From a virus, in the IMG/VR virus record IMGVR_UViG_3300042197_001846, positions 1 through 58,579 of that record: a stretch of 58,579 bases of DNA. The stretch is one strand, 5' to 3'. The position numbers were made by a program, and so were the translations under genes. Numbering within the stretch: position 1 is the first letter of the stretch; every line of letters starts with the position of its first letter. Below the pieces are notes generated by a model that was not told where the DNA came from, made no database searches, and saw only the letters and a list, made by a program, of their open reading frames with translations. Below are positions 1-58,579 of this stretch, piece by piece.

Positions 1-590
1 ACAATTAGTTCGGTTAATTCCTGATTTTCACCTATAGTGCCTCTAGCAAAAGTGTTAAAACTTAGGCTAATTCTTGTTGTAGTACCACCTACAGTAGGCA
101 CTTGATGTGTTAAGCTGCTAGGAAAAAGGATCAGCTTACCCAGCTGGGCCTCGTACCACCAGCTTTCACTATTATACTCATTCCACTCCTGTGGCGGAAA
201 TTTAATTTGTTGATAGCCACTGCGGTAGAAGTATATCTTATCATCTGGATTAGTTTGTAGATAAAATACGCCGCTGATTAAGCTGTTGGGGTGCTCATGC
301 TTGTGGTGGTACTGGCCCTGGTTGGTAAAATTTATCCAGCTTTGGGTTGTGTATAATTGAACACCGTATTTGGGATTTGCAGTTGCTCTAAAGTACTGAC
401 TAATACAACTGTCAATCCAATCGCTCAAATCTTTTAAGTGATAATCTTTAAGCACATAATTATCAACACTAGTTGTATTGCCTTGATTATTACGTTGCTC
501 TAAATTTGTTACATAGTCTAATTCACTGGCTAAACTATTTGTATACTCAAAAAATCCTATGGGTATAGGAAATAAATTATTTAATTGCAT
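1..590 (-). CDS. Putative 2OG-Fe(II) oxygenase, C-terminus cut by window edge
   Basis: I read an open frame from an ATG at 590 to the window edge, about 196 residues with no stop. The middle has a His-rich segment (HHKHEHPNS) followed by LISGVFYL, then LFPSSLTHQVP and RISLSFN. This is the order of metal ligands, distal His and 2-oxoglutarate-binding Arg in the small phage 2OG-Fe(II) oxygenases (PF13759-like). Such enzymes use iron, oxygen and 2-oxoglutarate to hydroxylate a substrate; the substrate is unknown. The start overlaps the end of the upstream 84-residue gene by 14 bases. It is the last visible gene of the tail-fibre operon, next to a giant collagen-like protein, so a virion protein substrate is possible but only inferred. 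Confidence 0.75.
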   Translation of the reverse strand, partial: MQLNNLFPIPIGFFEYTNSLASELDYVTNLEQRNNQGNTTSVDNYVLKDYHLKDLSDWIDSCISQYFRATANPKYGVQLYTTQSWINFTNQGQYHHKHEHPNSLISGVFYLQTNPDDKIYFYRSGYQQIKFPPQEWNEYNSESWWYEAQLGKLILFPSSLTHQVPTVGGTTTRISLSFNTFARGTIGENQELTELI

Positions 591-831
591 CTGCTATCTC
601 TTGTTCACGCACGCCCATTGCTTCTAGTTGTTCTGGTAAATATATAGTATCAATACTATCTTCAAATTGTTTAATCTTTTCTATTGTAGCATAAACTTCT
701 TCTATAGTTGGGCAAGGTCTAGGATCTTCCCAGCGTGAAAAATAATTGTTGCTAATTTCCCAGCGTGCACCTGGTCTAAGCAGGTGCATTGCTGTGTCTA
801 TACCCATTAATCTATAAACCTTGGTTGTCAT
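577..831 (-). CDS. Small phage protein of unknown function
   Basis: This gene encodes 84 residues, acidic and soluble, with no membrane segment. It has a Trp/Pro-rich centre (SRWEDPRPCPTIEEV) followed by a predicted helix rich in Glu, Lys and Ile. Short proteins with a PTxEE-type segment often sit next to phage fibre genes (XkdW-like), but the resemblance is loose. It is translationally close to the Gly-rich fibre gene upstream and the oxygenase gene downstream, which suggests a role in fibre assembly or modification. Function is not assigned. Confidence 0.7.
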   Translation of the reverse strand: MTTKVYRLMGIDTAMHLLRPGARWEISNNYFSRWEDPRPCPTIEEVYATIEKIKQFEDSIDTIYLPEQLEAMGVREQEIADAIK

Positions 832-839
832 ACTTGCTC

Positions 840-2468
840 TTATTGATTTAATTTAATAATTACTATACCACTACCGCCAGCACCACCGCTACCAGCACCA
901 GCACCACCACCACCTAAATTAGTGCCGCCAGCACCGCCAGGACCATTTCCACCACCACCTAAACCACCTACACTATTAGCATTGCCACCTCCACCCGCAT
1001 AATAAGTAGGAACTCCGGTTATAGATGAAGATAAGCCAGCTCCTCCTGGAGCACTATTGGTTGAAAGACTAACACAATCTGCTCCTACTGCGCCTGCTCC
1101 GCCGCCTCCTCCACCACCATCAATTGCTGGTAAACTTCTACCGCCGCCACCATTATTACCTTGGCTAGGGGTTGTTGCCGGTGTATTACCTGCTCCACCT
1201 GATACAGTGCCAGATCCTCCTCCGGAGAAACCAGCGCCTCCACCACCACTGCCGCCTGATGCTCCACCACCACCACTACTTCCGCCACGCCCGCCACCAG
1301 CAGATGTAATTGTTGAAAATATAGAGTTATTTCCTGGTGAGCTTGACGCTCCTCCCGCACCTACAGTAACTGTGTATTCAGTTCCTGCTGTTACTACAAG
1401 GTTTGACCCAGACCTAAAACCGCCGGCACCACCACCTCCACCATATGTAGTTCCTCCGCCTCCACCTCCAGCTACTACAAGATAATCTACACTTGCTACA
1501 CCTGCTGGACATTTCCAACTAGTAGTGCCTTTAAACGTAAATACGGTTTGGCTTGGTACGGTGTACTTTAGGATAACAATGCCGGAGCCGCCTGCGCCGC
1601 CACCTGTATATTTTTCAGCATTAGAAGGATCATAAAAGCCGCCACCACCTCCCCCACCCCCAGTATTAGCAGTTCCAGATGTTCCTAAAAAACCTGTTGC
1701 AGATGACCCGCCGTTTGATCCGTTTCCACCGCCACCTGATCCACCATTTCCTGCAGAACCAACAGCTGATGCAGCATTTTCTTGTCCAGAACCGCCACCG
1801 CCTCCACCGGCATAAATAAGAGAAGAACCGCTTATAGAAGATGTAGCTCCATTTCCTCCTGGCCCACCTTGTTCGTTTACTCCTGAGGTTCCTGCGGCAC
1901 TAGCACCTCCTCCGCCACTACCATAATACCCGCCGGCAGGACCAACATAGATTCCAGCAGCACCATTATTTCCTTGGGAAGGAGAAGTTCCTGGTGTATT
2001 CCCCGCTCCGCCAGTTGTACTTCCTGCACCGCCTGAACCACCTGAACCTCCAGTGCTACCGGCGCCAACGGCACCATATCCACCACCAGCAGAAGTTATG
2101 GTACTAAATACAGAGTTTCCTCCTGATGATCCATTGTTATTAACTGTCGCATTAGAGGCGCCGCCAGCGGCGCCACCTGCACCAACAGTTATGGTATAAG
2201 TTGTACCTTCTGTAACTAAAAATCCTGTGCCGGCGCGAAAACCTCCTGCTCCACCACCACCAGCAAAATTTGCTCCTCCGCCACCACCAGCAACAACCAA
2301 ATACTCAACCTCTGTAACACCAGCAGGACAAGTCCAAGTAGACGTGGCAGTAAAAGTTTGTAGAACAGTAAACCCCCCGTAAGGCCAATTATAGCCCATT
2401 TTAGCTAAAAATACGTCTCTAAGTTTCCAAATACCCTTGGCGTTATCAGTACTAGGAAATTGTGCCAT
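840..2468 (-). CDS. Glycine-rich tail tip protein with two duplicated halves
   Basis: A 542-residue protein, mostly Gly runs mixed with Ser, Ala and Thr. It contains two homologous units, roughly residues 32-305 and 310-540. Each begins with a cap of the form TFTxTxxWxCPAGVxxVxYLVVAGGGG and ends in GGAGGSGIVIxK. Gly-rich domains of this kind are found at fibre tips of phages, where polyglycine helices carry the receptor-binding surface. The N-terminal 30 residues (IWKLRDVFLAKMGYNWP) may be the attachment end. Its stop and the next gene's start overlap. Duplication of the whole domain suggests internal gene duplication. Assignment as an adhesin is inferred from composition and context. Confidence 0.8.
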   Translation of the reverse strand: MAQFPSTDNAKGIWKLRDVFLAKMGYNWPYGGFTVLQTFTATSTWTCPAGVTEVEYLVVAGGGGGANFAGGGGAGGFRAGTGFLVTEGTTYTITVGAGGAAGGASNATVNNNGSSGGNSVFSTITSAGGGYGAVGAGSTGGSGGSGGAGSTTGGAGNTPGTSPSQGNNGAAGIYVGPAGGYYGSGGGGASAAGTSGVNEQGGPGGNGATSSISGSSLIYAGGGGGGSGQENAASAVGSAGNGGSGGGGNGSNGGSSATGFLGTSGTANTGGGGGGGGFYDPSNAEKYTGGGAGGSGIVILKYTVPSQTVFTFKGTTSWKCPAGVASVDYLVVAGGGGGGTTYGGGGGAGGFRSGSNLVVTAGTEYTVTVGAGGASSSPGNNSIFSTITSAGGGRGGSSGGGGASGGSGGGGAGFSGGGSGTVSGGAGNTPATTPSQGNNGGGGRSLPAIDGGGGGGGAGAVGADCVSLSTNSAPGGAGLSSSITGVPTYYAGGGGNANSVGGLGGGGNGPGGAGGTNLGGGGAGAGSGGAGGSGIVIIKLNQ

Positions 2469-2842
2469 TATCCAATCTCCTCATAGCTGCAAACAATATT
2501 AATATCATTTGCTGTACCAGCTATAGCTCCTATACTGCGATCTTCTTCTAGGTAAATATAAGCATTTTTTTCAATAACTACTATACTTGCATCTGCTGGT
2601 ACTGTTATAGTACTACAAATTGGTGTTGCTGTGCCACCTAAACTGGCGGCACTATAGTAATTAATGGTTAATTCTGCATTTGTAACACCATTAACATTTA
2701 CTGCGTATAATGCATTTATTTTTAATACCTTGTTACTACTAGCACTGTTATTTACAATGCTAGTAGCTGAGGTTGTTGTTAACTTAACCGTAGCGGTTTT
2801 ACCATATATCGCAGTTGGCGATATTAAATTTGGTGCTGCCAT
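2468..2842 (-). CDS. Small virion-associated beta-rich protein
   Basis: This gene encodes 124 residues rich in Thr, Ser, Ala and Val with alternating hydrophobics, consistent with an all-beta fold. There is no signal peptide or membrane segment. It lies between the giant collagen-like fibre and the Gly-rich protein with only a few bases between stop and start, so it is co-translated with fibre genes. Similar short proteins occur in structural modules of aquatic phages. A fibre cap or joint is plausible; the exact role is unknown. Confidence 0.7.
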   Translation of the reverse strand: MAAPNLISPTAIYGKTATVKLTTTSATSIVNNSASSNKVLKINALYAVNVNGVTNAELTINYYSAASLGGTATPICSTITVPADASIVVIEKNAYIYLEEDRSIGAIAGTANDINIVCSYEEIG

Positions 2843-2845
2843 CTA

Positions 2846-5800
2846 TTATCCCCAAATCATTGCTGTTATAATTGAGCTGCCGCCCGTTGCTCCACTGCCT
2901 GCTGGGCCTTGAATACCAATACCACTTATGCCCTGCACGCCTTGTATACCTATTGTACCTATTGTACCTTGTATACCTATTGTACCTTGTGGGCCTTGAA
3001 TACCAATACCACTTATACCCTGCACGCCTTGTACACCTTGCGGACCTATTAAACCGCCTAGTACTCTTATTTGAATTAAATCACCACTATCAGGTGCTAC
3101 TGCAAATACTATGTTGCTACCACTTATTGTATAGCTTGTAGTTGGAGTTTGCGTTACGCCGTTAATAGTTACTAATACGCTGTGAACTGTTAAGCCGCTA
3201 ATAGCTGCAAAACTAGTGTCAGTGCCATTTGCTGTGTAAGTATATGTTGTATACTCTGTTACAGCTAGTCCAGCTCCTACACCTTGTATACCTTGTACGC
3301 CTTGTGCACCACTGCCAGTAACACCCTGTACACCTTGTGGTCCTATTAAACCACCAAGTACTCTGATTTGCACAAGTACTTGATCATCAGGAGCAGTAGT
3401 AAATACTACATTACTGCCACTAATCGTATAGTCTACAGTTGGTGTTTGTGTTACGCCATTTTCTAGTACAAGTACATTGTGTACACTAATACCTGCTACA
3501 GCTGCAAAACTTGTTGTACTACCATTTGCTGTATAAGTATATGTTGTATACTCTGTTACAGCTAGTCCAGCTCCTACACCTTGCAGACCTTGTATACCAG
3601 TTAAACCTTGTATACCTTGAGTACCGCTGCCAGTTGAACCTTGTAGACCTTGCAGACCCTGAGCACCATCAGCACCTATATAACCACTAATACCTTGTAT
3701 ACCTGCTGTACCGCTAAGGTCATTGATATACTGATAGCTAGTGCCATTCCACAGGTAGAGTTTACTATTATCAGCGTCGCCAACATTACCAGTGTCTATT
3801 AGTGCAAATTGACCACTAACAATACCAGTTGGGCTAGTATCAGCTGTTAATGCTGCTACTGAGTTATAAACTTTAGCTACTGTAAATGCTAGTCCAGTAT
3901 CACCTTGTATACCACGTAATCCTTGTATACCTTGTACACTCTGTGGTCCTTGTATACCCTGAGTACCCTGAGCACCTATTAAACCACCAAGTACTCTAAT
4001 TTGAATATTGGTTCCAGTTGCTGGCGCAGCTAAAAATACTACATTATTGCCACTAATAGTATAATTCGCTGTTGGGGTTTGTACTACACCATTTATAGTT
4101 ACGATTACAGTATGTACTGTTATACCAGATACTGCAGCAAAACTTGTAGTAGTACCATTACCTGTATAAGTATAAGTTGTATACTCTGTTACAGCTAATC
4201 CGGCTCCTATACCTTGTGCACCTGTTATACCTTGTATACCTTGTATACTTTGTGGACCTTGTATACCTTGTACACCAAAACTACCTTGTATACCTGTTGT
4301 ACCTTGGGGTCCCTGAATACCTTGTATGCCTTGTAATCCAAAAGCTCCTAGTACTCTTATCTGTACTTTTACGCCTATTGCCGGTGCTGTTACTAAAGTA
4401 ACATATGGTCCGGTTACAGTATAATCAGTAGTAGGTGTTTGTGCAACTCCATTTTCAAAAACTAGTATATTATTTACATTGATACCACTAGTTACTAAAA
4501 ATGCGCTTGTTGCTCCATCGCCGGTAAAGTTATAGGTTACATAGCTTGCTTCTACTACAGCACCTGGGGCACCTTGTATACCTTGTATACCAGTAGCACC
4601 TTGTATACCAGTACCAGTTGTACCTTGGATGCCTTGCGTACCCTGAGCACCATCACCGCTGCCACCGCCACCACCACTACCTGCAGGACCTTGTATACCT
4701 TGTATACCTATACCAGCAGCACCTTGTATACCAGCACCTGTAGCACCTTGAGTACCTTGCGCACCTTGTAGGCCATCACTACCTATGTATCCACTAGTAC
4801 CTTGTATACCTTGATTACCAGTTGCACCTTGTATACCAGTACCAGTTGTACCTTGCACACCCTGTGCTCCATCACTGCCTATATAGCCACTAATACCTTG
4901 TATACCTTGTACACCAGTATTTGTAACCGCAAAAGTTCCAGTCATAGAACCATGCAATTCACAAATGTAGTATAATGTATCTGGCGCGTCAAAAGGAACA
5001 ACAAATACTATTTGACCATTTTGAGTACCATTATTAGTTATACCACTAGTGTAAGCACTACTTGTACCAGTTACTTGACTAGTTTTAATCCAGAATGGAT
5101 GCCCTGGAGAGTTAACATTAAAGTAGTAGGTAAATCCTCTTATTAATCCAATGCTAGCATTTGCAACACCGTTAATTAAGAAAGAACTAGCACCACTGTT
5201 AGTAACAGTATGTGTAACTCCACCTACTTGTCCTGTTATACCCTGAGATCCAGTTATACCCTGTGTGCCTTGTGTACCACTACTACCACTACTTCCTGCA
5301 ATACCCTGTATACCTGCTGTACCACTAAGGTCATTAATATACTGATAGCTAGTACCATTCCACAAGTAGAGTTTACTGTTATCGGCATCTTGTACATTTC
5401 CAGTATCTATTAGTGCAAATTGTCCACTAACAATGCCAGTTGGACTAGTATCAGCTGTTAATGCTGCTACTGAATTGTAAACTTTAGCTACCGTAAATCC
5501 AAGACCTGTTGCACCTTGAGTACCCTGAGCACCTTGTGTACCTTGAGTACCTTGCGTACCTTGTAGTCCTTGAGCACCTTGTGTACCCTGCAAGCCAAGT
5601 AAACCTTGTATGCCCTGTGTACCTTGAATACCTTGTAGTCCTTGTGTACCTTGATTACCCTGTAGTCCTTGAGCACCTTGTGTACCTTGTAGTCCTAATA
5701 GGCCTTGTGTACCTTGTACACCTTGTAGACCTTGAGCACCCTGTATACCCTGTGTGCCTTGTATACCTAGGTCACCTTGTATGCCCTGTGTACCCTGAAC

Positions 5801-8800
5801 ACCTTGTGTACCTTGTGTACCTTGTGTACCTTGTAAACCTAGCAAGCCTTGAGTGCCCTGTGTACCTTGTGGTCCCTGAACACCTTGTGTACCTTGTAAA
5901 CCTACAGGACCTTGTTCACCTAAGATACCTTGTACGCCGTTTCTACCCTGTATGCCACGATCACCACGCTCGCCTTGTATGCCCTGAATGCCTAGGTCAC
6001 CTTGAACACCTTGAACACCTTGTACACCTTGTCCGGCAAACTGTCCATGTAAACCTTGAACACCTTGAACACCTTGTATACCTAAGTCACCTTGTATACC
6101 TTGTATACCTTGCGCAGCATACTCACCACGTAAACCTTGAGTACCCTGCGAACCAAAGTCTCCTTGTACGCCTTGCTGACCTTGAATACCTTGTGCAGCA
6201 TAAAGTCCGTCTAAGCCTTGAACACCTTGTGGACCTGGTAAGCCTTGTAATCCTAGGTTACCTTGTATACCTTGACCACCTGTTAATCCTATTGGTCCTG
6301 GTGGGCCACTAGTACCTTGTACACCGCGATCGCCTTGTGGTCCTTGCGGTCCTGTAGGGCCTATAGAACCTGTGCTGCCACTGTCACCTGCTGGACCTAT
6401 TGGGCCTTGCACACCTTGTATACCCTGTGCAGCATAAGCACCGTCTAAGCCTTGACTACCTTGTGTGCCTTGTATGCCGGTGCCTGGTATACCTTGAGTA
6501 CCCTGTATACCCTGTGCGGCAAACTCACCACGTAAACCTTGTGTACCTTGTAAACCTAGATCACCTTGTATACCCTGCAGGCCTTGTACGCCTTGTGCAG
6601 CATAGGCACCATCTAAACCTTGCACGCCTTGTATGCCGGTACCTGGAGTGCCTTGAACACCACCTGGACCTTGTATACCCTGCAGGCCCTTAATACCCTG
6701 CGGACCTTCAATCTTGCCTACATTAACCCAGTTAGTGCTAGACCATACCCATAAGTAACCTTGTACAATCCAACTATCACCTGGTGTAACATTTGTAGTT
6801 GGCAACTGTGCTGGACTATCTTTACTACCTTTAATAGTAAGTGTACCAGGATTAATACCACCAATTGTTGTGCCACTTGGTAGTGCAAGTCCAGTATCTG
6901 GATCATTGCTGATTGTAGCTCCACCTAGATCAATAGTAGTGCCGCTTAAGTACAAGTCTTTCCAGCGACGTGTAGGACTGCCTAGGTTAAATGCTTCATT
7001 AATACTAGGTACAATACTTTGAGCAACGTTAGCTAAGTCTACACCTGGTATACCTTGACTGCCTTTAGTACCTTGTGCACCTTGTGCACCTATTACACCG
7101 GCCGTACCTTGAATAGCTTGGCCTTGTACGCCTTGTATACCTTGACCAGCAAATAGTCCATGTAAACCTTGCGTACCTTGCACACCCTGCGTGCCCTGTG
7201 TGCCTTGTATACCCTGTGCAGCATATTGGCCTGCTAAGCCTTGTGTGCCTTGACCGCCTTGTACTCCTTGTAAACCCTGTGTAGCTTGTACTAATAGCTG
7301 CCAATATATTGTATTAGTTGCTCCACCAGAAAACTGTGGTGCTTCATTTTGGAACTCACCTTCATAGATCGATATGTAGCTGCCGCCATTATAGTAAACT
7401 GCATCGCCTGCAACATAAATTCTATTAGGATTAAATGTACCTGTCCAAATTAGTCCACGACCTACAGTACCTTGAGTACCTTGTATACCGCCAGGACCTT
7501 GAGCACCTTGAAATACTGCTGCTCCACTAGCACCTTGTGCACCAAATCCTGGTGGTCCTTGTAAGCCTTGCAAGCCTTGAACACCTTGTGCAGCATATTG
7601 ACCTGCAATACCTTGAGTACCACTTCCTGGAGGTCCTTGTACACCTTGTGGACCTTGTACACCTTGTGCAACAAATGCACCACTTAAACCTTGAGTACCT
7701 TGACTGCCTCGTGGTCCTGTTAAGCCAGCTTCTCCTGCTAAACCTTGTGTACCTTGTACACCTTGTCCAGCAAACTGACCTGCAATACCTTGAGTACCTT
7801 GTGCACCTGGACTACCTGGCTCACCTGGAGCACCTGCTTGACCGGCTGGTCCTGCTGGGCCTTGTGCACCTAAATAGGCACTACTACCACTTAGACCTTG
7901 TATACCTTGTACGCCACTGCCTTGTACACCTTGAAAACCTCTAGTACCTTGTATGCCTTGATTACCTGGACCACCTTGTACGCCTTGATAACCACGTATA
8001 CCTTGTGCAGCATAAGCACCGTCTAAGCCTTGTGGTCCTAGTCCTCCTTGTAGTCCAAATACACCTTGTATACCAGTTTGTCCTTGTGGACCTAGTCTAC
8101 CTTGAGTACCCTGAAAACCTTGTATACCACGCTCGCCTTGTATACCACGTTGACCTTGTATACCTTGACCAGCAAATTGTCCATGTAAACCTTGTGGACC
8201 AGGAGCTCCTTGAATACCGCGACCTTGTACGCCTTGTATACCTTGTGTACCTTGTAAGCCTTGACGACCTAGTAAGCCTTGTACACCTTGGCGTCCTTGT
8301 ACACCTTGATTACCTTGCACGCCTTGACCAGCAAACATACCGTGCAAGCCTTGGCTACCAGTTGTACCTTGTATACTACGGCCTTGAACGCCTTGAACGC
8401 CTTGAACACCCTGTAAACCTTGGAATCCACGTATACCTTGTATGCTAGTACCCTGCATACCTTGTGGTCCTTGACGTCCTTGCACACCTTGTCCGGCAAA
8501 CTGTCCGTGTAATCCCTGCGGACCTTGGCGACCTTGAATTCCTTGCATACCTTGTATGCCTGGCAATCCTTGTATGCCTTGTATACCCTGAAAACCTCTA
8601 GTGCCTTGTATGCCTTGAAAGCCTACAAAACCTTGTACACCTACGCCACCTTGTACACTAGCACCTTGTAAACCTTGTAAACCTTGAATACCTTGTGTGC
8701 CTTGTGCAACAGCACGATCCCAGCGACGATAATCTACATCAATATCATAGTTTTTATCATGGTGTACGCCAGGAACCCATGTAGGTGCAGTAAACGTAAT

Positions 8801-11800
8801 AGGACCATCTGCAGTTCCTGGAATACGTTGCACTCCTGGTACGTTTAGTAAGCCACTACCTGTTGGTGTGCCTGGTAAACTAATAACACCTATTGTTCTA
8901 GCAGTATTTTTAGCTAGTACAATTGCGCTACGACCTGTATGATAAGTTATGTTTTCACCAAGGTTATTTATATAGGTAGCATATATCTTATTATAAGAAA
9001 CTACATAGTATACATTACCTAATCCGGTGTATTCGTCTAGTAGTCCGCTGCCAGTATTAATACCAATAACATAGATTGGATCACCTGGAACGATATTTTC
9101 ATTTACAGGAGTATCAAACTCAATTTTACCAGTAGTATTTACAATGACAACATTATTAAGCGTATTAGAAATAAAAGTACTATTACTTACATACCAGCCA
9201 CCTTTATAACTGACTACGTCATAGCGTTTATACTGATTTTGTGGCAGCCACTCAGCACGCCATTCAAAACCAATACCCACTATACCTTGTACGCCTTGTA
9301 GTCCTTGTAGCCCCTGTAGTCCTTGTAGTCCCTGTGGTCCTTGTGTACCTTGTACACCTTGACCGGCATACATACCATGTAAACCTTGAGCACCTTGTAA
9401 ACCCTGAGTACCTTGTCTACCAGTAATACCTTGTAAACCTTGGTTATGACTAATACCATCTACACCTTGGAAGCCACGTAAGCCCTGCACGCCTTGCATG
9501 GTCATGCGCTGCCAATATAAGCCGTTTACAAATCCACCTGGATACTCTGGTATCTGTCCAAAGAATACGCCATAAGGCGGTACATTACTATTAGGCCAAA
9601 TTGCTATAAAGCTGCTGCCATTATAGTAAACTACGTCGTTTGCTTTGTAGTTAGCAGTAGTGTTATAATCACCACGCCATACAATGCTAAATCCCTGTAT
9701 ACCTTGTATGCCTTGTACACCTTGAATACCTTGTTCGCCCCGTGGCCCAGGAATACCTTGTATGCCTTGGACTCCACGATCTACTATTAGTTGCCAAAAT
9801 GCTGTATTAACTACGCCATCACTAATTTCAGGCGCTTCTTCTTGGAATGGAGTTGTATTTACACAAACAAATGCTTTTCCGCGATAGTATACTACGTCAT
9901 CTTTAACGTAACCAATATAAGTGTCACTATATGTACCACGGAATACAAAACCTTCACCTTTGAAACCTTGTAATCCTTCAAAACCTTGTGTGCCCTGTAT
10001 ACCCTGTATACCTTGTATACCCTGAGCATCAAATGCACCGCGTAACCCTTGTACACCTTGTACGCCCTGTACACCTTGGCTACTAATAACATTCCACATG
10101 CTATCAGTGAGCTCGCTGGGTACATTGTTCATGTTATTATCTATAACACTTACCCAGCTAGTACCGTTATATTGTACAGCATGATTTTTACTGTAGTTGG
10201 TAAACGGATCAAATTGACCACGCCAAACAAAACCAATACCTTGTACGCCTTGCAAGCCTATAGCAGCATAAGCACCGTCTAGACCTTGTACACCTTGTAA
10301 GCCTTGATCACCCTTTTCGCCAGTGTCACCTTTTTCGCCTACAAAGCCTTGTATACCTGTAAAACCTTGAATACTTTCGCCTTGTATACCTTGATTACCC
10401 TGTATACCTAAATCACCTTGTATACCAGTAAAACCTTGTAGGCCTTGGCTTGTTAGTCTGTTCCAGTAACCACTATTTACAACACCAGGACTAAATTCTG
10501 GCCCTTGTTCAAAAAACGCACCATTATAAACAGCAATAAAACTATCACCATCGTAGAAGACTACGTCATTTTTATAGTAAGTAACATCACTACTATAATC
10601 ACCACGCCATACAATACTATAGCCTTGAATACCTTGTAAACCCTGAGTACCTTGTATACCTTGTATACCTTGTAAGCCCTGGTTATGACTAATACCATCT
10701 AGACCTTGTAGACCTTGTAATCCTTGTAGGCCTTGTTCACCTTGTAAACCTTGTATGCCCTGTAAGCCTTGTAGTCCTTGCTCGCCTTGTATGCCTTGTA
10801 TTCCTACGTCGCCTTGAATACCTTGTAGGCCTTGAATACCTTGGATACCTTGCAGTCCTTGATCACCTTGTAGGCCTTGAATACCTTGAATACCCTGGGT
10901 GCCCTGCATGCCTTGTGCAGTTAGGCGATTCCAGTATGTGCTGTTTAATACACCTGGGCTAAACTCTGGTGCTTCTTCTTGAAATACGCCTGGATATACA
11001 CAAACAAAGCTATTACCATTAAAGTATACTACATCATTTAGTTTGTAGTATTTGGTAAAATCATAGTCGCCTTGCCAGTAAATACCACTACCTTGTGCAC
11101 CTTGAAGACCTTGCTGACCCTGGATACCTTGCATACCCTGAATACCTTGGTCGCCCTTATCACCAGTTCTAGCAAAGGTAATAATTATATCATCATTATT
11201 TACAAATGCAGCACCTGTAGCTGATAAATAGCTACACTCTACAGTATAGTAAGATCCAGTATCAACGATACTATTAATACTATACATAATAAAGGCTGTA
11301 CTAGTAGCCTTGTAACTAATTCTAAAATGGCCTTTAATTGTGCTAGTACTTTGTGCAATTGTAAATAAAAATTGCGCTATATTAAAAGGACCATCCTGCT
11401 CTTTGCTAATGTACATGCGTGTAGCATTAGCAAATGTGGTATTATTTAGGCGTAGTCGACCACTACCAGGATTGTCATCTGTGGTAGCATTATCAAACGT
11501 ATAATCAAAACTAGCACCGCCAAAACCACCAGTTAAACCTTGTGTGCCTTGTAGCCCTTGTACACCTTGTAATCCCTGTGTGCCTTGTGTACCCTGGCTA
11601 CCAGTATTAGCATAAAATAAGCTACAAATAGAACCATTGGTGCTACCACCAATCATATTTTGTGCTTTACCAGCTAAATATGTAACTGATAGCTTGTAGT
11701 AGATAATAGTAGGATCTATAGCATCTACTTCTTGCGTTAAACCAGTAACATTAAATATTAGATAATCGTTGTTTAATAGTACAGGATTTGTAGCGGCTGC

Positions 11801-13288
11801 ACTAAATACGTTATAGTCTGGCTGTATTACAAGTTGACCAGCAACTGGATGTGCAGGATTCTGTGTAAAATTACCAATCCAACCAGTAACATCAATACCT
11901 TCTAGTGAATTAGGATTGATTGTAATCTGTGTAATATTTTGTGGCGTAGAGGTTGGCAGTGAATTAAACTTAAAGCGTCCTGCTTCAGGTGCTTCGGTAA
12001 TATCCGTGCCTGTTTGGAATCTATAAAGAATACCAGCGCGAAAACCGCGGTTGCCTTGTATGCCTTGTACACCTTGTGTACCTTGTGGGCCTTGCGTACC
12101 TTGAACGCCTTGTAAGCCCTGTAGTCCCTGCACGCCTTGCGTACCCTGTGCCGAACTTAGGGTCCAGTAGCTGCTATTTAATACACCTAAATTAAGTTCA
12201 GGAGCTTCGCCTTGTGGTACACTTTGTATAGCTACAAAAGTGCTACCATTATAGCTAACGCTATCATTAAGTCCATAACTACCTGTGGACAAATAGCTGC
12301 CACGCCATGTAAGATTGCGACCTTGTATACCTTGTATACCTTGTATGCCGCCAACACCTTGATCACCAGCAGGAACAAATAGTACAGAAGTTATATCATT
12401 AAGGTCAATAACTCCACCGTGCCAAGTACCACTTAGGTAGTTGACATCTACTTTGTACCAATCGCCTTGATCTTCGGTGGCAACTACACTAAATACTGCT
12501 ATAGCTCCGCCAATACTTTCAGCAGCTTGAAATACTAGATGACCTTTTACGGGATTTTGAGTTTGATTCCAGCTCTCTATCCAACTTTCTTGATTGAGTC
12601 CAGTATGATCTACAATATCTAAATATACTTCGGTTACCAGTAAAAGATTATCGCTATTAAATCGTACACGACCAGTTCCTGGATCACTGGTACTTGTACT
12701 AGTAGACCACTGGTAGGGGACTCCGCCACGATAACCTATAGGACCACGTATACCTTGCGGTCCAGCAGGACCATAACCACCAACTCCTTGTGGGCCAAGT
12801 CCTCCAGGTAATCCTTGAGCTCCTTGTATACCTTGTGTACCTTGAACCATACGGTTCCAGTACAATACATTAGTTAGTATTGTTCCAGGATATTCAGGAC
12901 TTTCATTTTGTGTAGGATTTTCATTTATATAAATAAAGCTACTACCATTGTAGTAAACTACATCATTTTTATAATAAATAAAAGTGCTATTATAAGGACC
13001 GCGCCAAGTTACAGCTAGGCCTTGAGCTCCTTGAGCTCCTTGTAGTCCTTGTAGTCCTTGTAGTCCTTGTAGTCCTTGACGACCTTGTAACCCCTGAACT
13101 CCTTGCAATCCTTGTGGGCCTTGATAACCTTGAACACCTTGTCCGGCAAAGTCACCTGGAATACCTGGGTAACCTTGTACACCTTGTACGCCTTGGGGTC
13201 CTAGATAACCACCAACAATTACTTGTTGCTGAAGATCTTCAACAATTACTGTATTACCAGTAGATGTAACTACTGTTGTTGTAGTCAT
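2846..13288 (-). CDS. Giant modular collagen-like tail fibre, 3480 residues
   Basis: After about 30 N-terminal residues most of the protein is Gly-X-Y triplets, with Gln dominating the Y position ([12 protein letters not shown]). Folded modules interrupt the triple helix. I count nine CBM5/12-like units with a W-R/Q-G core and a DVVYYNGxSF strand; the first is near residue 94 and the last near 1946. There are three GRxRFN-type beta modules in the N-terminal third, a fibre-type [14 protein letters not shown] segment (about 2095), two copies of a VAKVYNSV module, four copies of a [15 protein letters not shown] module, and one cupredoxin-like domain (about 2691-2790). The C-terminus is again GXY. 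This is a trimeric adhesin by family knowledge. Its length is extreme for phage collagen-like proteins. It overlaps the upstream gene by four bases. Confidence 0.9.
2890..13200 (-). repeat. Degenerate GXQ-coding DNA repeats within the fibre gene
   Basis: The fibre gene carries hundreds of imperfect 9- and 18-base units coding Gly-X-Gln triplets, visible on the plus strand as CTTGTA(T/G)ACCTTG-type units. They are densest at 5,500-6,700 and 7,100-8,700. This DNA is prone to slippage and recombination, so module number may vary between relatives. It also creates many false ORFs on the opposite strand. Confidence 0.9.
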
Positions 13289-13884
13289 CGTGTAACCTCC
13301 CTAACTAGTGAAAGATTACCTGTTAAAAATGTAGTTACCTTATTACTAAGCGTATCAGTTAATTCCAAGCTATATATAGCTGTACTAAAACTAAATGCTG
13401 TAGTTTGTGTACTGGTCATTTTAACGGCAATAGTATGTACTGCGGTATCTATTACTATACCGCCATTTGTCGTAGTTAATTCTAATATTAGAGCACCGTC
13501 TAAATTTTCTCTAATTTGCATTTTTGCTGTTAAGTTTACTAGTGGTACTGGGGCGTTCCATGTAAGTATACCGCCACTAGTATAGGTACCGTAATTGGCG
13601 CTGTTTATTTCATTAATGGTAATTTGATCGCTAGCAATAGTAGTAGATAAATAATAGCTATCTTCTGTGGCTAGATTAATTTCCTTCATACCACTAACGC
13701 CAGTAATACGCACACGCCAATGTGGTGGAGGTGTTAATTCGCCTGTATTAACTGTAACAACACATGGGGCACTATTAGTAATCGTATTAATAGTAGCATA
13801 GGCTTTTGTAGCTGACTCCCAGCGAAATACTTCTTCAAAGCTACTGCCTTGATATATCTTATAATTAATTCTTGCTGGATTCAT
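13285..13884 (-). CDS. Tail-associated protein, unknown function
   Basis: A 199-residue protein without membrane segments. The N-terminus (NYKIYQGSSFEEVFRW) is followed by a beta-rich body and a C-terminal segment rich in Thr, Ser and Leu. Proteins of this type sit just before fibre genes in many phages and are usually annotated as tail proteins; baseplate-adaptor domains have a comparable layout. Its last four bases overlap the start of the giant fibre gene, which suggests coupled synthesis. A role as fibre adaptor is inferred from position only. Confidence 0.75.
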   Translation of the reverse strand: MNPARINYKIYQGSSFEEVFRWESATKAYATINTITNSAPCVVTVNTGELTPPPHWRVRITGVSGMKEINLATEDSYYLSTTIASDQITINEINSANYGTYTSGGILTWNAPVPLVNLTAKMQIRENLDGALILELTTTNGGIVIDTAVHTIAVKMTSTQTTAFSFSTAIYSLELTDTLSNKVTTFLTGNLSLVREVTR

Positions 13885-13885
13885 A

Positions 13886-14212
13886 TTAGCCTCTGCTCAT
13901 TTGTTTAAAACGTGTTAACTCTAGTGTTAACTGGGCAATTTCTTCTTGCAGTTTACTATTTTCTATATTAAGCTTTGACAGCTCTTGATTAAGCCTAATA
14001 ACTTCTTCTTGTAGCTTACCAAGTTCAGTGCTTAATTTTGAATTTTGTTCACCCATACGCTCTATTTCTGTATGCATTAATTGAATGATATTGGTTTCGG
14101 CTTCTGTAGAACGCCAATCCTTTAACAGTTTTTGAACTCCTACTACTAAGCCAATTGCGGCTAGGGCTACCAAGGAGACTGTTTGAACTAAATCTTGACT
14201 CTGACTCTCCAC
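13886..14212 (-). CDS. Membrane-anchored coiled-coil protein, possible spanin-like lysis protein
   Basis: This gene encodes 108 residues. One hydrophobic helix (about residues 11-25, VSLVALAAIGLVVGV) is followed by a Lys/Arg turn and a long coiled coil of Leu/Ile/Asn/Glu heptads to about residue 100. One N-terminal membrane anchor plus a periplasmic-length coiled coil is the layout of Rz-type inner-membrane spanins, but no partner lipoprotein gene was found beside it. It is the first gene after the promoter at 14309-14337. Alternatives include a tail accessory or a membrane-bound effector. Confidence 0.7.
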   Translation of the reverse strand: MESQSQDLVQTVSLVALAAIGLVVGVQKLLKDWRSTEAETNIIQLMHTEIERMGEQNSKLSTELGKLQEEVIRLNQELSKLNIENSKLQEEIAQLTLELTRFKQMSRG

Positions 14213-14308
14213 TGTACAATCTCCTAAATTCTATATTCTACTGAAAAAATGCCGTATAATCAGGTTTAACCTGGTCAAATTTGTACCGGTTTTTTACAAT
14301 TTAAACCT

Positions 14309-14337
14309 ATTATACCACAAGGGCTAAATAAAGTCAA
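14309..14337 (-). promoter_or_regulatory. Sigma70-type promoter for the fibre operon
   Basis: On the minus strand: TTGACT, 17-bp spacer, TATAAT. The T-rich tail of the preceding terminator lies directly upstream and could act as an UP element. It drives the coiled-coil gene and the fibre genes down to position 1. Confidence 0.85.
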
Positions 14338-14339
14338 TG

Positions 14340-14379
14340 CAAAAAATATCCCTGCACTAGCTATAGCCGGTGCAGGGAT
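14340..14379 (-). terminator. Intrinsic terminator of the 14.4-19.5 kb operon
   Basis: A 10-bp perfect stem (348-357 with 370-379 of the 14 kb segment) is followed on the minus strand by A and six T. It lies just after the 71-residue gene and abuts the next promoter, so the operon is ended and restarted within 90 bases. Confidence 0.85.
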
Positions 14380-14396
14380 GTATACAATTCTACAGG

Positions 14397-14612
14397 TTAT
14401 TCTTCTGGATAGATTGTTATTCCATTGTCCTGTAGTTTTTGATAAATCGCTTCAAGTAAGAAATCATTAACAAACTCATATCGTTGCGGCAATTCAAAAG
14501 TATATGTATCTTTTAATCTTGATAAATTATTAACTGTTTCATATATTTGAATTGTTACTTCTGTAGTATTTGTTAAATTATCTACTGATAGTTTAATTAC
14601 TTTAACAGACAT
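14397..14612 (-). CDS. Hypothetical protein, 71 residues
   Basis: A short soluble protein of alternating strand and helix character (SVKVIKLSVDNLTNTTEV) ending in a helix with Leu, Tyr and Gln. It is the last gene before the terminator at 14.34-14.38 kb. No motif recognised. Confidence 0.65.
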   Translation of the reverse strand: MSVKVIKLSVDNLTNTTEVTIQIYETVNNLSRLKDTYTFELPQRYEFVNDFLLEAIYQKLQDNGITIYPEE

Positions 14613-14633
14613 TGTTTTATAAACCTTATAAAT

Positions 14634-15260
14634 TTAGGGTCCACTAGTATCCTCCGGAGGAGGTGGTGGAGGTGTTGGAGTTGGTACAACTGGAGGTGGA
14701 GGAGGTCCTGCTGGTGGAGCTGATGGTGGTGGTAATATAGGTGTTTCGCCACTCATAGGCCATCTACAATAGTACAAAGTATAACTTACGTCAATTGGTT
14801 GTGGAAATGTTAATGTTCCGCCACCATTATAGACTTCTATATCATCTTTATCTTTTAAAATATTTGCTGTTGTGATACCAACAGTTTGACGTATTACTAA
14901 TGATAAATCAGATAGAACAAATACGTCAAATATAATAGATCCTGCGTAGCTTCCATCAGACTGTCTATAAGATGCTAATTGTACTGTACCTAACCCACTC
15001 AATGACAGTCCTCCAGACTGTGCATCGCTATTACTTATTCTAAAACTTGGAAGTATAAAGTAGCCATAATTTTGTATTCCGGGTGTACCTGCAGGTAATA
15101 TAATATAGTCAGTAGTATTATAACCTAGCAATACACTACTTATTGTAAAGGTTCCGGAAATTGTGCGAAGAATACTTGGCATTTTTCGCAAAGTTGTAAA
15201 TCTTGCTTCGCCAGCAGTATTAGTCATTAATATGTCATTGTTTTGTATTAATAATGGCAT
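14634..15260 (-). CDS. Virion-module protein with proline-rich C-terminal tail
   Basis: A 208-residue protein. The first 165 residues look beta-rich and include two YY/CRW-type aromatic patches. The last 40 residues are mostly Pro with Ser, Thr and Ala. The neighbouring gene has a similar Pro-rich linker, so the two may be related accessory tail proteins. Only 12 bases separate it from the next gene. Function unknown. Confidence 0.7.
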   Translation of the reverse strand: MPLLIQNNDILMTNTAGEARFTTLRKMPSILRTISGTFTISSVLLGYNTTDYIILPAGTPGIQNYGYFILPSFRISNSDAQSGGLSLSGLGTVQLASYRQSDGSYAGSIIFDVFVLSDLSLVIRQTVGITTANILKDKDDIEVYNGGGTLTFPQPIDVSYTLYYCRWPMSGETPILPPPSAPPAGPPPPPVVPTPTPPPPPPEDTSGP

Positions 15261-15272
15261 ATTGTATCCTAT

Positions 15273-15953
15273 CTAAAAATATACGGACGAAGAAACTGAC
15301 TCATTGTTACTGTCATAAGCAGTAAGTTTTGCTTCGTAAGTATTATATGCGGATAAACTAGGTATAGTAATACCTATAGTTGGATTGTCCGGACTTAACC
15401 CAGTGTATGAATCATACAAATTATTATTCTCATATATTTCTATATATACCCCTATAGCTCCGGTCGTTTCCCATAATAACTTAACATTAAATGTAGTTGC
15501 ATCTATATTTGTTACAGTATAATTATAAGAATCTATCGTAATTCCTGTACTAGGAGGAGGGCTAGGAGGAGGGCTAGGAGGAGGGCTAGGAGGAGTACTC
15601 GGAGGAGGGCTAGGAGGAGTACTCGGAGGAGGGCTAGGAGGAGTACTCGGAGGAGTACTTGGAGGAGGACTTGGAGGAGGACTGCTTCCACCACTTAACC
15701 AACTAGTTGTAGGAAACCTTAAATATAATAAGGCTGGAAATGCCCCACTGGCCCCATCTCCAATGGATATAGTAGTTCCATCAAAATAATATGTAGTACC
15801 AGTTGCACTAACATATATTGTTGGGTTTAGTGGTATTTTTACAGCATCTGAACTACTAACAGTATCTATATTAATATAATCTTTAGTTATATTAAATACG
15901 GACCCTACATATAATTCGTCATTATCAGCATATAATATATTAGTAGTAGACAT
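15273..15953 (-). CDS. Protein with a repeated proline hinge and a fibronectin-like C-terminal domain
   Basis: A 226-residue protein. Residues 1-90 form a beta-rich domain. Residues about 92-138 are a hinge of repeated SPPP and TPPS units coded by a 12-base tandem repeat. The C-terminal 85 residues have alternating strands and a W/Y pattern (KLLWETTGAIGVYIEIYEN) like a fibronectin type III or Ig-like domain. Such layouts connect two folded parts of a tail accessory protein. It lies directly downstream of the Hint-domain protein. Confidence 0.7.
   Translation of the reverse strand: MSTTNILYADNDELYVGSVFNITKDYINIDTVSSSDAVKIPLNPTIYVSATGTTYYFDGTTISIGDGASGAFPALLYLRFPTTSWLSGGSSPPPSPPPSTPPSTPPSPPPSTPPSPPPSTPPSPPPSPPPSPPPSTGITIDSYNYTVTNIDATTFNVKLLWETTGAIGVYIEIYENNNLYDSYTGLSPDNPTIGITIPSLSAYNTYEAKLTAYDSNNESVSSSVYF
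15551..15684 (-). repeat. 12-base tandem repeat coding proline hinge
   Basis: About eleven copies of a 12-base unit (TAGGAGGAGGGC and variants with GTACTC) sit inside the gene and code SPPP/TPPS. Copy number is probably variable by slippage without frame loss. Confidence 0.9.
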
Positions 15954-15957
15954 AATA

Positions 15958-18900
15958 TTAGTTCTTTAAGGTACTATTGTGTGCTAAAATGCCATTGGCA
16001 AAATATGTATCTTCGTCTTCAACTGCTAAATTTACAACTTGAATTGGTTGATTTATAAATTCGATAGAAGTTACTTCTATCCAGCCTTGAATACTAAAAA
16101 TACTGATTCCTACTTTTATGTCTCGTACTTGCATAAATTTTATGGTATCTTCCGCTTTGGTTAATATTGGATGCTCATAAGTAACTGTTAGTAGATTATT
16201 ATTAATATTATAATAACTACTATAGCTATCAAACATTACCGCTGTAACAGTTGCATTAGCATTTGAATAACTAAAGTTTGTAGTACTCCATGTTTTCCAA
16301 TTATCTTCTTCCAATCCTAAACCTACTATACTAATAGTCTTTAAAACTTGTCCGACCTGTATATGCTCAATATTAATTGTAGAATTATCTATTAACGTTA
16401 TTTGTGTTCCATAAGCAAAACATCCTCCTCCTCCTCCTCCGTCTGGTGGTGGCGGTGGTGGTGGCGGAGTTAAGCTAGTATCACTAACTGTAACTGTATC
16501 TGCTGTTACCGGTGTTCCTGGTGTTGGAGGTGTTAATACAATAACTATTGTTTTATCCCCTTCTGTTGTTTGATCTGCGCTTACAGATGCACTAAATGAA
16601 GCCGTTCCTTGTGGTGTACCAATAGGCCATGCAGTTGCTGCTGGACCACTAATTGTAACGCTACCACTACTAACTTCGTTTTCGCTGCCTGTATTTGCCC
16701 AATTAACAGAAGTTCCATTAATAACACTTTTAGTAGTAATATTAAAGGTTACACTACCACCTTCACTAATACTTGTACTACTTGGGGTAATAGTGTATTC
16801 TGGTTTTGTTCCTCCAATCCTTAAATAGTCTTGTGGGGGACCGTCAGCAGTCGTTTCGTCGGATACAATTTCATTTGCATCGGTAGTTTCGCATGAAACT
16901 CTAAAGCCTACTTTGGCCTCTTCCCATTTATATGTTAATTCATCGGAATGTATTTCTGTTTGACCGGTTGGTGGATCTACACGCTGAATTACATTTGCGG
17001 CTGGTAAAGAGTCTCCACTACCACTATCATGCCCATAAATTTGAACAGCACTAGAAGTCAGTTCGTCGTATTTAGTTGCACTTGCTGGTCCTACTTTACA
17101 CTCAATTTTAAGTTTCTTAACCTTAGTAGGATCACTTATTTTAAATCTTACTCCTCTAATAGTCGGTTGGCCAAACTCTCCTAGTTCTAGTACAAATGGC
17201 GGAGGAGGTGGGGGTGGGGGTGGTGGAGCATCAACACTACCTCCGGTAGCATCTGCGGCTTTATTAAAATAAACAATCTTATAAGACTGTGAAAAAGCCG
17301 GTAGTTCATTTTGACGAACATACCATCTCTCTCTTAGATACAATTTTGAGGTATCAGCCATTAGCCAAACTTGTCGCCAAGTAGTATTACCTACAGTTTG
17401 TATAAAACTAGTGCCTCCTATACCTGCTCCTGTAACTGCATCACTTAATACTACAGTTGGTGTGTAACCTAAATTATGTGTATCTAATTCATGCAATACT
17501 GTGCCAAATCGTAAAACATTTCCTCTACTACCTCTTTTTTTCCTGCGACGAGACGTATTGACCGCTTCAGCTGCATAATTTATTGTAACAGTACTTGTTA
17601 TTTTAACTATATTTAAATAATCAAATCTACTATCAAAATAAATATGCTCAAACCAGTTCCAAGGTTTTCTAACAGGATCGTCTCCATCTGGTCCCTGTGA
17701 ATTATAAATAGATATAACTTGCTCGCCGCTAGTTAATCTTACATCGTCCCACCATATATATTCACCGTTGTTTCCGTATACTCCAGTACCACTATTATCT
17801 GATCCATATAGCTTTAATTGAATATATTTTGTATTTGTATTTGTTAAAGTATATTTGAATCTAAATTTTTGCCACCAACCATTAACAGGAAAAGTGGCAC
17901 TAGTTGTTGTTGGAACAGTAGGCGCATCTCTAAGTTCAGTGGCCCCATAAGTAGTATAATGTAATGTTTGAAATTCTTCTGGAGTTTTTCCTTGATTATC
18001 TAATTCGTAATTATAAGCAACATCTGGATACTTTCCAAAATAAGGTAAACACACAGTATTTTGTAATCTTCTAAACCAGTTAACATGTGATGAATTAATT
18101 CCACCTACAGTAATTGGTGTGGCGCAAGCCATGTTTAATATATTAGAAGTTGTACCTGTAGTTTTTGGAGCCCAATTTATACCATCAATACTAATATAAC
18201 ATATGCCTCCGTCGCCAACAATTACGAAATTTGTACCAGTCCAAACCACAGAGTTTAAACTATTAGTTATACCATTAGATTGGTATACAAGGGGATACCA
18301 ATTGTGCCCGTCTGGAGAAAATATTATCTTGCCTTGAGTGCCGCAGGCAACCCAATAAACTCCATTATAAGTAACAGAGTTCCATATAATTCCACTTAAA
18401 GAAGAATCAAGGTTTACTGAAGTAAAATGAATGTTACTAACAGCGTTTGTAGTATCTTCTATGTTGGTTGATAGTGTAGAGACTAATATATGAGTACCTA
18501 CAACAACAACTAGGCCATTTGCAAAATAACTACCCCTAAAAGTTGCATCTTTATAACCATCTGATACTTTTTCAAAATATCCTCGTTGCGGCATTGTAGA
18601 ACTATCTAAATTACTTAATTCTGTTGCCCATATATAGCTAAATACGGGTATTTTTGCTGCCGCAGTATTTACATCTCCAGCTACTATTAAATATTTAGTA
18701 CCAGCACTATTTGTCCCTATTACTGAAGTTCGTAAATTACCGGTAAAACCTGCATAAGTTGCTACTTCGGTTGTAAGTTTTCTAAACTCAAAAGAAGTAC
18801 TTGATTGAGTATTATAATAATAAATATCTTGATCACTAGCTAAATAATATTTGCTTTGATTACTATTAAAAGTTCCATCTGCTACTATGGTGCCGGCACT

Positions 18901-19536
18901 ATTACATGTATTATCTAATAGTAACAGGCTACCCCAGCTGCTTAAATCAGCAGTTAAACCTATATAACTACTTACAGAGCCACTATGTCGTATTAAACCA
19001 AAAGCTGATATTCCATTTACCCAGCAAATAGCTCTAGTAGTCCAATTACCACTACTAGGCGTATCTGGAAATGCTTTAGTTGTCCAGGTTAATCCCCCAT
19101 CATTAGAAGTTAGAACATTATTACTATTTTGTAATGTTGCAACTATAATACCTGTTAATGTATGACTAGGAATATCAGTATTGGTTTCTGTGCTAATAAC
19201 TGTTCCAGTGTCGTCGGCTTCAAGTATGCTTACCTTTGCTTTTGTTGGTACATTAGAACGTATCCATCCAGTTACTCGCCAAGTTTGTCCAACACGTGCT
19301 GGATAAAGATTATTAGCCAAAGTACCTATTGTATTTGTAGAAGAACCTGGTCCGGTTACATACATTTGTAAAGGATTACCTGTAGAACCGCTTACACCTA
19401 CTGCAGGGCTTGGTGGAATTTGTCCAGAAGTATCCCTGGACAAACTACAGTTAGTTCCAGTAGTTGTAGTCCATTCTATTAAGTCTCTAGGATAGGGTAC
19501 TACATTTAATGTTCCGCCCCAAAATGTTTTAGCCAT
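15958..19536 (-). CDS. Tail adhesin with propeller-like repeats, Calx-beta domain and C-terminal Hint domain
   Basis: A 1192-residue protein. The N-terminal third has sialidase/BNR-like repeats (SNDGGLTWTT, SPDGHNWYPL, SIDGINWAPK), which suggest a beta-propeller. Later come a Pro10 linker (about residue 775), a Calx-beta-like domain (about 890-1000, SISEGGSVTFNITT and TTEGDKTIVIVLT), a second Pro/Gly linker and a Hint domain. The Hint domain begins GGCFAYGTQITL (about 1045), contains TVTYEHPI and ends ILAHN followed by Ser and four residues. The first Cys, the central His and the terminal His-Asn of intein chemistry are all present. Because the domain is C-terminal, peptide-bond cleavage or cross-linking is more likely than splicing between two exteins. 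It precedes the Pro-rich tail genes. Confidence 0.85.
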   Translation of the reverse strand: MAKTFWGGTLNVVPYPRDLIEWTTTTGTNCSLSRDTSGQIPPSPAVGVSGSTGNPLQMYVTGPGSSTNTIGTLANNLYPARVGQTWRVTGWIRSNVPTKAKVSILEADDTGTVISTETNTDIPSHTLTGIIVATLQNSNNVLTSNDGGLTWTTKAFPDTPSSGNWTTRAICWVNGISAFGLIRHSGSVSSYIGLTADLSSWGSLLLLDNTCNSAGTIVADGTFNSNQSKYYLASDQDIYYYNTQSSTSFEFRKLTTEVATYAGFTGNLRTSVIGTNSAGTKYLIVAGDVNTAAAKIPVFSYIWATELSNLDSSTMPQRGYFEKVSDGYKDATFRGSYFANGLVVVVGTHILVSTLSTNIEDTTNAVSNIHFTSVNLDSSLSGIIWNSVTYNGVYWVACGTQGKIIFSPDGHNWYPLVYQSNGITNSLNSVVWTGTNFVIVGDGGICYISIDGINWAPKTTGTTSNILNMACATPITVGGINSSHVNWFRRLQNTVCLPYFGKYPDVAYNYELDNQGKTPEEFQTLHYTTYGATELRDAPTVPTTTSATFPVNGWWQKFRFKYTLTNTNTKYIQLKLYGSDNSGTGVYGNNGEYIWWDDVRLTSGEQVISIYNSQGPDGDDPVRKPWNWFEHIYFDSRFDYLNIVKITSTVTINYAAEAVNTSRRRKKRGSRGNVLRFGTVLHELDTHNLGYTPTVVLSDAVTGAGIGGTSFIQTVGNTTWRQVWLMADTSKLYLRERWYVRQNELPAFSQSYKIVYFNKAADATGGSVDAPPPPPPPPPPFVLELGEFGQPTIRGVRFKISDPTKVKKLKIECKVGPASATKYDELTSSAVQIYGHDSGSGDSLPAANVIQRVDPPTGQTEIHSDELTYKWEEAKVGFRVSCETTDANEIVSDETTADGPPQDYLRIGGTKPEYTITPSSTSISEGGSVTFNITTKSVINGTSVNWANTGSENEVSSGSVTISGPAATAWPIGTPQGTASFSASVSADQTTEGDKTIVIVLTPPTPGTPVTADTVTVSDTSLTPPPPPPPPDGGGGGGCFAYGTQITLIDNSTINIEHIQVGQVLKTISIVGLGLEEDNWKTWSTTNFSYSNANATVTAVMFDSYSSYYNINNNLLTVTYEHPILTKAEDTIKFMQVRDIKVGISIFSIQGWIEVTSIEFINQPIQVVNLAVEDEDTYFANGILAHNSTLKN

Positions 19537-20212
19537 TTTCGCCTTCTATAAACTTATCACCGTATTTAGATACTAACTCATCTATGTTTTTAATCCTATA
19601 TACTGCATATATGGAATTTTTTAGTGTAGTATTTAGTATTTCAACGCAAGAAAATCTACCACCTAAGTGATGTAAAATTTTATTATTTCCCAATGCAATA
19701 GCTGCATGATTTGCTACTGGGCCTAATTTAAATAAAACAGTATCATGTCGCTTAATGGTAGTTACTTGTTCCACATAGTCTGGTTTATGCTGAAAATATA
19801 AATCTTCTCCTTCGTCCCACCAGCCATAGGTTTTTTGCATAGAAGCCGGTATCCAAAGATCAAACTGGCGACTATAATAGTCATGCAGTAGAGTATGGCA
19901 ATCAAAAATTCCATGAATAAAAATTCTATTTATAAAAGGATGATTTTCAATATACCTGTCTGGAAGAAATGTTTTATACATATCTTTGTTAGAGCCTACT
20001 AAACCAGTAGGCTTTTTCAACTTATTCATTTCTTCTCTTTCTCGTTCACTGATTGCATGTACATTATTATACTCTTTATAAAAGAGTATAGCAACAGTAT
20101 TCCTTCCAGGCTCATACTCTACTACAGGTTTACCTTTATCATTAGCAATATATAATTTTCCTACTTGCTGTAATTTTTCATATATTACTGTAGGTAACTC
20201 ATGACCAAACAT
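19529..20212 (-). CDS. NlpC/P60-like cysteine peptidase, stand-alone tail protein
   Basis: A 227-residue protein. A nucleophile Cys in the context HGIFDCHTLLHDYY (about residue 104) and a His in NHAAIALGNNKILHHLGG (about residue 170) fit the NlpC/P60 Cys-His arrangement of phage tail endopeptidases such as lambda K. The N-terminal 85 residues are extra. A second NlpC/P60 domain is fused to the J-like protein next to it, so this phage has two. It may process a tail protein or cut peptidoglycan during entry. It overlaps the Hint-domain gene by eight bases. Confidence 0.8.
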   Translation of the reverse strand: MFGHELPTVIYEKLQQVGKLYIANDKGKPVVEYEPGRNTVAILFYKEYNNVHAISEREREEMNKLKKPTGLVGSNKDMYKTFLPDRYIENHPFINRIFIHGIFDCHTLLHDYYSRQFDLWIPASMQKTYGWWDEGEDLYFQHKPDYVEQVTTIKRHDTVLFKLGPVANHAAIALGNNKILHHLGGRFSCVEILNTTLKNSIYAVYRIKNIDELVSKYGDKFIEGENG

Positions 20213-20213
20213 T

Positions 20214-23200
20214 TTAAACCTCTATTTTTATAAATTTATTTCCAAAATCAATTACAAATTTACCGTCTGTAGATTGTATTATTAAACCTACTTGTAGTTT
20301 ATCTGCAGTTATTGTTCCTGCTTGAATTCTTGCTGCATCTATAAATCCCGCAGTAATTTTTGTAGCATTTAAATCACTAATTTTAGCATTACCTACAGCT
20401 AAATCTTTAATTTTTGCTGTTTCTATAGCAGCGTTAGCGATTTTGGCTGTAGTAATTGTGGCATTAGCAATATACGCTTGATCGATATAAACACCGGCCG
20501 GTACAGTAACACCATCAATAACTTCAGAAGTAGTTTTTACTATAAAAGGGTATGTTATTAAGTTCGAATTTGTTACCCAGCTACCTCCTCCTCCAGTAGT
20601 TGCTTTCCAATATTTAACAGTGGCTTTTGTATTATTTATAATAGGATTACCGCCAGCCGACTTACTTAATTGAAAAGGACTTCCTCCAGAAATTACATAA
20701 TAAAATGTACCATTAGAATTATAACTAGGACCAATACGTGGAGTACCAGTTTCTACCCCGTTTACGTATATAGTCTCATTTATAGCTGGGCTAATCCCTG
20801 TAAAAAATCCTACTTTTGTTGAATCTGTTGAAAAATCTGGGTGTAGTTTTGTGCTCAGTGTAAATGTAACTGGAGAATAGGCTATTTTACAAATGTAGTA
20901 ATCTCTATGATTTTGCGAATCCTGTGTATCAAGTGTTACATAATCATTTACTGCATAAGATGCTGTAACTGACCAAATACCTCTATTTACAGGAGTAATT
21001 CCTAAGCCTAATGGAGCAGGTGCTGGCATTCTGCTTATTTCTTCATCTGTTTTCAACTCCCATACTTGTAACTGGCTAACATTCGGCCATACTTTTGCAT
21101 TATGTATATCTGGTTTATATACTTTGTGCCACGCACTTACACCACTAACAATACCTTCTATTGGAGTACTTGTATCTACCCAAATACGACCCATAAAATT
21201 ATCACCAGTTGGCGCAGTTGCGCTAACTTCGGCTGGTGGTGCTATAAAAAATGTGTCTGCTCTAATGCCAAACTCACTTTGTGGTGTGGCTCCTGGATAA
21301 GGTCTCGTACTAGATAGGCCAAAACCGCTTATGTGACCACCATTATCAATTCTTACAGACCACTGGTCTTTTAGCTGTTCAACTTCTACAGCTACTGGGG
21401 CCTCTCCGCGATCTACTTTATCTATTCGCTTGCCTAAACTTTGGTATAACTGTCCTTCAGATATTTTACCAGATAGAATATGTAATAACTTTTTAACGTC
21501 TTGCCCAGTTTCTATTACTACAGAATTACTAGGATTTATACTTAATACGTCTGCTTTTGTTTGATATTTGAACCACAGTTTATATCTAGTGCCAGGCTCT
21601 GCTGGAAATGAACCAACTAATCCTTCAAAAAAGCCTAGTGGTTTTCCGGCCACACTTGAAAATGTTACAGTAGTAGCATCTTCTGTATCTCCAAGTGCAC
21701 GACCAAATATAACTGTTTGTTTATGCGTAGTACTTATTTGTGTTGTATATAGTTTACTAGTGCTTCCATCAGCATATGTTGGGTTATTATAAGTAATTTC
21801 GTTAGGATCCTCAATAGAAACTAAAACATTACTTATTACTGGGCTAACAACTATTTTTCCACTATTATCAGGAGTAACTGTAACTGTGCCAGGAGTCGGT
21901 GGGGGAGTAGTATCTACACCATCCAAACTCCACTTAGGTAAAACTGGTATTTGATTACTAAGTGTTATAGACCCGTCACTAGGATCATTAGGATCTATAG
22001 TACTAACTATTGCGTACTTTAAATAATGTACTACTTCGACTGGCAGATCTGTTATAGTAGCCTGTAAACCTTGTGAATTTACACGAAGAGTACTAGAATT
22101 AGGTGTAAATCCGTTTGTGGTACTTAACCATAATTTTATACCTGCTACATCATCTCGTAATTGTCCATTTACTATTGGTTGATCTACGTTTATGCTAAAA
22201 GACCCTACTCCTGGTGTTAATTTATAGTTAGCTTGAGGTGGAACACCTGCTACTGGAGCATGCGGTTGTATATTCTGAATTAATATGTAACCTAGTGCAC
22301 TATTATCAGTATAGTTTCCGGCACGATCTATAGCCCTACATGCTATTCTATATTGTACACCCGCTTGGCTAATTCTAGGTCTATCAAACGTTGTAAGATC
22401 TACAGTTGTGGGTCCTGTTGTTCTTATAACTTTAACTACGCCAGACGTAAGATCTGTTCCGGTTGGAGTAGTTGCTGGAATAGTATTCCAAAAATCTCCG
22501 TATCCAGAATCTTTATAGACTCTAATTTCAAACTCTCTAAAATCATTTGGCATAGGAGTCATAACCGGTGTTAATTCCAGCAACTTGCCAACTCGTTTTA
22601 CAAGTATTGCATCAACTTCGCCGTAATTACTATCTTTACCAGTTACAGTATGATTTTGGTACGCTGTCCACGGACCTTGAGATCCATTCGAAGAAATATA
22701 TCTTAATCGTATTCTATAAGTTTTTCCAACCTCTGCATCATTTATATAAATACTATTAGCATCATATTTAACACGAATACTTTTTTCGTTGCCTGTAGGA
22801 GCACTGGCTAAATCATATTGACACTCTACTTCTGCAACATTATTAGGTAATCCTGTAATAGCTGTTTGTGCTGTATTAAAGGCTTCCCCAGTAATAGAAA
22901 AGTTAGCATAATTAACCTGTATCCGATAACTATAAATACCCTCTGATAAGAGTAAGGCTACTGTATCATCGCTTACTATACTGGTAATAACCGGTTTATC
23001 GGTTAATTTAAACCCTGTTAGTGATCCTGGTAAAGTTATATTTGTTTCAAATGTATTTACACTAGTTAAAGTTAAATAATCTGTAAAAATATTGTAGCTA
23101 TTAGTAACGCCATAATCTACTAAACTTATTCTAGCTGTTTTACTACTATTTGGCTCGATACTAATTACTACTAAATCATTAGATACTTTATTTAGCTCTC

Positions 23201-26200
23201 CAAAAAGAAATAAGTCCCCTGCATCTGCTAAATTTACACTTGTTCCTGATTTAACTCCAATTCCAGCACCAGTTAATGCAAATTTTTGGTATAGTCCGTT
23301 TGTTAAAGTTATATTTCCTGCACTACTAGTAGCATCAGCCCCTACATTTTTGTATTTAAACCAGTTACTACCAATTTCTGTAACTACAGCATTAGTAGTA
23401 TTTAAACTACTGTCGCTGACACCACTAATTACTAGTACATCATTTATACTAAAAGGATGTAAAGTATCTGTTGTCGTTATTGTTACTATGTTATTGTTTC
23501 TGCTAATGTTAGATAGCGTAAAATTTGTTTTAATATTTGCTATAGTATTTTCTAGTGGATAACTGTTGCTTCTTACTCTTACTTGATATTGTTTTGCTGG
23601 ATTAATTAGTAATGCTTCATCTGCTACATAAGTATTTGCATCTAGTCTAGCTTTTATTCTGCCGCTGCCTGTTCCCCACATAGGTACTTCATGGGTAACT
23701 GTTACTCTATCTCCTCTATTACATATAATGTACTCAATATCGGTATTAATAGTATAGGCTTCTCTACGTAGTATAGCTTGAGCCATATGCCATTTAGCAT
23801 GGTCTATTACCAGCGATTTTTTTGTTACTCCAGGTAATTCTATAGCTTCAAATATTTCACTATTATTTTCAGTTTTTCCTGCATTATATACAATAATTTC
23901 GGACTGCTTATAATCCTCGTCTTCATCAAAATATGTAACACGTAATCCATCAGGTAATTTTGCTAAAGCTCTGGTGCTTTCAAATCCCCAACTGTTATGT
24001 TGACTAAAATGTTGAACAATATTTGTTTTTGGTTCATCAATAACAATTGTCCATTTTCCATCCATTAACGTAGGGCTAGCTCTACCAGCAGCACATATAT
24101 CTCTTAATATATCTAAAAGGCTACGCTGGCCCGCAATAACTGCGTTATAAGTAAATCCTTTGTTAGCGCAATAATAATGCCAGTACTGTAATCTTACTAA
24201 ATCTACTCTATTTTCAATCTCGGACCATAATATTCTGCGAGGATTAGCGGCACTTAATAAAACGTGTATAAATAAACTTGCAGGGTTATTTATACTTGCT
24301 AACTGCCATGCTGGTTTATTAATTGTACCCCAGGTAGCTCCTCCAGTCCAATCATATCCATATGCTTGGACTACAGCATTTATACCCTCTAATTGACCGT
24401 TTAATTCTTGACTAGATTTTAACCTAAGTGCAGTTTTTGTTAATTGTGAATTTGCAGGATCTTTTATGGGTGCAGCAACTCGTCTTGCTGTTAAAGAAAG
24501 TAAATTTACTTGATGAGAAAATCTCCAATCTTTTGCCCTTTTAATATTGCTAGAGTCTGATTGGATCCATTTGCCACCAAGTGTAGCTTCACATGCTGCT
24601 CTAGTAGTTTTTGACGTATCTAAAATGTCTTCATAATAAGATCCGCCGCTATATGAATCTGTTGCTAGAGTGCTTACGTAGCAAGCACCGGATCCAGCTA
24701 CAAAAGAATTCCATTCAGTTGTGCCTTCTGAAGGAGCATCGCTCCAGGCACCAGTAAGTCTAGTTAGTCCAATTTGAATACTATTTCTACCTGTTCCAGC
24801 AGGAAGCTGTAATTCAAAAGTTTTAGTAAAAGCATCCTTTTTTTGTTCACTACCGAATGCTACTACACCGTTAGCGTCTGCTCCTGGAATAGTTGTAATA
24901 GGTTGCCATCCACTACCAGTATTCCATTCAAACTTAACTTGTACTGGATAACTACCGCCGTTGGTATCTGTTACAGCAAAACTTTTACCTGCATCTTTGC
25001 CACTAGCTAATATTTTTCTTAGTCCTTGTGGAAAGTGAACAGCTATTTGGATACTTGTGTATGGTTCTTGTGTGCTGCCTAAATTGGGTACACTGGCTTC
25101 AATACGAGATGGACTAGCCACACTTCCTGCAAAAGGATGTGTGTCATTTGGTAGTTCTTGGTTTTTATATACTTGCGCTATATCCTGGCCATATATATCA
25201 TTAAGGTTGGATAAATTATTAGCTATTCCATTAAAATTATGATGTTGTATTTTATCTACAACATAATTACTAATATCTATTTCGCCTATTCTAAGTGTAT
25301 TAGGTATTAATGATAACGGTCCATAGCCCCAAACTAATAATGAAGATAAATAAGTATCGCGATCATTTTGAAAAGATACAAAGTTTACAGCGCCAATAGG
25401 AGGCGTTATGCGCATTTTTCCTAAAACTATAGGTATGGCTTCATAAGGCGTGGCTCTATTTTGATTGCCTGTAGCCATTAATTGTGCTTCGGCACTTCCA
25501 GGATCAGTTTGATTAGATGTTGGCGGTCTAATAGGGGCTATTGCATTAACAAGAGCTGCACCTGCTATACTAACACCTGCAGTCATTATTGCTCCGACAA
25601 CAGTTTTGGAAAAAGCTGATGCTGCAGCTACATTACCAAATGCTGCAAAAGATCCTTGAGAAATAGCATAAGCTATTTGAGGAGCGTATATACTAATTAC
25701 AATTATAGCAATAAATGCAAAAATTCTTTTTGCACTTCCACCTCTAGCAAGTGCTCTATACTCTACTTTGTCGGTATCTTGTAGAACAAAAGTTGTCCAT
25801 CGATCTTGTTCTACTACTTGCCCATTAACAATAATTATAATTTTTTCTACAAGTTTTGTACTTACCTTCCATTTATCAAATAGCCAAGTAGAGACTTCTT
25901 GTAAAGTAGTTCCCGCAGGAATTGGTAAATTATAACTTTGTGTTCGTAAGGGGTGAGGAACAGCGTTAAGTATTGCATACTTTTCTGCACTATAATTATA
26001 AAAACCTAATATTCGATCTTTCCATCTGTGGCTAGAAATACTTTCTATAGTACTTGTACTGTCTTCATTTACATGTAAGAATTGAGTAGTATTAACTAAT
26101 ACTCCTACATGAGTACCTCGACCCATCATTCTAAATAATACTATTGATCCTTCCTTAGGCTCCTTTGTTTCCGTCCAGCCTTCACGATATTGATTAATTA

Positions 26201-26372
26201 ATTCTTCTAATCGTTCTATATCACTGGTAGTATAGTATTCGGTTGAAAAGCTTGGTAAATTTATATTAAATTCATTTTTATAAACAAGACGAACTAACCC
26301 CCAGCAATCTACGCCATTGCTATCTCTACCGCCATCTTTAAAAGGTATACCAATATATTTATTTGACCACAT
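20214..26372 (-). CDS. K-I-J fusion: NlpC/P60, tail-assembly I-like and host-specificity J-like protein
   Basis: A 2052-residue protein. Residues 1-140 are an NlpC/P60 domain with the Cys in GVDCWGLVRLVY and the His in GTHVGVLVN. Residues about 150-215 resemble lambda tail-assembly protein I (a small ubiquitin-like domain). Two hydrophobic stretches follow (about 217-240 and 258-280). The rest is J-like: early hub domains with conserved ATGNQNRATPYEAIP, several fibronectin-like domains in the middle, and a C-terminal segment with FGIRADTFFI and a coiled ITADKLQ helix. J forms the tail tip and binds the receptor. In lambda these three functions are separate genes. It overlaps the L-like gene by one base. 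Confidence 0.9.
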   Translation of the reverse strand: MWSNKYIGIPFKDGGRDSNGVDCWGLVRLVYKNEFNINLPSFSTEYYTTSDIERLEELINQYREGWTETKEPKEGSIVLFRMMGRGTHVGVLVNTTQFLHVNEDSTSTIESISSHRWKDRILGFYNYSAEKYAILNAVPHPLRTQSYNLPIPAGTTLQEVSTWLFDKWKVSTKLVEKIIIIVNGQVVEQDRWTTFVLQDTDKVEYRALARGGSAKRIFAFIAIIVISIYAPQIAYAISQGSFAAFGNVAAASAFSKTVVGAIMTAGVSIAGAALVNAIAPIRPPTSNQTDPGSAEAQLMATGNQNRATPYEAIPIVLGKMRITPPIGAVNFVSFQNDRDTYLSSLLVWGYGPLSLIPNTLRIGEIDISNYVVDKIQHHNFNGIANNLSNLNDIYGQDIAQVYKNQELPNDTHPFAGSVASPSRIEASVPNLGSTQEPYTSIQIAVHFPQGLRKILASGKDAGKSFAVTDTNGGSYPVQVKFEWNTGSGWQPITTIPGADANGVVAFGSEQKKDAFTKTFELQLPAGTGRNSIQIGLTRLTGAWSDAPSEGTTEWNSFVAGSGACYVSTLATDSYSGGSYYEDILDTSKTTRAACEATLGGKWIQSDSSNIKRAKDWRFSHQVNLLSLTARRVAAPIKDPANSQLTKTALRLKSSQELNGQLEGINAVVQAYGYDWTGGATWGTINKPAWQLASINNPASLFIHVLLSAANPRRILWSEIENRVDLVRLQYWHYYCANKGFTYNAVIAGQRSLLDILRDICAAGRASPTLMDGKWTIVIDEPKTNIVQHFSQHNSWGFESTRALAKLPDGLRVTYFDEDEDYKQSEIIVYNAGKTENNSEIFEAIELPGVTKKSLVIDHAKWHMAQAILRREAYTINTDIEYIICNRGDRVTVTHEVPMWGTGSGRIKARLDANTYVADEALLINPAKQYQVRVRSNSYPLENTIANIKTNFTLSNISRNNNIVTITTTDTLHPFSINDVLVISGVSDSSLNTTNAVVTEIGSNWFKYKNVGADATSSAGNITLTNGLYQKFALTGAGIGVKSGTSVNLADAGDLFLFGELNKVSNDLVVISIEPNSSKTARISLVDYGVTNSYNIFTDYLTLTSVNTFETNITLPGSLTGFKLTDKPVITSIVSDDTVALLLSEGIYSYRIQVNYANFSITGEAFNTAQTAITGLPNNVAEVECQYDLASAPTGNEKSIRVKYDANSIYINDAEVGKTYRIRLRYISSNGSQGPWTAYQNHTVTGKDSNYGEVDAILVKRVGKLLELTPVMTPMPNDFREFEIRVYKDSGYGDFWNTIPATTPTGTDLTSGVVKVIRTTGPTTVDLTTFDRPRISQAGVQYRIACRAIDRAGNYTDNSALGYILIQNIQPHAPVAGVPPQANYKLTPGVGSFSINVDQPIVNGQLRDDVAGIKLWLSTTNGFTPNSSTLRVNSQGLQATITDLPVEVVHYLKYAIVSTIDPNDPSDGSITLSNQIPVLPKWSLDGVDTTPPPTPGTVTVTPDNSGKIVVSPVISNVLVSIEDPNEITYNNPTYADGSTSKLYTTQISTTHKQTVIFGRALGDTEDATTVTFSSVAGKPLGFFEGLVGSFPAEPGTRYKLWFKYQTKADVLSINPSNSVVIETGQDVKKLLHILSGKISEGQLYQSLGKRIDKVDRGEAPVAVEVEQLKDQWSVRIDNGGHISGFGLSSTRPYPGATPQSEFGIRADTFFIAPPAEVSATAPTGDNFMGRIWVDTSTPIEGIVSGVSAWHKVYKPDIHNAKVWPNVSQLQVWELKTDEEISRMPAPAPLGLGITPVNRGIWSVTASYAVNDYVTLDTQDSQNHRDYYICKIAYSPVTFTLSTKLHPDFSTDSTKVGFFTGISPAINETIYVNGVETGTPRIGPSYNSNGTFYYVISGGSPFQLSKSAGGNPIINNTKATVKYWKATTGGGGSWVTNSNLITYPFIVKTTSEVIDGVTVPAGVYIDQAYIANATITTAKIANAAIETAKIKDLAVGNAKISDLNATKITAGFIDAARIQAGTITADKLQVGLIIQSTDGKFVIDFGNKFIKIEV

Positions 26373-26953
26373 TAGAATAACCCTGGAAAATATGCTGGAG
26401 TAAATGTATGTTGAGGAAATGGCTCTCTATCATAATTTATCATTGATAAATCAGCAGTAACCGTGTCCTTATTATACGTTATATTATAAATATAAAAATC
26501 AGTAAATACTACCTCTGGTATGTTTGGAGTACTACTAAGAATAATTTCTAATTTTACTTTTGGTGGACCATTGATGGATCTTATAAGGGGAGTAAGATAT
26601 TGTGTAACATCATATATTACAATACTGGCTCTTGAAGACCTACCATCTGTTTCATCAGGTAAAGTTATTTCTAGAGGTAAGTATAAGTAATTTTCGCCTC
26701 TACTAACAACTCCATATATAATATCGTCATCGTCTGTACTATAAGTAGCTGCTCCTCCAGTACTAGCATCACCGATTACTACGGAAGATGAAAGTCTTTG
26801 TATAAATCCATCAGCTAATCTAGCTACTATTTGAGTTTCATCGTCAGGATCATAAATAGTTAATAAAATAATTAAATCATCACCACTTTCAGGAGCTAAT
26901 ACTGCTCTAATAGCGGCTGGTGTCATAGGCGTTGCGGACTCTAACCTACTCAT
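26372..26953 (-). CDS. Minor tail protein, lambda L-like position (DUF1833 type)
   Basis: A 193-residue protein with no membrane segment. It contains ESGDDLIILLTIYDPD near residue 25 and a C-terminal YDREPFPQHTFTPAYFPGLF. Small tail-tip proteins with this end are found between the M-like and J-like genes. By position and size it corresponds to the lambda tip-assembly protein L group, although no Cys-rich iron-sulphur motif is present. Four bases overlap with the upstream M-like gene. Confidence 0.75.
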   Translation of the reverse strand: MSRLESATPMTPAAIRAVLAPESGDDLIILLTIYDPDDETQIVARLADGFIQRLSSSVVIGDASTGGAATYSTDDDDIIYGVVSRGENYLYLPLEITLPDETDGRSSRASIVIYDVTQYLTPLIRSINGPPKVKLEIILSSTPNIPEVVFTDFYIYNITYNKDTVTADLSMINYDREPFPQHTFTPAYFPGLF

Positions 26954-27318
26954 GGTAGTACTTCCATTTGCATATCTACGTTATAGTAGCCTGGTGCTAA
27001 ATAAGTTAAAGTAAATAACTGGCCTTCGCCAGTAGGAAGTATTCGAACATCTTCATTGACGCCGGTTCTAGGATGTAGAAAATTAAATCTAAATATCCCT
27101 TTAATAGTATTATATATAAAATTTTCTAATATTTGTACTTGGTCATTTGTCATCAAGAAGGTCATATTAATAACTTTGGGAATTTGTCCAATTCTACGCA
27201 TCTTTGGCAGACCTTTTTCGGTAGGAGTTCTACTAAGTAGAACTCCTCCTGTTTCTGTAAAACCTTTTAAGGGTGTCTGTGGTAGGTCTGTTGGCCAAGT
27301 ATAACTAGATGTAGCCAT
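26950..27318 (-). CDS. Minor tail protein, lambda M-like
   Basis: A 122-residue protein with the pattern of phage minor tail protein M: an early SRTPTEKGLPKMRR segment, then FxFxHPRTG in the middle and a C-terminal YNVDMQMEVLP strand. M caps the tape measure side of the tail tip. GGAGA lies seven bases upstream of the ATG. It follows the tape measure gene immediately, as in lambda. Confidence 0.8.
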   Translation of the reverse strand: MATSSYTWPTDLPQTPLKGFTETGGVLLSRTPTEKGLPKMRRIGQIPKVINMTFLMTNDQVQILENFIYNTIKGIFRFNFLHPRTGVNEDVRILPTGEGQLFTLTYLAPGYYNVDMQMEVLP

Positions 27319-27320
27319 TA

Positions 27321-30300
27321 TTATCTCCTAATTAATGTTGGCTGTATACCAAACGTACTAGATATAGCTTGTCTCGTAGATCCACCGCTTCTAGTAATTT
27401 CTGAGCTTGCCATCTCGCCGATTATTAGCTCAACTCTTCTATTACCTTGACTATCTGTAGTTTCTTTTTGCTGTACTTGTTGTCCACTGTAGTTATGTAT
27501 ATCTATTTTAACATTCCCTCTACTTGATTTTTCGTGTTCTGGATCTCTATAATCGTTTCTCATTTTTACACCAAGAGCACCATCTTTCATACGACTTAAA
27601 GGCATTATTGCTTCTGGACCTGCTTCTCCCATTAAACCTAATCCATCAGCAGCTTTAAATAAGGTAGGTTTATTTACAATTTTATTTGTAAACATTCCCC
27701 CTTTAGCGTATCCTGGTATACTATATTCTCTAGTATAATCCATGGCTCCGCCCATGGCATATTTACGTATTCCTGCATCAAATGCTCCGCCCATTGCCAT
27801 AGCTCCACCACCCTGAGCAGCTATAGGTGTACCAAATAAATTACTAAATAAATTACCTAATAATGGTTTTAGTGCATTTACATATAATGCGTGCATTTGT
27901 AAGCGCATTTCATAACGTAATATATCTTGCAAGAAGCTGTTAATTACATCTTTAAAAGCACCTTTACCAGTAGTTGCCCAATTAACAATTGCATCTGCCA
28001 TACCATCAAACATTTTTTCAAACTCATTAGCAAAATTTTTGAACCTATCTGGAACCATAACACTACGTTCTACTAATTCCTTAGCATTTTCAGCGCGTCG
28101 TACTACCATATTACGTCTAGCATCTAGGTTTGCCAAATCTTGCTCAGCCTTAATTACAGAAGGATCAGTTTTGGGATCTACCTTTTCAACCCCTTCAGCA
28201 GCTCTTTTAGCGGCAGCTAATGCTAATTCTAGTCGTACCTTTTCAGCAGCTATATCGCGCAATTCACGTTCGACATTAAGGTCTATTTGTTTAATTTGTA
28301 AGTTAGCACTAAGCCTATTTTTCTCATCTTGAGTATACATACCTAAACTATCAAGAATATCAAATCGTTGTTGGTCTATGGCAAGCTCATGTGACTTTAG
28401 TTCCGCTATACTTTCGTAAATTAATTTCTCGGCCTCTAACTGACTTAATCGTAATGCATCTTGCTCAGCAATTTGTTTAGTAGTTAAATTGGAATCTTCT
28501 ACTGATCTAGTAATAGCTTCTACTGCTTTTCTAACGGCTTCATTTGCCTGTATTTGTTCTCTTGTTTTATCAACTATTTGACTTAGCGAAGCTAATCTGG
28601 CCTGATCACCTGCACTTATTTGCCCATCTACTCCATACTGTTTTACAAGGTCTTCTCTGAAAACGTTCAATCGACCTTCTTCTTCTGCTAGAGTTTTTGC
28701 TTCGCCGGCCCTTTCTCTGCCCATTTGCAGTCCACGCAACCTTCTATCTTGGTCTTGCCTCATGCGTTCTGATTCAGAAGTAGTACCTGTTATAGCACTT
28801 TTTCTTGCGTTAGCTAATTTTATTTCTCTGTCAAGCGTACGTTCTGTAATTTGCAAATTATAGGCAGCTTGTTTGCCTTGTTCTTCTAAGGCTGTTTTTT
28901 GAGCTAACAGTTCTTTTTTACGACTACGCTCTAGTTCAATTTGACCGGTTTTTTCTGCAAACTGTGTTCCTACTTGTGTGGGATCTTGGCCGGCTTTAAG
29001 TGCCATATCTCTAGCAGTTTGTGCTCGCTGTAAAGCCGCATCTGCTGCTTGATCTATTAACTTATATTGCTCTTGTAGTACAGTTTGAACTAAATCTAAT
29101 TGAGCCCCAAGTCTTTCAGGAGTATCACTGCCTATAGCCCCGATAATATTACTTAACTTATCAAATTCAAATTGTATTTTATCTGTTTGACGTTTGGCTT
29201 CAATGTCTAGTATTTTTATTGCAGCGTCAAAATCAATAGATAATTTTTTAGCTGCAGCATTTGCTACACCTAAAGCAGTTTTAGTTCTTCTTTCCTGTAT
29301 AGCTAGCAAATCAGTATTTTCTGGTATTTGTTTTTGTAGTTCTTGAAGTTGTGCATCAAAACTTTTTTGTGTTGTGCCAGAAGTAAATTTACCACCAGTT
29401 TCTAAAAATTGTTTCTTTAGCTCTCTGGCACGCATGCCTTGCTGTATTTTTTCACCAGCATCACTAACAATTCCTTCTCCTGATGTTACTTTGCGCAGCG
29501 CTTCTCTATCTTTAGCATCTTGAATTTCAAGACGTAATAATTCTATTCTATCAGCTAATCTATCTTGACTGGTAATTAACTCTAGTTCTACATCAACCTG
29601 TCTTTTTGATATATCTGCTACAGCTTTAGTACCGCTAACTGTATCTGCAAAACCTTTACTAACAATGTCTTTTTGTGACTGTAATTGTACTTGTGCTAAT
29701 TTAAGTTTAAATTGTTCTATACTAGCAGCTACTTGTTCTGCTATGCTTCGTTTAATAAAGGTTTCAGCTTCTTTGCCTAGTGCTTGAATTTCGTTTCGTA
29801 TTTTTTCAACGCCTTGTTCTTGTGCAGATACTATTCGTTGTTGTGCTGCTATTTGTTCATCTAGCTCTCTTTTACCAGCATTAGTTAAATTTTTACTTTG
29901 TCTGCGTTTCTCTAAATCAGCTAATTTATCCCTAAAACCTTCTAATTGTTTTGCTGCACTTTCATACGCTGGTTTTAGTTCGTTAAATTGAAATATTAAA
30001 CTTTGAATATCTAGCGCGGCTGTGCCAAATAATGATAGGTCTGTATTACTTAATTTATCAAGTCCGGCGGCTACAGTAGTAAATGACTCGTCTGTTAGAG
30101 CTTTGTTTAATTCACCACTATATTTAATAGCACTAGAAAAGAAAGTAGTCATTGGGCTACTATCTTTCATGCTATTCATAAAACTAGCCATAGATTTTTC
30201 AGCTAAATCTCCGCTGTCTTTTAAGCCTTTTAAATATACGCTACTTTCTTGTACGCGTTTATTTACTTGACTAAGAGCAGACTCTACCTCGGCCATTTTA

Positions 30301-32540
30301 TCAGGGCCACCAGCCCCTACTGCTTCAGCAACATTTGTTGCTGTTAATCTTGAAGTAGGTATGTCTAATATTTGGGCGTATTGCTGTTTAAAAGCTTCTC
30401 TAGCCGGGCCAGCGGGTAAGGCCTCTATACTAGCCATTACTGCCTTTCCTAGTTGATTAGATAATTTTTCTCCCATACTATCAATGCCAGGAAGAAATCT
30501 TAAGAATCCTTCAACAAAATTGTCAAACCAACTACTTTCTGCTTTAAACTCATTAAATGCTTTTATAGAGTTTCTTACACTAGTAGTTAGTGAGTCTAAA
30601 CTATTTGCATACGCAATTGCTGCTTCTAAACTTAATGAACCTTCCCATTTTTTATTTGTATCTATTGCAGTTTTAGTAACATCTTCTAGTTGTTCTATGC
30701 TATCTTTTAACTTACTAGCACTTTTACTATTAGTACTAAATAAGCTATCTAGTACCTCAAATATTGAATAAGCTACGCCTAAATAACCAAAAAACCTACT
30801 TACAGCATTAAATAGTATGCCAAAGCCTTGAGCTAATGCTTGTATACTTCCTGTAACAATAGTAGTAGCTTTACCTAGGCCTGTCATGCTTTTATCAGCG
30901 CCAACAGTTTTTACGAGATTACCTATAGCTCCGCCTACACCTTCACTATATACATCCTTACTAACTTGTTCGCGAGCTTTTGCACCAGCATACTGTGCTT
31001 GAGCTTTTCTTACATTTTGTTCAATTTGCCAAGTTCTGGATAGTATAGTTGCTTCTTTATCCATTGCATTTTGAGTTAAATCATGAGCAATATTAATTTT
31101 AGTTTGAATATCAAGTATACGCTTTTCAATGTCTAGTACCGCTTGGGCTTTCATGGCTTTTTGTTTTTGCAAATCATTGCCACGAGTTAGTTGATTGTTT
31201 ATTTTAGCTTCTTCTGTTTGAATTTCTTTAGCTGTACGTATTCGCTGATTATCAGGATCATACCCACTACTTCTAAAACCTTTACCGCCCATACCAGCTA
31301 ATTCACGCTTAGCAGTTTCAAGCTGTTTTTCTAGTTCTGGTAAGCCGGCTTTTTGTTGCGCTTTAGTAACTAAATTTTCTTGAAAAGCGGTACCTATATC
31401 TTCTAAGTTAGCTTTTGCACGTTGAGCACTTGCTGTAAGACTTTTTTGCCAATTACCTAGTGCAGGTATGGCTTGTTGTGTAATTTTTACAGCGGCCAGC
31501 GCTATAGCTGCACCTATTAGGCCTGTGTTATCTGCCAGTACTTTAGCTATAGGGCCTACTACAGTATTTACTACTTTTAATATATCTTGTGCGGTATTTT
31601 TAAGTTCAGCTAACAATTTATCATAGGGATTGCCTTCTTGTGCAATTTCACCAAACTTTTTACGACCTTCCTCTAGCACTGCATTGGCAAATGCTTGGCG
31701 ACGTTCAAAATCTGTTAGTTGGCTTTCTGTTTTACCAACTTTACGTGCATAATCTTCAGCTGCTTTACCGGTTTTAGTAAATAAACCTAGTTCGTCCAAT
31801 AGTTCTGGTTCTAGTTTAACAATACCGCGACTAAGCCTGCTAACGGCATCACTCATGTTAACACCAAGTGCCTGACTAGCACCTTTTGCTACTTCAGCAA
31901 CAGCTAAAATTTGGTCGCGACCTAATCCAGCAGAACTAGCTTTTGTTACTGCTTCGGCTGCTTCGCGAAAACTAACCATGCCATCAGTAGCAGCTACAAA
32001 GCTTTTACTCATGCTTACTAAACTTTGACCTGTAGCGGCTCCTAGCTGTTCCATGCCACGTACCATAATTTCAGTACTCATAGCTTCACGTAGTGCAGTA
32101 AATGCGGCACTTACGGCAAATACGTTTGCAGCATAGGTAGCATATAGTCTAACTAGCCCGCCTAAGCCTTGAGCTTCAGCGGCAAAGTCACGTGCACCAG
32201 CTCCTCCACGACCACTGACTCCGCCAGCAGTTGTATAATCATCCATGGAAGTAGTGCCATATGCAGCACGTCTAGGAGTTGGACGTGTTTGATCACGTGT
32301 ACTATCCTGCATACCTGTACTAACAACAGTGCGCTGTAGTCTAACGGTTGAATCTGGTGCTTCTGTAGCGCGCAAGGCTTGTGCTCCGGTTTTGGTTCCG
32401 GTAGCAGGGATTCCTCCACTAGCTAATTTTTGTGTTTTATCTAGCTTGTTATTTAAATTTTCTACTTCAGCAGTTCGTTTTTTAATAGTACCTTGCTGAT
32501 CTAACAAACTAAGATTAATATTTACTTGATTTTCTGCCAT
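27321..32540 (-). CDS. Tail tape measure protein
   Basis: A 1739-residue protein, mostly helical with long Lys/Glu/Gln/Ala coiled-coil segments (about 870-1500). A hydrophobic region near residue 330 (VLADNTGLIGAAIALAAVK) and another near 570 could form membrane-active helices. The C-terminus has a Gly/Met-rich stretch and GLMGEAGPEAIMPL (about 1640), which is typical of tape measure proteins. Tape measure length usually sets tail length at roughly 1.5 angstrom per residue; on that rule the tail would be near 0.25 micrometres. GGAG precedes the ATG. It has its own promoter at 32.6 kb. Confidence 0.95.
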   Translation of the reverse strand: MAENQVNINLSLLDQQGTIKKRTAEVENLNNKLDKTQKLASGGIPATGTKTGAQALRATEAPDSTVRLQRTVVSTGMQDSTRDQTRPTPRRAAYGTTSMDDYTTAGGVSGRGGAGARDFAAEAQGLGGLVRLYATYAANVFAVSAAFTALREAMSTEIMVRGMEQLGAATGQSLVSMSKSFVAATDGMVSFREAAEAVTKASSAGLGRDQILAVAEVAKGASQALGVNMSDAVSRLSRGIVKLEPELLDELGLFTKTGKAAEDYARKVGKTESQLTDFERRQAFANAVLEEGRKKFGEIAQEGNPYDKLLAELKNTAQDILKVVNTVVGPIAKVLADNTGLIGAAIALAAVKITQQAIPALGNWQKSLTASAQRAKANLEDIGTAFQENLVTKAQQKAGLPELEKQLETAKRELAGMGGKGFRSSGYDPDNQRIRTAKEIQTEEAKINNQLTRGNDLQKQKAMKAQAVLDIEKRILDIQTKINIAHDLTQNAMDKEATILSRTWQIEQNVRKAQAQYAGAKAREQVSKDVYSEGVGGAIGNLVKTVGADKSMTGLGKATTIVTGSIQALAQGFGILFNAVSRFFGYLGVAYSIFEVLDSLFSTNSKSASKLKDSIEQLEDVTKTAIDTNKKWEGSLSLEAAIAYANSLDSLTTSVRNSIKAFNEFKAESSWFDNFVEGFLRFLPGIDSMGEKLSNQLGKAVMASIEALPAGPAREAFKQQYAQILDIPTSRLTATNVAEAVGAGGPDKMAEVESALSQVNKRVQESSVYLKGLKDSGDLAEKSMASFMNSMKDSSPMTTFFSSAIKYSGELNKALTDESFTTVAAGLDKLSNTDLSLFGTAALDIQSLIFQFNELKPAYESAAKQLEGFRDKLADLEKRRQSKNLTNAGKRELDEQIAAQQRIVSAQEQGVEKIRNEIQALGKEAETFIKRSIAEQVAASIEQFKLKLAQVQLQSQKDIVSKGFADTVSGTKAVADISKRQVDVELELITSQDRLADRIELLRLEIQDAKDREALRKVTSGEGIVSDAGEKIQQGMRARELKKQFLETGGKFTSGTTQKSFDAQLQELQKQIPENTDLLAIQERRTKTALGVANAAAKKLSIDFDAAIKILDIEAKRQTDKIQFEFDKLSNIIGAIGSDTPERLGAQLDLVQTVLQEQYKLIDQAADAALQRAQTARDMALKAGQDPTQVGTQFAEKTGQIELERSRKKELLAQKTALEEQGKQAAYNLQITERTLDREIKLANARKSAITGTTSESERMRQDQDRRLRGLQMGRERAGEAKTLAEEEGRLNVFREDLVKQYGVDGQISAGDQARLASLSQIVDKTREQIQANEAVRKAVEAITRSVEDSNLTTKQIAEQDALRLSQLEAEKLIYESIAELKSHELAIDQQRFDILDSLGMYTQDEKNRLSANLQIKQIDLNVERELRDIAAEKVRLELALAAAKRAAEGVEKVDPKTDPSVIKAEQDLANLDARRNMVVRRAENAKELVERSVMVPDRFKNFANEFEKMFDGMADAIVNWATTGKGAFKDVINSFLQDILRYEMRLQMHALYVNALKPLLGNLFSNLFGTPIAAQGGGAMAMGGAFDAGIRKYAMGGAMDYTREYSIPGYAKGGMFTNKIVNKPTLFKAADGLGLMGEAGPEAIMPLSRMKDGALGVKMRNDYRDPEHEKSSRGNVKIDIHNYSGQQVQQKETTDSQGNRRVELIIGEMASSEITRSGGSTRQAISSTFGIQPTLIRR

Positions 32541-32595
32541 AGCTACTCCACAGCACTTTGTTCTAGACTACACAACTTTGTGTAAGATTAAACCA

Positions 32596-32624
32596 ATTAT
32601 ATCACAAGGGGTTTGAAATGTCAA
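32596..32624 (-). promoter_or_regulatory. Sigma70-type promoter before tape measure gene
   Basis: TTGACA, 17-bp spacer, TATAAT on the minus strand, with an AAAAATTTTT tract upstream. This is the best match to consensus in the late region. It restarts transcription after the chaperone terminator, about 55 bases before the tape measure ATG. Confidence 0.9.
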
Positions 32625-32644
32625 ACACAAAAATTTTTAGTAAT

Positions 32645-32680
32645 AAAAAAGCCCACTAACTACTGTTTAGCGGGCTTTTT
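32645..32680 (-). terminator. Intrinsic terminator after tail chaperone genes
   Basis: AAGCCCGCTAA pairs with TTAGTGGGCTT around a short loop (one mismatch) and is followed on the minus strand by T6. The hairpin includes the last codons and stop of the GT-like frame, so the C-terminal Lys/Pro residues are coded by the terminator arm. Confidence 0.85.
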
Positions 32681-32974
32681 CTGTTTTTCATTTAATATAT
32701 TGCTACGTATACCATCAATTATTCTAATAAGCGTTAGTATAATTTTATGTTCCTGTGGCTCAACTTCTGTATAGTGTAAAATTTCTGTTAGGCCAATATA
32801 ACTTTTACCTAAGTATATGCCATTAAATCCTTCCCAGTCATCTTTTAGCATACGGTAGACTAGTAATGCTTGTTGCACTTCTAGTGGTAAGTCGTCCAAT
32901 TCTACGGGTATTTCACTTTCAATTGGCTCTGTACCTAAGTGTTCACACATAGTGAAATAATCTTCTTTAGTCAT
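32660..32974 (-). CDS. Tail assembly chaperone, T-part (lambda GT-like extension)
   Basis: 104 residues if started at its own ATG, but it is most likely made as the C-terminal part of a -1 frameshift product. From the slippery site at 33043-33049 the -1 frame stays open through 23 codons into this ORF, so the fusion would be about 258 residues. The protein is acidic and helical with ELDDLPLEVQQALLVYRML. In lambda the T domain binds the tube protein and tape measure during assembly. It lies just before the tape measure gene, as expected. Confidence 0.85.
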   Translation of the reverse strand: MTKEDYFTMCEHLGTEPIESEIPVELDDLPLEVQQALLVYRMLKDDWEGFNGIYLGKSYIGLTEILHYTEVEPQEHKIILTLIRIIDGIRSNILNEKQKKPAKQ

Positions 32975-33024
32975 ACCAATTTCACTATTTGAAAAGTATC
33001 CTTTTAGCTGCTTTTCAACTACAG

Positions 33025-33435
33025 TTATTTGTTCTTCGAAAAGTTTCCCAGGTCACTTACCTGTTCACTGACAAAACTATCAAAGTTAGTACTATTTTTC
33101 ATTAAATATAGCGCATTTTCTGCTGTATAATTAAGCTCACTTTCTGGATCTAAAGCACTGACGTCTACTGGAGCTAGCTGTTCTAAGTAACTAATTTTTA
33201 ATCCGCGCCAATTTTTAACAGCATTATCTACATATAATTTTAAAAATAGCTCATCGTCAAGTTCTTCTTGTGGCTGACGATTTTTAAATGTAGTTTTAGT
33301 TGCTTTTTTTCGAATATTAATAAGTGTTTCACGACTTAAAAAAGCTACATTAATAATAAATCCTGGCATACCAGGAAATTCTACTTCAACAGCTTTTGAT
33401 GGTACTAGTAAAGATTTTAAACTGAGTTCAGACAT
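33025..33435 (-). CDS. Tail assembly chaperone, G-part
   Basis: A 136-residue protein starting MSELSLKSLLVPSKAVEVEFPG, typical of short tail chaperones that begin with a beta segment on substrate specificity for tube and tape measure. Its last codons contain GGGAAAC in the correct frame for a -1 slip, five codons before the TAA. Most ribosomes would make G and a few percent would make G-T, as in lambda. It lies between tail tube and tape measure genes. Confidence 0.85.
   Translation of the reverse strand: MSELSLKSLLVPSKAVEVEFPGMPGFIINVAFLSRETLINIRKKATKTTFKNRQPQEELDDELFLKLYVDNAVKNWRGLKISYLEQLAPVDVSALDPESELNYTAENALYLMKNSTNFDSFVSEQVSDLGNFSKNK
33043..33049 (-). other. Programmed -1 frameshift slippery heptamer
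   Basis: GGGAAAC on the minus strand, phased as G|GGA|AAC in the G-part frame. It fits the X XXY YYZ rule (lambda uses GGGAAAG). Slipping back one base opens the frame LFEEQITVVEK and on into the T-part ORF without a stop. Confidence 0.85.
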
Positions 33436-33481
33436 ATTTATATTATTTGGTTAGTAGGGCTAGCTAATCTAGCCCTGTTGG

Positions 33482-35137
33482 TTAAGCAAAATACTTAATA
33501 ACGATTTCGTTATCTTTGATAATGTCAAATTTACCGTTATCATGCCCTTGAGCAGTAAAATTAACAGTAGTTGTAATTACAGACTCAGCATTAACTGTAG
33601 GTATAGTTAATACAGCAGCAGGCATTTGTAGTAAAACTTTTGTAGCATTATTAATACCGCCAATTTCTATTTGTAAAAAGAATTCAGGGTCACTATCACT
33701 ATTTACTTGTGAAATTAAATCACTAAATAGATTAGCACTATATCTATTAGTATTATTAGTTGCATCACCAGTACGTAAATAAGCTGTCAAACTACCAGTT
33801 ATGCTTCTACTACCAGTAAAATATGCAATTGGTTGATTAATAGCACCCATATAAGCCGGTGTTAGATAAGTAATATTATTTGTTAGTGTAATACTACCAC
33901 CAGTTAATGGCATTGTATATTGTTTTACGTCTGAATCTGCGTTAATTGTGCCGAGATAATTAGGGCTGCTACCTTCTGTACCAATTTTAGTAGCTAATGT
34001 AATTGTGCTTAATTTATTAGCAATAAATGGTGAATCAAATAGTTTTCCTCTGAAGGTGCCTTGTAATTGATTAGTAACGACACCAGTTGTACCTATAGTA
34101 CCTGTTCCACCACTAGTAGCTGCGGCAGCAAATCCACTAGGTGTATCTATACGTACAACGCGCCTAGCTTGACCACTCCACTGAATTGTAGCAATAGCGT
34201 CTATTCCAAAATCAATAGTGGCAGTATTCAGTGAACAATCGTGTAATAAAAATGTATTTTGATCAAATACTACAATTAATCCAAAACGCTGTAATTGATG
34301 ACTATTAGAGTTTGTTAATATTAAAGTGGCTGGATCTGATCCGCCTGCCGTACTGTCTTTCCAAGCACCTACTCCAGTTGGCCTTGTATTTATCATATTT
34401 GACGATGGAGTACCTGCTTGATCAGGACTAAACATTGCGTTCCAAAGTACATTTTCTTCGCAAGTAATTGCTGTAGGTGTACCAGTAGAAGCGAGAGTAA
34501 TATCAAAAGTAATAGCTGTGGCTGCTTCAGCACCACTATCAGGATCAAATACAGTAGCTGTAAGCGTATCTCCTGTTGAATAACCTTTGCCGCCATCAGC
34601 AATACCAAATCCAACTAATTTATTATAAGTCGCTGTAAGTAAAGGATCTGTACCAAATACAGGATATAAAACTGCTGCACGTGTATTTGCACCTGCTGGA
34701 GCTGCACAAATTACTTGAGTATTAGGACCATAATCGCTGGCAATTGCAGCGGTAGTCGTGTTTAAAGCGGTTTGACTTGGTGGTGATGCAACGTTCCATG
34801 CAATCATAGCAGTACCACCGTAACTTGGAGTTAGCACCGTTATAGCTCCAGCAGTACCAACTTGAGCTGGACGCATGTATGTACTAAAGCTAAAATCTAC
34901 CGGATTAAGTGAAGTATTAAATGTGCGCTGACCACGTACAGGAGCGTTACCTGTTTCATTAACACCAATAGTTTCTACGGCAGTTGTTTGGCTAAAACTA
35001 AGATCGTCTAATACTTGAATTTCAAAAGTATTACTAGGAAGGTGTCCTGTTGTTTTAATTACACCACGGTTTGGGTCTTCTACCTGTATATTAGTAGTAA
35101 AAAATACTTTACTATTACGTAATAAATTAACTGACAT
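33482..35137 (-). CDS. Major tail tube protein, enlarged
   Basis: A 551-residue beta-rich protein, well above the usual 150-300 residues of siphovirus tube proteins. The N-terminal part (NTFEIQVLDDLSFSQTTAVETI) and the C-terminal part look tube-like; the middle, about residues 100-310, probably holds an inserted decoration domain. It lies between the tail terminator gene and the chaperones, the standard tube position. A purine tract GGGAAA lies nine bases before the ATG. Confidence 0.8.
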   Translation of the reverse strand: MSVNLLRNSKVFFTTNIQVEDPNRGVIKTTGHLPSNTFEIQVLDDLSFSQTTAVETIGVNETGNAPVRGQRTFNTSLNPVDFSFSTYMRPAQVGTAGAITVLTPSYGGTAMIAWNVASPPSQTALNTTTAAIASDYGPNTQVICAAPAGANTRAAVLYPVFGTDPLLTATYNKLVGFGIADGGKGYSTGDTLTATVFDPDSGAEAATAITFDITLASTGTPTAITCEENVLWNAMFSPDQAGTPSSNMINTRPTGVGAWKDSTAGGSDPATLILTNSNSHQLQRFGLIVVFDQNTFLLHDCSLNTATIDFGIDAIATIQWSGQARRVVRIDTPSGFAAAATSGGTGTIGTTGVVTNQLQGTFRGKLFDSPFIANKLSTITLATKIGTEGSSPNYLGTINADSDVKQYTMPLTGGSITLTNNITYLTPAYMGAINQPIAYFTGSRSITGSLTAYLRTGDATNNTNRYSANLFSDLISQVNSDSDPEFFLQIEIGGINNATKVLLQMPAAVLTIPTVNAESVITTTVNFTAQGHDNGKFDIIKDNEIVIKYFA

Positions 35138-35218
35138 ATTTATTTCCCTTTAATTAAAGGTATTTGTCCAGCTGTTACGAGATGTTTATCTGTATTTGGC
35201 TGTTCAAAATACGGTTGC

Positions 35219-35659
35219 TTACATGACCTGATAACGGACTTGTAAGTTAATCTCGCCAACTGCATAGGGAGCTAATAGGCCCTCATCCGTAGTTATTGAG
35301 TCTATTAAAATTTCTGTGGTTTCATGGTTATTGTCTGTATCGTATACTAGTCGTCTGTTTAAGTCTATGCAAGTTTCTAAGTCTGCAAGCAATTGTTCTA
35401 GTTGCTCTTGTGCATCTTCTTCGCTTTTACAGTAGACTTTAACACATACTCGTAGTAATCCCCAGGTAAAATCACTAGGAAGATAGTCGCGAGTTTCTGT
35501 GCCAGGACTTAAATAAACGCTGGGAAAATCTTGTATCTCATCCCAAAACTTTAGTTTGGCAAAACTGTTACTGCTTAGGTTAGTTATATATGGTGGATAA
35601 CCATCTATAACCTTAAACTTTTCGGCAAGGGCCGCTACAATCTTTGCTCGTTTGCTCAT
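35219..35659 (-). CDS. Tail terminator protein (lambda U-like)
   Basis: A 146-residue protein with a mixed alpha/beta pattern: an N-terminal helix (KIVAALAEKFKVIDG), a strand FPSVYLSPGTETRDYLP, then RVCVKVYCKSEEDAQEQLEQLLADLE and a C-terminal LQVRYQVM strand. This matches the minor tail protein U / tail terminator family, which caps the tail tube so it can join the head. It sits between the neck gene and the tube gene. It overlaps the upstream gene by four bases. Confidence 0.8.
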   Translation of the reverse strand: MSKRAKIVAALAEKFKVIDGYPPYITNLSSNSFAKLKFWDEIQDFPSVYLSPGTETRDYLPSDFTWGLLRVCVKVYCKSEEDAQEQLEQLLADLETCIDLNRRLVYDTDNNHETTEILIDSITTDEGLLAPYAVGEINLQVRYQVM

Positions 35660-37431
35660 ACTAGTACGGCCCTTAATCTTGAAATCTTTAGTTGTTGTGC
35701 TACTTCGCGTATTGACTTGGAGATCAATGTTTTAGGATCTCTGCTACGAGGATATTGCTGCTTGCCACCTTGGCTAAACGTAGCATATGGATTACGCATG
35801 TAATTATAGAATGCAGTTACAGTACCTTCACGACTTTGCGTTAGTCGCTCTACTTGTACACTTTCTGCAAATCTGCCACTCCGTAGGTTGAGTACATCCT
35901 TGCGAGTTCCAGTACCCATATTTTGTTTCACAGTTTGAGCAAGATTGATATTCAATAAATTTTGCAAACTTAACAAGTCTACTTCTTGCTGCAACTTTTG
36001 TTCTTGTACTGTTTTGCTCTTGGGTATTCTAGTAGCTTTTGATTTTAAGGTTGTAGTAGGTAATTTTACCTTTTTAACCGCACCTTTATTAAGGTTTAAT
36101 TTAACTATATTCTCTGCTGTAACAGAAGCTTCTGCTTTCTTACTAGTAGCTTTACTACTAGTTTTAAACTTACCTGTTTTTAATAATTCTACAAAACCTA
36201 CCTCTAGCGATTGAATAAGTGTTGGTGAAAACTTTAAGCCAGTTACTAGTCTACGTAAGTTGTCTGCACTTAGCACACGATCTATTAAACTACTTCGTAA
36301 TTTTCTGTAAGTAGTACCAAATAAATTTTGTATAATTTGATCAGCTGCTTGTGTTTCACCTTGTAGTATAGTTTTATTAGTCTTAACTGTCATTGGCACA
36401 ACTACTGCTAGTTGAGCTTGCATAAGAGTTTTTATTTGCGGTGAAACTTGTTTAGAAAATTGTACGCTGTAGTTTATTTGTCCACTAGTATTAACAAAAC
36501 CCTTTATAATATCTGTGCCATTTTGTGGCTCGCTAGATTGAGCTGCTAACAACATTATCTGTTGTATCCACGGACTTATAAAACCAACTATTTCAACTGC
36601 TCCAGTTTCTGGATCTGTACTTTTAGCACCAGTATGACCAAATACAACAATTTCACCTATTGTAAATGCGCGATTAATATCAGCAGCAGGTGTATTTTTA
36701 TTGATCTTTGATTTATCTGTGCTTTTTTCTGCTAAAAATATACCACTACTACTAAAACTTTCTCTAATGATTGGTGTAAGTACGCTGTTTACTGCGCTAC
36801 GCAGTGTGGCAAAAGTAGCACCAAGAAATATTTCTTGTGTAGATTCGTTAAAGTTTTCTACTATGCTACCAGCATTTTTTAATTTGCAGGGAGTTTTTCT
36901 TGCAAATTCTGTTCTAATAGCTCTGCCTGCAGCTGTAACTCTATATCTTGCTTTGCCAGTAGCTGCTGCATCACCCGCTTGTATGCCTGGCATAAATGCG
37001 GCTAGACCACTATTAAGACTATTAAAAGCTCTGCTAACAATATCACTAAACTCTTCTAGTGTATGTTGTTTTGTGGCTATTTTACTAGTTATCTGCTTAA
37101 TATCTATTTGTGGTGGTCTATATGAATTTAGTAGTGATTGTAGCTCACTTTCAAAATCCAGATCATCACGGCGTATGCCACCAGCTAAACTTTCTATAAA
37201 TTGTCTAGTGCTGCTCTCTGGATTACGTAGTTCTTGTACGAAATCTTGACATGCTTGCTGATATACTTGTGTATCTAATACTATTAGTGCAGGGGTTGCA
37301 TTTTCTATCACATCGCGTAAATCATCGTTGGCTTTACGCAAAAATTCATTTATTTTAGCCTGCGATGTTTTTGGCAGTTTAGTAGCTTTTCTATAACCAC
37401 TTATAAAGGATAGGAATTGTCCTGCATCCAT
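35656..37431 (-). CDS. Large neck-region virion protein, possible head-tail completion protein
   Basis: A 591-residue protein with no membrane segment. It occupies the slot of the HK97 gp10-like head-tail protein, which is normally about 110-150 residues. Only the C-terminal 80 residues (NLRSGRFAESVQV, YNYMRNPYATFSQGG, KTLISKSIREVAQQL) resemble a gp10-like domain. The N-terminal 500 residues are long, helical and unexplained, with Lys/Ala/Thr-rich linkers near residues 400-450. Overlaps of one base with the connector gene and four with the terminator gene show tight coupling. The role of the extension is unknown. Confidence 0.7.
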   Translation of the reverse strand: MDAGQFLSFISGYRKATKLPKTSQAKINEFLRKANDDLRDVIENATPALIVLDTQVYQQACQDFVQELRNPESSTRQFIESLAGGIRRDDLDFESELQSLLNSYRPPQIDIKQITSKIATKQHTLEEFSDIVSRAFNSLNSGLAAFMPGIQAGDAAATGKARYRVTAAGRAIRTEFARKTPCKLKNAGSIVENFNESTQEIFLGATFATLRSAVNSVLTPIIRESFSSSGIFLAEKSTDKSKINKNTPAADINRAFTIGEIVVFGHTGAKSTDPETGAVEIVGFISPWIQQIMLLAAQSSEPQNGTDIIKGFVNTSGQINYSVQFSKQVSPQIKTLMQAQLAVVVPMTVKTNKTILQGETQAADQIIQNLFGTTYRKLRSSLIDRVLSADNLRRLVTGLKFSPTLIQSLEVGFVELLKTGKFKTSSKATSKKAEASVTAENIVKLNLNKGAVKKVKLPTTTLKSKATRIPKSKTVQEQKLQQEVDLLSLQNLLNINLAQTVKQNMGTGTRKDVLNLRSGRFAESVQVERLTQSREGTVTAFYNYMRNPYATFSQGGKQQYPRSRDPKTLISKSIREVAQQLKISRLRAVLV

Positions 37432-37994
37432 TACGCATAGTCCGCCATATATTGATCTAGTACGCGTTTAATATGTGCTGGAAAGTTTGTAGTAGATACA
37501 TACTGTATTTGTGTTACGTTAGGCGTAACATCGCGATTTACATGCACAGCACTATTATTCTTACTATAGTATTCTACAAGATCCATGGCAGCAAGTTTTA
37601 AATCTTCTGGTGTTTCTTCGTAACCACCTAAATAGGTAACTTGATAGCCTCGTATATATGGTTTAAACACTGCATCTTTAATACTGCGAATATTATTGCC
37701 GTCTAGTACCCAGTCTACATATTGACTGATTACAGTATAACTTTGTCCAAAGTCTATGCTACGTTCTACATATAAGACTTCTCTAACTGGTGTTTCATTT
37801 AATATAAAGGTGTTAAATCCACCCTCAAACGTCTCTACTTTAGGATCGTCATAGTTGTCTATAAAACTTCTACGGCAATAAGTTTTTATAAGACTACTAA
37901 CCTTAGGAATAAGTAAATCAATCTCTTGATCCTTATTACTACTAGTAATTCCTAAGTAATTCTTATACTCATTTCTAGTAATTAAGTCAGCCAT
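37431..37994 (-). CDS. Head-tail connector protein (HK97 gp6-like)
   Basis: A 187-residue protein. The N-terminal helices (ITRNEYKNYLGI, KDQEIDLLIPKVSSLIKTYCRR) and a LAAMDLVEYYSKN segment fit the phage QLRG / gp6 connector family, which forms a ring below the portal. It is larger than usual because of a beta insertion in the middle (residues 60-130). It follows the capsid gene after a strong hairpin. Confidence 0.8.
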   Translation of the reverse strand: MADLITRNEYKNYLGITSSNKDQEIDLLIPKVSSLIKTYCRRSFIDNYDDPKVETFEGGFNTFILNETPVREVLYVERSIDFGQSYTVISQYVDWVLDGNNIRSIKDAVFKPYIRGYQVTYLGGYEETPEDLKLAAMDLVEYYSKNNSAVHVNRDVTPNVTQIQYVSTTNFPAHIKRVLDQYMADYA

Positions 37995-38009
37995 ATAAAA
38001 ACTCCATGT

Positions 38010-38044
38010 GTCTCTAAAACCCGACTATATCGGGCTTTAGAGAC
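38010..38044 (-). terminator. Strong hairpin between capsid and connector genes
   Basis: A 35-base hairpin (GTCTCTAAAGCCCGA pairing with TCGGGTTTTAGAGAC, one wobble, loop of five). No T-run follows, so it may act as an attenuator or mRNA-stability element that limits downstream expression relative to capsid. A smaller AGGA-TCCT hairpin lies just before it. Confidence 0.6.
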
Positions 38045-38075
38045 AGGACTCTTGCGAATCCTGCCTTAAGCTTAA

Positions 38076-40112
38076 TTAAGCGTAACGAACTGCTACTACG
38101 CCACTACCTTCATTGCTTGTTAGGCGGGTCATACCAACACGTAAGCTAGCTACTAGAACACGACGCTGATTTACTACTTCATCATCTGTGTCCATGCGCA
38201 TTGCACGATGGTTACCAACAATAAAGTTACGTGGATTTACTAAGACCATTAGTGGGTCATTAGCAGATGCACCAGTTAACTGTGCTGTAACGATAACAGG
38301 TGTATTACCAATGCTACCGATTTGACCAGTTAATAGTGTAGCACGATCGCCTACTTTATCAATTGTTTGGAAGGTGCTGTCTGCTAGTAGATCATAATAA
38401 GCTGTTGTACTTACAAATGCTACTAGTTCTGCTGGATCAAGACCCCAAGCACCTAGACTTTTACGAGCTGCAATAACATTAGCTACTGTTAGTGCACCAC
38501 CTACAGCAACTGTTGGTGAGCTTGTGCCGCTACCGTCATAATAAGCAAGACCATTAATGCCTGCAGCATATGTTGTTGATCCAACATCATTACCGATAAG
38601 CATAGCTTTGTCTAGTGTCTTAGCCATACGACGTACAATAGCGTCACGGATAATAGGTACTAGTGCAATAAGTCCATCTTCCTCTTCTTCAAACGCAACA
38701 TACTCTTTGGTTGCTAGTTTGTTGCTGCTTAGGTCGATTTCTTTTAGCGCATGTGTACGAACATCACCGCTGCTAACGCCTGTGTCAGTAGCAAACTGTG
38801 CATTTGTTACCCAAGTTGCGTTTGCATCTGTGTCTGGGTTAATAGGAATCTTCATAAATGGCTGGCTCATAGCGATTTGACGGATTGTACCGGCAACCAC
38901 TAGTCTACGGCGCATTTCTTCTTCCATGTTTAAGCTAACTTCAGTTTCCCAGTTAGCACCTGGTAGGCGAATCTTGCCACCTGCACCACTGCTGCCTACA
39001 GCACCAGCTGTACCACCGCTAGCATACTTTTGTAGGATTTCGCGACCATACTGTGTTTCTTCTAATGGTCTGCCGGTGATCTTGCTGATAAATACAGCCT
39101 TTTCTTTCTCGGCAAAAGGAACGTCGCCATCTTTTGGCTCGATAAACTGCATACGACTACGCTGTAGTGCATCTAACTCAGCACTCTTGTTTTGTAGTTG
39201 CTCTAGCTCTTTGGCTTTTTCACGAATAGCACTCTCTAAGCCCTCAATCGCACTCTTGTGCTCGTTGGCTTGATCTTCTAGGCGCTTTTCAATGTCGCTT
39301 AGTAGACGCTCTGCACCTGTGTCAACTGTTTGTACAACAGCTGGAGCAGCTGGAGCTACTGCACTAACTGCAGCTTTAATTTTTGCTTGTAGGGCTTCTT
39401 CTTCAGCAACCTTACGCTTAGCTTCTTCAGCAGCCTTTGTTTGTGCTTCTAGCACGGCTTTAGCAGTTTGCTCAGCAGCTTTAGCAGCAGCATCTGCTAG
39501 TAATTTCTCTAATTCCTTTGGATCCATATCCCATTCCTCATTTGTTGTGCTTTTTGCTGCTTTTGGGGTATCTAGCTTTTTAGCTGATTCCTTTGGTGCT
39601 GGTGCAAATTGCTGTTTAAATAACTCAAAATCTGCGGCAGTGTCAAATGCCTTGGCTAAACTAAAAAGTGTGTTTTGGTTTGCAGGTACTGAAACTACAC
39701 TGATTTCATGTAGCTCTAGTTCTTTAACTAAAAACGTTTCGGTAGCATTGTCATAGTCCGCATCACGAACTCTAAATCCTACGCTAAATGCACTTAATAT
39801 TCCCTTTTTAATCAGTTTGTATACATCACCCACTTCTCCAGGAATCTGCGCTCGAATCCACAAACCCTGATCTGTTACCTTGTGCTCAATCATTTTACCG
39901 ATTGGCATCTGATGATTGTGATAGGCTAGTATAATTGGATTTTTAAGGTAATTTTTTAATCCACTATTCCATGCTGCCATAGGGATTACGTCACCTTGCC
40001 GATCACGGTCTACTGTGCTAGCATATCCTTCAATAAAAATGCTATCATCAGACTCTGTACTAGCTGTAAACTTACTGCTTAAATAGAGTAATTTATCTAG
40101 CTTTGTATTCAT
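38076..40112 (-). CDS. Fusion of prohead protease, scaffold and major capsid protein
   Basis: About 678 residues. A longer frame reaches 40142, but AAAGGAG five bases before the ATG at 40112, and the portal stop at 40114-40116, favour 40112. Residues 1-160 are an S78-type prohead protease: a catalytic His in LAYHNHQMP and Ser in LSAFSVGF. Residues about 190-300 are an Ala/Lys/Glu coiled-coil delta/scaffold domain. The rest is an HK97-fold capsid protein (EMRRRLVVAGTIRQIAMSQPF, ALKEIDLSSNKLATKEYVAFEEEE, NPRNFIVGNHRAMRMD). In HK97, protease and capsid are separate genes. If the fusion is translated as one chain the protease is present in equal number to capsid subunits and must cut itself free. 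Confidence 0.9.
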   Translation of the reverse strand: MNTKLDKLLYLSSKFTASTESDDSIFIEGYASTVDRDRQGDVIPMAAWNSGLKNYLKNPIILAYHNHQMPIGKMIEHKVTDQGLWIRAQIPGEVGDVYKLIKKGILSAFSVGFRVRDADYDNATETFLVKELELHEISVVSVPANQNTLFSLAKAFDTAADFELFKQQFAPAPKESAKKLDTPKAAKSTTNEEWDMDPKELEKLLADAAAKAAEQTAKAVLEAQTKAAEEAKRKVAEEEALQAKIKAAVSAVAPAAPAVVQTVDTGAERLLSDIEKRLEDQANEHKSAIEGLESAIREKAKELEQLQNKSAELDALQRSRMQFIEPKDGDVPFAEKEKAVFISKITGRPLEETQYGREILQKYASGGTAGAVGSSGAGGKIRLPGANWETEVSLNMEEEMRRRLVVAGTIRQIAMSQPFMKIPINPDTDANATWVTNAQFATDTGVSSGDVRTHALKEIDLSSNKLATKEYVAFEEEEDGLIALVPIIRDAIVRRMAKTLDKAMLIGNDVGSTTYAAGINGLAYYDGSGTSSPTVAVGGALTVANVIAARKSLGAWGLDPAELVAFVSTTAYYDLLADSTFQTIDKVGDRATLLTGQIGSIGNTPVIVTAQLTGASANDPLMVLVNPRNFIVGNHRAMRMDTDDEVVNQRRVLVASLRVGMTRLTSNEGSGVVAVRYA

Positions 40113-40113
40113 A

Positions 40114-41301
40114 TTACTCCTTTGTCGTACTAGGCCTACCACCTATCGATGGATTGGCTGCTGAACCTGCTATATTAGCAGGTATTCTTATAGTATCGCC
40201 ACCTTCTAGTTTGGCGTACCTTAATTCTTCACGGGCCTCATTAGGCGTTATAATTCCACCATTTACCAGTGTGCTGTGGTAGCTGGCCACATCTTTAAGC
40301 TCTGGCTGCAGTGCACTAATTGTACTAATTACAGGACTTAGGTCATAGCCAAAATATCGCTCTAGTGCACTGTTGTAGAGTCTAACTAGTGGTAATACGG
40401 TTTCTAGGTAGAATAGCCGCAAATTAGGCGAAATGTTTGCATTATTGCCACCTTGCAATAATATAGGCGGAATGCCTATAGCACTCATTATACGCTCACT
40501 GTGCGTGCGCATGGCTACGTCAAAATCTAGGTCACTGAAGTTTTGATCTGACAATTTATGCGGCTTCAGTCCACTATCAAGGATAATAGGTCGCTTTCCA
40601 CCCGACTTACTATTATAGCGCTGCTGCCAGTACTGTAATGTTTTCTCTTTAGCAGCTTGCGACAGTGTATTTTCTGATGTAAGCACTAGTCCAAATATAG
40701 TGCCATTGTCAAAGAACTTTTGCTGAAACTCCTGCATGCTGTAGAGTATGCTAATATTTTCCATGCAAGCTTCTAGCCTGCTAGCACCGCGATAGATGCT
40801 ATCAGCTGATAGGTCTTTAAAGTAAAATACCTCAGCTTCAGGAAAGTTTACCACTCCATTATAGCGATAGCCGCGTATGTATGTTTTACTATCAGTAATA
40901 ATTTCCACATTATTAGCTGGCAGGTGGTACATAAATACACCATCAAAGTGTATGAACGCATTGCCGTCTAACAATATATCCTTAAACAGCGCACTGCGAA
41001 AATCAACAGCTGACTGATAAGGATTAGGTCTAAAATTAAGTAGTGTTGTTAATGTCTTTTGACGTATGCCATTAACAACACCTTCGTGTACTTTATCTTT
41101 TACATCATAGTCTAAGCTAGCACAAGCATTGACCAGCATGTTAACAGATCTGTTAACACTGTCTATGGTCTTATAAGCTGTGCGAAAATTAACTATGCGG
41201 GCCTCACTGCCTATGTGAGTGCCTTCATCTAAGTGTATGCTTGTTTGGGCTGGATTTAGTTTTTCAACCACCCAACCACGTAATCTGTCCATTATTGCCA
41301 C
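40114..41301 (-). CDS. Portal protein (HK97 type)
   Basis: A 395-residue portal of the HK97 gp3 family: RGASRLEACMENISILYSMQEFQQKFFDNG, then IGIPPILLQGGNNANISPNLRLFYLETVLPL and a C-terminal GIITPNEAREELRYAKLEGGD, which are conserved landmarks. It forms the dodecameric ring for DNA passage. The frame given starts at a GTG at 41301 with GGGG seven bases upstream; the ATG at 41292 is also possible. It lies in the conserved terminase-HNH-portal-capsid order. Confidence 0.92.
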   Translation of the reverse strand: MAIMDRLRGWVVEKLNPAQTSIHLDEGTHIGSEARIVNFRTAYKTIDSVNRSVNMLVNACASLDYDVKDKVHEGVVNGIRQKTLTTLLNFRPNPYQSAVDFRSALFKDILLDGNAFIHFDGVFMYHLPANNVEIITDSKTYIRGYRYNGVVNFPEAEVFYFKDLSADSIYRGASRLEACMENISILYSMQEFQQKFFDNGTIFGLVLTSENTLSQAAKEKTLQYWQQRYNSKSGGKRPIILDSGLKPHKLSDQNFSDLDFDVAMRTHSERIMSAIGIPPILLQGGNNANISPNLRLFYLETVLPLVRLYNSALERYFGYDLSPVISTISALQPELKDVASYHSTLVNGGIITPNEAREELRYAKLEGGDTIRIPANIAGSAANPSIGGRPSTTKE

Positions 41302-41310
41302 TATAATCCC

Positions 41311-41730
41311 CTAGGTAAATTTGGTGAAAAATCCACTGGACTTTTCAACCACACCACCAACAAGTTTGGCACGCTGAGTTTCAATCCAAGACTTTTGCTT
41401 GGGCACACTAGCTACACTAGGGATTTTACCATAAACACTGTGCAGCATTACATGGTGTCGGTTGCACAGTGTGTACACCAGCTCATATAATTCTACATAA
41501 TGCTCACTAATAAACTCATCTCGAACTGCTAGAATACCACTATCAGTACTAATATCATAACCTAGGCTATCTGCCCACGCATATAACAGGTTAGTTATAC
41601 TGTGCAGGTGGTGTAACTCAAGATCACCCGTACCACCGCAAATATAGCAACTGCCTTGTTTGACATAGGCTGCTTTAGCCTTGTCGCGTACCCATTTTAC
41701 TGCAATACGATTATTTGTATTTTTTGCCAT
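41311..41730 (-). CDS. HNH endonuclease-like packaging protein
   Basis: A 139-residue protein with two zinc-like Cys pairs: CYICGGTG (residues 28-32) and the pair around CNRHH (about 107-111). ELHHLHSI supplies the HH of the HNH core. HNH proteins next to terminase take part in cos cleavage or packaging in HK97-like phages. It lies between the large terminase and portal genes and is the first gene after the 41.74 kb promoter. Confidence 0.85.
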   Translation of the reverse strand: MAKNTNNRIAVKWVRDKAKAAYVKQGSCYICGGTGDLELHHLHSITNLLYAWADSLGYDISTDSGILAVRDEFISEHYVELYELVYTLCNRHHVMLHSVYGKIPSVASVPKQKSWIETQRAKLVGGVVEKSSGFFTKFT

Positions 41731-41742
41731 CTTTTAAACACA

Positions 41743-41771
41743 ATTATACCACTAGTGCTACTAAAAGTCAA
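41743..41771 (-). promoter_or_regulatory. Sigma70-type promoter for HNH-portal-capsid operon
   Basis: TTGACT, 17-bp spacer, TATAAT on the minus strand with an AAAAAATTTT tract upstream, located immediately after the terminase stop. It gives the head genes transcription independent of terminase. Confidence 0.85.
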
Positions 41772-41790
41772 GTAGCAAAATTTTTTAGGG

Positions 41791-43080
41791 TTAGATTACA
41801 TAACTGTAAAGTGCATAACGCACTGCATCAGCCATGTGACTAAAACGATTATGCTTTGGGCGCTCACGAGTTAATCCCTCACGATCATCCCACTGATATT
41901 GATCTAGCATTGCCAGAACATGTTGACAACTGTGATGAACCTTAAATCTACCTTGCTGCACTAAGGTTTGCACATAGGCAATGCCTGGTAGTACATCTTT
42001 TTTAGCGCGTGTAGTACTTAACTCATAGTTGTAGGCTAGGTCCGCTGCAAATTGTGCAGCTGCACTATCAATAAATATAGTTTCTACCGAATATTGTTCA
42101 ACAAAACGGGTAAAGTGCTCGGCGTGCTCACGTGTAGTGCGCTCCGATTCTAGGTAGTCCTGTATACAATAAAAACAGTCAGTTGCATAATCATAGGTAA
42201 TAGTTACCCAGGCTGTTTCGTCCTTGTAACCTGGATCTAGTCCAGCTATAGTTTCGCCACGTAGATCTGGCAACTCTTCTAGCACATACTCCTGGCGGAA
42301 ACCTTCATAAATCTGACCCAAGTAGCTGGTAAAGCTGGCCATATACTCCTGCTCAAACTCTGCTTTAGGCATGCTGCGGCGTGCTTCCTCCACATCCGAC
42401 TCAGCCATCCTGGTATTTTCAGTATAATCTGCTTGTATACTCACCCACTCGGGAAAGTTGGTATCAAAGCCACGACTAAAAAACTTTGAAAACCAGTTGT
42501 TTTTACCACGCGGTGTACTAATAAATATTGCCTTGCTATTCGGCTTGTCTAGTGTAGGACGTAGCTGTACATTAAATGCTTCCTCACCACGCTCGCTCAG
42601 GGCAGCCTCATCAAATATTATAAGGTCATAACTACGCCCAACTGTACTATCCACTGTACTAATAGATCCCATGCGAATAGTTGAACCATTCGACAATTCG
42701 ATTACTTTGTCCTTAAGATTATCACGTGTTACTTCCAGGTCAAAGTGCTTGATCAATTTACGCTGTAGCTCAAACGAGATTGAACTGAGATTATAGTTTG
42801 GCGATATAATTAACACATTACAGTTGGGCACTAGGGTTACCAGCTGACCTATAACATTGGCTATGTAGGTTTTGCCTAATCGCCTGGCAAGTGCTGCACA
42901 AATAAAACGATATTGTGGGCTGTTGATAGCATTGATCAATGCAATCTGCGGACGATTGATTGTATCGTAGATCCCAAGCAAACGCAGGTAGTTGTCAATA
43001 GGCAGTTTAATAAATCGACGGTCGGCTGGAAACTCGTATATATAATCACACTCTACATCTGTTCTGCTTACTGTTAACAC
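41791..43080 (-). CDS. terL: Terminase large subunit
   Basis: A 429-residue motor-nuclease. Walker A is ARRLGKT (about residue 63), Walker B is LIIFDEAA (about 151), and FISTPRGKNNW is the coupling motif. The nuclease part has GLDPGYKD (about 271), IFIDSAAAQ (about 336) and a C-terminal DAVRYALYSY with the final acidic residue. It pumps DNA into the prohead and cuts concatemers. It is short but complete. Its start overlaps the small subunit stop by one base. Confidence 0.95.
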   Translation of the reverse strand: MLTVSRTDVECDYIYEFPADRRFIKLPIDNYLRLLGIYDTINRPQIALINAINSPQYRFICAALARRLGKTYIANVIGQLVTLVPNCNVLIISPNYNLSSISFELQRKLIKHFDLEVTRDNLKDKVIELSNGSTIRMGSISTVDSTVGRSYDLIIFDEAALSERGEEAFNVQLRPTLDKPNSKAIFISTPRGKNNWFSKFFSRGFDTNFPEWVSIQADYTENTRMAESDVEEARRSMPKAEFEQEYMASFTSYLGQIYEGFRQEYVLEELPDLRGETIAGLDPGYKDETAWVTITYDYATDCFYCIQDYLESERTTREHAEHFTRFVEQYSVETIFIDSAAAQFAADLAYNYELSTTRAKKDVLPGIAYVQTLVQQGRFKVHHSCQHVLAMLDQYQWDDREGLTRERPKHNRFSHMADAVRYALYSYVI

Positions 43081-43556
43081 TACACACCTTCACCACTAAT
43101 TAATTTATGTATAAGCTGGCCGTACTTGGTACCATCACCACCTTCATTGATCTGCACGTTAACCTGCTTGCTGGGGCCTGGGCTACCCTGTCGGATCTTC
43201 TCCAGCTGTATTTCACGGTCTAACAAGTCCATGCTCATTTTATGTGATAAGGCTAGTAGTTCGGCAATGTCTTTTGAACTACCTACTCCCGCCTCATCTA
43301 GTTCTTGAAACTTTTGCTTGATTATGGCATCCATGGCTTGACGCATAAGAAAACGGTTGTTGTAGCCGGTGTCAAAGAATACCTGATCAATATAACCACG
43401 TACTTCACGACGAGCTAGTGTGGTTGTTACCAGTTCGGGATCAATGCTTAGTTCATGGGCAACCGCTCTGGCGTCTTGCAGTTGAAGATAGCAGTTGGCA
43501 ATTTCTAGTGCTTCTGGACTTATTTTGATGGTTTCTGCGGGCAGGTGAGTGGTCAT
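43080..43556 (-). CDS. terS: Terminase small subunit
   Basis: A 158-residue protein with an N-terminal helix-turn-helix region (EIANCYLQLQDARAVAHELSIDPELVTTTLARREVRGYI), a helical middle and a short C-terminal tail. This is the layout of small terminases that bind pac or cos DNA and recruit the large subunit. It is the first gene of the late operon; the promoter at 43577-43606 is directly upstream. The ATG has GGAG at minus ten. Confidence 0.85.
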   Translation of the reverse strand: MTTHLPAETIKISPEALEIANCYLQLQDARAVAHELSIDPELVTTTLARREVRGYIDQVFFDTGYNNRFLMRQAMDAIIKQKFQELDEAGVGSSKDIAELLALSHKMSMDLLDREIQLEKIRQGSPGPSKQVNVQINEGGDGTKYGQLIHKLISGEGV

Positions 43557-43576
43557 GGTTTACTCCAATTTTTATG

Positions 43577-43606
43577 ATTGTAACACTAGTGGTGGTTTAG
43601 GGTCAA
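43577..43606 (-). promoter_or_regulatory. Promoter for terminase genes
   Basis: TTGACC, 18-bp spacer, TACAAT on the minus strand. The -35 is fused to the dispersed 11-mer TTGACCCTAAACC, so a protein that binds this 11-mer would cover the -35. A 60-residue ORF here is judged spurious. Confidence 0.65.
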
Positions 43607-43717
43607 GCATAGATTTTGGCACCTTAGCTTGTTTGGAAAAATTTCTTGAAGTACGCGTGTGGGAGGGCCCACCGCTATAGATTATATAATAGTCTGATAA
43701 CCGCCCCTGTCCACCTA

Positions 43718-43747
43718 AGTATAGCAGTAATCTTTCGGTTTTGTCAA
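43718..43747 (-). promoter_or_regulatory. Second minus-strand promoter upstream of terminase genes, cassette-like
   Basis: TTGACA, 18-bp spacer, TATACT on the minus strand. A GCCACTCGTCGG box lies ten bases upstream of the -35, and TTTGTCA/TGACAAA form an inverted repeat (43740-43769). It resembles the repeated cassettes at 44.5-48.5 kb, with one box. Confidence 0.55.
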
Positions 43748-43775
43748 CTGCCACTCGTCGGCTGACAAACGGTAC

Positions 43776-43804
43776 TTGCTACTGCTGCTCGATAGACCTA
43801 TAAT
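43776..43804 (+). promoter_or_regulatory. Plus-strand promoter for first HTH gene
   Basis: TTGCTA, 17-bp spacer, TATAAT. It is divergent from the terminase promoters, so this 270-base interval separates late and early transcription. Confidence 0.75.
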
Positions 43805-43836
43805 AAAAACTCGATAAACAAACAGGAGTAGCTGAA

Positions 43837-44163
43837 ATGGCAACAGCCAAAGCCCCTAATTATAGCCCTGAGCAAACTGCTCAGATTGTAGAACAATACC
43901 AAGCCGGTGTTACGGTTGAGCAGATTGCCCAGACTATGGGCAGGACTGTTCGCTCAATTGTAGCGAAGCTCAGTCGTGAAAAGGTTTATATCGCTAAAGA
44001 ATATAAAACCAAGAACGGTGAAGCTCCCGTGAAAAAGGATGTTCACGCCGACTTCATCGGTGCTGCTCTCAAGCTCAGCGAGAACGATATAGAATCGTTA
44101 ACGAAGGCTAACAAGAGCGCACTTCGCGCAATCTCGGATTTTATCCGTAACTCTGCCAACTAG
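43837..44163 (+). CDS. Small HTH DNA-binding protein, paralogue 1
   Basis: A 108-residue protein. Residues 9-50 (YSPEQTAQIVEQY, VTVEQIAQTMGRTVRSIVAKLS) form a GcrA-like helix-turn-helix. The middle is basic (EYKTKNGEAPVKKD), and the C-terminus is helical (LSENDIESLTKANKSALRAI). The same architecture occurs at 47530-47856 and 49011-49331. Such proteins are widespread in phages and are presumed transcription regulators; I do not know a tested function. AGGAG lies eight bases before the ATG. Its own upstream interval carries cassette-like elements, so autoregulation is plausible. Confidence 0.85.
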   Translation: MATAKAPNYSPEQTAQIVEQYQAGVTVEQIAQTMGRTVRSIVAKLSREKVYIAKEYKTKNGEAPVKKDVHADFIGAALKLSENDIESLTKANKSALRAISDFIRNSAN

Positions 44164-44165
44164 GG

Positions 44166-44188
44166 TATAGGGGGCGCAAGCCCCTATA
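44166..44188 (+). terminator. Hairpin after first HTH gene
   Basis: TATAGGGG pairs with CCCCTATA around a seven-base loop. No T-run follows, so it is probably an mRNA 3' stabiliser or weak attenuator rather than a strong terminator. Confidence 0.5.
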
Positions 44189-44196
44189 TAAATGTT

Positions 44197-44409
44197 ATGA
44201 AAAATGTAGCACTTGCCACTGATCCAAAAATTATAGCGTTCAATCGTCGAGCTGAAGTTGCCGTTGAGGAACCGTTACAGTTTTTTATTGTTCCCACTGA
44301 TTACAAAGGTTTCATGTGGCTTATAAAAAATAGAATCTTGGGCCGCAAGCTCACTGGGCCTAGCTATAATAAGCATTACAATACACTTACTGGATCAATG
44401 CAAGAATGA
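44197..44409 (+). CDS. Hypothetical protein, 70 residues
   Basis: A short soluble protein with an acidic N-terminal half and a basic C-terminal half (MWLIKNRILGRKLTGPSYNKHY). It is co-directional with the HTH gene, 33 bases after its stop, behind a hairpin. No motif recognised. Confidence 0.55.
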   Translation: MKNVALATDPKIIAFNRRAEVAVEEPLQFFIVPTDYKGFMWLIKNRILGRKLTGPSYNKHYNTLTGSMQE

Positions 44410-44483
44410 GAACACTCACCCTAGCCCTGTGGCTGTACGTTATGTTTATGATAACATTCCTTGCACGCTACTGTTTCACGTGA
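44406..44483 (+). CDS. Very small membrane peptide, 25 residues
   Basis: The ATG overlaps the preceding TGA (ATGA), a sign of coupling. The peptide is almost entirely one hydrophobic helix (LTLALWLYVMFMITFLA) with a short RYCFT tail. Its stop codon lies inside the parS-like palindrome. It could be a membrane effector, or chance; confidence is modest. Confidence 0.45.
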   Translation: MRTLTLALWLYVMFMITFLARYCFT

Positions 44484-44492
44484 AACAGTAGC
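44467..44492. other. Perfect 26-bp palindrome containing a consensus parS site
   Basis: The centre, 44472-44487, reads TGTTTCACGTGAAACA, which is the bacterial chromosomal parS consensus, flanked by GCTAC and GTAGC to make a 26-bp perfect palindrome. Established ParB proteins bind this 16-mer. No parA or parB gene is visible in the window. As RNA it would fold as a hairpin with an ACGT loop, but no T-run follows. Confidence 0.7.
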
Positions 44493-44497
44493 AGCTT

Positions 44498-44616
44498 ATA
44501 AAAAATATACCGCTATATTTTTTATAGCGCAGGCGCCAAATTATAGCATATAATTTGCAACCGTGTCAAGCCCCAGAGCCGCCGTTTGTCGGGTAGGATC
44601 GACCGCTGGTCGGCTG
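44498..44616 (-). promoter_or_regulatory. Control cassette 1 (minus promoter, palindrome, paired boxes)
   Basis: Minus promoter TTGACA (44564-44569), 18-bp spacer, TATAAT (44540-44545). The -10 is covered by an inverted repeat of nine bases (537-545 with 549-557). TTGGCGCC marks the expected start, followed by hairpin CGCTATA-TATAGCG (44511-44529) and a T6 tract at about 44500, so the transcript would be only about 35 bases. Upstream of the -35 are two boxes with GTCGG cores at 44588 and 44609, 21 bp apart. The promoter faces away from the HAD gene, toward the end of the upstream plus-strand genes. Confidence 0.75.
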
Positions 44617-44654
44617 ATGTGTGGTAGACTGTGGGGGTATGGGTGGTAGGCAAT

Positions 44655-44696
44655 TGTCGCTTGGGCGACATTTGACCTCAAAAATTCAGGTATACT
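44655..44696 (+). promoter_or_regulatory. Operator-like inverted repeat and weak plus-strand promoter
   Basis: TGTCGC-ttgg-GCGACA (44655-44670) is a 16-bp inverted repeat. TATACT at 44691 is a likely -10, but no -35 at 16-18 bp is evident; TTGACC is only 13 bp upstream. A related inverted repeat (TTGTCG..CGACAA) lies at 47431-47448 before the second HTH gene, which points to shared control, possibly activator-dependent. Confidence 0.5.
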
Positions 44697-44702
44697 TGTT
44701 TC

Positions 44703-44795
44703 TGTTGTAAGGCATGACTCTAGGCGGCCAGTAACCCCGCCTACCCTCGGATAGGGCCGATAGGGCAAGGGCAGACAAGTTAAACCTTACAACAT
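44703..44795 (+). ncRNA. Structured 5' leader of the HAD phosphatase gene
   Basis: A closing stem of nine pairs (704-712 with 785-793), an inner stem TAGGCGG/CCGCCTA (721-727 with 737-743) and a third stem TCGG/CCGA extended by CCC/GGG (744-750 with 757-765) make a multi-branched junction. It ends 25 bases before the ATG. The layout resembles a riboswitch or protein-binding leader; I could not match it to a known class. Confidence 0.55.
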
Positions 44796-44820
44796 TCTAG
44801 ACTTTATAAGGATATAGGTT

Positions 44821-45297
44821 ATGAAAAGGATAGCGATCTATGATATGGATGGCACAATCGTTTGCAGTATGCACAGGTATCGTACCATTGTTGATAACGG
44901 TATTGAGCGCATTGACCTCGACTACTGGCGTGCTAATGAATATCGCGCACTTGATGACAGTTTGTTACCACTTGCAGAACAATATAAAAACGATCTCGAT
45001 GATCCCCACTGTATTGTTGTTATTGCTACTGCCCGCATTTTGCGGAACGCTGATCGTGCATTTATTTATAGCAAACTAGGCACTCCCGATCATATCGTTA
45101 GCCGTAATGAAAATGATAACCGTTCTGGCGGTACTCTCAAGATTGAGGGACTAAAACGGATTTTCAAATTGTATAGCAATTTAGGTTATCATTTTAATGA
45201 CGCTGTATTTTATGAGGATAATGTAGCATATCTTAAAGCGGTTTGTGATTACTTTAACATTAGGGGCGTTTATGTTCCAAGCAAACAAGGACATTGA
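44821..45297 (+). CDS. HAD-superfamily phosphatase, polynucleotide 3'-phosphatase-like
   Basis: A 158-residue protein. Motif I is YDMDGTIV (residues 7-14, nucleophile and acid Asp), a Thr in VVIATARI (about 67-74) is motif II, a Lys near EGLKRIFK is motif III, and FYEDN (about 130) is motif IV. These are all four HAD motifs. The size and VVIATAR segment suit the phosphatase half of T4-type polynucleotide kinase, but other phage HAD enzymes are possible. Likely in nucleic-acid end repair or nucleotide metabolism. It is the first gene after the structured leader. Confidence 0.85.
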   Translation: MKRIAIYDMDGTIVCSMHRYRTIVDNGIERIDLDYWRANEYRALDDSLLPLAEQYKNDLDDPHCIVVIATARILRNADRAFIYSKLGTPDHIVSRNENDNRSGGTLKIEGLKRIFKLYSNLGYHFNDAVFYEDNVAYLKAVCDYFNIRGVYVPSKQGH

Positions 45298-45298
45298 T

Positions 45299-45469
45299 AT
45301 GGAAAATGTAGCAACCATTCGTGATAAGTTTATTGATCTTTATTATAACATTTATGGCTTTTATCCTAGCTTTGGCAGTTATAGGGATTGGAACGATCCT
45401 CAATGGCTAAATCGCATGTATGATAGCCTTTATAAAGAATATAACAGTTTACCAGAGGAATTAGTATGA
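45299..45469 (+). CDS. Hypothetical protein, 56 residues
   Basis: The open frame extends upstream to 45245, inside the HAD gene, but AAGGA before the ATG at 45299, one base after the HAD stop, favours this start. The protein is small, soluble and aromatic (FIDLYYNIYGFYPSFGSYRDW). Co-translated with its neighbours. Function unknown. Confidence 0.6.
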   Translation: MENVATIRDKFIDLYYNIYGFYPSFGSYRDWNDPQWLNRMYDSLYKEYNSLPEELV

Positions 45470-45669
45470 GCGAGCAATATTGGAAAGACCTAGCCAACCG
45501 TTCTACGTTTTGGCATAAACTTGCTAGTCGCATGTTGTTAAAAAATGCAGAACGATATTTACAATGTTCTAGAAACGATATTAGTCGCGGCCACTTGGTA
45601 GGCGCTGAATTGTACCAAAAAATGGCACAGCGTAATCTTGCAATTTGGGATAGCTTGCACAAAGTTTAG
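45466..45669 (+). CDS. Hypothetical helical protein, 67 residues
   Basis: It overlaps the preceding stop by ATGA. It is basic and helical with no membrane segment. It ends beside the second parS-like site. No motif recognised. Confidence 0.6.
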   Translation: MSEQYWKDLANRSTFWHKLASRMLLKNAERYLQCSRNDISRGHLVGAELYQKMAQRNLAIWDSLHKV

Positions 45670-45684
45670 GTTTCACGTGGAACA
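45669..45684. other. Second parS-like site, 14 of 16 bases
   Basis: GGTTTCACGTGGAACA differs from the parS consensus TGTTTCACGTGAAACA at two positions. It overlaps a 21-base inverted repeat, ACGTGGAAC-atg-GTTCCACGT (45675-45695). It lies 1.2 kb from the perfect site, and both lie just outside a control cassette. Confidence 0.55.
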
Positions 45685-45696
45685 TGGTTCCACGTT

Positions 45697-45825
45697 ATAA
45701 AAACCACACCGATATAAATTTTATATCGGTGGCGCCAAAAATTATACCATAATTTTTGCGGCCGTGTCAAGGCCTGCGGCGACCGTTCGTCGGCTGGTAG
45801 CTGCCGCTGGTCGGTCGGATGTGCG
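45697..45825 (-). promoter_or_regulatory. Control cassette 2
   Basis: Minus promoter TTGACA (45765-45770), 18-bp spacer, TATAAT (45741-45746) within a 10-3-10 inverted repeat (736-745 with 749-758). GGCGCC lies at the expected start, then a 12-bp hairpin (45707-45731) and TTTTTA, an immediate terminator. Boxes with GTCGG cores at 45789 and 45810, 21 bp apart; box 1 is again 19 bp from the -35. Confidence 0.75.
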
Positions 45826-45868
45826 GCGGCCCCTAGCCGATGGACGGCGGCGAATTGTGGCACTATCT

Positions 45869-45874
45869 GGCATT
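45869..45874 (+). promoter_or_regulatory. Probable -10 before the exonuclease gene
   Basis: GGTATACTAGG lies about 45 bases before the ATG at 45918. No good -35 at the correct spacing, as at 44691, so an activator may be needed. Confidence 0.4.
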
Positions 45875-45917
45875 TTATGGTATACTAGGGGTTGCTCAAC
45901 TTTTAAGGTTATAAATT

Positions 45918-46610
45918 ATGAAACGACAATACTTCGCTGTTCTAGATACTGAAACGACCATTAACGATACCGTTATGGATTTTGCCATTGTGGTTTGTGA
46001 CCGTCACGGCAAGATTTACAATAGTTGTAGCGTTCTAGTTCGTGAGTTCTATGATCCTGCTACACTGTTCCATGATAAAAATGCTAACGGTTTTTGGTCT
46101 AATGCTAACTTAGAGCGTCGTCGTGCTAATTATCAGAACATGCTAGATTCTGGTACACGTATGCTTGCGTCTGTAACTGCTATAAATAATTGGATCAATA
46201 AATGTATCGGTACTTATGATCCGATCCTTACTGCATACAATCTAGCTTTCGACTCTAGCAAATGCGCTAATTCTGGTATCGTTCTAGATTCTTTCACTAG
46301 CCGCTTTTGCCTTTGGCAAGCCGCTGTTGGCAATATCTGCCGTTCCAAAAAGTATAAGCGTTTTGTGCTCGACAATCATCGTTTCAATAATGCGACCGAT
46401 AAAGGTAATATGACGTTCAAGACTGATGCCGAGACTGTTGCAGGTTTTGTAACTGGTAATCTTATTACTGAGCCGCATACTGCGCTTGAAGATGCTAGAG
46501 ATTTCGAGATTCCAATCCTACAAAAAATTGTACGTTCTAAAGGTTGGCGCGATCGCATCGAACCCTATGACTGGAAAAAGTTTCAGGTAAAGGATCATTA
46601 CAATGTTTGA
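45918..46610 (+). CDS. DEDD-family 3'-5' exonuclease (DnaQ-like)
   Basis: A 230-residue protein. Exo I is VLDTETT (residues 8-14, Asp and Glu), Exo II is TAYNLAFDSSK (about 106-115, Asp), and Exo III is EPHTALEDARD (about 192-202), a DEDDh arrangement with His followed five residues later by Asp. Such enzymes degrade single-stranded DNA or RNA ends. Possible roles are proofreading, host nucleic-acid turnover or RNA maturation. Nothing in the window identifies the substrate. Overlap of eight bases with the next gene shows an operon. Confidence 0.85.
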   Translation: MKRQYFAVLDTETTINDTVMDFAIVVCDRHGKIYNSCSVLVREFYDPATLFHDKNANGFWSNANLERRRANYQNMLDSGTRMLASVTAINNWINKCIGTYDPILTAYNLAFDSSKCANSGIVLDSFTSRFCLWQAAVGNICRSKKYKRFVLDNHRFNNATDKGNMTFKTDAETVAGFVTGNLITEPHTALEDARDFEIPILQKIVRSKGWRDRIEPYDWKKFQVKDHYNV

Positions 46611-46854
46611 AGCATTCGGCGTTCTAGGTTCTATACTGCTTGGGGCTTCGGCCCTGCCCCAAGCTGTCGAATCCTATCGTTCTAAAAATTCAGACGGGCT
46701 TACCTTAGGTTTTATAGCGATGTGGTGGATTGGTATGGTTTCCATGACAATCTATATCGTACCCAAGGGTGATATGATTCTTATAGCAAACTATATTGCC
46801 AATCTATTTCTTGTAACAATTATTGCGAGGTATAAATTATGGCCGATTCGTTGA
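46603..46854 (+). CDS. PQ-loop / SemiSWEET-like membrane protein
   Basis: An 83-residue protein with three hydrophobic helices (about 5-20, 34-52, 58-74). The first ends in the PQ-loop motif ALPQAVESYRSKNSDGLTLGF, with the Pro-Gln pair at 18-19. One three-helix bundle is the SemiSWEET unit, which works as a dimer to move small solutes such as sugars. A transporter of this type is unusual in a phage. It lies between the exonuclease and metalloprotease genes, overlapping both. Confidence 0.8.
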   Translation: MFEAFGVLGSILLGASALPQAVESYRSKNSDGLTLGFIAMWWIGMVSMTIYIVPKGDMILIANYIANLFLVTIIARYKLWPIR

Positions 46855-47228
46855 TAAAAGTTGTAACAGCCGCTGTTACCCTACACTGGACTGCTATGCA
46901 AGAATTATGGCCAGAACTAAAAAGGCATAGCGTTCCAAAAGTTAGAATTAGCAATCGCATGTATCGCACTGCGGGTTTAGCCCATTGCGAGGTGCATGAG
47001 GTAGAATTTGCTAGCAAATTCTTTAACCGTTATAAAGCTGAGATGCTTTGCGTTATTGTACCGCATGAGCTAATCCATGTTGCAGATTATATAATTAACG
47101 GCGAAGACCCTACCGACTTTTGGCATGGGCCTGATTGGCGTCGCATGATGCTAGAATATGGCTTGCCACCAAGTGCAACCCACGAATATTATATAAATAA
47201 AAACGAACCAATTGTGAGGACGTTATAG
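46839..47228 (+). CDS. SprT-like zinc metalloprotease
   Basis: A 129-residue protein. The zinc motif HELIH is at about residues 76-80 (IVPHELIHVADYI), and a downstream His in FWHGPDWRRMM (about 95) may be the third ligand. This is the SprT/Spartan-type core, without the C-terminal zinc ribbon. Spartan proteases cut proteins cross-linked to DNA. In a phage this could clear host proteins from DNA or remove covalent complexes; inferred from family only. It is the last gene before a terminator. Confidence 0.85.
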   Translation: MADSLIKVVTAAVTLHWTAMQELWPELKRHSVPKVRISNRMYRTAGLAHCEVHEVEFASKFFNRYKAEMLCVIVPHELIHVADYIINGEDPTDFWHGPDWRRMMLEYGLPPSATHEYYINKNEPIVRTL

Positions 47229-47233
47229 AAACA

Positions 47234-47260
47234 ATAGCGGCGCAAGCCGCTATATTTTTT
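47234..47260 (+). terminator. Intrinsic terminator after the SprT-like gene
   Basis: AGCGGC-gcaa-GCCGCT followed by ATATTTTTT on the plus strand, six bases after the stop codon. Confidence 0.85.
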
Positions 47261-47265
47261 GCTAT

Positions 47266-47410
47266 ATCGCTCTAAGTTATAGAATTTATAGCGATGGCGC
47301 CAAAATTATGATATAATTATATCATAATTATTGTGCCCGTGTCAACCCCTTGGGGGTGCCGCTGGTCGGATGGTGTCTGCCGTTGGTCGGGTTGGGTTGC
47401 CGCTGATCCA
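47266..47410 (-). promoter_or_regulatory. Control cassette 3 with perfect 26-bp palindrome
   Basis: Minus promoter TTGACA (47340-47345), 18-bp spacer, TATAAT (47316-47321). The -10 is at the centre of a perfect 26-bp palindrome (47304-47329). GGCGCC (47296-47301) and hairpin ATCGCT/AGCGAT (47266-47295) follow. Boxes with GTCGG cores at 47365 and 47386, 21 bp apart; a third degenerate box is at 47400. Cassette 3 precedes the second HTH paralogue. Confidence 0.75.
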
Positions 47411-47430
47411 CCTGATGAATGGTAGGCCAA

Positions 47431-47476
47431 TTGTCGCCGTGACGACAATCTACCAGGCAAACCCGTGTATAATAGA
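47431..47476 (+). promoter_or_regulatory. Operator-like repeat and plus-strand -10 before second HTH gene
   Basis: Inverted repeat TTGTCG-ccgtga-CGACAA (47431-47448), with GGTAG and CTACC outside it. TATAAT lies at about 47470. The short leader after it folds as GTTGCAG/CTGCAAC, ending before AGGAG and the ATG. Confidence 0.55.
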
Positions 47477-47529
47477 TTCTGTTGCAGGGGACATGGGGTC
47501 GAATCTGCAACGGTTCTAGGAGTTATAGC

Positions 47530-47856
47530 ATGGCAGAAAAAGCCGTTAACTATACGCCTGAGCAAACTGCTAAGATTATAGCAGATTATCAGGCAGGGGT
47601 TGCCGTCGAGCAAATCGCTCAGGCAATGGGTAAAACCGTTCGTTCGATTGTAGCGAAACTTTCTCGTGAGAAAGTTTACGTTGCAAAACAGTACGTTACA
47701 AAAACTGGCGAAAAGCCTGTTAAAAAAGATGTAACGGCCGATGCGATCGGTGCGATCCTTCGCTTGTCAGAGAATGATATAGATTCTCTAACTAAGGCAA
47801 ACAAAAGCGCTCTCAAGGCGATTTTCGATGCCTTAGCAAACAGCAAACCGCTGTAA
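47530..47856 (+). CDS. Small HTH DNA-binding protein, paralogue 2
   Basis: 108 residues from the ATG with AGGAG seven bases upstream (a longer frame begins at 47482 but lacks this site). It is closely similar to paralogue 1 throughout: YTPEQTAKIIADYQAG, VEQIAQAMGKTVRSIVAKLS and a C-terminal LTKANKSALKAI. It keeps the same length and basic centre. A recent duplication with retained DNA-binding helix would allow both copies to act on the repeated cassettes; this is inference. Confidence 0.85.
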   Translation: MAEKAVNYTPEQTAKIIADYQAGVAVEQIAQAMGKTVRSIVAKLSREKVYVAKQYVTKTGEKPVKKDVTADAIGAILRLSENDIDSLTKANKSALKAIFDALANSKPL

Positions 47857-47862
47857 AAATCA

Positions 47863-47883
47863 GAGCGGCCTAAAAAGCCGCTC
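47863..47883 (+). terminator. Hairpin after second HTH gene
   Basis: GAGCGGC pairs with GCCGCTC across a seven-base loop; no T-run. Like the hairpin after paralogue 1 it may stabilise or attenuate the transcript. Confidence 0.5.
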
Positions 47884-47909
47884 GTTCTAAACTCTAGAAA
47901 GGAACTGTT

Positions 47910-48224
47910 ATGGAAAAGATGACTAAAAATCAAAAGATTATCCGCAAAGATATATTGGCTTATGTGCGCGAGTGTGGCGGAATTGTTCACAGTCGCCCGC
48001 CCGTAGGCGATGAAAACGGGTTTTGCCTTGTTGCTATGCCTTGTGTGCTCAATCCACGTCATGCTAAATTTTATGACGTTGCATTTAGCTGGTGTGCTGA
48101 TAACGATAAGTTTGATCGCAAGATCGGAGAGTTCTTAGCCCTAGAGCGTTGGGTAAATCGTGAAACTACCAAGATGCCAGGTTATATAATTGATAACATG
48201 CTTGAAATGGATTTGGTAGACTAG
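47910..48224 (+). CDS. Hypothetical protein, 104 residues
   Basis: A soluble, mixed alpha/beta protein (ILAYVRECGGIVHSRPP, FYDVAFSWCADNDKFDRKIGEFLA). AAAGGAA precedes the ATG. It is the last gene of the early plus-strand operon. No motif recognised. Confidence 0.65.
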   Translation: MEKMTKNQKIIRKDILAYVRECGGIVHSRPPVGDENGFCLVAMPCVLNPRHAKFYDVAFSWCADNDKFDRKIGEFLALERWVNRETTKMPGYIIDNMLEMDLVD

Positions 48225-48239
48225 GGTTCTAGAAACTAT

Positions 48240-48268
48240 AACGGCCCCCAAGCGGGCCGTTATTTTTC
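48240..48268 (+). terminator. Intrinsic terminator of the early plus-strand operon
   Basis: AACGGCCC pairs with GGGCCGTT around a six-base loop, then ATTTTTC. It ends plus-strand transcription 15 bases after the last gene. Confidence 0.85.
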
Positions 48269-48298
48269 TGATAACGGTTATAAATTATAGAATTTGCA

Positions 48299-48405
48299 CC
48301 GCTATAATTTTTATAGCGGCCGCGCCATTATACTAGTATAATGGCAGGCGTGTCAAGCGATTTTGCCGCCATTCATCGGCCCCTAACTGCCGCTTGTCGG
48401 GTCGG
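48299..48405 (-). promoter_or_regulatory. Control cassette 4 with perfect 22-bp palindrome
   Basis: Minus promoter TTGACA (48351-48356), 18-bp spacer, TATAAT (48327-48332) in a perfect 22-bp palindrome (48324-48345). GGCGC and hairpin CCGCTATAA/TTATAGCGG (48299-48319) follow. Boxes with TCGG cores at 48375 and 48396, again 21 bp apart. There is no plus gene directly downstream, so its output is the minus transcript only. Confidence 0.75.
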
Positions 48406-48467
48406 TTTTGGGTGTAATTGGGTATAGTTATGGTTATTATATTGTTATAAAAAACATAACAATCTTG

Positions 48468-48550
48468 CGCCAAAATTTTACCACAAAATTTTGGCCGCTG
48501 TCAAGCGATTTTGCCGCCGTTTATCGACCCTAAGCCGCCGCCTGTCGGGT
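48468..48550 (-). promoter_or_regulatory. Control cassette 5
   Basis: Minus promoter TTGACA (48499-48504), 18-bp spacer, TAAAAT (48475-48480) inside a 10-5-10 inverted repeat (470-479 with 485-494). GGCGC at the start. Box cores at 48523 and 48544, 21 bp apart. Box 1 runs into a copy of the dispersed 11-mer. Confidence 0.7.
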
Positions 48551-48660
48551 AGTTTTCATAACGGTATAAAAAGCATAATCGTGCTAAATTCTATAAACCA
48601 TAACGATATAGACCCCATAACGATATAGGTTCTATAAACCAGCACACCCCTAGGTGTGCT
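48551..48660. repeat. Short direct repeats and hairpin in gene-free stretch
   Basis: CATAACGATATAG occurs at 48599 and 48616, and CTATAAACC at 48591 and 48632. AGCACACC-ccta-GGTGTGCT (48641-48660) is an eight-bp hairpin. I see no gene here. Confidence 0.7.
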
Positions 48661-48763
48661 GCGCCAGTGCAAAAACTCAAGTGCAAAACTTTGAGCTGGT
48701 CTGCGCCAACATTATAGTGGAAATCCTTGGGCCAAGTCAAGTAAGTTTTTCTGACCCTAAACC
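48661..48763 (-). repeat. Duplicated promoter unit A
   Basis: Order (plus strand): GCGCCAGTGC, GTGCAAAA, GCGCCAACATTATAGTG, TTGACT -35 (minus, 48735-48740), then CTGACCCTAAACC. The minus promoter TTGACT, 18 bp, TATAAT (48711-48716) has the same GGCGC start box as the cassettes but no palindrome. The dispersed 11-mer lies directly upstream of its A/T tract. Confidence 0.7.
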
Positions 48764-48841
48764 AGAGCAGGTTGCAAGCAGTCCCAAAAAAATTTGCCGC
48801 GGTTTAGGGTCAGGTTGCCACGACCACAAAAAATATTTACT

Positions 48842-48948
48842 TGCGCCAGTGCCTAATCTAGTGCAAAATCAAAATTTCTGTGGTCCTGCGCCAACATTAT
48901 AGTGCAAATCCTTGACACAAGTCAAGAGAATTTTTCTGACCCTAAACC
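48842..48948 (-). repeat. Duplicated promoter unit B
   Basis: A second copy of the unit at 48661-48763 with the same order of elements: minus promoter TTGACT (48920-48925), 18 bp, TATAAT (48896-48901). GACCACA and TGTGGTC flank its start region as an inverted repeat (48829 and 48879). It lies directly after the minus terminator at 48974-48996, so unit B restarts transcription into a region with no minus-strand gene. Confidence 0.7.
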
Positions 48949-48973
48949 GTAATAACCCACGGTCACGGGCAAT

Positions 48974-48996
48974 AAAAAACCCTGCACAGGGCAGGG
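48974..48996 (-). terminator. Intrinsic terminator after third HTH gene
   Basis: CCCTGC-cctgt-GCAGGG followed by T6 on the minus strand. Confidence 0.9.
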
Positions 48997-49010
48997 CTAT
49001 TTGTGTAGGA

Positions 49011-49331
49011 TTAAATCGATTTATCCAGTTTAGGGTCAAGTAATCGCCTGTTAAGTAAGATTAACACCGATTTATTCACCTTTTCTAGGCTTTCTAACTG
49101 ATCGCTGGGAACCCCCAATGTTTGGGCAAGTTGTTCGATATACTCCCACTTCTTTACCGGCACCTCGCCACGTTTGTTGAGGTACGTCTTTTTTTGGTAG
49201 ACACCCAAACTGGAGAGCTTGGCAATTATGCTACGGTCAGGGACGCCAAGAGTATTAGCAATCTCCAACGTAGTTGCTCCGCCTTTATATTGTTCAACAA
49301 TCTTATCTGTAATTTCTTTGGTATATTTCAT
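49011..49331 (-). CDS. Small HTH DNA-binding protein, paralogue 3
   Basis: A 106-residue protein with the same plan as the two plus-strand copies but more distant: YTKEITDKIVEQYKGG, TTLEIANTLGVPDRSIIAKLSSLGVY, a basic linker (KTYLNKRGEVPVKK) and LESLEKVNKSVLILL. The C-terminal DPKL codons are a copy of the dispersed 11-mer. It is the last gene of the minus-strand early operon. The three copies suggest a small regulator family; DNA targets are unknown. Confidence 0.85.
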   Translation of the reverse strand: MKYTKEITDKIVEQYKGGATTLEIANTLGVPDRSIIAKLSSLGVYQKKTYLNKRGEVPVKKWEYIEQLAQTLGVPSDQLESLEKVNKSVLILLNRRLLDPKLDKSI

Positions 49332-49345
49332 GGTAGTTTTTGACC

Positions 49346-50116
49346 CTAAACTGCAGCAATTTTACCAGTATTAATCTGCCAAGGCAGCAGCTCACTAATT
49401 GGTGTTTTAGCTGGTTCAACTTTTTGTCCATTAAACAATTCGCTGTCTACTAGTGGTGGTGGCATACTATCCCAGTTGTGGGGGTCTAGGATCATAGTCG
49501 ATCTGCGGTTTTTAGGATGTGCTAGCCAAATTTGACACATCATGCTCTGTAATAAGATAGTCTGGTCACCTAATTGTGTGTCCCCCACCCCATACAATTT
49601 CCAAGTACTTTCAGCTGGCCTGGTTGTACCAGCTTTGGGTCCGCTGCGATAGGCTAAACCTTGCTGTCTAATAGCTAGCAATTCTTCGTTAGTAATGTTA
49701 GGTATGTTTTGTGTTAAACTTTCATAGAGCAGTGGTTCTAGGATCCATTTAAGCTCGTGATGATCCTGCCAGTGGCTGTAGGGCTGGTTGTAGCTTTGGC
49801 GTAGTCCTAGTAAGACTAGTGGGGTAAGTTGTCCGTACTCAGGCTGTTGTGTTTGATTTTTTATTAGCAGGCTGCGGCGAACTCTGGTTAATCTGTAGAG
49901 TGTTTTGTCTAGGTCACTACTAGTATTCTTTTGCACAGTTTCTAGTGGATTGTTATAGAGTCGCCAACGACCAAAGTGTGCTACTAGTTGTGGTAGCAGC
50001 CAACTACTGTAGTTTTGCAGTGGACTATTTTCCAGGTGTTCTAAAAATTGATCGTTGCTGTAGTTAGCCCAAGTTTCTAGGCCTAGTGTGTAAATGTCTT
50101 GTTTCTTGATGTACAT
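49346..50116 (-). CDS. Hypothetical protein, 256 residues
   Basis: I do not recognise this protein. It is soluble and rich in Leu, Gln, Trp and Pro. The N-terminal half looks helical (LEHLENSPLQNYSSWLLPQLVAHFGRWR, LYRLTRVRRSLLIKNQ); the C-terminal half has IWLAHPKNRRSTMILDPHNWDSMPPPLVD. No catalytic motif is clear. It lies behind a structured leader and the promoter at 50.38 kb. Its stop codon is part of a dispersed 11-mer. Confidence 0.75.
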   Translation of the reverse strand: MYIKKQDIYTLGLETWANYSNDQFLEHLENSPLQNYSSWLLPQLVAHFGRWRLYNNPLETVQKNTSSDLDKTLYRLTRVRRSLLIKNQTQQPEYGQLTPLVLLGLRQSYNQPYSHWQDHHELKWILEPLLYESLTQNIPNITNEELLAIRQQGLAYRSGPKAGTTRPAESTWKLYGVGDTQLGDQTILLQSMMCQIWLAHPKNRRSTMILDPHNWDSMPPPLVDSELFNGQKVEPAKTPISELLPWQINTGKIAAV

Positions 50117-50239
50117 ATGTTGTAGTCGGGTTAAACCCTAGTTAGGGCTGGTTATGGGGTGGACAATTAATTAAATTAGTTTCGATTTTTAGTTTTTTAA
50201 AATTTTTTAACCGGATTTTTACTACTTAAACTCTTGTGT

Positions 50240-50350
50240 TGTTGACTTGACCCTAAGCTGCGTCATTCTCACTCAACTTGTAGCTACCGTCTGGCGGGAC
50301 CCCAACCCCCCCGACTGCTACAAGTTGATCCTTGCTTTAGTCAGTCAACA
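50240..50350 (-). ncRNA. Structured leader RNA upstream of the 256-residue gene
   Basis: An 11-bp perfect stem (50274-50284 with 50317-50327) encloses a G/C-rich loop with G7 and GGGGTCCCGCC on the minus strand. An outer stem of eight bp (50240-50247 with 50343-50350) closes the domain. It begins about 25 bases after the predicted start from the promoter at 50.38 kb. The remaining 120 bases to the ATG are A/T-rich. It could be a riboswitch-like leader or a processed small RNA. Confidence 0.6.
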
Positions 50351-50380
50351 CACATACATTAATTTTTATAATTATATATG

Positions 50381-50410
50381 ATTATAACATGCGTCTGGTA
50401 GTGATTTCAA
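50381..50410 (-). promoter_or_regulatory. Sigma70-type promoter for leader RNA and 256-residue gene
   Basis: CTTGAAA, 18-bp spacer, TATAAT on the minus strand, with AAAAAATTCA upstream. A dispersed 11-mer is 29 bases further upstream (50439). Confidence 0.8.
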
Positions 50411-50513
50411 GTGAATTTTTTCTGTGGAGGTTTGCTATGGTTTAGGGTCAGAGGTGTTAGAAAAACAAGGAAAAACTTTTTTAGAAGGGGTAGTCTGTTT
50501 TTCTAGCGGGTTT

Positions 50514-50720
50514 TTAAAGATAGCGGTTAGTTTCTATGGTGTAGACTAAGAGTTGTGCAAATTCTGGTGTGCTCAATTCACTCTTGTAAAGTCTTAGTCC
50601 CCACTGTGTAAGGGCGGCTGCAATGGCTAGGGTGTCGTCTTGGTAGTGTATGCGTAGCTTGTCGATAAACTCACTTACGTCATCGTTTAATTCTTTTAGC
50701 TGCTTGTCGGTTAATTCCAT
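50514..50720 (-). CDS. Hypothetical helical protein, 68 residues
   Basis: An acidic, all-helical protein (ELTDKQLKELNDDVSEFIDKL) with AGGA before the ATG. It follows the terminator of RNA 1 with no promoter of its own, so it probably depends on read-through. Function unknown. Confidence 0.6.
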   Translation of the reverse strand: MELTDKQLKELNDDVSEFIDKLRIHYQDDTLAIAAALTQWGLRLYKSELSTPEFAQLLVYTIETNRYL

Positions 50721-50732
50721 GTTTTTCCTAGT

Positions 50733-50762
50733 AAAACAAAAGCCCGCACAAGGCGGGCTTTT
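50733..50762 (-). terminator. Intrinsic terminator of large RNA 1
   Basis: AAAAGCCCGC pairs with GCGGGCTTTT around five bases, then TTTTGTTTT on the minus strand. Confidence 0.9.
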
Positions 50763-51700
50763 GAACTGTACATGTTTTTAGTTTAATGGCGGTGGATTGC
50801 TTTTATGTAGCGCTACTACGACCACCATACATCTTTGTCTACACTCTAGCTAGTTGCGAATTAGCGTAAGTCGGTGTAGGCGATGCCACGAACATCGGCT
50901 GTTCTTAGTTGCTGTTCGGTCTTGGGTTCCAGCCAAGATATGGGCAACTAGCGCGGGTAGGGTTTTCACCTACATTCCCCACTTAAGGGATGTTTGCTTA
51001 CAAAACCGCGACTAACCCAGGCTCTGGGGTCAGGCCTTGCCATTTATTGTTGGCGCACTGCCCTGTTAGGGCATAATCAGTATTTTATACTAGCTGCGGT
51101 ATTATCTGACTATACATAATACGCTAGACCCTAAACCGGATCGGTTGCCAGGCTAGAGGGCTTATTTCTAGCACACCTTTGCTCTGAGCACGTTTGAGCT
51201 ACTGGCATATTTGTTAACGACTGTCTACCCCACAGCTCCAGTTAACTACGGCTTGTGGCATGTAACCCTGAGTTCATTATCCAACTGGGTTGGCAAGAGG
51301 AATAGCTCAAGGACTGTAGTGGGTGGCCGCCATGCACTGTGGCAGAATCGGCTCCACTGGTTTCTAACTCTCGTGTTAGATAACGCATAACTACGTATAT
51401 GCTACGGTAACAGGTCTTTTGGTTAACCCCTATAACTGTTAACAAACTAGGGGGCTGGTTCCTTTAGGGTGGTTAGCAGCTTCCACCATAATGTATATCC
51501 GTTCCGCAGCAGGTCAGCTACGCAAGCTCGTTGGCCGCAGATTTCAACACATTTGTATAACCACCAAAAGGCATGGGGTCAAATCAGCAGTTATACAAAT
51601 AGGTTGAGGTGGGTCTGTGTTAAGGGTAAATTCAACACAGATTAAGAACTTATCCAACAGATTAGTGTTGGCCCTGGTTCGCCCTAAACTGTCACTCAAT
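50738..51700 (-). ncRNA. Candidate large structured non-coding RNA 1, about 960 nt
   Basis: This interval runs from the predicted start of the 51.71 kb promoter to a strong terminator. Its only listed ORF (51242-51445) has no ribosome site or protein-like composition. Perfect local stems include 51551-51561 with 51590-51600 (11 bp), TCTAAC/GTTAGA, GCTAGA/TCTAGC, CTTGG/CCAAG, GCCCT/AGGGC, CCCAG/CTGGG and GTAGG/CCTAC with a UGAAAAC loop (50957-50973). Two dispersed 11-mers lie inside. Size, ornate structure and phage context recall GOLLD and ROOL RNAs, which form cage-like oligomers, but I could not match a consensus. Confidence 0.75.
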
Positions 51701-51706
51701 AATAAT

Positions 51707-51735
51707 ATTATACACTACGGGGACTCTTGTTTCAA
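51707..51735 (-). promoter_or_regulatory. Promoter of large RNA 1
   Basis: TTGAAA, 17-bp spacer, TATAAT, with an AAAAATATTC tract upstream. The -35 and spacer are also the last codons and stop of the 64-residue gene, so the promoter is embedded in a gene end. Confidence 0.9.
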
Positions 51736-51909
51736 GTGAATATTTTTAATTGCCCCTAGGTCTAGCAGTGTTTCGATTACAGTTTGTGGTAGCCCGCTAA
51801 TTGGGCCCACATAGTCTGGCAGTCCATAGCCCTGCCAATATTTACAGTTACTGCCAGTTAATTCTACCAAACCCTTGCCAACTTCAACTTCTAGCGTCAT
51901 CATTGACAT
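51715..51909 (-). CDS. Hypothetical protein, 64 residues
   Basis: A longer frame to 51945 starts inside the -10 of the upstream promoter, so the ATG at 51909, eight bases after GGAGG, is preferred. The protein is small and soluble (MTLEVEVGKGLVELTGSN). Its C-terminal HLKQESP codons double as the RNA 1 promoter. Function unknown. Confidence 0.65.
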   Translation of the reverse strand: MSMMTLEVEVGKGLVELTGSNCKYWQGYGLPDYVGPISGLPQTVIETLLDLGAIKNIHLKQESP

Positions 51910-51936
51910 GTGTTGTTCCTCCAGATCAATAATAAT

Positions 51937-51965
51937 ATTATACACTGTTGGGCTGGCCGTTTCAA
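51937..51965 (-). promoter_or_regulatory. Sigma70-type promoter for the 64-residue gene
   Basis: TTGAAA, 17-bp spacer, TATAAT, with AAAAATTTTTAC upstream on the minus strand. The -10 flank (AATATTATTATTG) is identical to that of the RNA 1 promoter, pointing to duplication. Confidence 0.85.
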
Positions 51966-51982
51966 GTAAAAATTTTTAGTGT

Positions 51983-52102
51983 TTATAAGAACCACAGCTT
52001 AATGTGGTAAATGGCTAGCATAACCGTGGTAAATATAGCAGCTAAGGCTACTAGTAGTAAGTAGGTAATAGCCCAGCGTTTATAGTATTCGCTAGCGTTC
52101 AT
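51983..52102 (-). CDS. Small membrane protein, 39 residues
   Basis: The ATG overlaps the preceding stop (ATGA). A single long hydrophobic helix (AITYLLLVALAAIFTTVMLAI) follows a short hydrophilic start and ends in HIKLWFL. It resembles small phage membrane peptides; a role in the membrane is all that can be said. Confidence 0.6.
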   Translation of the reverse strand: MNASEYYKRWAITYLLLVALAAIFTTVMLAIYHIKLWFL

Positions 52103-52377
52103 GTTTCGATAAAGTTATAGAAGTTAATGATACTGTCCACACTATTAGCCCAACGATCAAATTCATTGAGAGGACAGCTAATATCTACAAGGAAGTCTGG
52201 ATATGCCCAGTAACGAAAACGGTACAGCCTATTACCACGCTTAGCCATTGCACCTAACTTGAAGAAGTCACGGTCAACCTTAAAACCCTTACGCTTTAGC
52301 ATAGTCTTAAATTGGCTAGCACTCATGCCACTGAGTTGATCTCGGCTAGGCTTCTTTGCAGTATACTTGAATCTCAT
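52099..52377 (-). CDS. Hypothetical basic protein, 92 residues
   Basis: A basic N-terminal half (KYTAKKPSRDQLSGMSASQFKTMLKRKGFK) and an aromatic C-terminal half (YRFRYWAYPDFLVDIS). The basic helices could bind nucleic acid, but no clear fold is seen. AAGGAG precedes the ATG. It follows a 250-nt structured leader, so its synthesis may be regulated through that RNA. Confidence 0.65.
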   Translation of the reverse strand: MRFKYTAKKPSRDQLSGMSASQFKTMLKRKGFKVDRDFFKLGAMAKRGNRLYRFRYWAYPDFLVDISCPLNEFDRWANSVDSIINFYNFIET

Positions 52378-52384
52378 AGGTACT

Positions 52385-52629
52385 CCTTATAATTTGCTAT
52401 TTGTTTAGTGCTATCGTGCAAATTTAGACATATGGTAGCTAACCAGTCATAGCCGATGCAGTTATTTCAGGATTCGTCTCCGGCCGATTGAACCCGAATA
52501 GCTATAGCGTCCTATAGCGATACCTTGATAACACTAAACAAATAGGGTTAGAGGGAGTACCGCGGCTAAGTCATAGCTTAGCCTAATAACAGTTGGTTGT
52601 ACTCTCTGGCGATTGTTCTCTAACACAAT
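52385..52629 (-). ncRNA. Structured leader RNA with 14-bp closing stem
   Basis: From the 52.65 kb promoter to the ribosome site of the 92-residue gene. CTATTTGTTTAGTG (52397-52410) pairs with CACTAAACAAATAG (52532-52545), 14 bp perfect, closing a 120-base domain with an inner ATTCG/CGAAT stem. Near the 5' end GGCTAAG/CTTAGCC and AGAG-GTAC/GTAC-CTCT form another domain. No ORF lies inside. The layout fits a riboswitch, a translational operator or a processed RNA. Confidence 0.65.
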
Positions 52630-52635
52630 AATAAT

Positions 52636-52664
52636 ATTATACAGACTTCTGTCTGACAAATCAA
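52636..52664 (-). promoter_or_regulatory. Promoter of the 52.4 kb leader
   Basis: TTGATT, 17-bp spacer, TATAAT, with AAATATTCAC upstream. Same -10 flank as the promoters at 51.71 and 51.94 kb. Confidence 0.85.
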
Positions 52665-52674
52665 GTGAATATTT

Positions 52675-52875
52675 CTAGTCTTTATAGTTTACCAAAACTT
52701 GAAGGCAATCCCACTGGCCATATGTGAATTGCAGGGTACGGTTGTTGATAGTAACATCAAACCCCTCACCATTATGCCACTCACACACTTCCATAAAATC
52801 CGTAGGACTAGCATGATGGCAGTATGCCTTAAGTTCAGCAAATTTAGCCTTACGTGTATACACTTCAATGGTCAT
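52675..52875 (-). CDS. Hypothetical protein, 66 residues
   Basis: A frame extends to 52908, but GGAG six bases before the ATG at 52875 favours this start. A short alpha/beta protein with Cys, His and Trp scattered through it. It overlaps the upstream gene by 11 bases. Function unknown. Confidence 0.6.
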   Translation of the reverse strand: MTIEVYTRKAKFAELKAYCHHASPTDFMEVCEWHNGEGFDVTINNRTLQFTYGQWDCLQVLVNYKD

Positions 52876-53071
52876 TGTAGACTCCAAAGTGTTGTTTGAT
52901 GTAGTCAATGCCTTCTATGTGCGGCGCTACCGCAATAACTTCTAGTACCGTAAGCTGTACCAGCCTGTTGATAAATTGTACCTGTGTTTGCCAACTATTG
53001 CTATTACCGCTAGGAAATGCTGCTGTTAGTTCTGCTGCCTTATTCCACAACTGTTCAACATTTTTATTCAT
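52865..53071 (-). CDS. Hypothetical helical protein, 68 residues
   Basis: A small helical protein (VEQLWNKAAELTAAFPSG, FINRLVQLTVLEVIAVAPH). Overlap of four bases with the upstream gene indicates translation coupling. Function unknown. Confidence 0.6.
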   Translation of the reverse strand: MNKNVEQLWNKAAELTAAFPSGNSNSWQTQVQFINRLVQLTVLEVIAVAPHIEGIDYIKQHFGVYNDH

Positions 53072-53274
53072 AGGTAATTCTCAACACTGTAGTATTCATC
53101 AAAGGCTAGGTCTATACTATGTCCACAGTACGCCCAAACAATCTCAGCAGATTCATCATAGCTCATCATCTGCTCTTCTGCGTGAGCTGTATCTTCTGCC
53201 TTACATACAAATGGCAGTGGCTCGTCTAGGAAATTTTGACCGTCGAACCTATATAACACAACGTAATCTTTCAT
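53068..53274 (-). CDS. Hypothetical acidic protein, 68 residues
   Basis: An acidic soluble protein (DYVVLYRFDGQNFLDEP, EEQMMSYDESAEIVWAY). It is the first gene after the promoter at 53.30 kb and has GGAG before the ATG. No motif recognised. Confidence 0.6.
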   Translation of the reverse strand: MKDYVVLYRFDGQNFLDEPLPFVCKAEDTAHAEEQMMSYDESAEIVWAYCGHSIDLAFDEYYSVENYL

Positions 53275-53298
53275 TGCCGCTCCTCACATTATATAAAT

Positions 53299-53327
53299 AT
53301 TATACGCGGGTTAGGCACGCAGTTCAA
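53299..53327 (-). promoter_or_regulatory. Sigma70-type promoter
   Basis: TTGAAC, 17-bp spacer, TATAAT, with AAAATATTCT upstream on the minus strand. It drives the 53.27-52.68 kb genes. Confidence 0.85.
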
Positions 53328-53342
53328 GAGAATATTTTCTAT

Positions 53343-53429
53343 TTAGCCGAATAGGATGGCCAATATGAGTGCAAGTACTAGTAGGACAAAAACTATGGTA
53401 CGCTTGTAGCCGTGGTTGTCGTGATCCAT
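53343..53429 (-). CDS. Very small membrane peptide, 28 residues
   Basis: Starts MDHDNHGYKR, then one hydrophobic helix (IVFVLLVLALILAILFG) to the end. It lies between the two-helix membrane gene and the next promoter. A ribosome site is not obvious; moderate confidence. Confidence 0.5.
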   Translation of the reverse strand: MDHDNHGYKRTIVFVLLVLALILAILFG

Positions 53430-53442
53430 ATTTAATTACCCG

Positions 53443-53652
53443 TTAAAAATAAAATATTAGGTATATGAGTAGGACTAGCGTTGGTATGGCTAGGAGCAGT
53501 AATCCCCAGATTTGTCTGTGGATCATTTCCTGCTCGTAGAGCTCAATCTCTTGGGGGTTAAGCGTTTGCCTAACCTGTTTAGGCAGTTCACTAAAGCCTG
53601 TGAAGAATAGTACCAGACCCAAAACCGTAATAATCGCTAGTAGTATACTCAT
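53443..53652 (-). CDS. Two-helix membrane protein, 69 residues
   Basis: Hydrophobic helices at residues 2-20 and 49-68 flank a polar, acidic loop (ELPKQVRQTLNPQEIELYEQE). The start overlaps the upstream stop by ATGA. Holins of class II have two helices, but there is no lysis context here, so I leave it unassigned. Confidence 0.65.
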   Translation of the reverse strand: MSILLAIITVLGLVLFFTGFSELPKQVRQTLNPQEIELYEQEMIHRQIWGLLLLAIPTLVLLIYLIFYF

Positions 53653-53930
53653 ATGCGCTCAAGCTGCCAATTATTGCAAGTACCACGAATGCCGTCATCA
53701 TACTCTACTAGTACATTGCCCCAAAAGCTCTCCGGTCCGTCATAGTGTAACCATTGCTTGATAACTGTAGCCACCATACCATTTGGACCTACTAAGACCT
53801 TAGTACCACTAGTAAACTTTGCAGTTTGACCACTACTATCTATCTTACAAGTGCAAGCACTAAACTCCTCACACTCGTCGTCTATTTGTAAGAAGTCCCA
53901 GTCAGGGCATAAGTGTTTATACAGTGCCAT
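53649..53930 (-). CDS. Hypothetical protein with Cys-rich N-terminus, 93 residues
   Basis: A frame runs to 54038, but GGAG seven bases before the ATG at 53930 favours this start, and the upstream part is covered by the 54-residue gene in another frame. Four Cys in the first 35 residues (HLCPDW, DDECEE, CTCKID) could bind metal. The C-terminal half looks like a small beta barrel (GTKVLVGPNGMVATVIKQW, VLVEYDDG) and is reminiscent of SH3-like barrels. Function unknown. Confidence 0.65.
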   Translation of the reverse strand: MALYKHLCPDWDFLQIDDECEEFSACTCKIDSSGQTAKFTSGTKVLVGPNGMVATVIKQWLHYDGPESFWGNVLVEYDDGIRGTCNNWQLERI

Positions 53931-54081
53931 AGACACGCTCCAACAAAACCTGTTCAGCTGCTTTAAGTGCAGCGTTCCAACTAGGTGTGTCGTATGGATC
54001 GCCGTCTGCGCCAACGCCCGAATATCCGCGTAGATCATCTAGTACGTCAAGCACAGCCTTGAGTTCAACAATCTGGGTCAT
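53917..54081 (-). CDS. Hypothetical protein, 54 residues
   Basis: A frame of its own from ATG to TAA, overlapping the next gene by 14 bases and the previous by 17. The sequence has protein-like composition (TQIVELKAVLDVLDDLRGYSG, WNAALKAAEQVLLERV), with a helix, a Gly/Asp loop and a second helix. Function unknown. Confidence 0.6.
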   Translation of the reverse strand: MTQIVELKAVLDVLDDLRGYSGVGADGDPYDTPSWNAALKAAEQVLLERVYGTV

Positions 54082-54307
54082 AGCTCATCCACTCATCGTA
54101 TTCACTAGGCTCATAAACACTACTATCAATATCGCTAGTAAAGTCGATGGCATCACCAAACTCGTCGTAGACATGGCAATCGTATTGTGTTGGATCTGCA
54201 TCTGCATGCCACCTAGCGAACTCCAATCTAGCCTCGTAAAGGTAATCAACCTCAAACTCATCAACAACGGCACTAGTCAAGCTGTTAACAACTTTACACT
54301 TATACAT
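54065..54307 (-). CDS. Hypothetical acidic protein, 80 residues
   Basis: The frame extends upstream to 54382 through the terminator hairpin, so the ATG at 54307 (GGAG five bases upstream) is preferred. Acidic with many Asp, Glu and Tyr. The product could be a DNA mimic or small inhibitor, but this is only from composition. Confidence 0.6.
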   Translation of the reverse strand: MYKCKVVNSLTSAVVDEFEVDYLYEARLEFARWHADADPTQYDCHVYDEFGDAIDFTSDIDSSVYEPSEYDEWMSYDPDC

Positions 54308-54320
54308 TTGTTCTCCAGAC

Positions 54321-54345
54321 AAAAATGGCAGCCAAGTGGCTGCCA
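54321..54345 (-). terminator. Intrinsic terminator of large RNA 2
   Basis: TGGCAGCC-actt-GGCTGCCA followed directly by TTTTT on the minus strand; textbook terminator. Confidence 0.92.
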
Positions 54346-55253
54346 AAGAAAAACCATACAAAAGCTGATTACTATTCCTCACCTTTTGGGCGCTACACTA
54401 CATGGCTAGCTATGCTTGTATCGAACCCTAATCAGCTTTTGTATGGCTACCGGTTACAAAATCCGGCGTTACACTTTCGGAGTAACTGTTCTACCTATCC
54501 CGCTACCCTACTTCGTTTAAGACTCGCCGCCTTTATACACGCTGATAGCCACGTGTTATGATATTGCTATCATATTCAAACACATTTGAACCTTTCTTCT
54601 GTGCTCAGACACAATCTCCCATCTAGAGTGGGCGTGGGGTATGTGCTTGAATATGATACCAGTCCCTAAACTGGATCATATTGTCTTTTTACTCTAGGAC
54701 GACAGTCCGCAAGTCTCAAATAGCCCTATGCGTAGTCCACCATCACTCGCATATTTTAGTTGACGGGACTTTCACCCGCCTCGACATTGGCCGCCTAGCC
54801 ACTAGGGAAATGTGACAGCAAGCTTATCGGGCCTTATTATCCTTACCCTAAACCGCGGCAGGTGATAGTATTGAGGCTATCAGCGTCAACCTTGTGGGTT
54901 TTGGGTTTCGCTGGAGTTGCACCAGCTCATCAGAGGATTTAGTTAGCTACCACTCCCACATGGCCCTAACTTGAGCAGTTACTCTGTCCATACCTTAGTC
55001 GGGGTAAGGTACGCCCCGTTACCGTTTTACCCTAAACCTGGATGAATGGCCCAGTGGGAGGTCTGGCAACTAACCTAAAGCCTCTAACGCTAGCTTTATC
55101 GCGCTCGGCCATTGGGTATGGCCGAGATTAGTTAGTACAGTCAGTGGTCGCTACAATGCACATTTTGTGTAATATATAAATATTTATTTAGTGTGGCAAA
55201 ATGTCATTTAAAGCTGTGGGCCTTGTCAGGCTTTACTTTCCTCACTGACTATA
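54321..55253 (-). ncRNA. Candidate large structured non-coding RNA 2, about 930 nt
   Basis: From the predicted start of the 55.26 kb promoter to the terminator. An 18-bp perfect long-range stem (54354-54371 with 54429-54446) encloses 57 bases near the 3' end. Other perfect stems: CTCGGCCAT/ATGGCCGAG, TACCTTA/TAAGGTA, AGTCAGTG/CACTGACT (5' domain) and GGCGGG/CCCGTC with UGAAAGU loop (54762-54780). Three dispersed 11-mers lie inside. The 78-residue ORF at 54325-54561 on the other strand runs through the 18-bp stem and is judged spurious. Compared with RNA 1 it has similar length, promoter, terminator and loop motif, but little overall sequence identity by eye. Confidence 0.75.
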
Positions 55254-55259
55254 AATAAT

Positions 55260-55288
55260 ATTATACAGGGTTTGGGCTACTAGTTCAA
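55260..55288 (-). promoter_or_regulatory. Promoter of large RNA 2
   Basis: TTGAAC, 17-bp spacer, TATAAT, with AAAATTTTATC upstream. It lies directly after the stop of the 102-residue gene. Confidence 0.9.
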
Positions 55289-55298
55289 GATAAAATTT

Positions 55299-55607
55299 TT
55301 AGTCTTGAACTACTATGTGCTCATAGGTTCGCCTAGCAGCACCAAAAAGGTAGTCGCGTACAATTTCTTGACGCATAAGTTCACAAGTCCAGGTTACAAG
55401 CTCGCGGCTATAGTGTTCAAATTCACTGGTATAATCACAACTCCAGTCAATGTTACCAGGCCCAGGGCCGTGTGGTTCGTCACCCCAAAATACAAAGCCA
55501 CATTCATGTGCCAAACTCTTAAATCTTGGCGACAATTTTATGGGTGTTTGTGGTTGCAGATTTGGTTTAAGCGCACTATTGATTGTGTTAATAATTTCCT
55601 GATCCAT
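55299..55607 (-). CDS. Hypothetical protein, 102 residues
   Basis: A soluble protein with N-terminal helices, a Pro/Gly-rich centre (WGDEPHGPGPGNIDWSCDY) and an aromatic C-terminal half (WTCELMRQEIVRDYLFGAARR). No motif recognised. It is the last gene of the long operon before RNA 2. Confidence 0.65.
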   Translation of the reverse strand: MDQEIINTINSALKPNLQPQTPIKLSPRFKSLAHECGFVFWGDEPHGPGPGNIDWSCDYTSEFEHYSRELVTWTCELMRQEIVRDYLFGAARRTYEHIVVQD

Positions 55608-55608
55608 T

Positions 55609-55821
55609 TTAGTCCTTTACTTCCCAAGCCCAGTTGGTGATAACCCAATCGTCGAGGCAATCTTCCCAGGTAAACTTACTATCAACCTCACTTTTACCAA
55701 ACTTCTTACACATACGTTCATACCAATATGGCCAGTATTCTACGCGTATTTCTTGCTCGGTAATTAAACGTGGTTCAGTATCTTCAAACTCATTATACTT
55801 GAATACTCTCGTCTTCGCCAT
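55609..55821 (-). CDS. Hypothetical protein, 70 residues
   Basis: A Trp/Tyr-rich acidic protein. The C-terminal WEDCLDDWVITNWAWEV resembles a conserved small-protein motif that I recall from T4-like and other large phages, but with no known function. Confidence 0.65.
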   Translation of the reverse strand: MAKTRVFKYNEFEDTEPRLITEQEIRVEYWPYWYERMCKKFGKSEVDSKFTWEDCLDDWVITNWAWEVKD

Positions 55822-55969
55822 CTTGATTAACTCTAGTAAAGTTTAAGCAGGTTACCCTGTAATCGTCTATTACATATTCTAAGGTACGTGTAGTTGGCTG
55901 GCTGCCAAAGTCTCGACTGTAGACTAGGTTACCATCACGCTCATAGATCTTTATCTGTGTGCTCATCTT
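55793..55969 (-). CDS. Hypothetical protein, 58 residues
   Basis: The frame extends to 56074, but the ATG at 55969 (AAAGGG upstream) gives a compact acidic protein with strand-turn pattern (IKIYERDGNLVYSRDFG). Overlaps both neighbours. Function unknown. Confidence 0.55.
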   Translation of the reverse strand, partial: KMSTQIKIYERDGNLVYSRDFGSQPTTRTLEYVIDDYRVTCLNFTRVNQDGEDESIQV

Positions 55970-56168
55970 GTGCCCTTTCTGGTGGAGACTCAAGTCCAAA
56001 GTACAGCTTAATAGCCATAGTAAGTTGTGTTTTACTGGGTTTACTAGCCTGTACAATTTGTAACACATCATCAACGACTAGGTTAACCAGTTTATTATAA
56101 TCAGTATTATTATCTGCCCAGCGACTATAGCTTTGCTGTTTATATCGTTTAATTAGTTCCTGTTTCAA
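55941..56168 (-). CDS. Hypothetical helical protein, 75 residues
   Basis: Basic N-terminus (ELIKRYKQQSYSRW), then a helix (LVNLVVDDVLQIVQASKPSK) and an acidic tail. Overlaps the upstream gene by four bases. Function unknown. Confidence 0.6.
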   Translation of the reverse strand: MKQELIKRYKQQSYSRWADNNTDYNKLVNLVVDDVLQIVQASKPSKTQLTMAIKLYFGLESPPERAQDEHTDKDL

Positions 56169-56434
56169 TGTGGTGCTCCAAGATAGTGTCGGCCAATAAG
56201 GTTTAGTATTACAAATACGCTAAACCAAAGCATGCCGTAAAGAAAATAGCGTTCATAGCGATTTTTAATTGCATACCAGGGAATCTGCTTAAAGGTGTAC
56301 ACATCTTGTATCCACAGCTGATCGTTATCAATATAATTTAGCTGTGGTGGCTGATAGTAGCGGCCAATCTTAACACGTTGATTTAGTTGTATAGGTATTG
56401 GTACAATCTCGCCATCACGAATTATGTGTGCCAC
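56165..56434 (-). CDS. Single-pass membrane protein, 89 residues
   Basis: An N-terminal soluble beta part is followed by a hydrophobic helix near the C-terminus (YGMLWFSVFVILNLIG). It overlaps the RHH-like gene by 20 bases. Function unknown. Confidence 0.6.
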   Translation of the reverse strand: MAHIIRDGEIVPIPIQLNQRVKIGRYYQPPQLNYIDNDQLWIQDVYTFKQIPWYAIKNRYERYFLYGMLWFSVFVILNLIGRHYLGAPH

Positions 56435-56570
56435 GTTTTAGTTCCTCTATGTGTTCTTCTATGATTTTTGCAGCCATTTGATTGAAAGTAATGTCCAATT
56501 CATGCGCACGCTTAGCAATGTGCAAGAACTCTTCATCAGTTAGCTCAACTTGTACAGTTTCCATTTCCAT
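56415..56570 (-). CDS. Small ribbon-helix-helix-like protein, 51 residues
   Basis: A strand (TVQVELTDEEFL) followed by two helices (HIAKRAHELDITFNQMAAKII and EEHIEELKR) is the Arc/MetJ ribbon-helix-helix pattern of dimeric DNA-binding proteins. The ATG overlaps the preceding phosphoesterase stop. It may be a regulator; target unknown. Confidence 0.65.
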   Translation of the reverse strand: MEMETVQVELTDEEFLHIAKRAHELDITFNQMAAKIIEEHIEELKRGTHNS

Positions 56571-57133
56571 TACATGGCCCTTTCGCCGTGTTCGTGAAAG
56601 CCCACATGACCGCCACGAAATTTAATTATACGCTTACATTCTTCAAAACTGATTGGTGTGTAGTTGACACGCTCTACACTTACGTTAAAGTATCTAGGGT
56701 CAACTTTATCCCCAGGCAGTACAACCTCGCGGTAGTGCAGGTGACCATGTATATTACAGCCAAATCTAGCCAGACTATCTGGGTGTACTGGTATATGACT
56801 CAACAGCATACCATCAAGTACATGATAGCCACGAACATCGTCTACATAACTGAGGTATTCTTCAGCAGGAAAAATATCGTGATTGCCTTTGATCAACACT
56901 TTACGTCCACGTAGTCTGTCTAGGGTATGTATACTCTTGCGATTGATAACCACATCACCTAGCATGTATACACGGTCTTTAACCCCAACAACACGATTCC
57001 AGTTCTCAATCATGTGCTCGTCCATCTCCTCAACACTACTAAAGGGGCGCAGCCAAGTGCCGTCGTGTCGGGTAAACTTTATAATGTTTGCATGACCAAA
57101 GTGCATGTCACTGATAAGCCAACAATTACTCAT
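56570..57133 (-). CDS. Calcineurin-like metallophosphoesterase
   Basis: A 187-residue enzyme with all metal-site motifs in order: SDMHFGHANII (residues 8-15), GDVV (about 59), KGNHD (about 82), LLSHIPVHPD (about 110) and IHGHLH (about 127). It hydrolyses phosphate esters at a two-metal site. Phage relatives act on nucleotides, DNA/RNA ends or cyclic signals; the substrate is not visible here. A small membrane gene precedes it. Confidence 0.9.
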   Translation of the reverse strand: MSNCWLISDMHFGHANIIKFTRHDGTWLRPFSSVEEMDEHMIENWNRVVGVKDRVYMLGDVVINRKSIHTLDRLRGRKVLIKGNHDIFPAEEYLSYVDDVRGYHVLDGMLLSHIPVHPDSLARFGCNIHGHLHYREVVLPGDKVDPRYFNVSVERVNYTPISFEECKRIIKFRGGHVGFHEHGERAM

Positions 57134-57257
57134 CTTTATCCTTCCTACTATGTAACCTATTCCCTAACCATACTGCTAGGGCTAAGGTAGTTACAAGTAC
57201 AATAACCTTAAATTCTATTACATCCCATATAGTATGTGTTAGGTCTAGTGTTAACAT
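57126..57257 (-). CDS. Small membrane protein, 43 residues
   Basis: One hydrophobic helix (FKVIVLVTTLALAVWLG) with a basic/acidic C-terminal tail (RLHSRKDKDE). Overlaps the phosphoesterase start by eight bases. Short and without clear family. Confidence 0.6.
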   Translation of the reverse strand: MLTLDLTHTIWDVIEFKVIVLVTTLALAVWLGNRLHSRKDKDE

Positions 57258-57265
57258 ATATTCCT

Positions 57266-57490
57266 TTAGTCGTATTGACTCTTAGCCTTGTCATCCCAGG
57301 TATCGTGGTCTAATACATCACTTATACCCTTATTATACACTAACTGTAGTAGTTGTGCAAGTTCATAATCCCTGAGGTTAAAAACACTAATTGCCAGGAC
57401 GTCGCTTGGCTCTCTGCGGAGAATCCTAGCAATGTCCTGGCTATATAGCTCAATAACACCTCTTGTTACATGCGGCAGTGGTTGTTTCAT
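57266..57490 (-). CDS. Hypothetical protein, 74 residues
   Basis: The frame extends to 57520, but the ATG at 57490 overlaps the preceding stop (ATGA) and has AGGA upstream. Helical with an even hydrophobic pattern (DVLAISVFNLRDYELAQLLQLVY). Function unknown. Confidence 0.6.
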   Translation of the reverse strand: MKQPLPHVTRGVIELYSQDIARILRREPSDVLAISVFNLRDYELAQLLQLVYNKGISDVLDHDTWDDKAKSQYD

Positions 57491-57822
57491 TGCCAAGTCC
57501 TGTGCCGTTCTGCTATCCACTCGATACCGTCATATTCACAAATCATCCAATCAACGTCACTGGGTATTTCAACAATTTTAAGCTCGCTGTGGTTGCCATT
57601 AGCAGCTTCGCCTAGGGTTTCTAAGCACTGAATGAGGTCTGGATCATCGCGGTTAAGATCGCAAGCATACATATAATTATTATTGCTCACAATAAAATAG
57701 CTGTGATCATAGTCGTCGCAAGCATGTTGCCAGCCCTTACGTTTAGCAATAAAACTGTATGCTTCATCGCTAAGATCAAACCCACCATAATCACTGTTAA
57801 TTGCAATTTTAGTTACATCCAT
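57487..57822 (-). CDS. Conserved phage protein of unknown function, 111 residues
   Basis: The landmarks INSDYGGFDLSDEAY, DPDLIQCLETLGEAANG and KIVEIPSDVDWMICEYDG..IEWIAERHRTW are those of a small protein that I know from many T4-like and other phages. Its function has not been established. It overlaps the upstream gene by ten bases. Confidence 0.8.
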   Translation of the reverse strand: MDVTKIAINSDYGGFDLSDEAYSFIAKRKGWQHACDDYDHSYFIVSNNNYMYACDLNRDDPDLIQCLETLGEAANGNHSELKIVEIPSDVDWMICEYDGIEWIAERHRTWQ

Positions 57823-58193
57823 TGATCTTTCCTAAATTTGTTAAACACCTGTTTAACCTCTTCTGGGCGATCTGGCATGCTTTCTACCACCTTAGCTTCT
57901 AATTTATCTATTAGATGGCCTAGTCGCTCACCGTCCCAGATAGCATTGTGTATGGCTAAGAAACCACTAACCTGTGCCTGCACATAACTTTCAGGCCCAA
58001 AACCGAATACGTCGTAGAGAGTGTGGCGATAGCTACTGCGTTGTTCAATTTCAGCATTATACAAGCGGCGCATAACACTGCAAAATGCTTTTAGCTGATC
58101 GTCCTTGCTAAGACCATTCCAAAACTTGTCATGATCTTCTTCAAGATCCGCTTCCCACCGCTGAAAACTATTATGTAATTCTTGGTCAAACAT
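57813..58193 (-). CDS. Hypothetical helical protein, 126 residues
   Basis: A soluble protein, acidic at both ends, with long helices (QRWEADLEEDHDKFWNGL, HLIDKLEAKVVESMPDRPEEVK). No motif recognised. Overlaps both neighbours, so part of the same operon. Confidence 0.65.
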   Translation of the reverse strand: MFDQELHNSFQRWEADLEEDHDKFWNGLSKDDQLKAFCSVMRRLYNAEIEQRSSYRHTLYDVFGFGPESYVQAQVSGFLAIHNAIWDGERLGHLIDKLEAKVVESMPDRPEEVKQVFNKFRKDQWM

Positions 58194-58485
58194 TTAATAC
58201 CTCTGCTGGAAAATCTATTCGTCCATCCCACTCTAGTTGCTGCGACTCAAAGTCTGTGAGAATATTATCTTCAACTACATGATAGCCCAACCAGGTTTCC
58301 CACCACATTGGTGTATTGTGCAGCTCAATAACTGCCTTGGCTAATTCTACCTTACGCTTAACATCTTCATCAGTATAGCCGCATGGTAGTTGAACTACGT
58401 AATCACCAGCACCTTTAGCTTTCCAGTATGGGTCGTTGGCTGTACCGTAATTGTTGTAAACTTGTGTGGTAATGATAATTTTCAT
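58186..58485 (-). CDS. Hypothetical protein, 99 residues
   Basis: A frame extends to 58533 through the hairpin, so the ATG at 58485 (AGGA five bases upstream) is preferred. An alpha/beta protein (KIIITTQVYNNYG, DEDVKRKVELAKAVIELHN, WETWLGYHVVEDNIL). No motif recognised. Confidence 0.65.
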   Translation of the reverse strand: MKIIITTQVYNNYGTANDPYWKAKGAGDYVVQLPCGYTDEDVKRKVELAKAVIELHNTPMWWETWLGYHVVEDNILTDFESQQLEWDGRIDFPAEVLNV

Positions 58486-58504
58486 AACTGTCCTAGAAGT
58501 AAGA

Positions 58505-58525
58505 TGGGCCAGCATAGCTGGCCCA
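58505..58525. terminator. Perfect hairpin between two genes
   Basis: TGGGCCAGC and GCTGGCCCA around ATA or TAT. No long T-run on either strand. It probably attenuates or stabilises mRNA between the partial gene and the 99-residue gene. Confidence 0.6.
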
Positions 58526-58529
58526 CAAT

Positions 58530-58579
58530 TCAAACACCAAGCTTTTGTGCAAGCTGCTCAAGAACTTCGTGGTTGGCTT
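58530..58579 (-). CDS. Gene end, cut by window edge
   Basis: The last 16 codons, ending ANHEVLEQLAQKLGV and a TGA stop at 58530-58532. A helical C-terminus; nothing more can be said. Confidence 0.55.
   Translation of the reverse strand, partial: ANHEVLEQLAQKLGV

Follow-up and report, generated by a model that had tools for sequence, protein, structure and literature searches.

Large Structured RNAs of Phages

To our knowledge, very few natural RNAs of the size and complexity considered here have been described, i.e., GOLLD, ROOL, and OLE. Two of these three are RNA cages of unknown function. The GOLLD cage is a homo-oligomer, a 14-mer with D7 symmetry, and OLE is a bacterial RNA with protein partners.

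Both GOLLD and ROOL, large phage RNAs without known function, form cages and are often encoded near tRNA islands (PMC12286853). Many GOLLD RNAs of phages exceed 800 nt; their 3' region is conserved, the 5' region is less so, and phage tRNAs are sometimes found in the linker (PMC12286853). ROOL is found in phages and prophages and has a complex secondary structure, and OLE is a large ornate RNA that forms homo-oligomers (PMC12286853).

A Predicted RNA Gene in a T5-Like Phage

The DNA analyzed here is a viral sequence of 58.6 kb of metagenomic origin, IMG/VR record IMGVR_UViG_3300042197_001846, and this whole stretch is called the window below. Its large terminase (41791-43080, minus strand) shows 47-48% identity, over the full length, to the terminases of T5-like Vibrio and Salmonella phages, and a small gene near the terminase gene matched the profile of the D5-like regulator of T5. 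On the basis of these similarities, we regard the record as a partial T5-like phage genome. A first-pass annotation had proposed that this record encodes a large structured RNA flanked by a promoter and a terminator of its own. Comparative evidence, i.e., homologues in the contigs L064, L084, L088, L089, and L092 and the covariation among them, supports this proposal for the predicted transcript, a putative noncoding RNA of ~968 nt (50733-51700, minus strand) called RNA1.

The promoter, which had been recognized in the first-pass annotation, is of the sigma-70 type (TTGAAA-17-TATAAT, 51735-51707, minus strand) and matches 11 of the 12 consensus positions. The predicted transcription start is at ~51700, and the promoter is kept in L064, L084, L089, and L092. 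It belongs to a family of similar promoters in the window; between 51696 and 53340, four ~53-bp promoter blocks that are alike (AAATATTCACTTGAA..TATAATATTATTATTGA) precede small genes and RNA1. The intrinsic terminator, which had been called strong, consists of a stem of 11 pairs followed by TTTT, but it is located at 50763-50737 (minus strand), a few bases from where it had been placed. A terminator is found at the equivalent place in L092, with a sequence different from that in the window.

RNA1 folds at -313.6 kcal/mol with a z-score of -4.6, against -3.1 for the opposite strand, and its five homologues fold at z-scores of -4.1 to -4.9. The density of stems had initially been regarded as telling, and the 11-bp hairpin pointed out in this respect (51551-51561 with 51590-51600) does exist, within an 18-nt inverted repeat (51544-51561/51590-51607). 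However, stem density alone does not exceed chance in this genome: 900-nt stretches on the same strand elsewhere, coding ones included, often have z-scores between -2 and -5, occasionally even below (8 shuffles each), and several coding windows, at -4 to -5, score as low as RNA1. Since energy does not single out RNA1, it was rejected as proof, and homologues were therefore sought; it is because these homologues covary that RNA1 is raised above chance. Very stable folds of the minus strand were also noticed at 46801-47700 (z ~-8) and 48601-49500 (z -6.4), with 8 shuffles, and the region 48238-49000 has no good ORF and contains several repeats and promoter-like sites.

Homologues and Their Distribution

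The RNA1 homologues in the five further IMG/VR contigs measure ~850-1150 nt and show from ~76% (L088) to 93% identity to the copy in the window. L064 was found among the terminase relatives and its RNA1 copy by blastn, L084 with two DNA motifs, L088 and L089 via the 68-aa neighbor discussed below, and L092 with a third motif, whilst a fourth motif yielded no contigs beyond the same six. L083, L085, and L087 correspond to a single contig, and its RNA1 does not differ from that of the window. Pattern matches in L095, L096, and L097 were rejected as chance matches within protein genes. The terminase relatives number at least hundreds, and RNA1 was seen in six contigs, all from one subclade. Model R2, the region of which lies in the core, matched the six known RNA1 copies only, and a scan with it of upstream regions in another three T5-like phages gave no match. 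When compared by BLAST with GenBank phages, RNA1 gave matches in the terminator region only and the L092 copy gave none; a scan of GTDB genomes with an 18-nt RNA1 motif was likewise without a match, and literature searches retrieved no report of RNA1. As far as these scans reach, the family thus appears to be real but narrow.

In the equivalent part of the genome, two other T5-like phages have ORF-poor gaps of 1.3 kb (L110:4064-5354) and 0.96 kb (L111:4974-5935). These gaps match neither R2 nor R1, the model of the 3' domain, and they possibly encode further large RNAs.

Covariation of the Predicted Helices

In both conserved domains of RNA1 together, 99% of the helix cells are paired and double, i.e., compensatory changes are seen in 17 of 99 pairs, compared with 0-2 per domain in slid controls, over which the structure is favored as it was derived from the same six sequences. 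For the 3' domain, alignment A7 comprises 12 helices with 58 pairs; 98.6% of its cells are paired, and 10 of the 58 pairs show double changes. Shuffled versions contained 5.3 ± 1.2 double-change pairs and none of 500 reached the observed 10, in a test that is inflated by the relatedness of the sequences, and 0-2 such pairs were left when the partner was slid by 1-3 columns. One pair in this domain, 188/196, is found as C-G, A-U, G-C, and U-A, i.e., in all four Watson-Crick types. In the core (alignment A8; 41 pairs), 99.2% of the cells are paired and double changes are present in 7 of the 41 pairs, against 0-2 in slid versions; in helix p5, covariation was detected in all six pairs. The two-sided changes in several separate helices go beyond what shared derivation and relatedness explain. 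Covariation among homologues, which a new structured RNA family should display and the lack of which the first-pass annotation had considered fatal to its proposal, is hence observed in RNA1.

Within the helices, 23 cells contain G-U and 2 contain A-C, and therefore the minus strand is the folded strand. Judged from these comparisons, the structure is almost certainly real and under selection on the minus strand.

Architecture and Exchangeable Modules

All features in this section are on the minus strand. The ends of RNA1 can be joined by a closing helix, P1, with AGUUUA GGGCG (51680-51690) as its 5' strand and CGCC AU UAAACU (50780-50791) as its 3' strand; P1 pairing is possible in L064, L084, L089, and L092 despite different sequences, which lends it moderate support. 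A long 5' hairpin (51544-51604) ends in an apical loop of 8 nt, A(C/U)CC(C/U)AUG, that is fixed among the homologues on stems that vary. The conserved core domain (51317-51550) includes helix p5 and the region of model R2. It is followed by module C (51207-51314), a 108-nt helix insert that is present in the window and L092, present by half in L088, and absent from L064, L084, and L089. Between module C and module E, comparison of the homologues revealed a nearly invariant domain of 60 nt (51147-51206). Module E (51084-51146) is an exchangeable helix module with a GTTTAGGGT repeat, of which the window and L084 have one version, L064, L089, and L092 another, and L088 a shorter one. The 3' domain, with the 10 covarying pairs, occupies 50792-51083. 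Furthermore, L089 has an extra 5' block, the end of which is also found in L088, and L088 and L092 have a common extra block after the long hairpin. As the distribution of the modules cuts across the overall similarity of the homologues, it suggests that RNA1 modules recombine between related phages.

Hairpin p4 of the core has a 6-nt palindrome, UACGUA, in its invariant loop. It could be a kissing loop, but this is only a lead, as among so many hairpins roughly one loop of this kind would arise by chance. The GTTTAGGGT repeat is present in 10 copies in the window, compared with an expectation of 0.56, and these lie mostly in intergenic DNA (43595, 48754, 48802, 48939, 49028, 49343, 50440, 51128, 54845, and 55029). 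One copy lies within module E of RNA1, and another makes up one side of stem III in the hammerhead described below.

A Probable tRNA-Like Subdomain

A segment of the 3' domain (50952-51010, minus strand) displays the tRNA order of arms, i.e., an acceptor-like stem (CGCGG/CCGCG), a D-like arm, an arm CCC/GGG, an unpaired variable AAU, and a T-arm-like hairpin (GUAGG-UGAAAAC-CCUAC) that abuts the acceptor-like 3' strand without a gap. The acceptor-like and T-arm-like stems covary in alignment A7; L088, L089, and L092 do not retain the D-like arm. ARAGORN found no tRNA in the window. It is likely that the 3' domain of RNA1 holds a tRNA-like subdomain. Unlike a tRNA (RF00005), this segment is embedded in a larger RNA and lacks the CCA end, and its likeness to tRNA is weaker than that of the phage elements described next; it reaches only 11 bits with the Rfam tRNA model (in L092).

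The likeness extends to tRNA-like elements of phages, since model R1 matched, besides the six RNA1 copies, L035 (33 bits) and L053 (22 bits), which are other T5-like phages. These matches (L035:2106-2175 and L053:3563-3628, both on the minus strand) were rejected as RNA1 homologues, being tRNA-like elements that stand on their own. The element of L035 passes the Rfam tRNA cut-off (33.4 vs. 29 bits). Both elements lack CCA, are located immediately behind a small DNA-binding-protein gene, and are followed by a hairpin and a T run; in most relatives, a plain hairpin is present at this place.

Neighboring Genes and the Possibility of a Leader

Upstream of RNA1 is a 64-aa ORF (51715-51909, minus strand) with its own promoter (51965-51937). 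It is located upstream in L064, L084, and L092 as well but was not found in L089, where a different gene takes this position, and its product was therefore rejected as a constant protein partner. On the other side, a 68-aa ORF (50514-50720, minus strand) starts 16 nt after the RNA1 terminator. The same ORF follows RNA1 in L064, L084, L088, and L089, and its start is found 14-17 nt past the terminator in these contigs and the window. In L092, an unrelated gene, in our reading a large, repetitive, tail-fiber-like one, starts 24 nt past the T run of the terminator. That RNA1 is kept while flanking genes differ, upstream in L089 and downstream in L092, is to be expected of a trans-acting unit.

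The main rival explanation is that RNA1 is a giant cis-acting leader, the fold of which decides whether the polymerase passes through the terminator into the 68-aa gene by attenuation or antitermination. A distance of 14-17 nt is too short to accommodate a promoter, so that read-through or a leader role is possible, and some read-through would be needed if the 68-aa gene is expressed from the RNA1 side; the unrelated gene of L092, at 24 nt, is also close by. However, the exchange of the downstream gene in L092, in combination with a terminator of other sequence, argues against a dedicated leader, although not against a general read-through device. Also, RNAs of ~850-1150 nt with swappable modules far exceed the size of known leaders, whilst a helix may join the 5' and 3' ends ahead of the terminator. 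Altogether, we consider a leader unlikely, albeit the most serious competitor. A ~260-nt leader before a 256-aa gene was noticed elsewhere in the window, at 50116-50410 (minus strand), with a promoter at 50410-50381 and a hairpin with an 11-bp stem (CAACTTGTAGC/GCTACAAGTTG).

We consider it probable that RNA1 is a separate gene for a noncoding RNA in a T5-like phage, and that its product acts in trans as a structural RNA. Counted in favor of such a gene were the promoter and terminator on the same strand, the homologues, their covariation, the fixed loop on changing stems, the unconserved ORFs, and the changing neighbors. Counted against it were the restriction to six sequences from one subclade, the unexceptional folding energy, the next gene at 14-17 nt, and the likeness to tRNA of only 11 bits.

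Other Explanations

The RNA1 region could alternatively function at the DNA level, as an origin, a recombination hotspot, or a packaging region rich in inverted repeats. The intergenic DNA of this genome is indeed repeat-rich, as illustrated by the 10 copies of GTTTAGGGT vs. 0.56 expected, and contains inverted repeats, and modules are exchanged. Such an element is nevertheless quite improbable given the ratio of G-U to A-C of 23 to 2, the covariation in a multibranched structure, and the retention of promoter and terminator on the same strand in the homologues.

The first-pass annotation had left the choice between a new family and a divergent member of GOLLD or ROOL, and a comparison with both favors the former. 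RNA1 resembles GOLLD and ROOL in size, style, phage origin, and setting. The tRNA arrays located 8-9 kb upstream of RNA1 in L084 and L089, and not present in the window, are reminiscent of the frequent location of GOLLD and ROOL near tRNA islands (PMC12286853), and GOLLD, too, combines a conserved 3' region with parts that vary. However, the Infernal search proposed at the outset yielded no credible match in RNA1. The GOLLD model, RF02032 (RF01998, the accession given initially, is wrong), has a gathering threshold of 150 bits and reached at best 5.1 bits over 17 nt at 54886-54902, a chance match outside RNA1. The ROOL model, RF03087 (99.1 bits), gave no match in the window at E 10, which is a weak negative as the control genomes gave none either. 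When all of Rfam was searched with cmscan at the curated thresholds, 0 matches were obtained in the window; at a permissive threshold, the window, L089, and L092 showed weak matches, mostly over the terminator hairpin, and neither GOLLD nor ROOL was among them. RNA1 differs from GOLLD in that both a 5' core and the 3' domain are conserved, with exchangeable modules in between, and in that the tRNA-like part sits within the conserved 3' domain. ROOL is likewise a large phage RNA with a complex structure, but RNA1 is longer. OLE shares with RNA1 its large size and ornateness and differs in being bacterial and in having protein partners, and no Rfam match connects it to RNA1. We consider a divergent GOLLD or ROOL very unlikely.

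With respect to coding potential, the longest ORF in RNA1 encodes 67 aa and has a TTG start without a Shine-Dalgarno sequence. Short ORFs are found on both strands. For each of those of at least 35 aa, one or more homologues show a truncation, a shift, a stop, or poor conservation. This agrees with the initial claim that no credible ORF is present. A conserved protein in the interval, which would have spoken against the proposal, was not found, and the comparison of ORFs among the homologues showed RNA1 to be noncoding, as a new structured RNA family should be. Decaying coding DNA or a pseudogene, as the short ORFs on both strands might suggest, is hardly credible, because no ORF of at least 35 aa is intact across the homologues and the helices covary.

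From these comparisons of sequences, we conclude that RNA1 represents a new, narrowly distributed family of large ornate structured phage RNAs.

A Second Large RNA Candidate with a Hammerhead

A second large RNA candidate of ~930 nt is predicted on the minus strand at 55259-54326, between a promoter (55288-55260) and a terminator (54345-54326). It is free of ORFs, has a fold with a z-score of -5.5, and is conserved in L084 and L089. It contains a hammerhead core (54933-54905, minus strand; CUGAUGAG-stem II-CGAAAC), in which stem III begins with ACCC/GGGU, stem I is AUCCU/AGGAU, and the cleavage site is GUA, with cleavage predicted after 54844. The core is nearly unchanged in L084 and recurs in L035, L040, L053, and L068 with other, covarying stem sequences and GUC as the cleavage site. 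The Rfam score of the hammerhead is low (16 bits), presumably because of a long insert in stem III. An element of ~110 nt in L092 (L092:290-400) resembles the 3' end of this second RNA (AAAAGCUG..AGGGUUCG..GCCCAAAA..GGAAUAGU..CAGCUU) and stands alone, as if modules move between RNAs.

Possible Function and Significance

According to its sequence signals, RNA1 would be transcribed by RNA polymerase from ~51700 on the minus strand up to the terminator at ~50737. The ~968-nt transcript is predicted to adopt a many-branched fold, in which a helix probably joins both ends. Comparison of the homologues indicates that the helices in the core (51550-51317) and the 3' domain (51083-50792) are constrained, and that the peripheral helices of modules C and E and of the 5' modules are gained, lost, or swapped around this conserved core. 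RNA1 would be made during infection and, by analogy with GOLLD and ROOL, most likely serve as a trans-acting scaffold or RNA-only particle. Its tRNA-like subdomain may dock a partner that recognizes tRNA, such as RNase P, EF-Tu, or the ribosome, or may be an architectural element. Far more speculatively, RNA1 might be a new class of RNA-only phage particle, the copies of which, with outer helices that can be exchanged and a tRNA-like domain embedded in each, would form a homo-oligomeric scaffold for infection, beside a ~930-nt RNA from the same locus that would be cut by its own hammerhead.

The six homologues supply a secondary structure that can be tested and natural deletions of modules that show which parts are dispensable, and the subdomain resembling tRNA points to candidate partners. 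T5-type phages have been studied extensively in the laboratory, and isolates carrying RNA1 could therefore be sought. The occurrence in T5-like phages of yet another such family, apparently without relation to the others, would point to more than one origin of giant ornate RNAs in phages.

Follow-up and report, generated by a model that had tools for sequence, protein, structure and literature searches.

A conserved, folded phage RNA that shares modules with phage tRNA arrays and carries a predicted hammerhead ribozyme

Comparative analysis shows that the minus strand of the window (the whole 58,579-base stretch of DNA analyzed here, an IMG/VR virus record) encodes RNA2, a conserved, folded RNA without coding capacity. 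Our preferred explanation, to which we assign a probability of roughly 0.6, is that RNA2 is a stand-alone, stable phage RNA composed of modules known from tRNA arrays, and that a hammerhead ribozyme splits it into pieces that would act during infection. A preliminary description of this DNA had proposed a large structured RNA at this position; that RNA2 is modular, is connected with tRNA arrays and contains a predicted hammerhead goes beyond it.

RNA2 originates from a freshwater phage whose record contains terminase, portal and major tail protein genes, and whose portal is 38-40% identical to T5-like (Demerecviridae) portals. The terminase ORF (41791-42672, within 41311-43080, minus strand) begins inside the ATPase domain and is followed by a short ORF (41311-41730); the N-terminal part may sit in an unread exon or in another frame.

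The RNA2 transcription unit, including its promoter, stands alone at 55288-54321 on the minus strand. The promoter (55288-55260) was assigned by its match to the consensus, and the pattern TTGAAC-N17-TATAAT occurs twice in the window compared to 0.07 expected matches; the looser TTGAA-N16-19-TATAAT occurs six times compared to 0.40 expected. TTGAA-N17/18-TATAAT is repeated along the minus strand between 50381 and 55288, often followed by ATTATT, and is found 5' of both large RNAs of this phage as well as 5' of several small genes. The predicted transcript as a whole (54321-55253, about 933 nt) is supported by promoter and terminator, full-length homologues and covariation. It begins with a 5' domain (55135-55253), seen only in the window lineage, which is closed by an invariant 11-bp stem, TATAGTCAGTG/CACTGACTGTA, and contains an inner hairpin covarying in three of four pairs. 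Toward the 3' end, an 18-bp hairpin (54354-54446) is kept in the related phages L084 and L086, and an intrinsic terminator (54321-54345), consisting of a stem at 54345-54326 and a T run, is invariant in all four homologues. The promoter, the roughly 930 bases without a credible ORF and the terminator described earlier are thus confirmed, all on the minus strand; the 18-bp perfect stem was also reported correctly, since direct reading places it at 54354-54371 with 54429-54446, around a loop of exactly 57 bases.

Both strands have strongly negative folding scores (z = -7.3 for the minus strand against 20 shuffles, z = -6.6 for the plus strand), so that folding energy by itself does not define the strand of RNA2; the promoter, the terminator and the orientation of the modules do. 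Within the interval no ORF exceeds 78 amino acids, and this longest one is antisense and is not kept in the relatives. A protein-coding role was rejected, as no reading frame is conserved among them.

Records L082 and L083 represent the same phage as the window (100% identity), and a 256-amino-acid gene neighboring RNA2, used to look for relatives, retrieved the same phage only. RNA2 is present with the same gene order in L084 (87% identity), L085 (84%, with parts of the 3' half missing) and L086 (76%). In a curated structure of 125 pairs compared across these three relatives, 25 pairs carry changes on both sides, compared to 9.5 in shuffled controls (none of 500 shuffles reached 25) and 1-6 when the partners were slid. 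Stretches of 80-170 nt, for example in module C (see below), are invariant among the relatives, with compensatory changes in the stems that separate them. The genes around RNA2 are similarly diverged (71-90% in most cases), and the conservation signal therefore lies in the pattern of change and not in overall identity. Covariation is silent on many of the longest stems, which are invariant. Together, homologues and covariation strongly support the large structured RNA proposed earlier, including the covariation of its stems. The preliminary description had also considered a decayed gene cluster. The interval is indeed long and without an ORF, as expected of such a cluster or of spacer DNA with chance stems, but no decayed cluster was found, and the compensatory changes, the near-invariant stretches and the lack of a conserved reading frame argue against both; refuted by covariation, this explanation retains practically no probability.

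Three blocks of RNA2, recognized as sequence patterns, recur in many unrelated phages. On the minus strand, with 55300 as the starting point, they occupy positions 171-372 (module A), 445-662 (module C) and 720-872 (module B). Comparative analysis shows that module A (54941-55128, minus strand) belongs to what appears to be a widespread RNA family of phage tRNA arrays, about 205 nt long and absent from Rfam. The family was found on at least 100 phage contigs, and its 18-mer core, GGACAGGGTAACAACTCA, in at least 120 IMG/VR contig stretches. In bacterial and archaeal genomes totaling 257 Gb the core matched twice, in both cases in a non-homologous context without the hairpin, and a presence of module A in bacteria or archaea was rejected on the basis of these two chance matches. 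Family members consist of a 5' H-type pseudoknot, a stem P3, a tiny hairpin and a 3' hairpin, P4. Among 72 sequences less than 85% identical, 10 of the 12 P4 pairs show compensatory changes, with 217 both-side-changed cells compared to 73 +/- 7 after shuffling and 28-39 after sliding. P3 closes just 5' of GGACAG and has 4.56 paired bases, compared to 3.34 +/- 0.12 with partners swapped between sequences. Corresponding values are 4.89 compared to 3.51 +/- 0.16 for the 5' pseudoknot, and 2.91 compared to 2.87 for a neighboring control region. The loops are strongly conserved, and the conserved unpaired motifs are identical across very different phages.

Of 103 distinct copies of module A, 96 have same-strand tRNAs within 3 kb, and the nearby tRNAs number 1055 on the same strand and 0 on the opposite strand. 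Typically the module fits exactly between two tRNAs, and GGACAG lies about 150 bases from the end of the first and about 57 from the next. An upstream tRNA is nearby in 48 copies, and in every one of them it ends in CCA; as a rule, no more than a few bases separate CCA from the start of the module. The base that follows CCA is A in 26 of these copies, G in 18 and T in the other 4. HDV-like theta ribozymes are known from the same place in phages, directly after tRNA CCA ends and on the same strand (PMC10879173). It could thus be that module A and its neighbors, or the stems between them, are processing elements that set the 3' ends of preceding tRNAs as theta ribozymes do, with RNA2 a side branch lacking tRNAs. 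Such a role would agree with the pseudoknot starting a few bases from CCA in nearly all of the 48 copies, and with the repeated 13- to 15-bp stems between modules. We nevertheless regard it as improbable: theta ribozymes start at G1, whereas no fixed G1 follows CCA in the 48 copies; none of the Rfam ribozyme models, HDV-like ones included, matches the arrays at E <= 1; and module A of RNA2 is strongly constrained although no tRNA is attached to it.

The window contains a single copy of module A, located within RNA2, which has the core motif GGACAGRGTAACNNCTCA and the P4 hairpin and matches the covariance model at 55051-54928 with 63.9 bits (E 3.6e-16), a score that is not independent because the window copy and its relatives are part of the model's alignment. 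In the window lineage, a plain covarying hairpin replaces the 5' pseudoknot and there is no adjacent tRNA. The window copy is a derived member that retains the 3' core.

Rfam searches in 65 kb of arrays of the module A type identified no family beyond tRNA-type models and weak, low-scoring matches. The module A model had no match in eight whole cultured phage genomes, and blastn of module-bearing stretches had none in 50,697 phage records. Five of six uncultured phage records of 165-400 kb contain one or two copies, a figure that is not a frequency because most of these records were chosen for the core motif or for module B. Most of the first copies were obtained from relatives of a phosphoesterase-like gene of the window (56570-57133, minus strand; named by homologue annotation), homologues of which adjoin many phage tRNA arrays. 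At the end of one array (L185:3323-3406), a tRNA-like stretch gave weak matches to tmRNA (21 bits, E 1e-4, over 60 bases only) and YrlA, and may be an odd tRNA-like element.

Module C (54642-54843, minus strand) begins where the 5'-OH product of the hammerhead is predicted to begin and contains an invariant TCCCTAG and a loop, TTTAGGGA, that could pair with each other; six distinct copies are located in tRNA arrays of other phages. Module B (54435-54581, minus strand), nearly invariant over 147 nt, is present in L084 and absent from L085 and L086; other phages hold 18 distinct copies of it in their tRNA arrays. Outside the window lineage, all 24 copies of modules B and C are near same-strand tRNAs. 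The order of modules is A-C-B in RNA2, A-B-...-C in L183 and B-C in L180; module B occurs twice in L194, and module A alone between tRNAs in L196 and L201. Since module order varies and B is absent from L085 and L086, RNA2 is a mosaic, and these comparisons show that modules were shuffled, lost and gained between phages.

Overlapping the ends of modules C and B is the stem of a palindromic cassette, ATATTCAAGCACA-cargo-TGTGTTTGAATAT (54572-54654, minus strand). At the same site of RNA2, the cargo of the window phage differs from that of L084 and L086, and in other phages the stem recurs at scattered sites between tRNAs and RNA modules, each time around one of many different inner sequences. 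Out of 71 distinct examples, 70 are within 3 kb of a tRNA, compared to 74 of 150 positions drawn at random from these loci. Besides the window site (54572-54654), cassettes of the form ATATTGAAGCACA-variable cargo-TGTGTTTCAATAT are found between tRNA genes and RNA modules in L087, L090, L130, L133, L145, L183, L197, L201 and others; identical cargo recurs in different phages, and cargo varies at homologous sites. The pattern looks like an exchange of short RNA cassettes.

Modules with strongly conserved loops inside tRNA arrays could also be decoys, mimicking structures that host anticodon nucleases cut or defense proteins bind and thereby shielding the phage tRNAs. The shuffling of modules would fit an arms race of this kind. 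However, no tRNA-like fold or anticodon-like loop was recognized in A, B or C (ARAGORN predicted no tRNA), and the constancy of the unpaired motifs across very different phages speaks against mimicry as well, so that we consider decoys very unlikely.

Between modules A and C, RNA2 contains a predicted type I hammerhead (54839-54938, minus strand), with core and stems read directly from AUCCU-CUGAUGA-GCUGG(UGCAACU)CCAGC-GAAA-CCCAAAACC...GGUUUAGGGU-A^AGGAU. Stem I (54938-54934/54843-54839, AUCCU/AGGAU) is followed by the core CTGATGA (54933-54927), stem II (54926-54910, GCUGG/CCAGC), GAAA and stem III (54906-54897/54854-54845, ACCCAAAACC/GGUUUAGGGU). Self-cleavage of RNA2 is strongly predicted between 54844 and 54843, after GUA, with predicted products of about 410 nt (5') and about 523 nt (3'). 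No other such arrangement exists on either strand of the window, RNA1 (see below) included, 150 shuffled windows contained none, and a search of the window and related phages found no convincing hammerhead outside the RNA2 lineage. The minimum-energy structure of the isolated segment is the hammerhead. The window sequence has the conserved CUGANGA/GAAA core, A15.1-U16.1 and an H17 other than G, and the core is invariant in L084, L085 and L086. Stem II has changes on both sides in four of five pairs (UCAU/AUGA in L085, GCCAC/GUGGC in L086), and all five pairs of a hairpin within the loop of stem III covary; stem I is invariant, and stem III is mostly so, with two imperfect positions. Rfam Hammerhead_3 scored 16.3 bits (E 0.39), below its gathering score of 48.5; the long stem III insert does not suit this model, and the hammerhead was therefore called by its core and stems. 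The A.A mismatch in stem III of the window, and a U.U at the first stem II pair of L085, may slow cleavage, and given these and the low Rfam score we treat cleavage as a prediction.

According to our preferred explanation, RNA2 would have been assembled from modules A, B and C and the hairpin cassette, which elsewhere are separate genes in tRNA arrays. The hammerhead would split it into one piece containing the 5' domain, module A and the ribozyme (about 410 nt) and another containing module C, the cassette, module B and the hairpin (about 523 nt), and self-cleavage would replace the processing that tRNA maturation enzymes would provide for modules in arrays. During infection, the pieces could function as stable particles of RNA or as scaffolds, as proposed for GOLLD and ROOL. 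Their likeliest target would be phage tRNAs or host translation, because elsewhere the modules lie nearly always among same-strand tRNA genes; it is from this co-location that we infer a possible biological role of RNA2 in translation. More tentatively, and as a possibility in which our confidence is limited, modules A, B and C may form an unrecognized phage RNA machine, encoded piecemeal among tRNA genes with exchangeable cassettes, whose parts were fused in the window lineage and are re-cut by the hammerhead. If true, phage translation would be linked to an RNA system that is modular, recombines and contains no protein, with cassettes flanked by palindromic stems and with many uncultured, often very large phages as carriers.

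RNA1, the sister large structured RNA (50737-51708, minus strand), has its own promoter (51735-51707) and a terminator, which confirms the earlier observation that the two intervals follow the same plan. It folds with z = -3.8, is present in five relatives (L084, L085, L086, L203 and L206), and shows compensatory changes in 32 of 266 predicted pairs (for example, TCTAACACGAGAGTTAGA compared to ACTTACTACGAGAAGTAAG); whole hairpins were gained or lost among the relatives. Rfam gave weak matches only, mostly to its terminator. The suggestion of a duplicated, diverged system was not upheld: a sequence comparison of RNA1 and RNA2 found nothing in common beyond the promoter box and the short motif GTTTAGGG, module A is single-copy and located in RNA2, and as far as sequence can tell RNA1 is not a recognizable duplicate of RNA2. 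It is possible that the two work as a pair, because both occur in L084, L085 and L086.

The motif GTTTAGGG, often as GTTTAGGGTCA, occurs 12 times in the window compared to 2.6 expected, with copies at 48755, 48802, 48940, 49028, 49344, 50440, 51129, 51682, 54664, 54846 and 55030. It is located just 5' of two TTGACT-TATAAT promoters and also within stems or loops of RNA1 and RNA2, and complementary copies, CCCTAAAC, are present on the same strand. A general function of these repeats as hammerhead strands was rejected, several being placed just 5' of ordinary promoters. Two small proteins encoded at 43837-44163 (plus strand) and 49011-49331 (minus strand) look alike and may be helix-turn-helix regulators; one of the two genes is near several GTTTAGGG sites.

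Large noncoding RNAs of phages have been described before. GOLLD (RF02032) is a noncoding RNA of about 0.8 kb from phages and prophages, often near tRNA islands and with conserved and variable regions; ROOL is a large, ornate phage RNA of 0.6-0.9 kb near tRNAs, abundant in one host; and for both a role in translation or with tRNAs has been suggested but is unproven (PMC12286853). RNA2 is similar to them in the loose sense of a large phage noncoding RNA near a tRNA island, with tRNA arrays 5-10 kb away in L084-L086. Rfam searches of both large RNAs of the window, at gathering scores and at E <= 10 (4227 families), assigned no family. Neither the window, nor related arrays, nor any of 20 related records matched the GOLLD covariance model, which likewise had no match in control genomes; ROOL had no Rfam match in the window or related arrays. 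For RNA2, there was no tRNA or tmRNA match by ARAGORN or Rfam, and of group I and II introns only a group II fragment of 13.9 bits (E 8.7) was found, while RNA2 has its own promoter and terminator.

RNA2 might instead be a GOLLD- or ROOL-like RNA that works only intact, as a homo-oligomeric cage, its hammerhead being inactive, reversible or regulated and its modules peripheral domains. A 14-mer RNA cage is characteristic of GOLLD. Size class, phage origin and tRNA-island association would match, and the repeated short loop could kiss (TTTAGGGA with TCCCTAG) in the manner of the kissing loops of GOLLD and ROOL (PMC12286853). Yet A, B and C occur singly and reordered in intervals of about 200 nt between tRNAs, so that a long RNA is not needed, and a GOLLD or ROOL match in Rfam is lacking. 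We consider an intact cage unlikely. Unlike GOLLD, RNA2 has modules that are shuffled and also found separately between tRNA genes, and it contains a predicted hammerhead; unlike ROOL, it differs in module content and has no Rfam match. RNA2 thus appears to resemble GOLLD and ROOL in genome context and to be a member of neither.

Two large long noncoding RNAs in one phage are known from phage K, and one very abundant, orf-less noncoding RNA of about 800 nt from ICP1 (PMC9241854, PMC7567579). RNA1 and RNA2 correspond to the former in number and RNA2 to the latter as a large orf-less RNA, but there is no sequence link to either (blastn, 50,697 phage records). Phages and prophages are known to contain hammerheads (PMC3088659), and that of RNA2 is similar to the phage type I with its CUGAUGA...GAAA core, three stems and NUH (GUA) site. 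It is located inside a large RNA between modules, with a 43-base structured stem III insert, whereas the reported phage cases lie between genes. Module A shares with theta ribozymes its place directly after the CCA of phage tRNAs on the same strand, but it is about 205 nt long, has another architecture and does not require G after CCA. We found no description in the literature of the module A family or its core motif, of structured RNAs of this kind in phage tRNA arrays, of the module shuffling or of an embedded hammerhead, and a recent subscription paper may have been missed. The module A family appears to be common in uncultured phages, absent from Rfam and without a match in the cultured phages searched, and it bears on the open question of what phages gain from tRNA clusters beyond tRNAs. 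The hammerhead between RNA modules offers a directly testable processing step. For GOLLD and ROOL the folds are known but not the function; by comparison, the modules described here, as single genes of about 200 nt in tRNA arrays, are of a size suited to structure determination, pull-downs and deletions, and 72 diverse module A sequences can guide such work.
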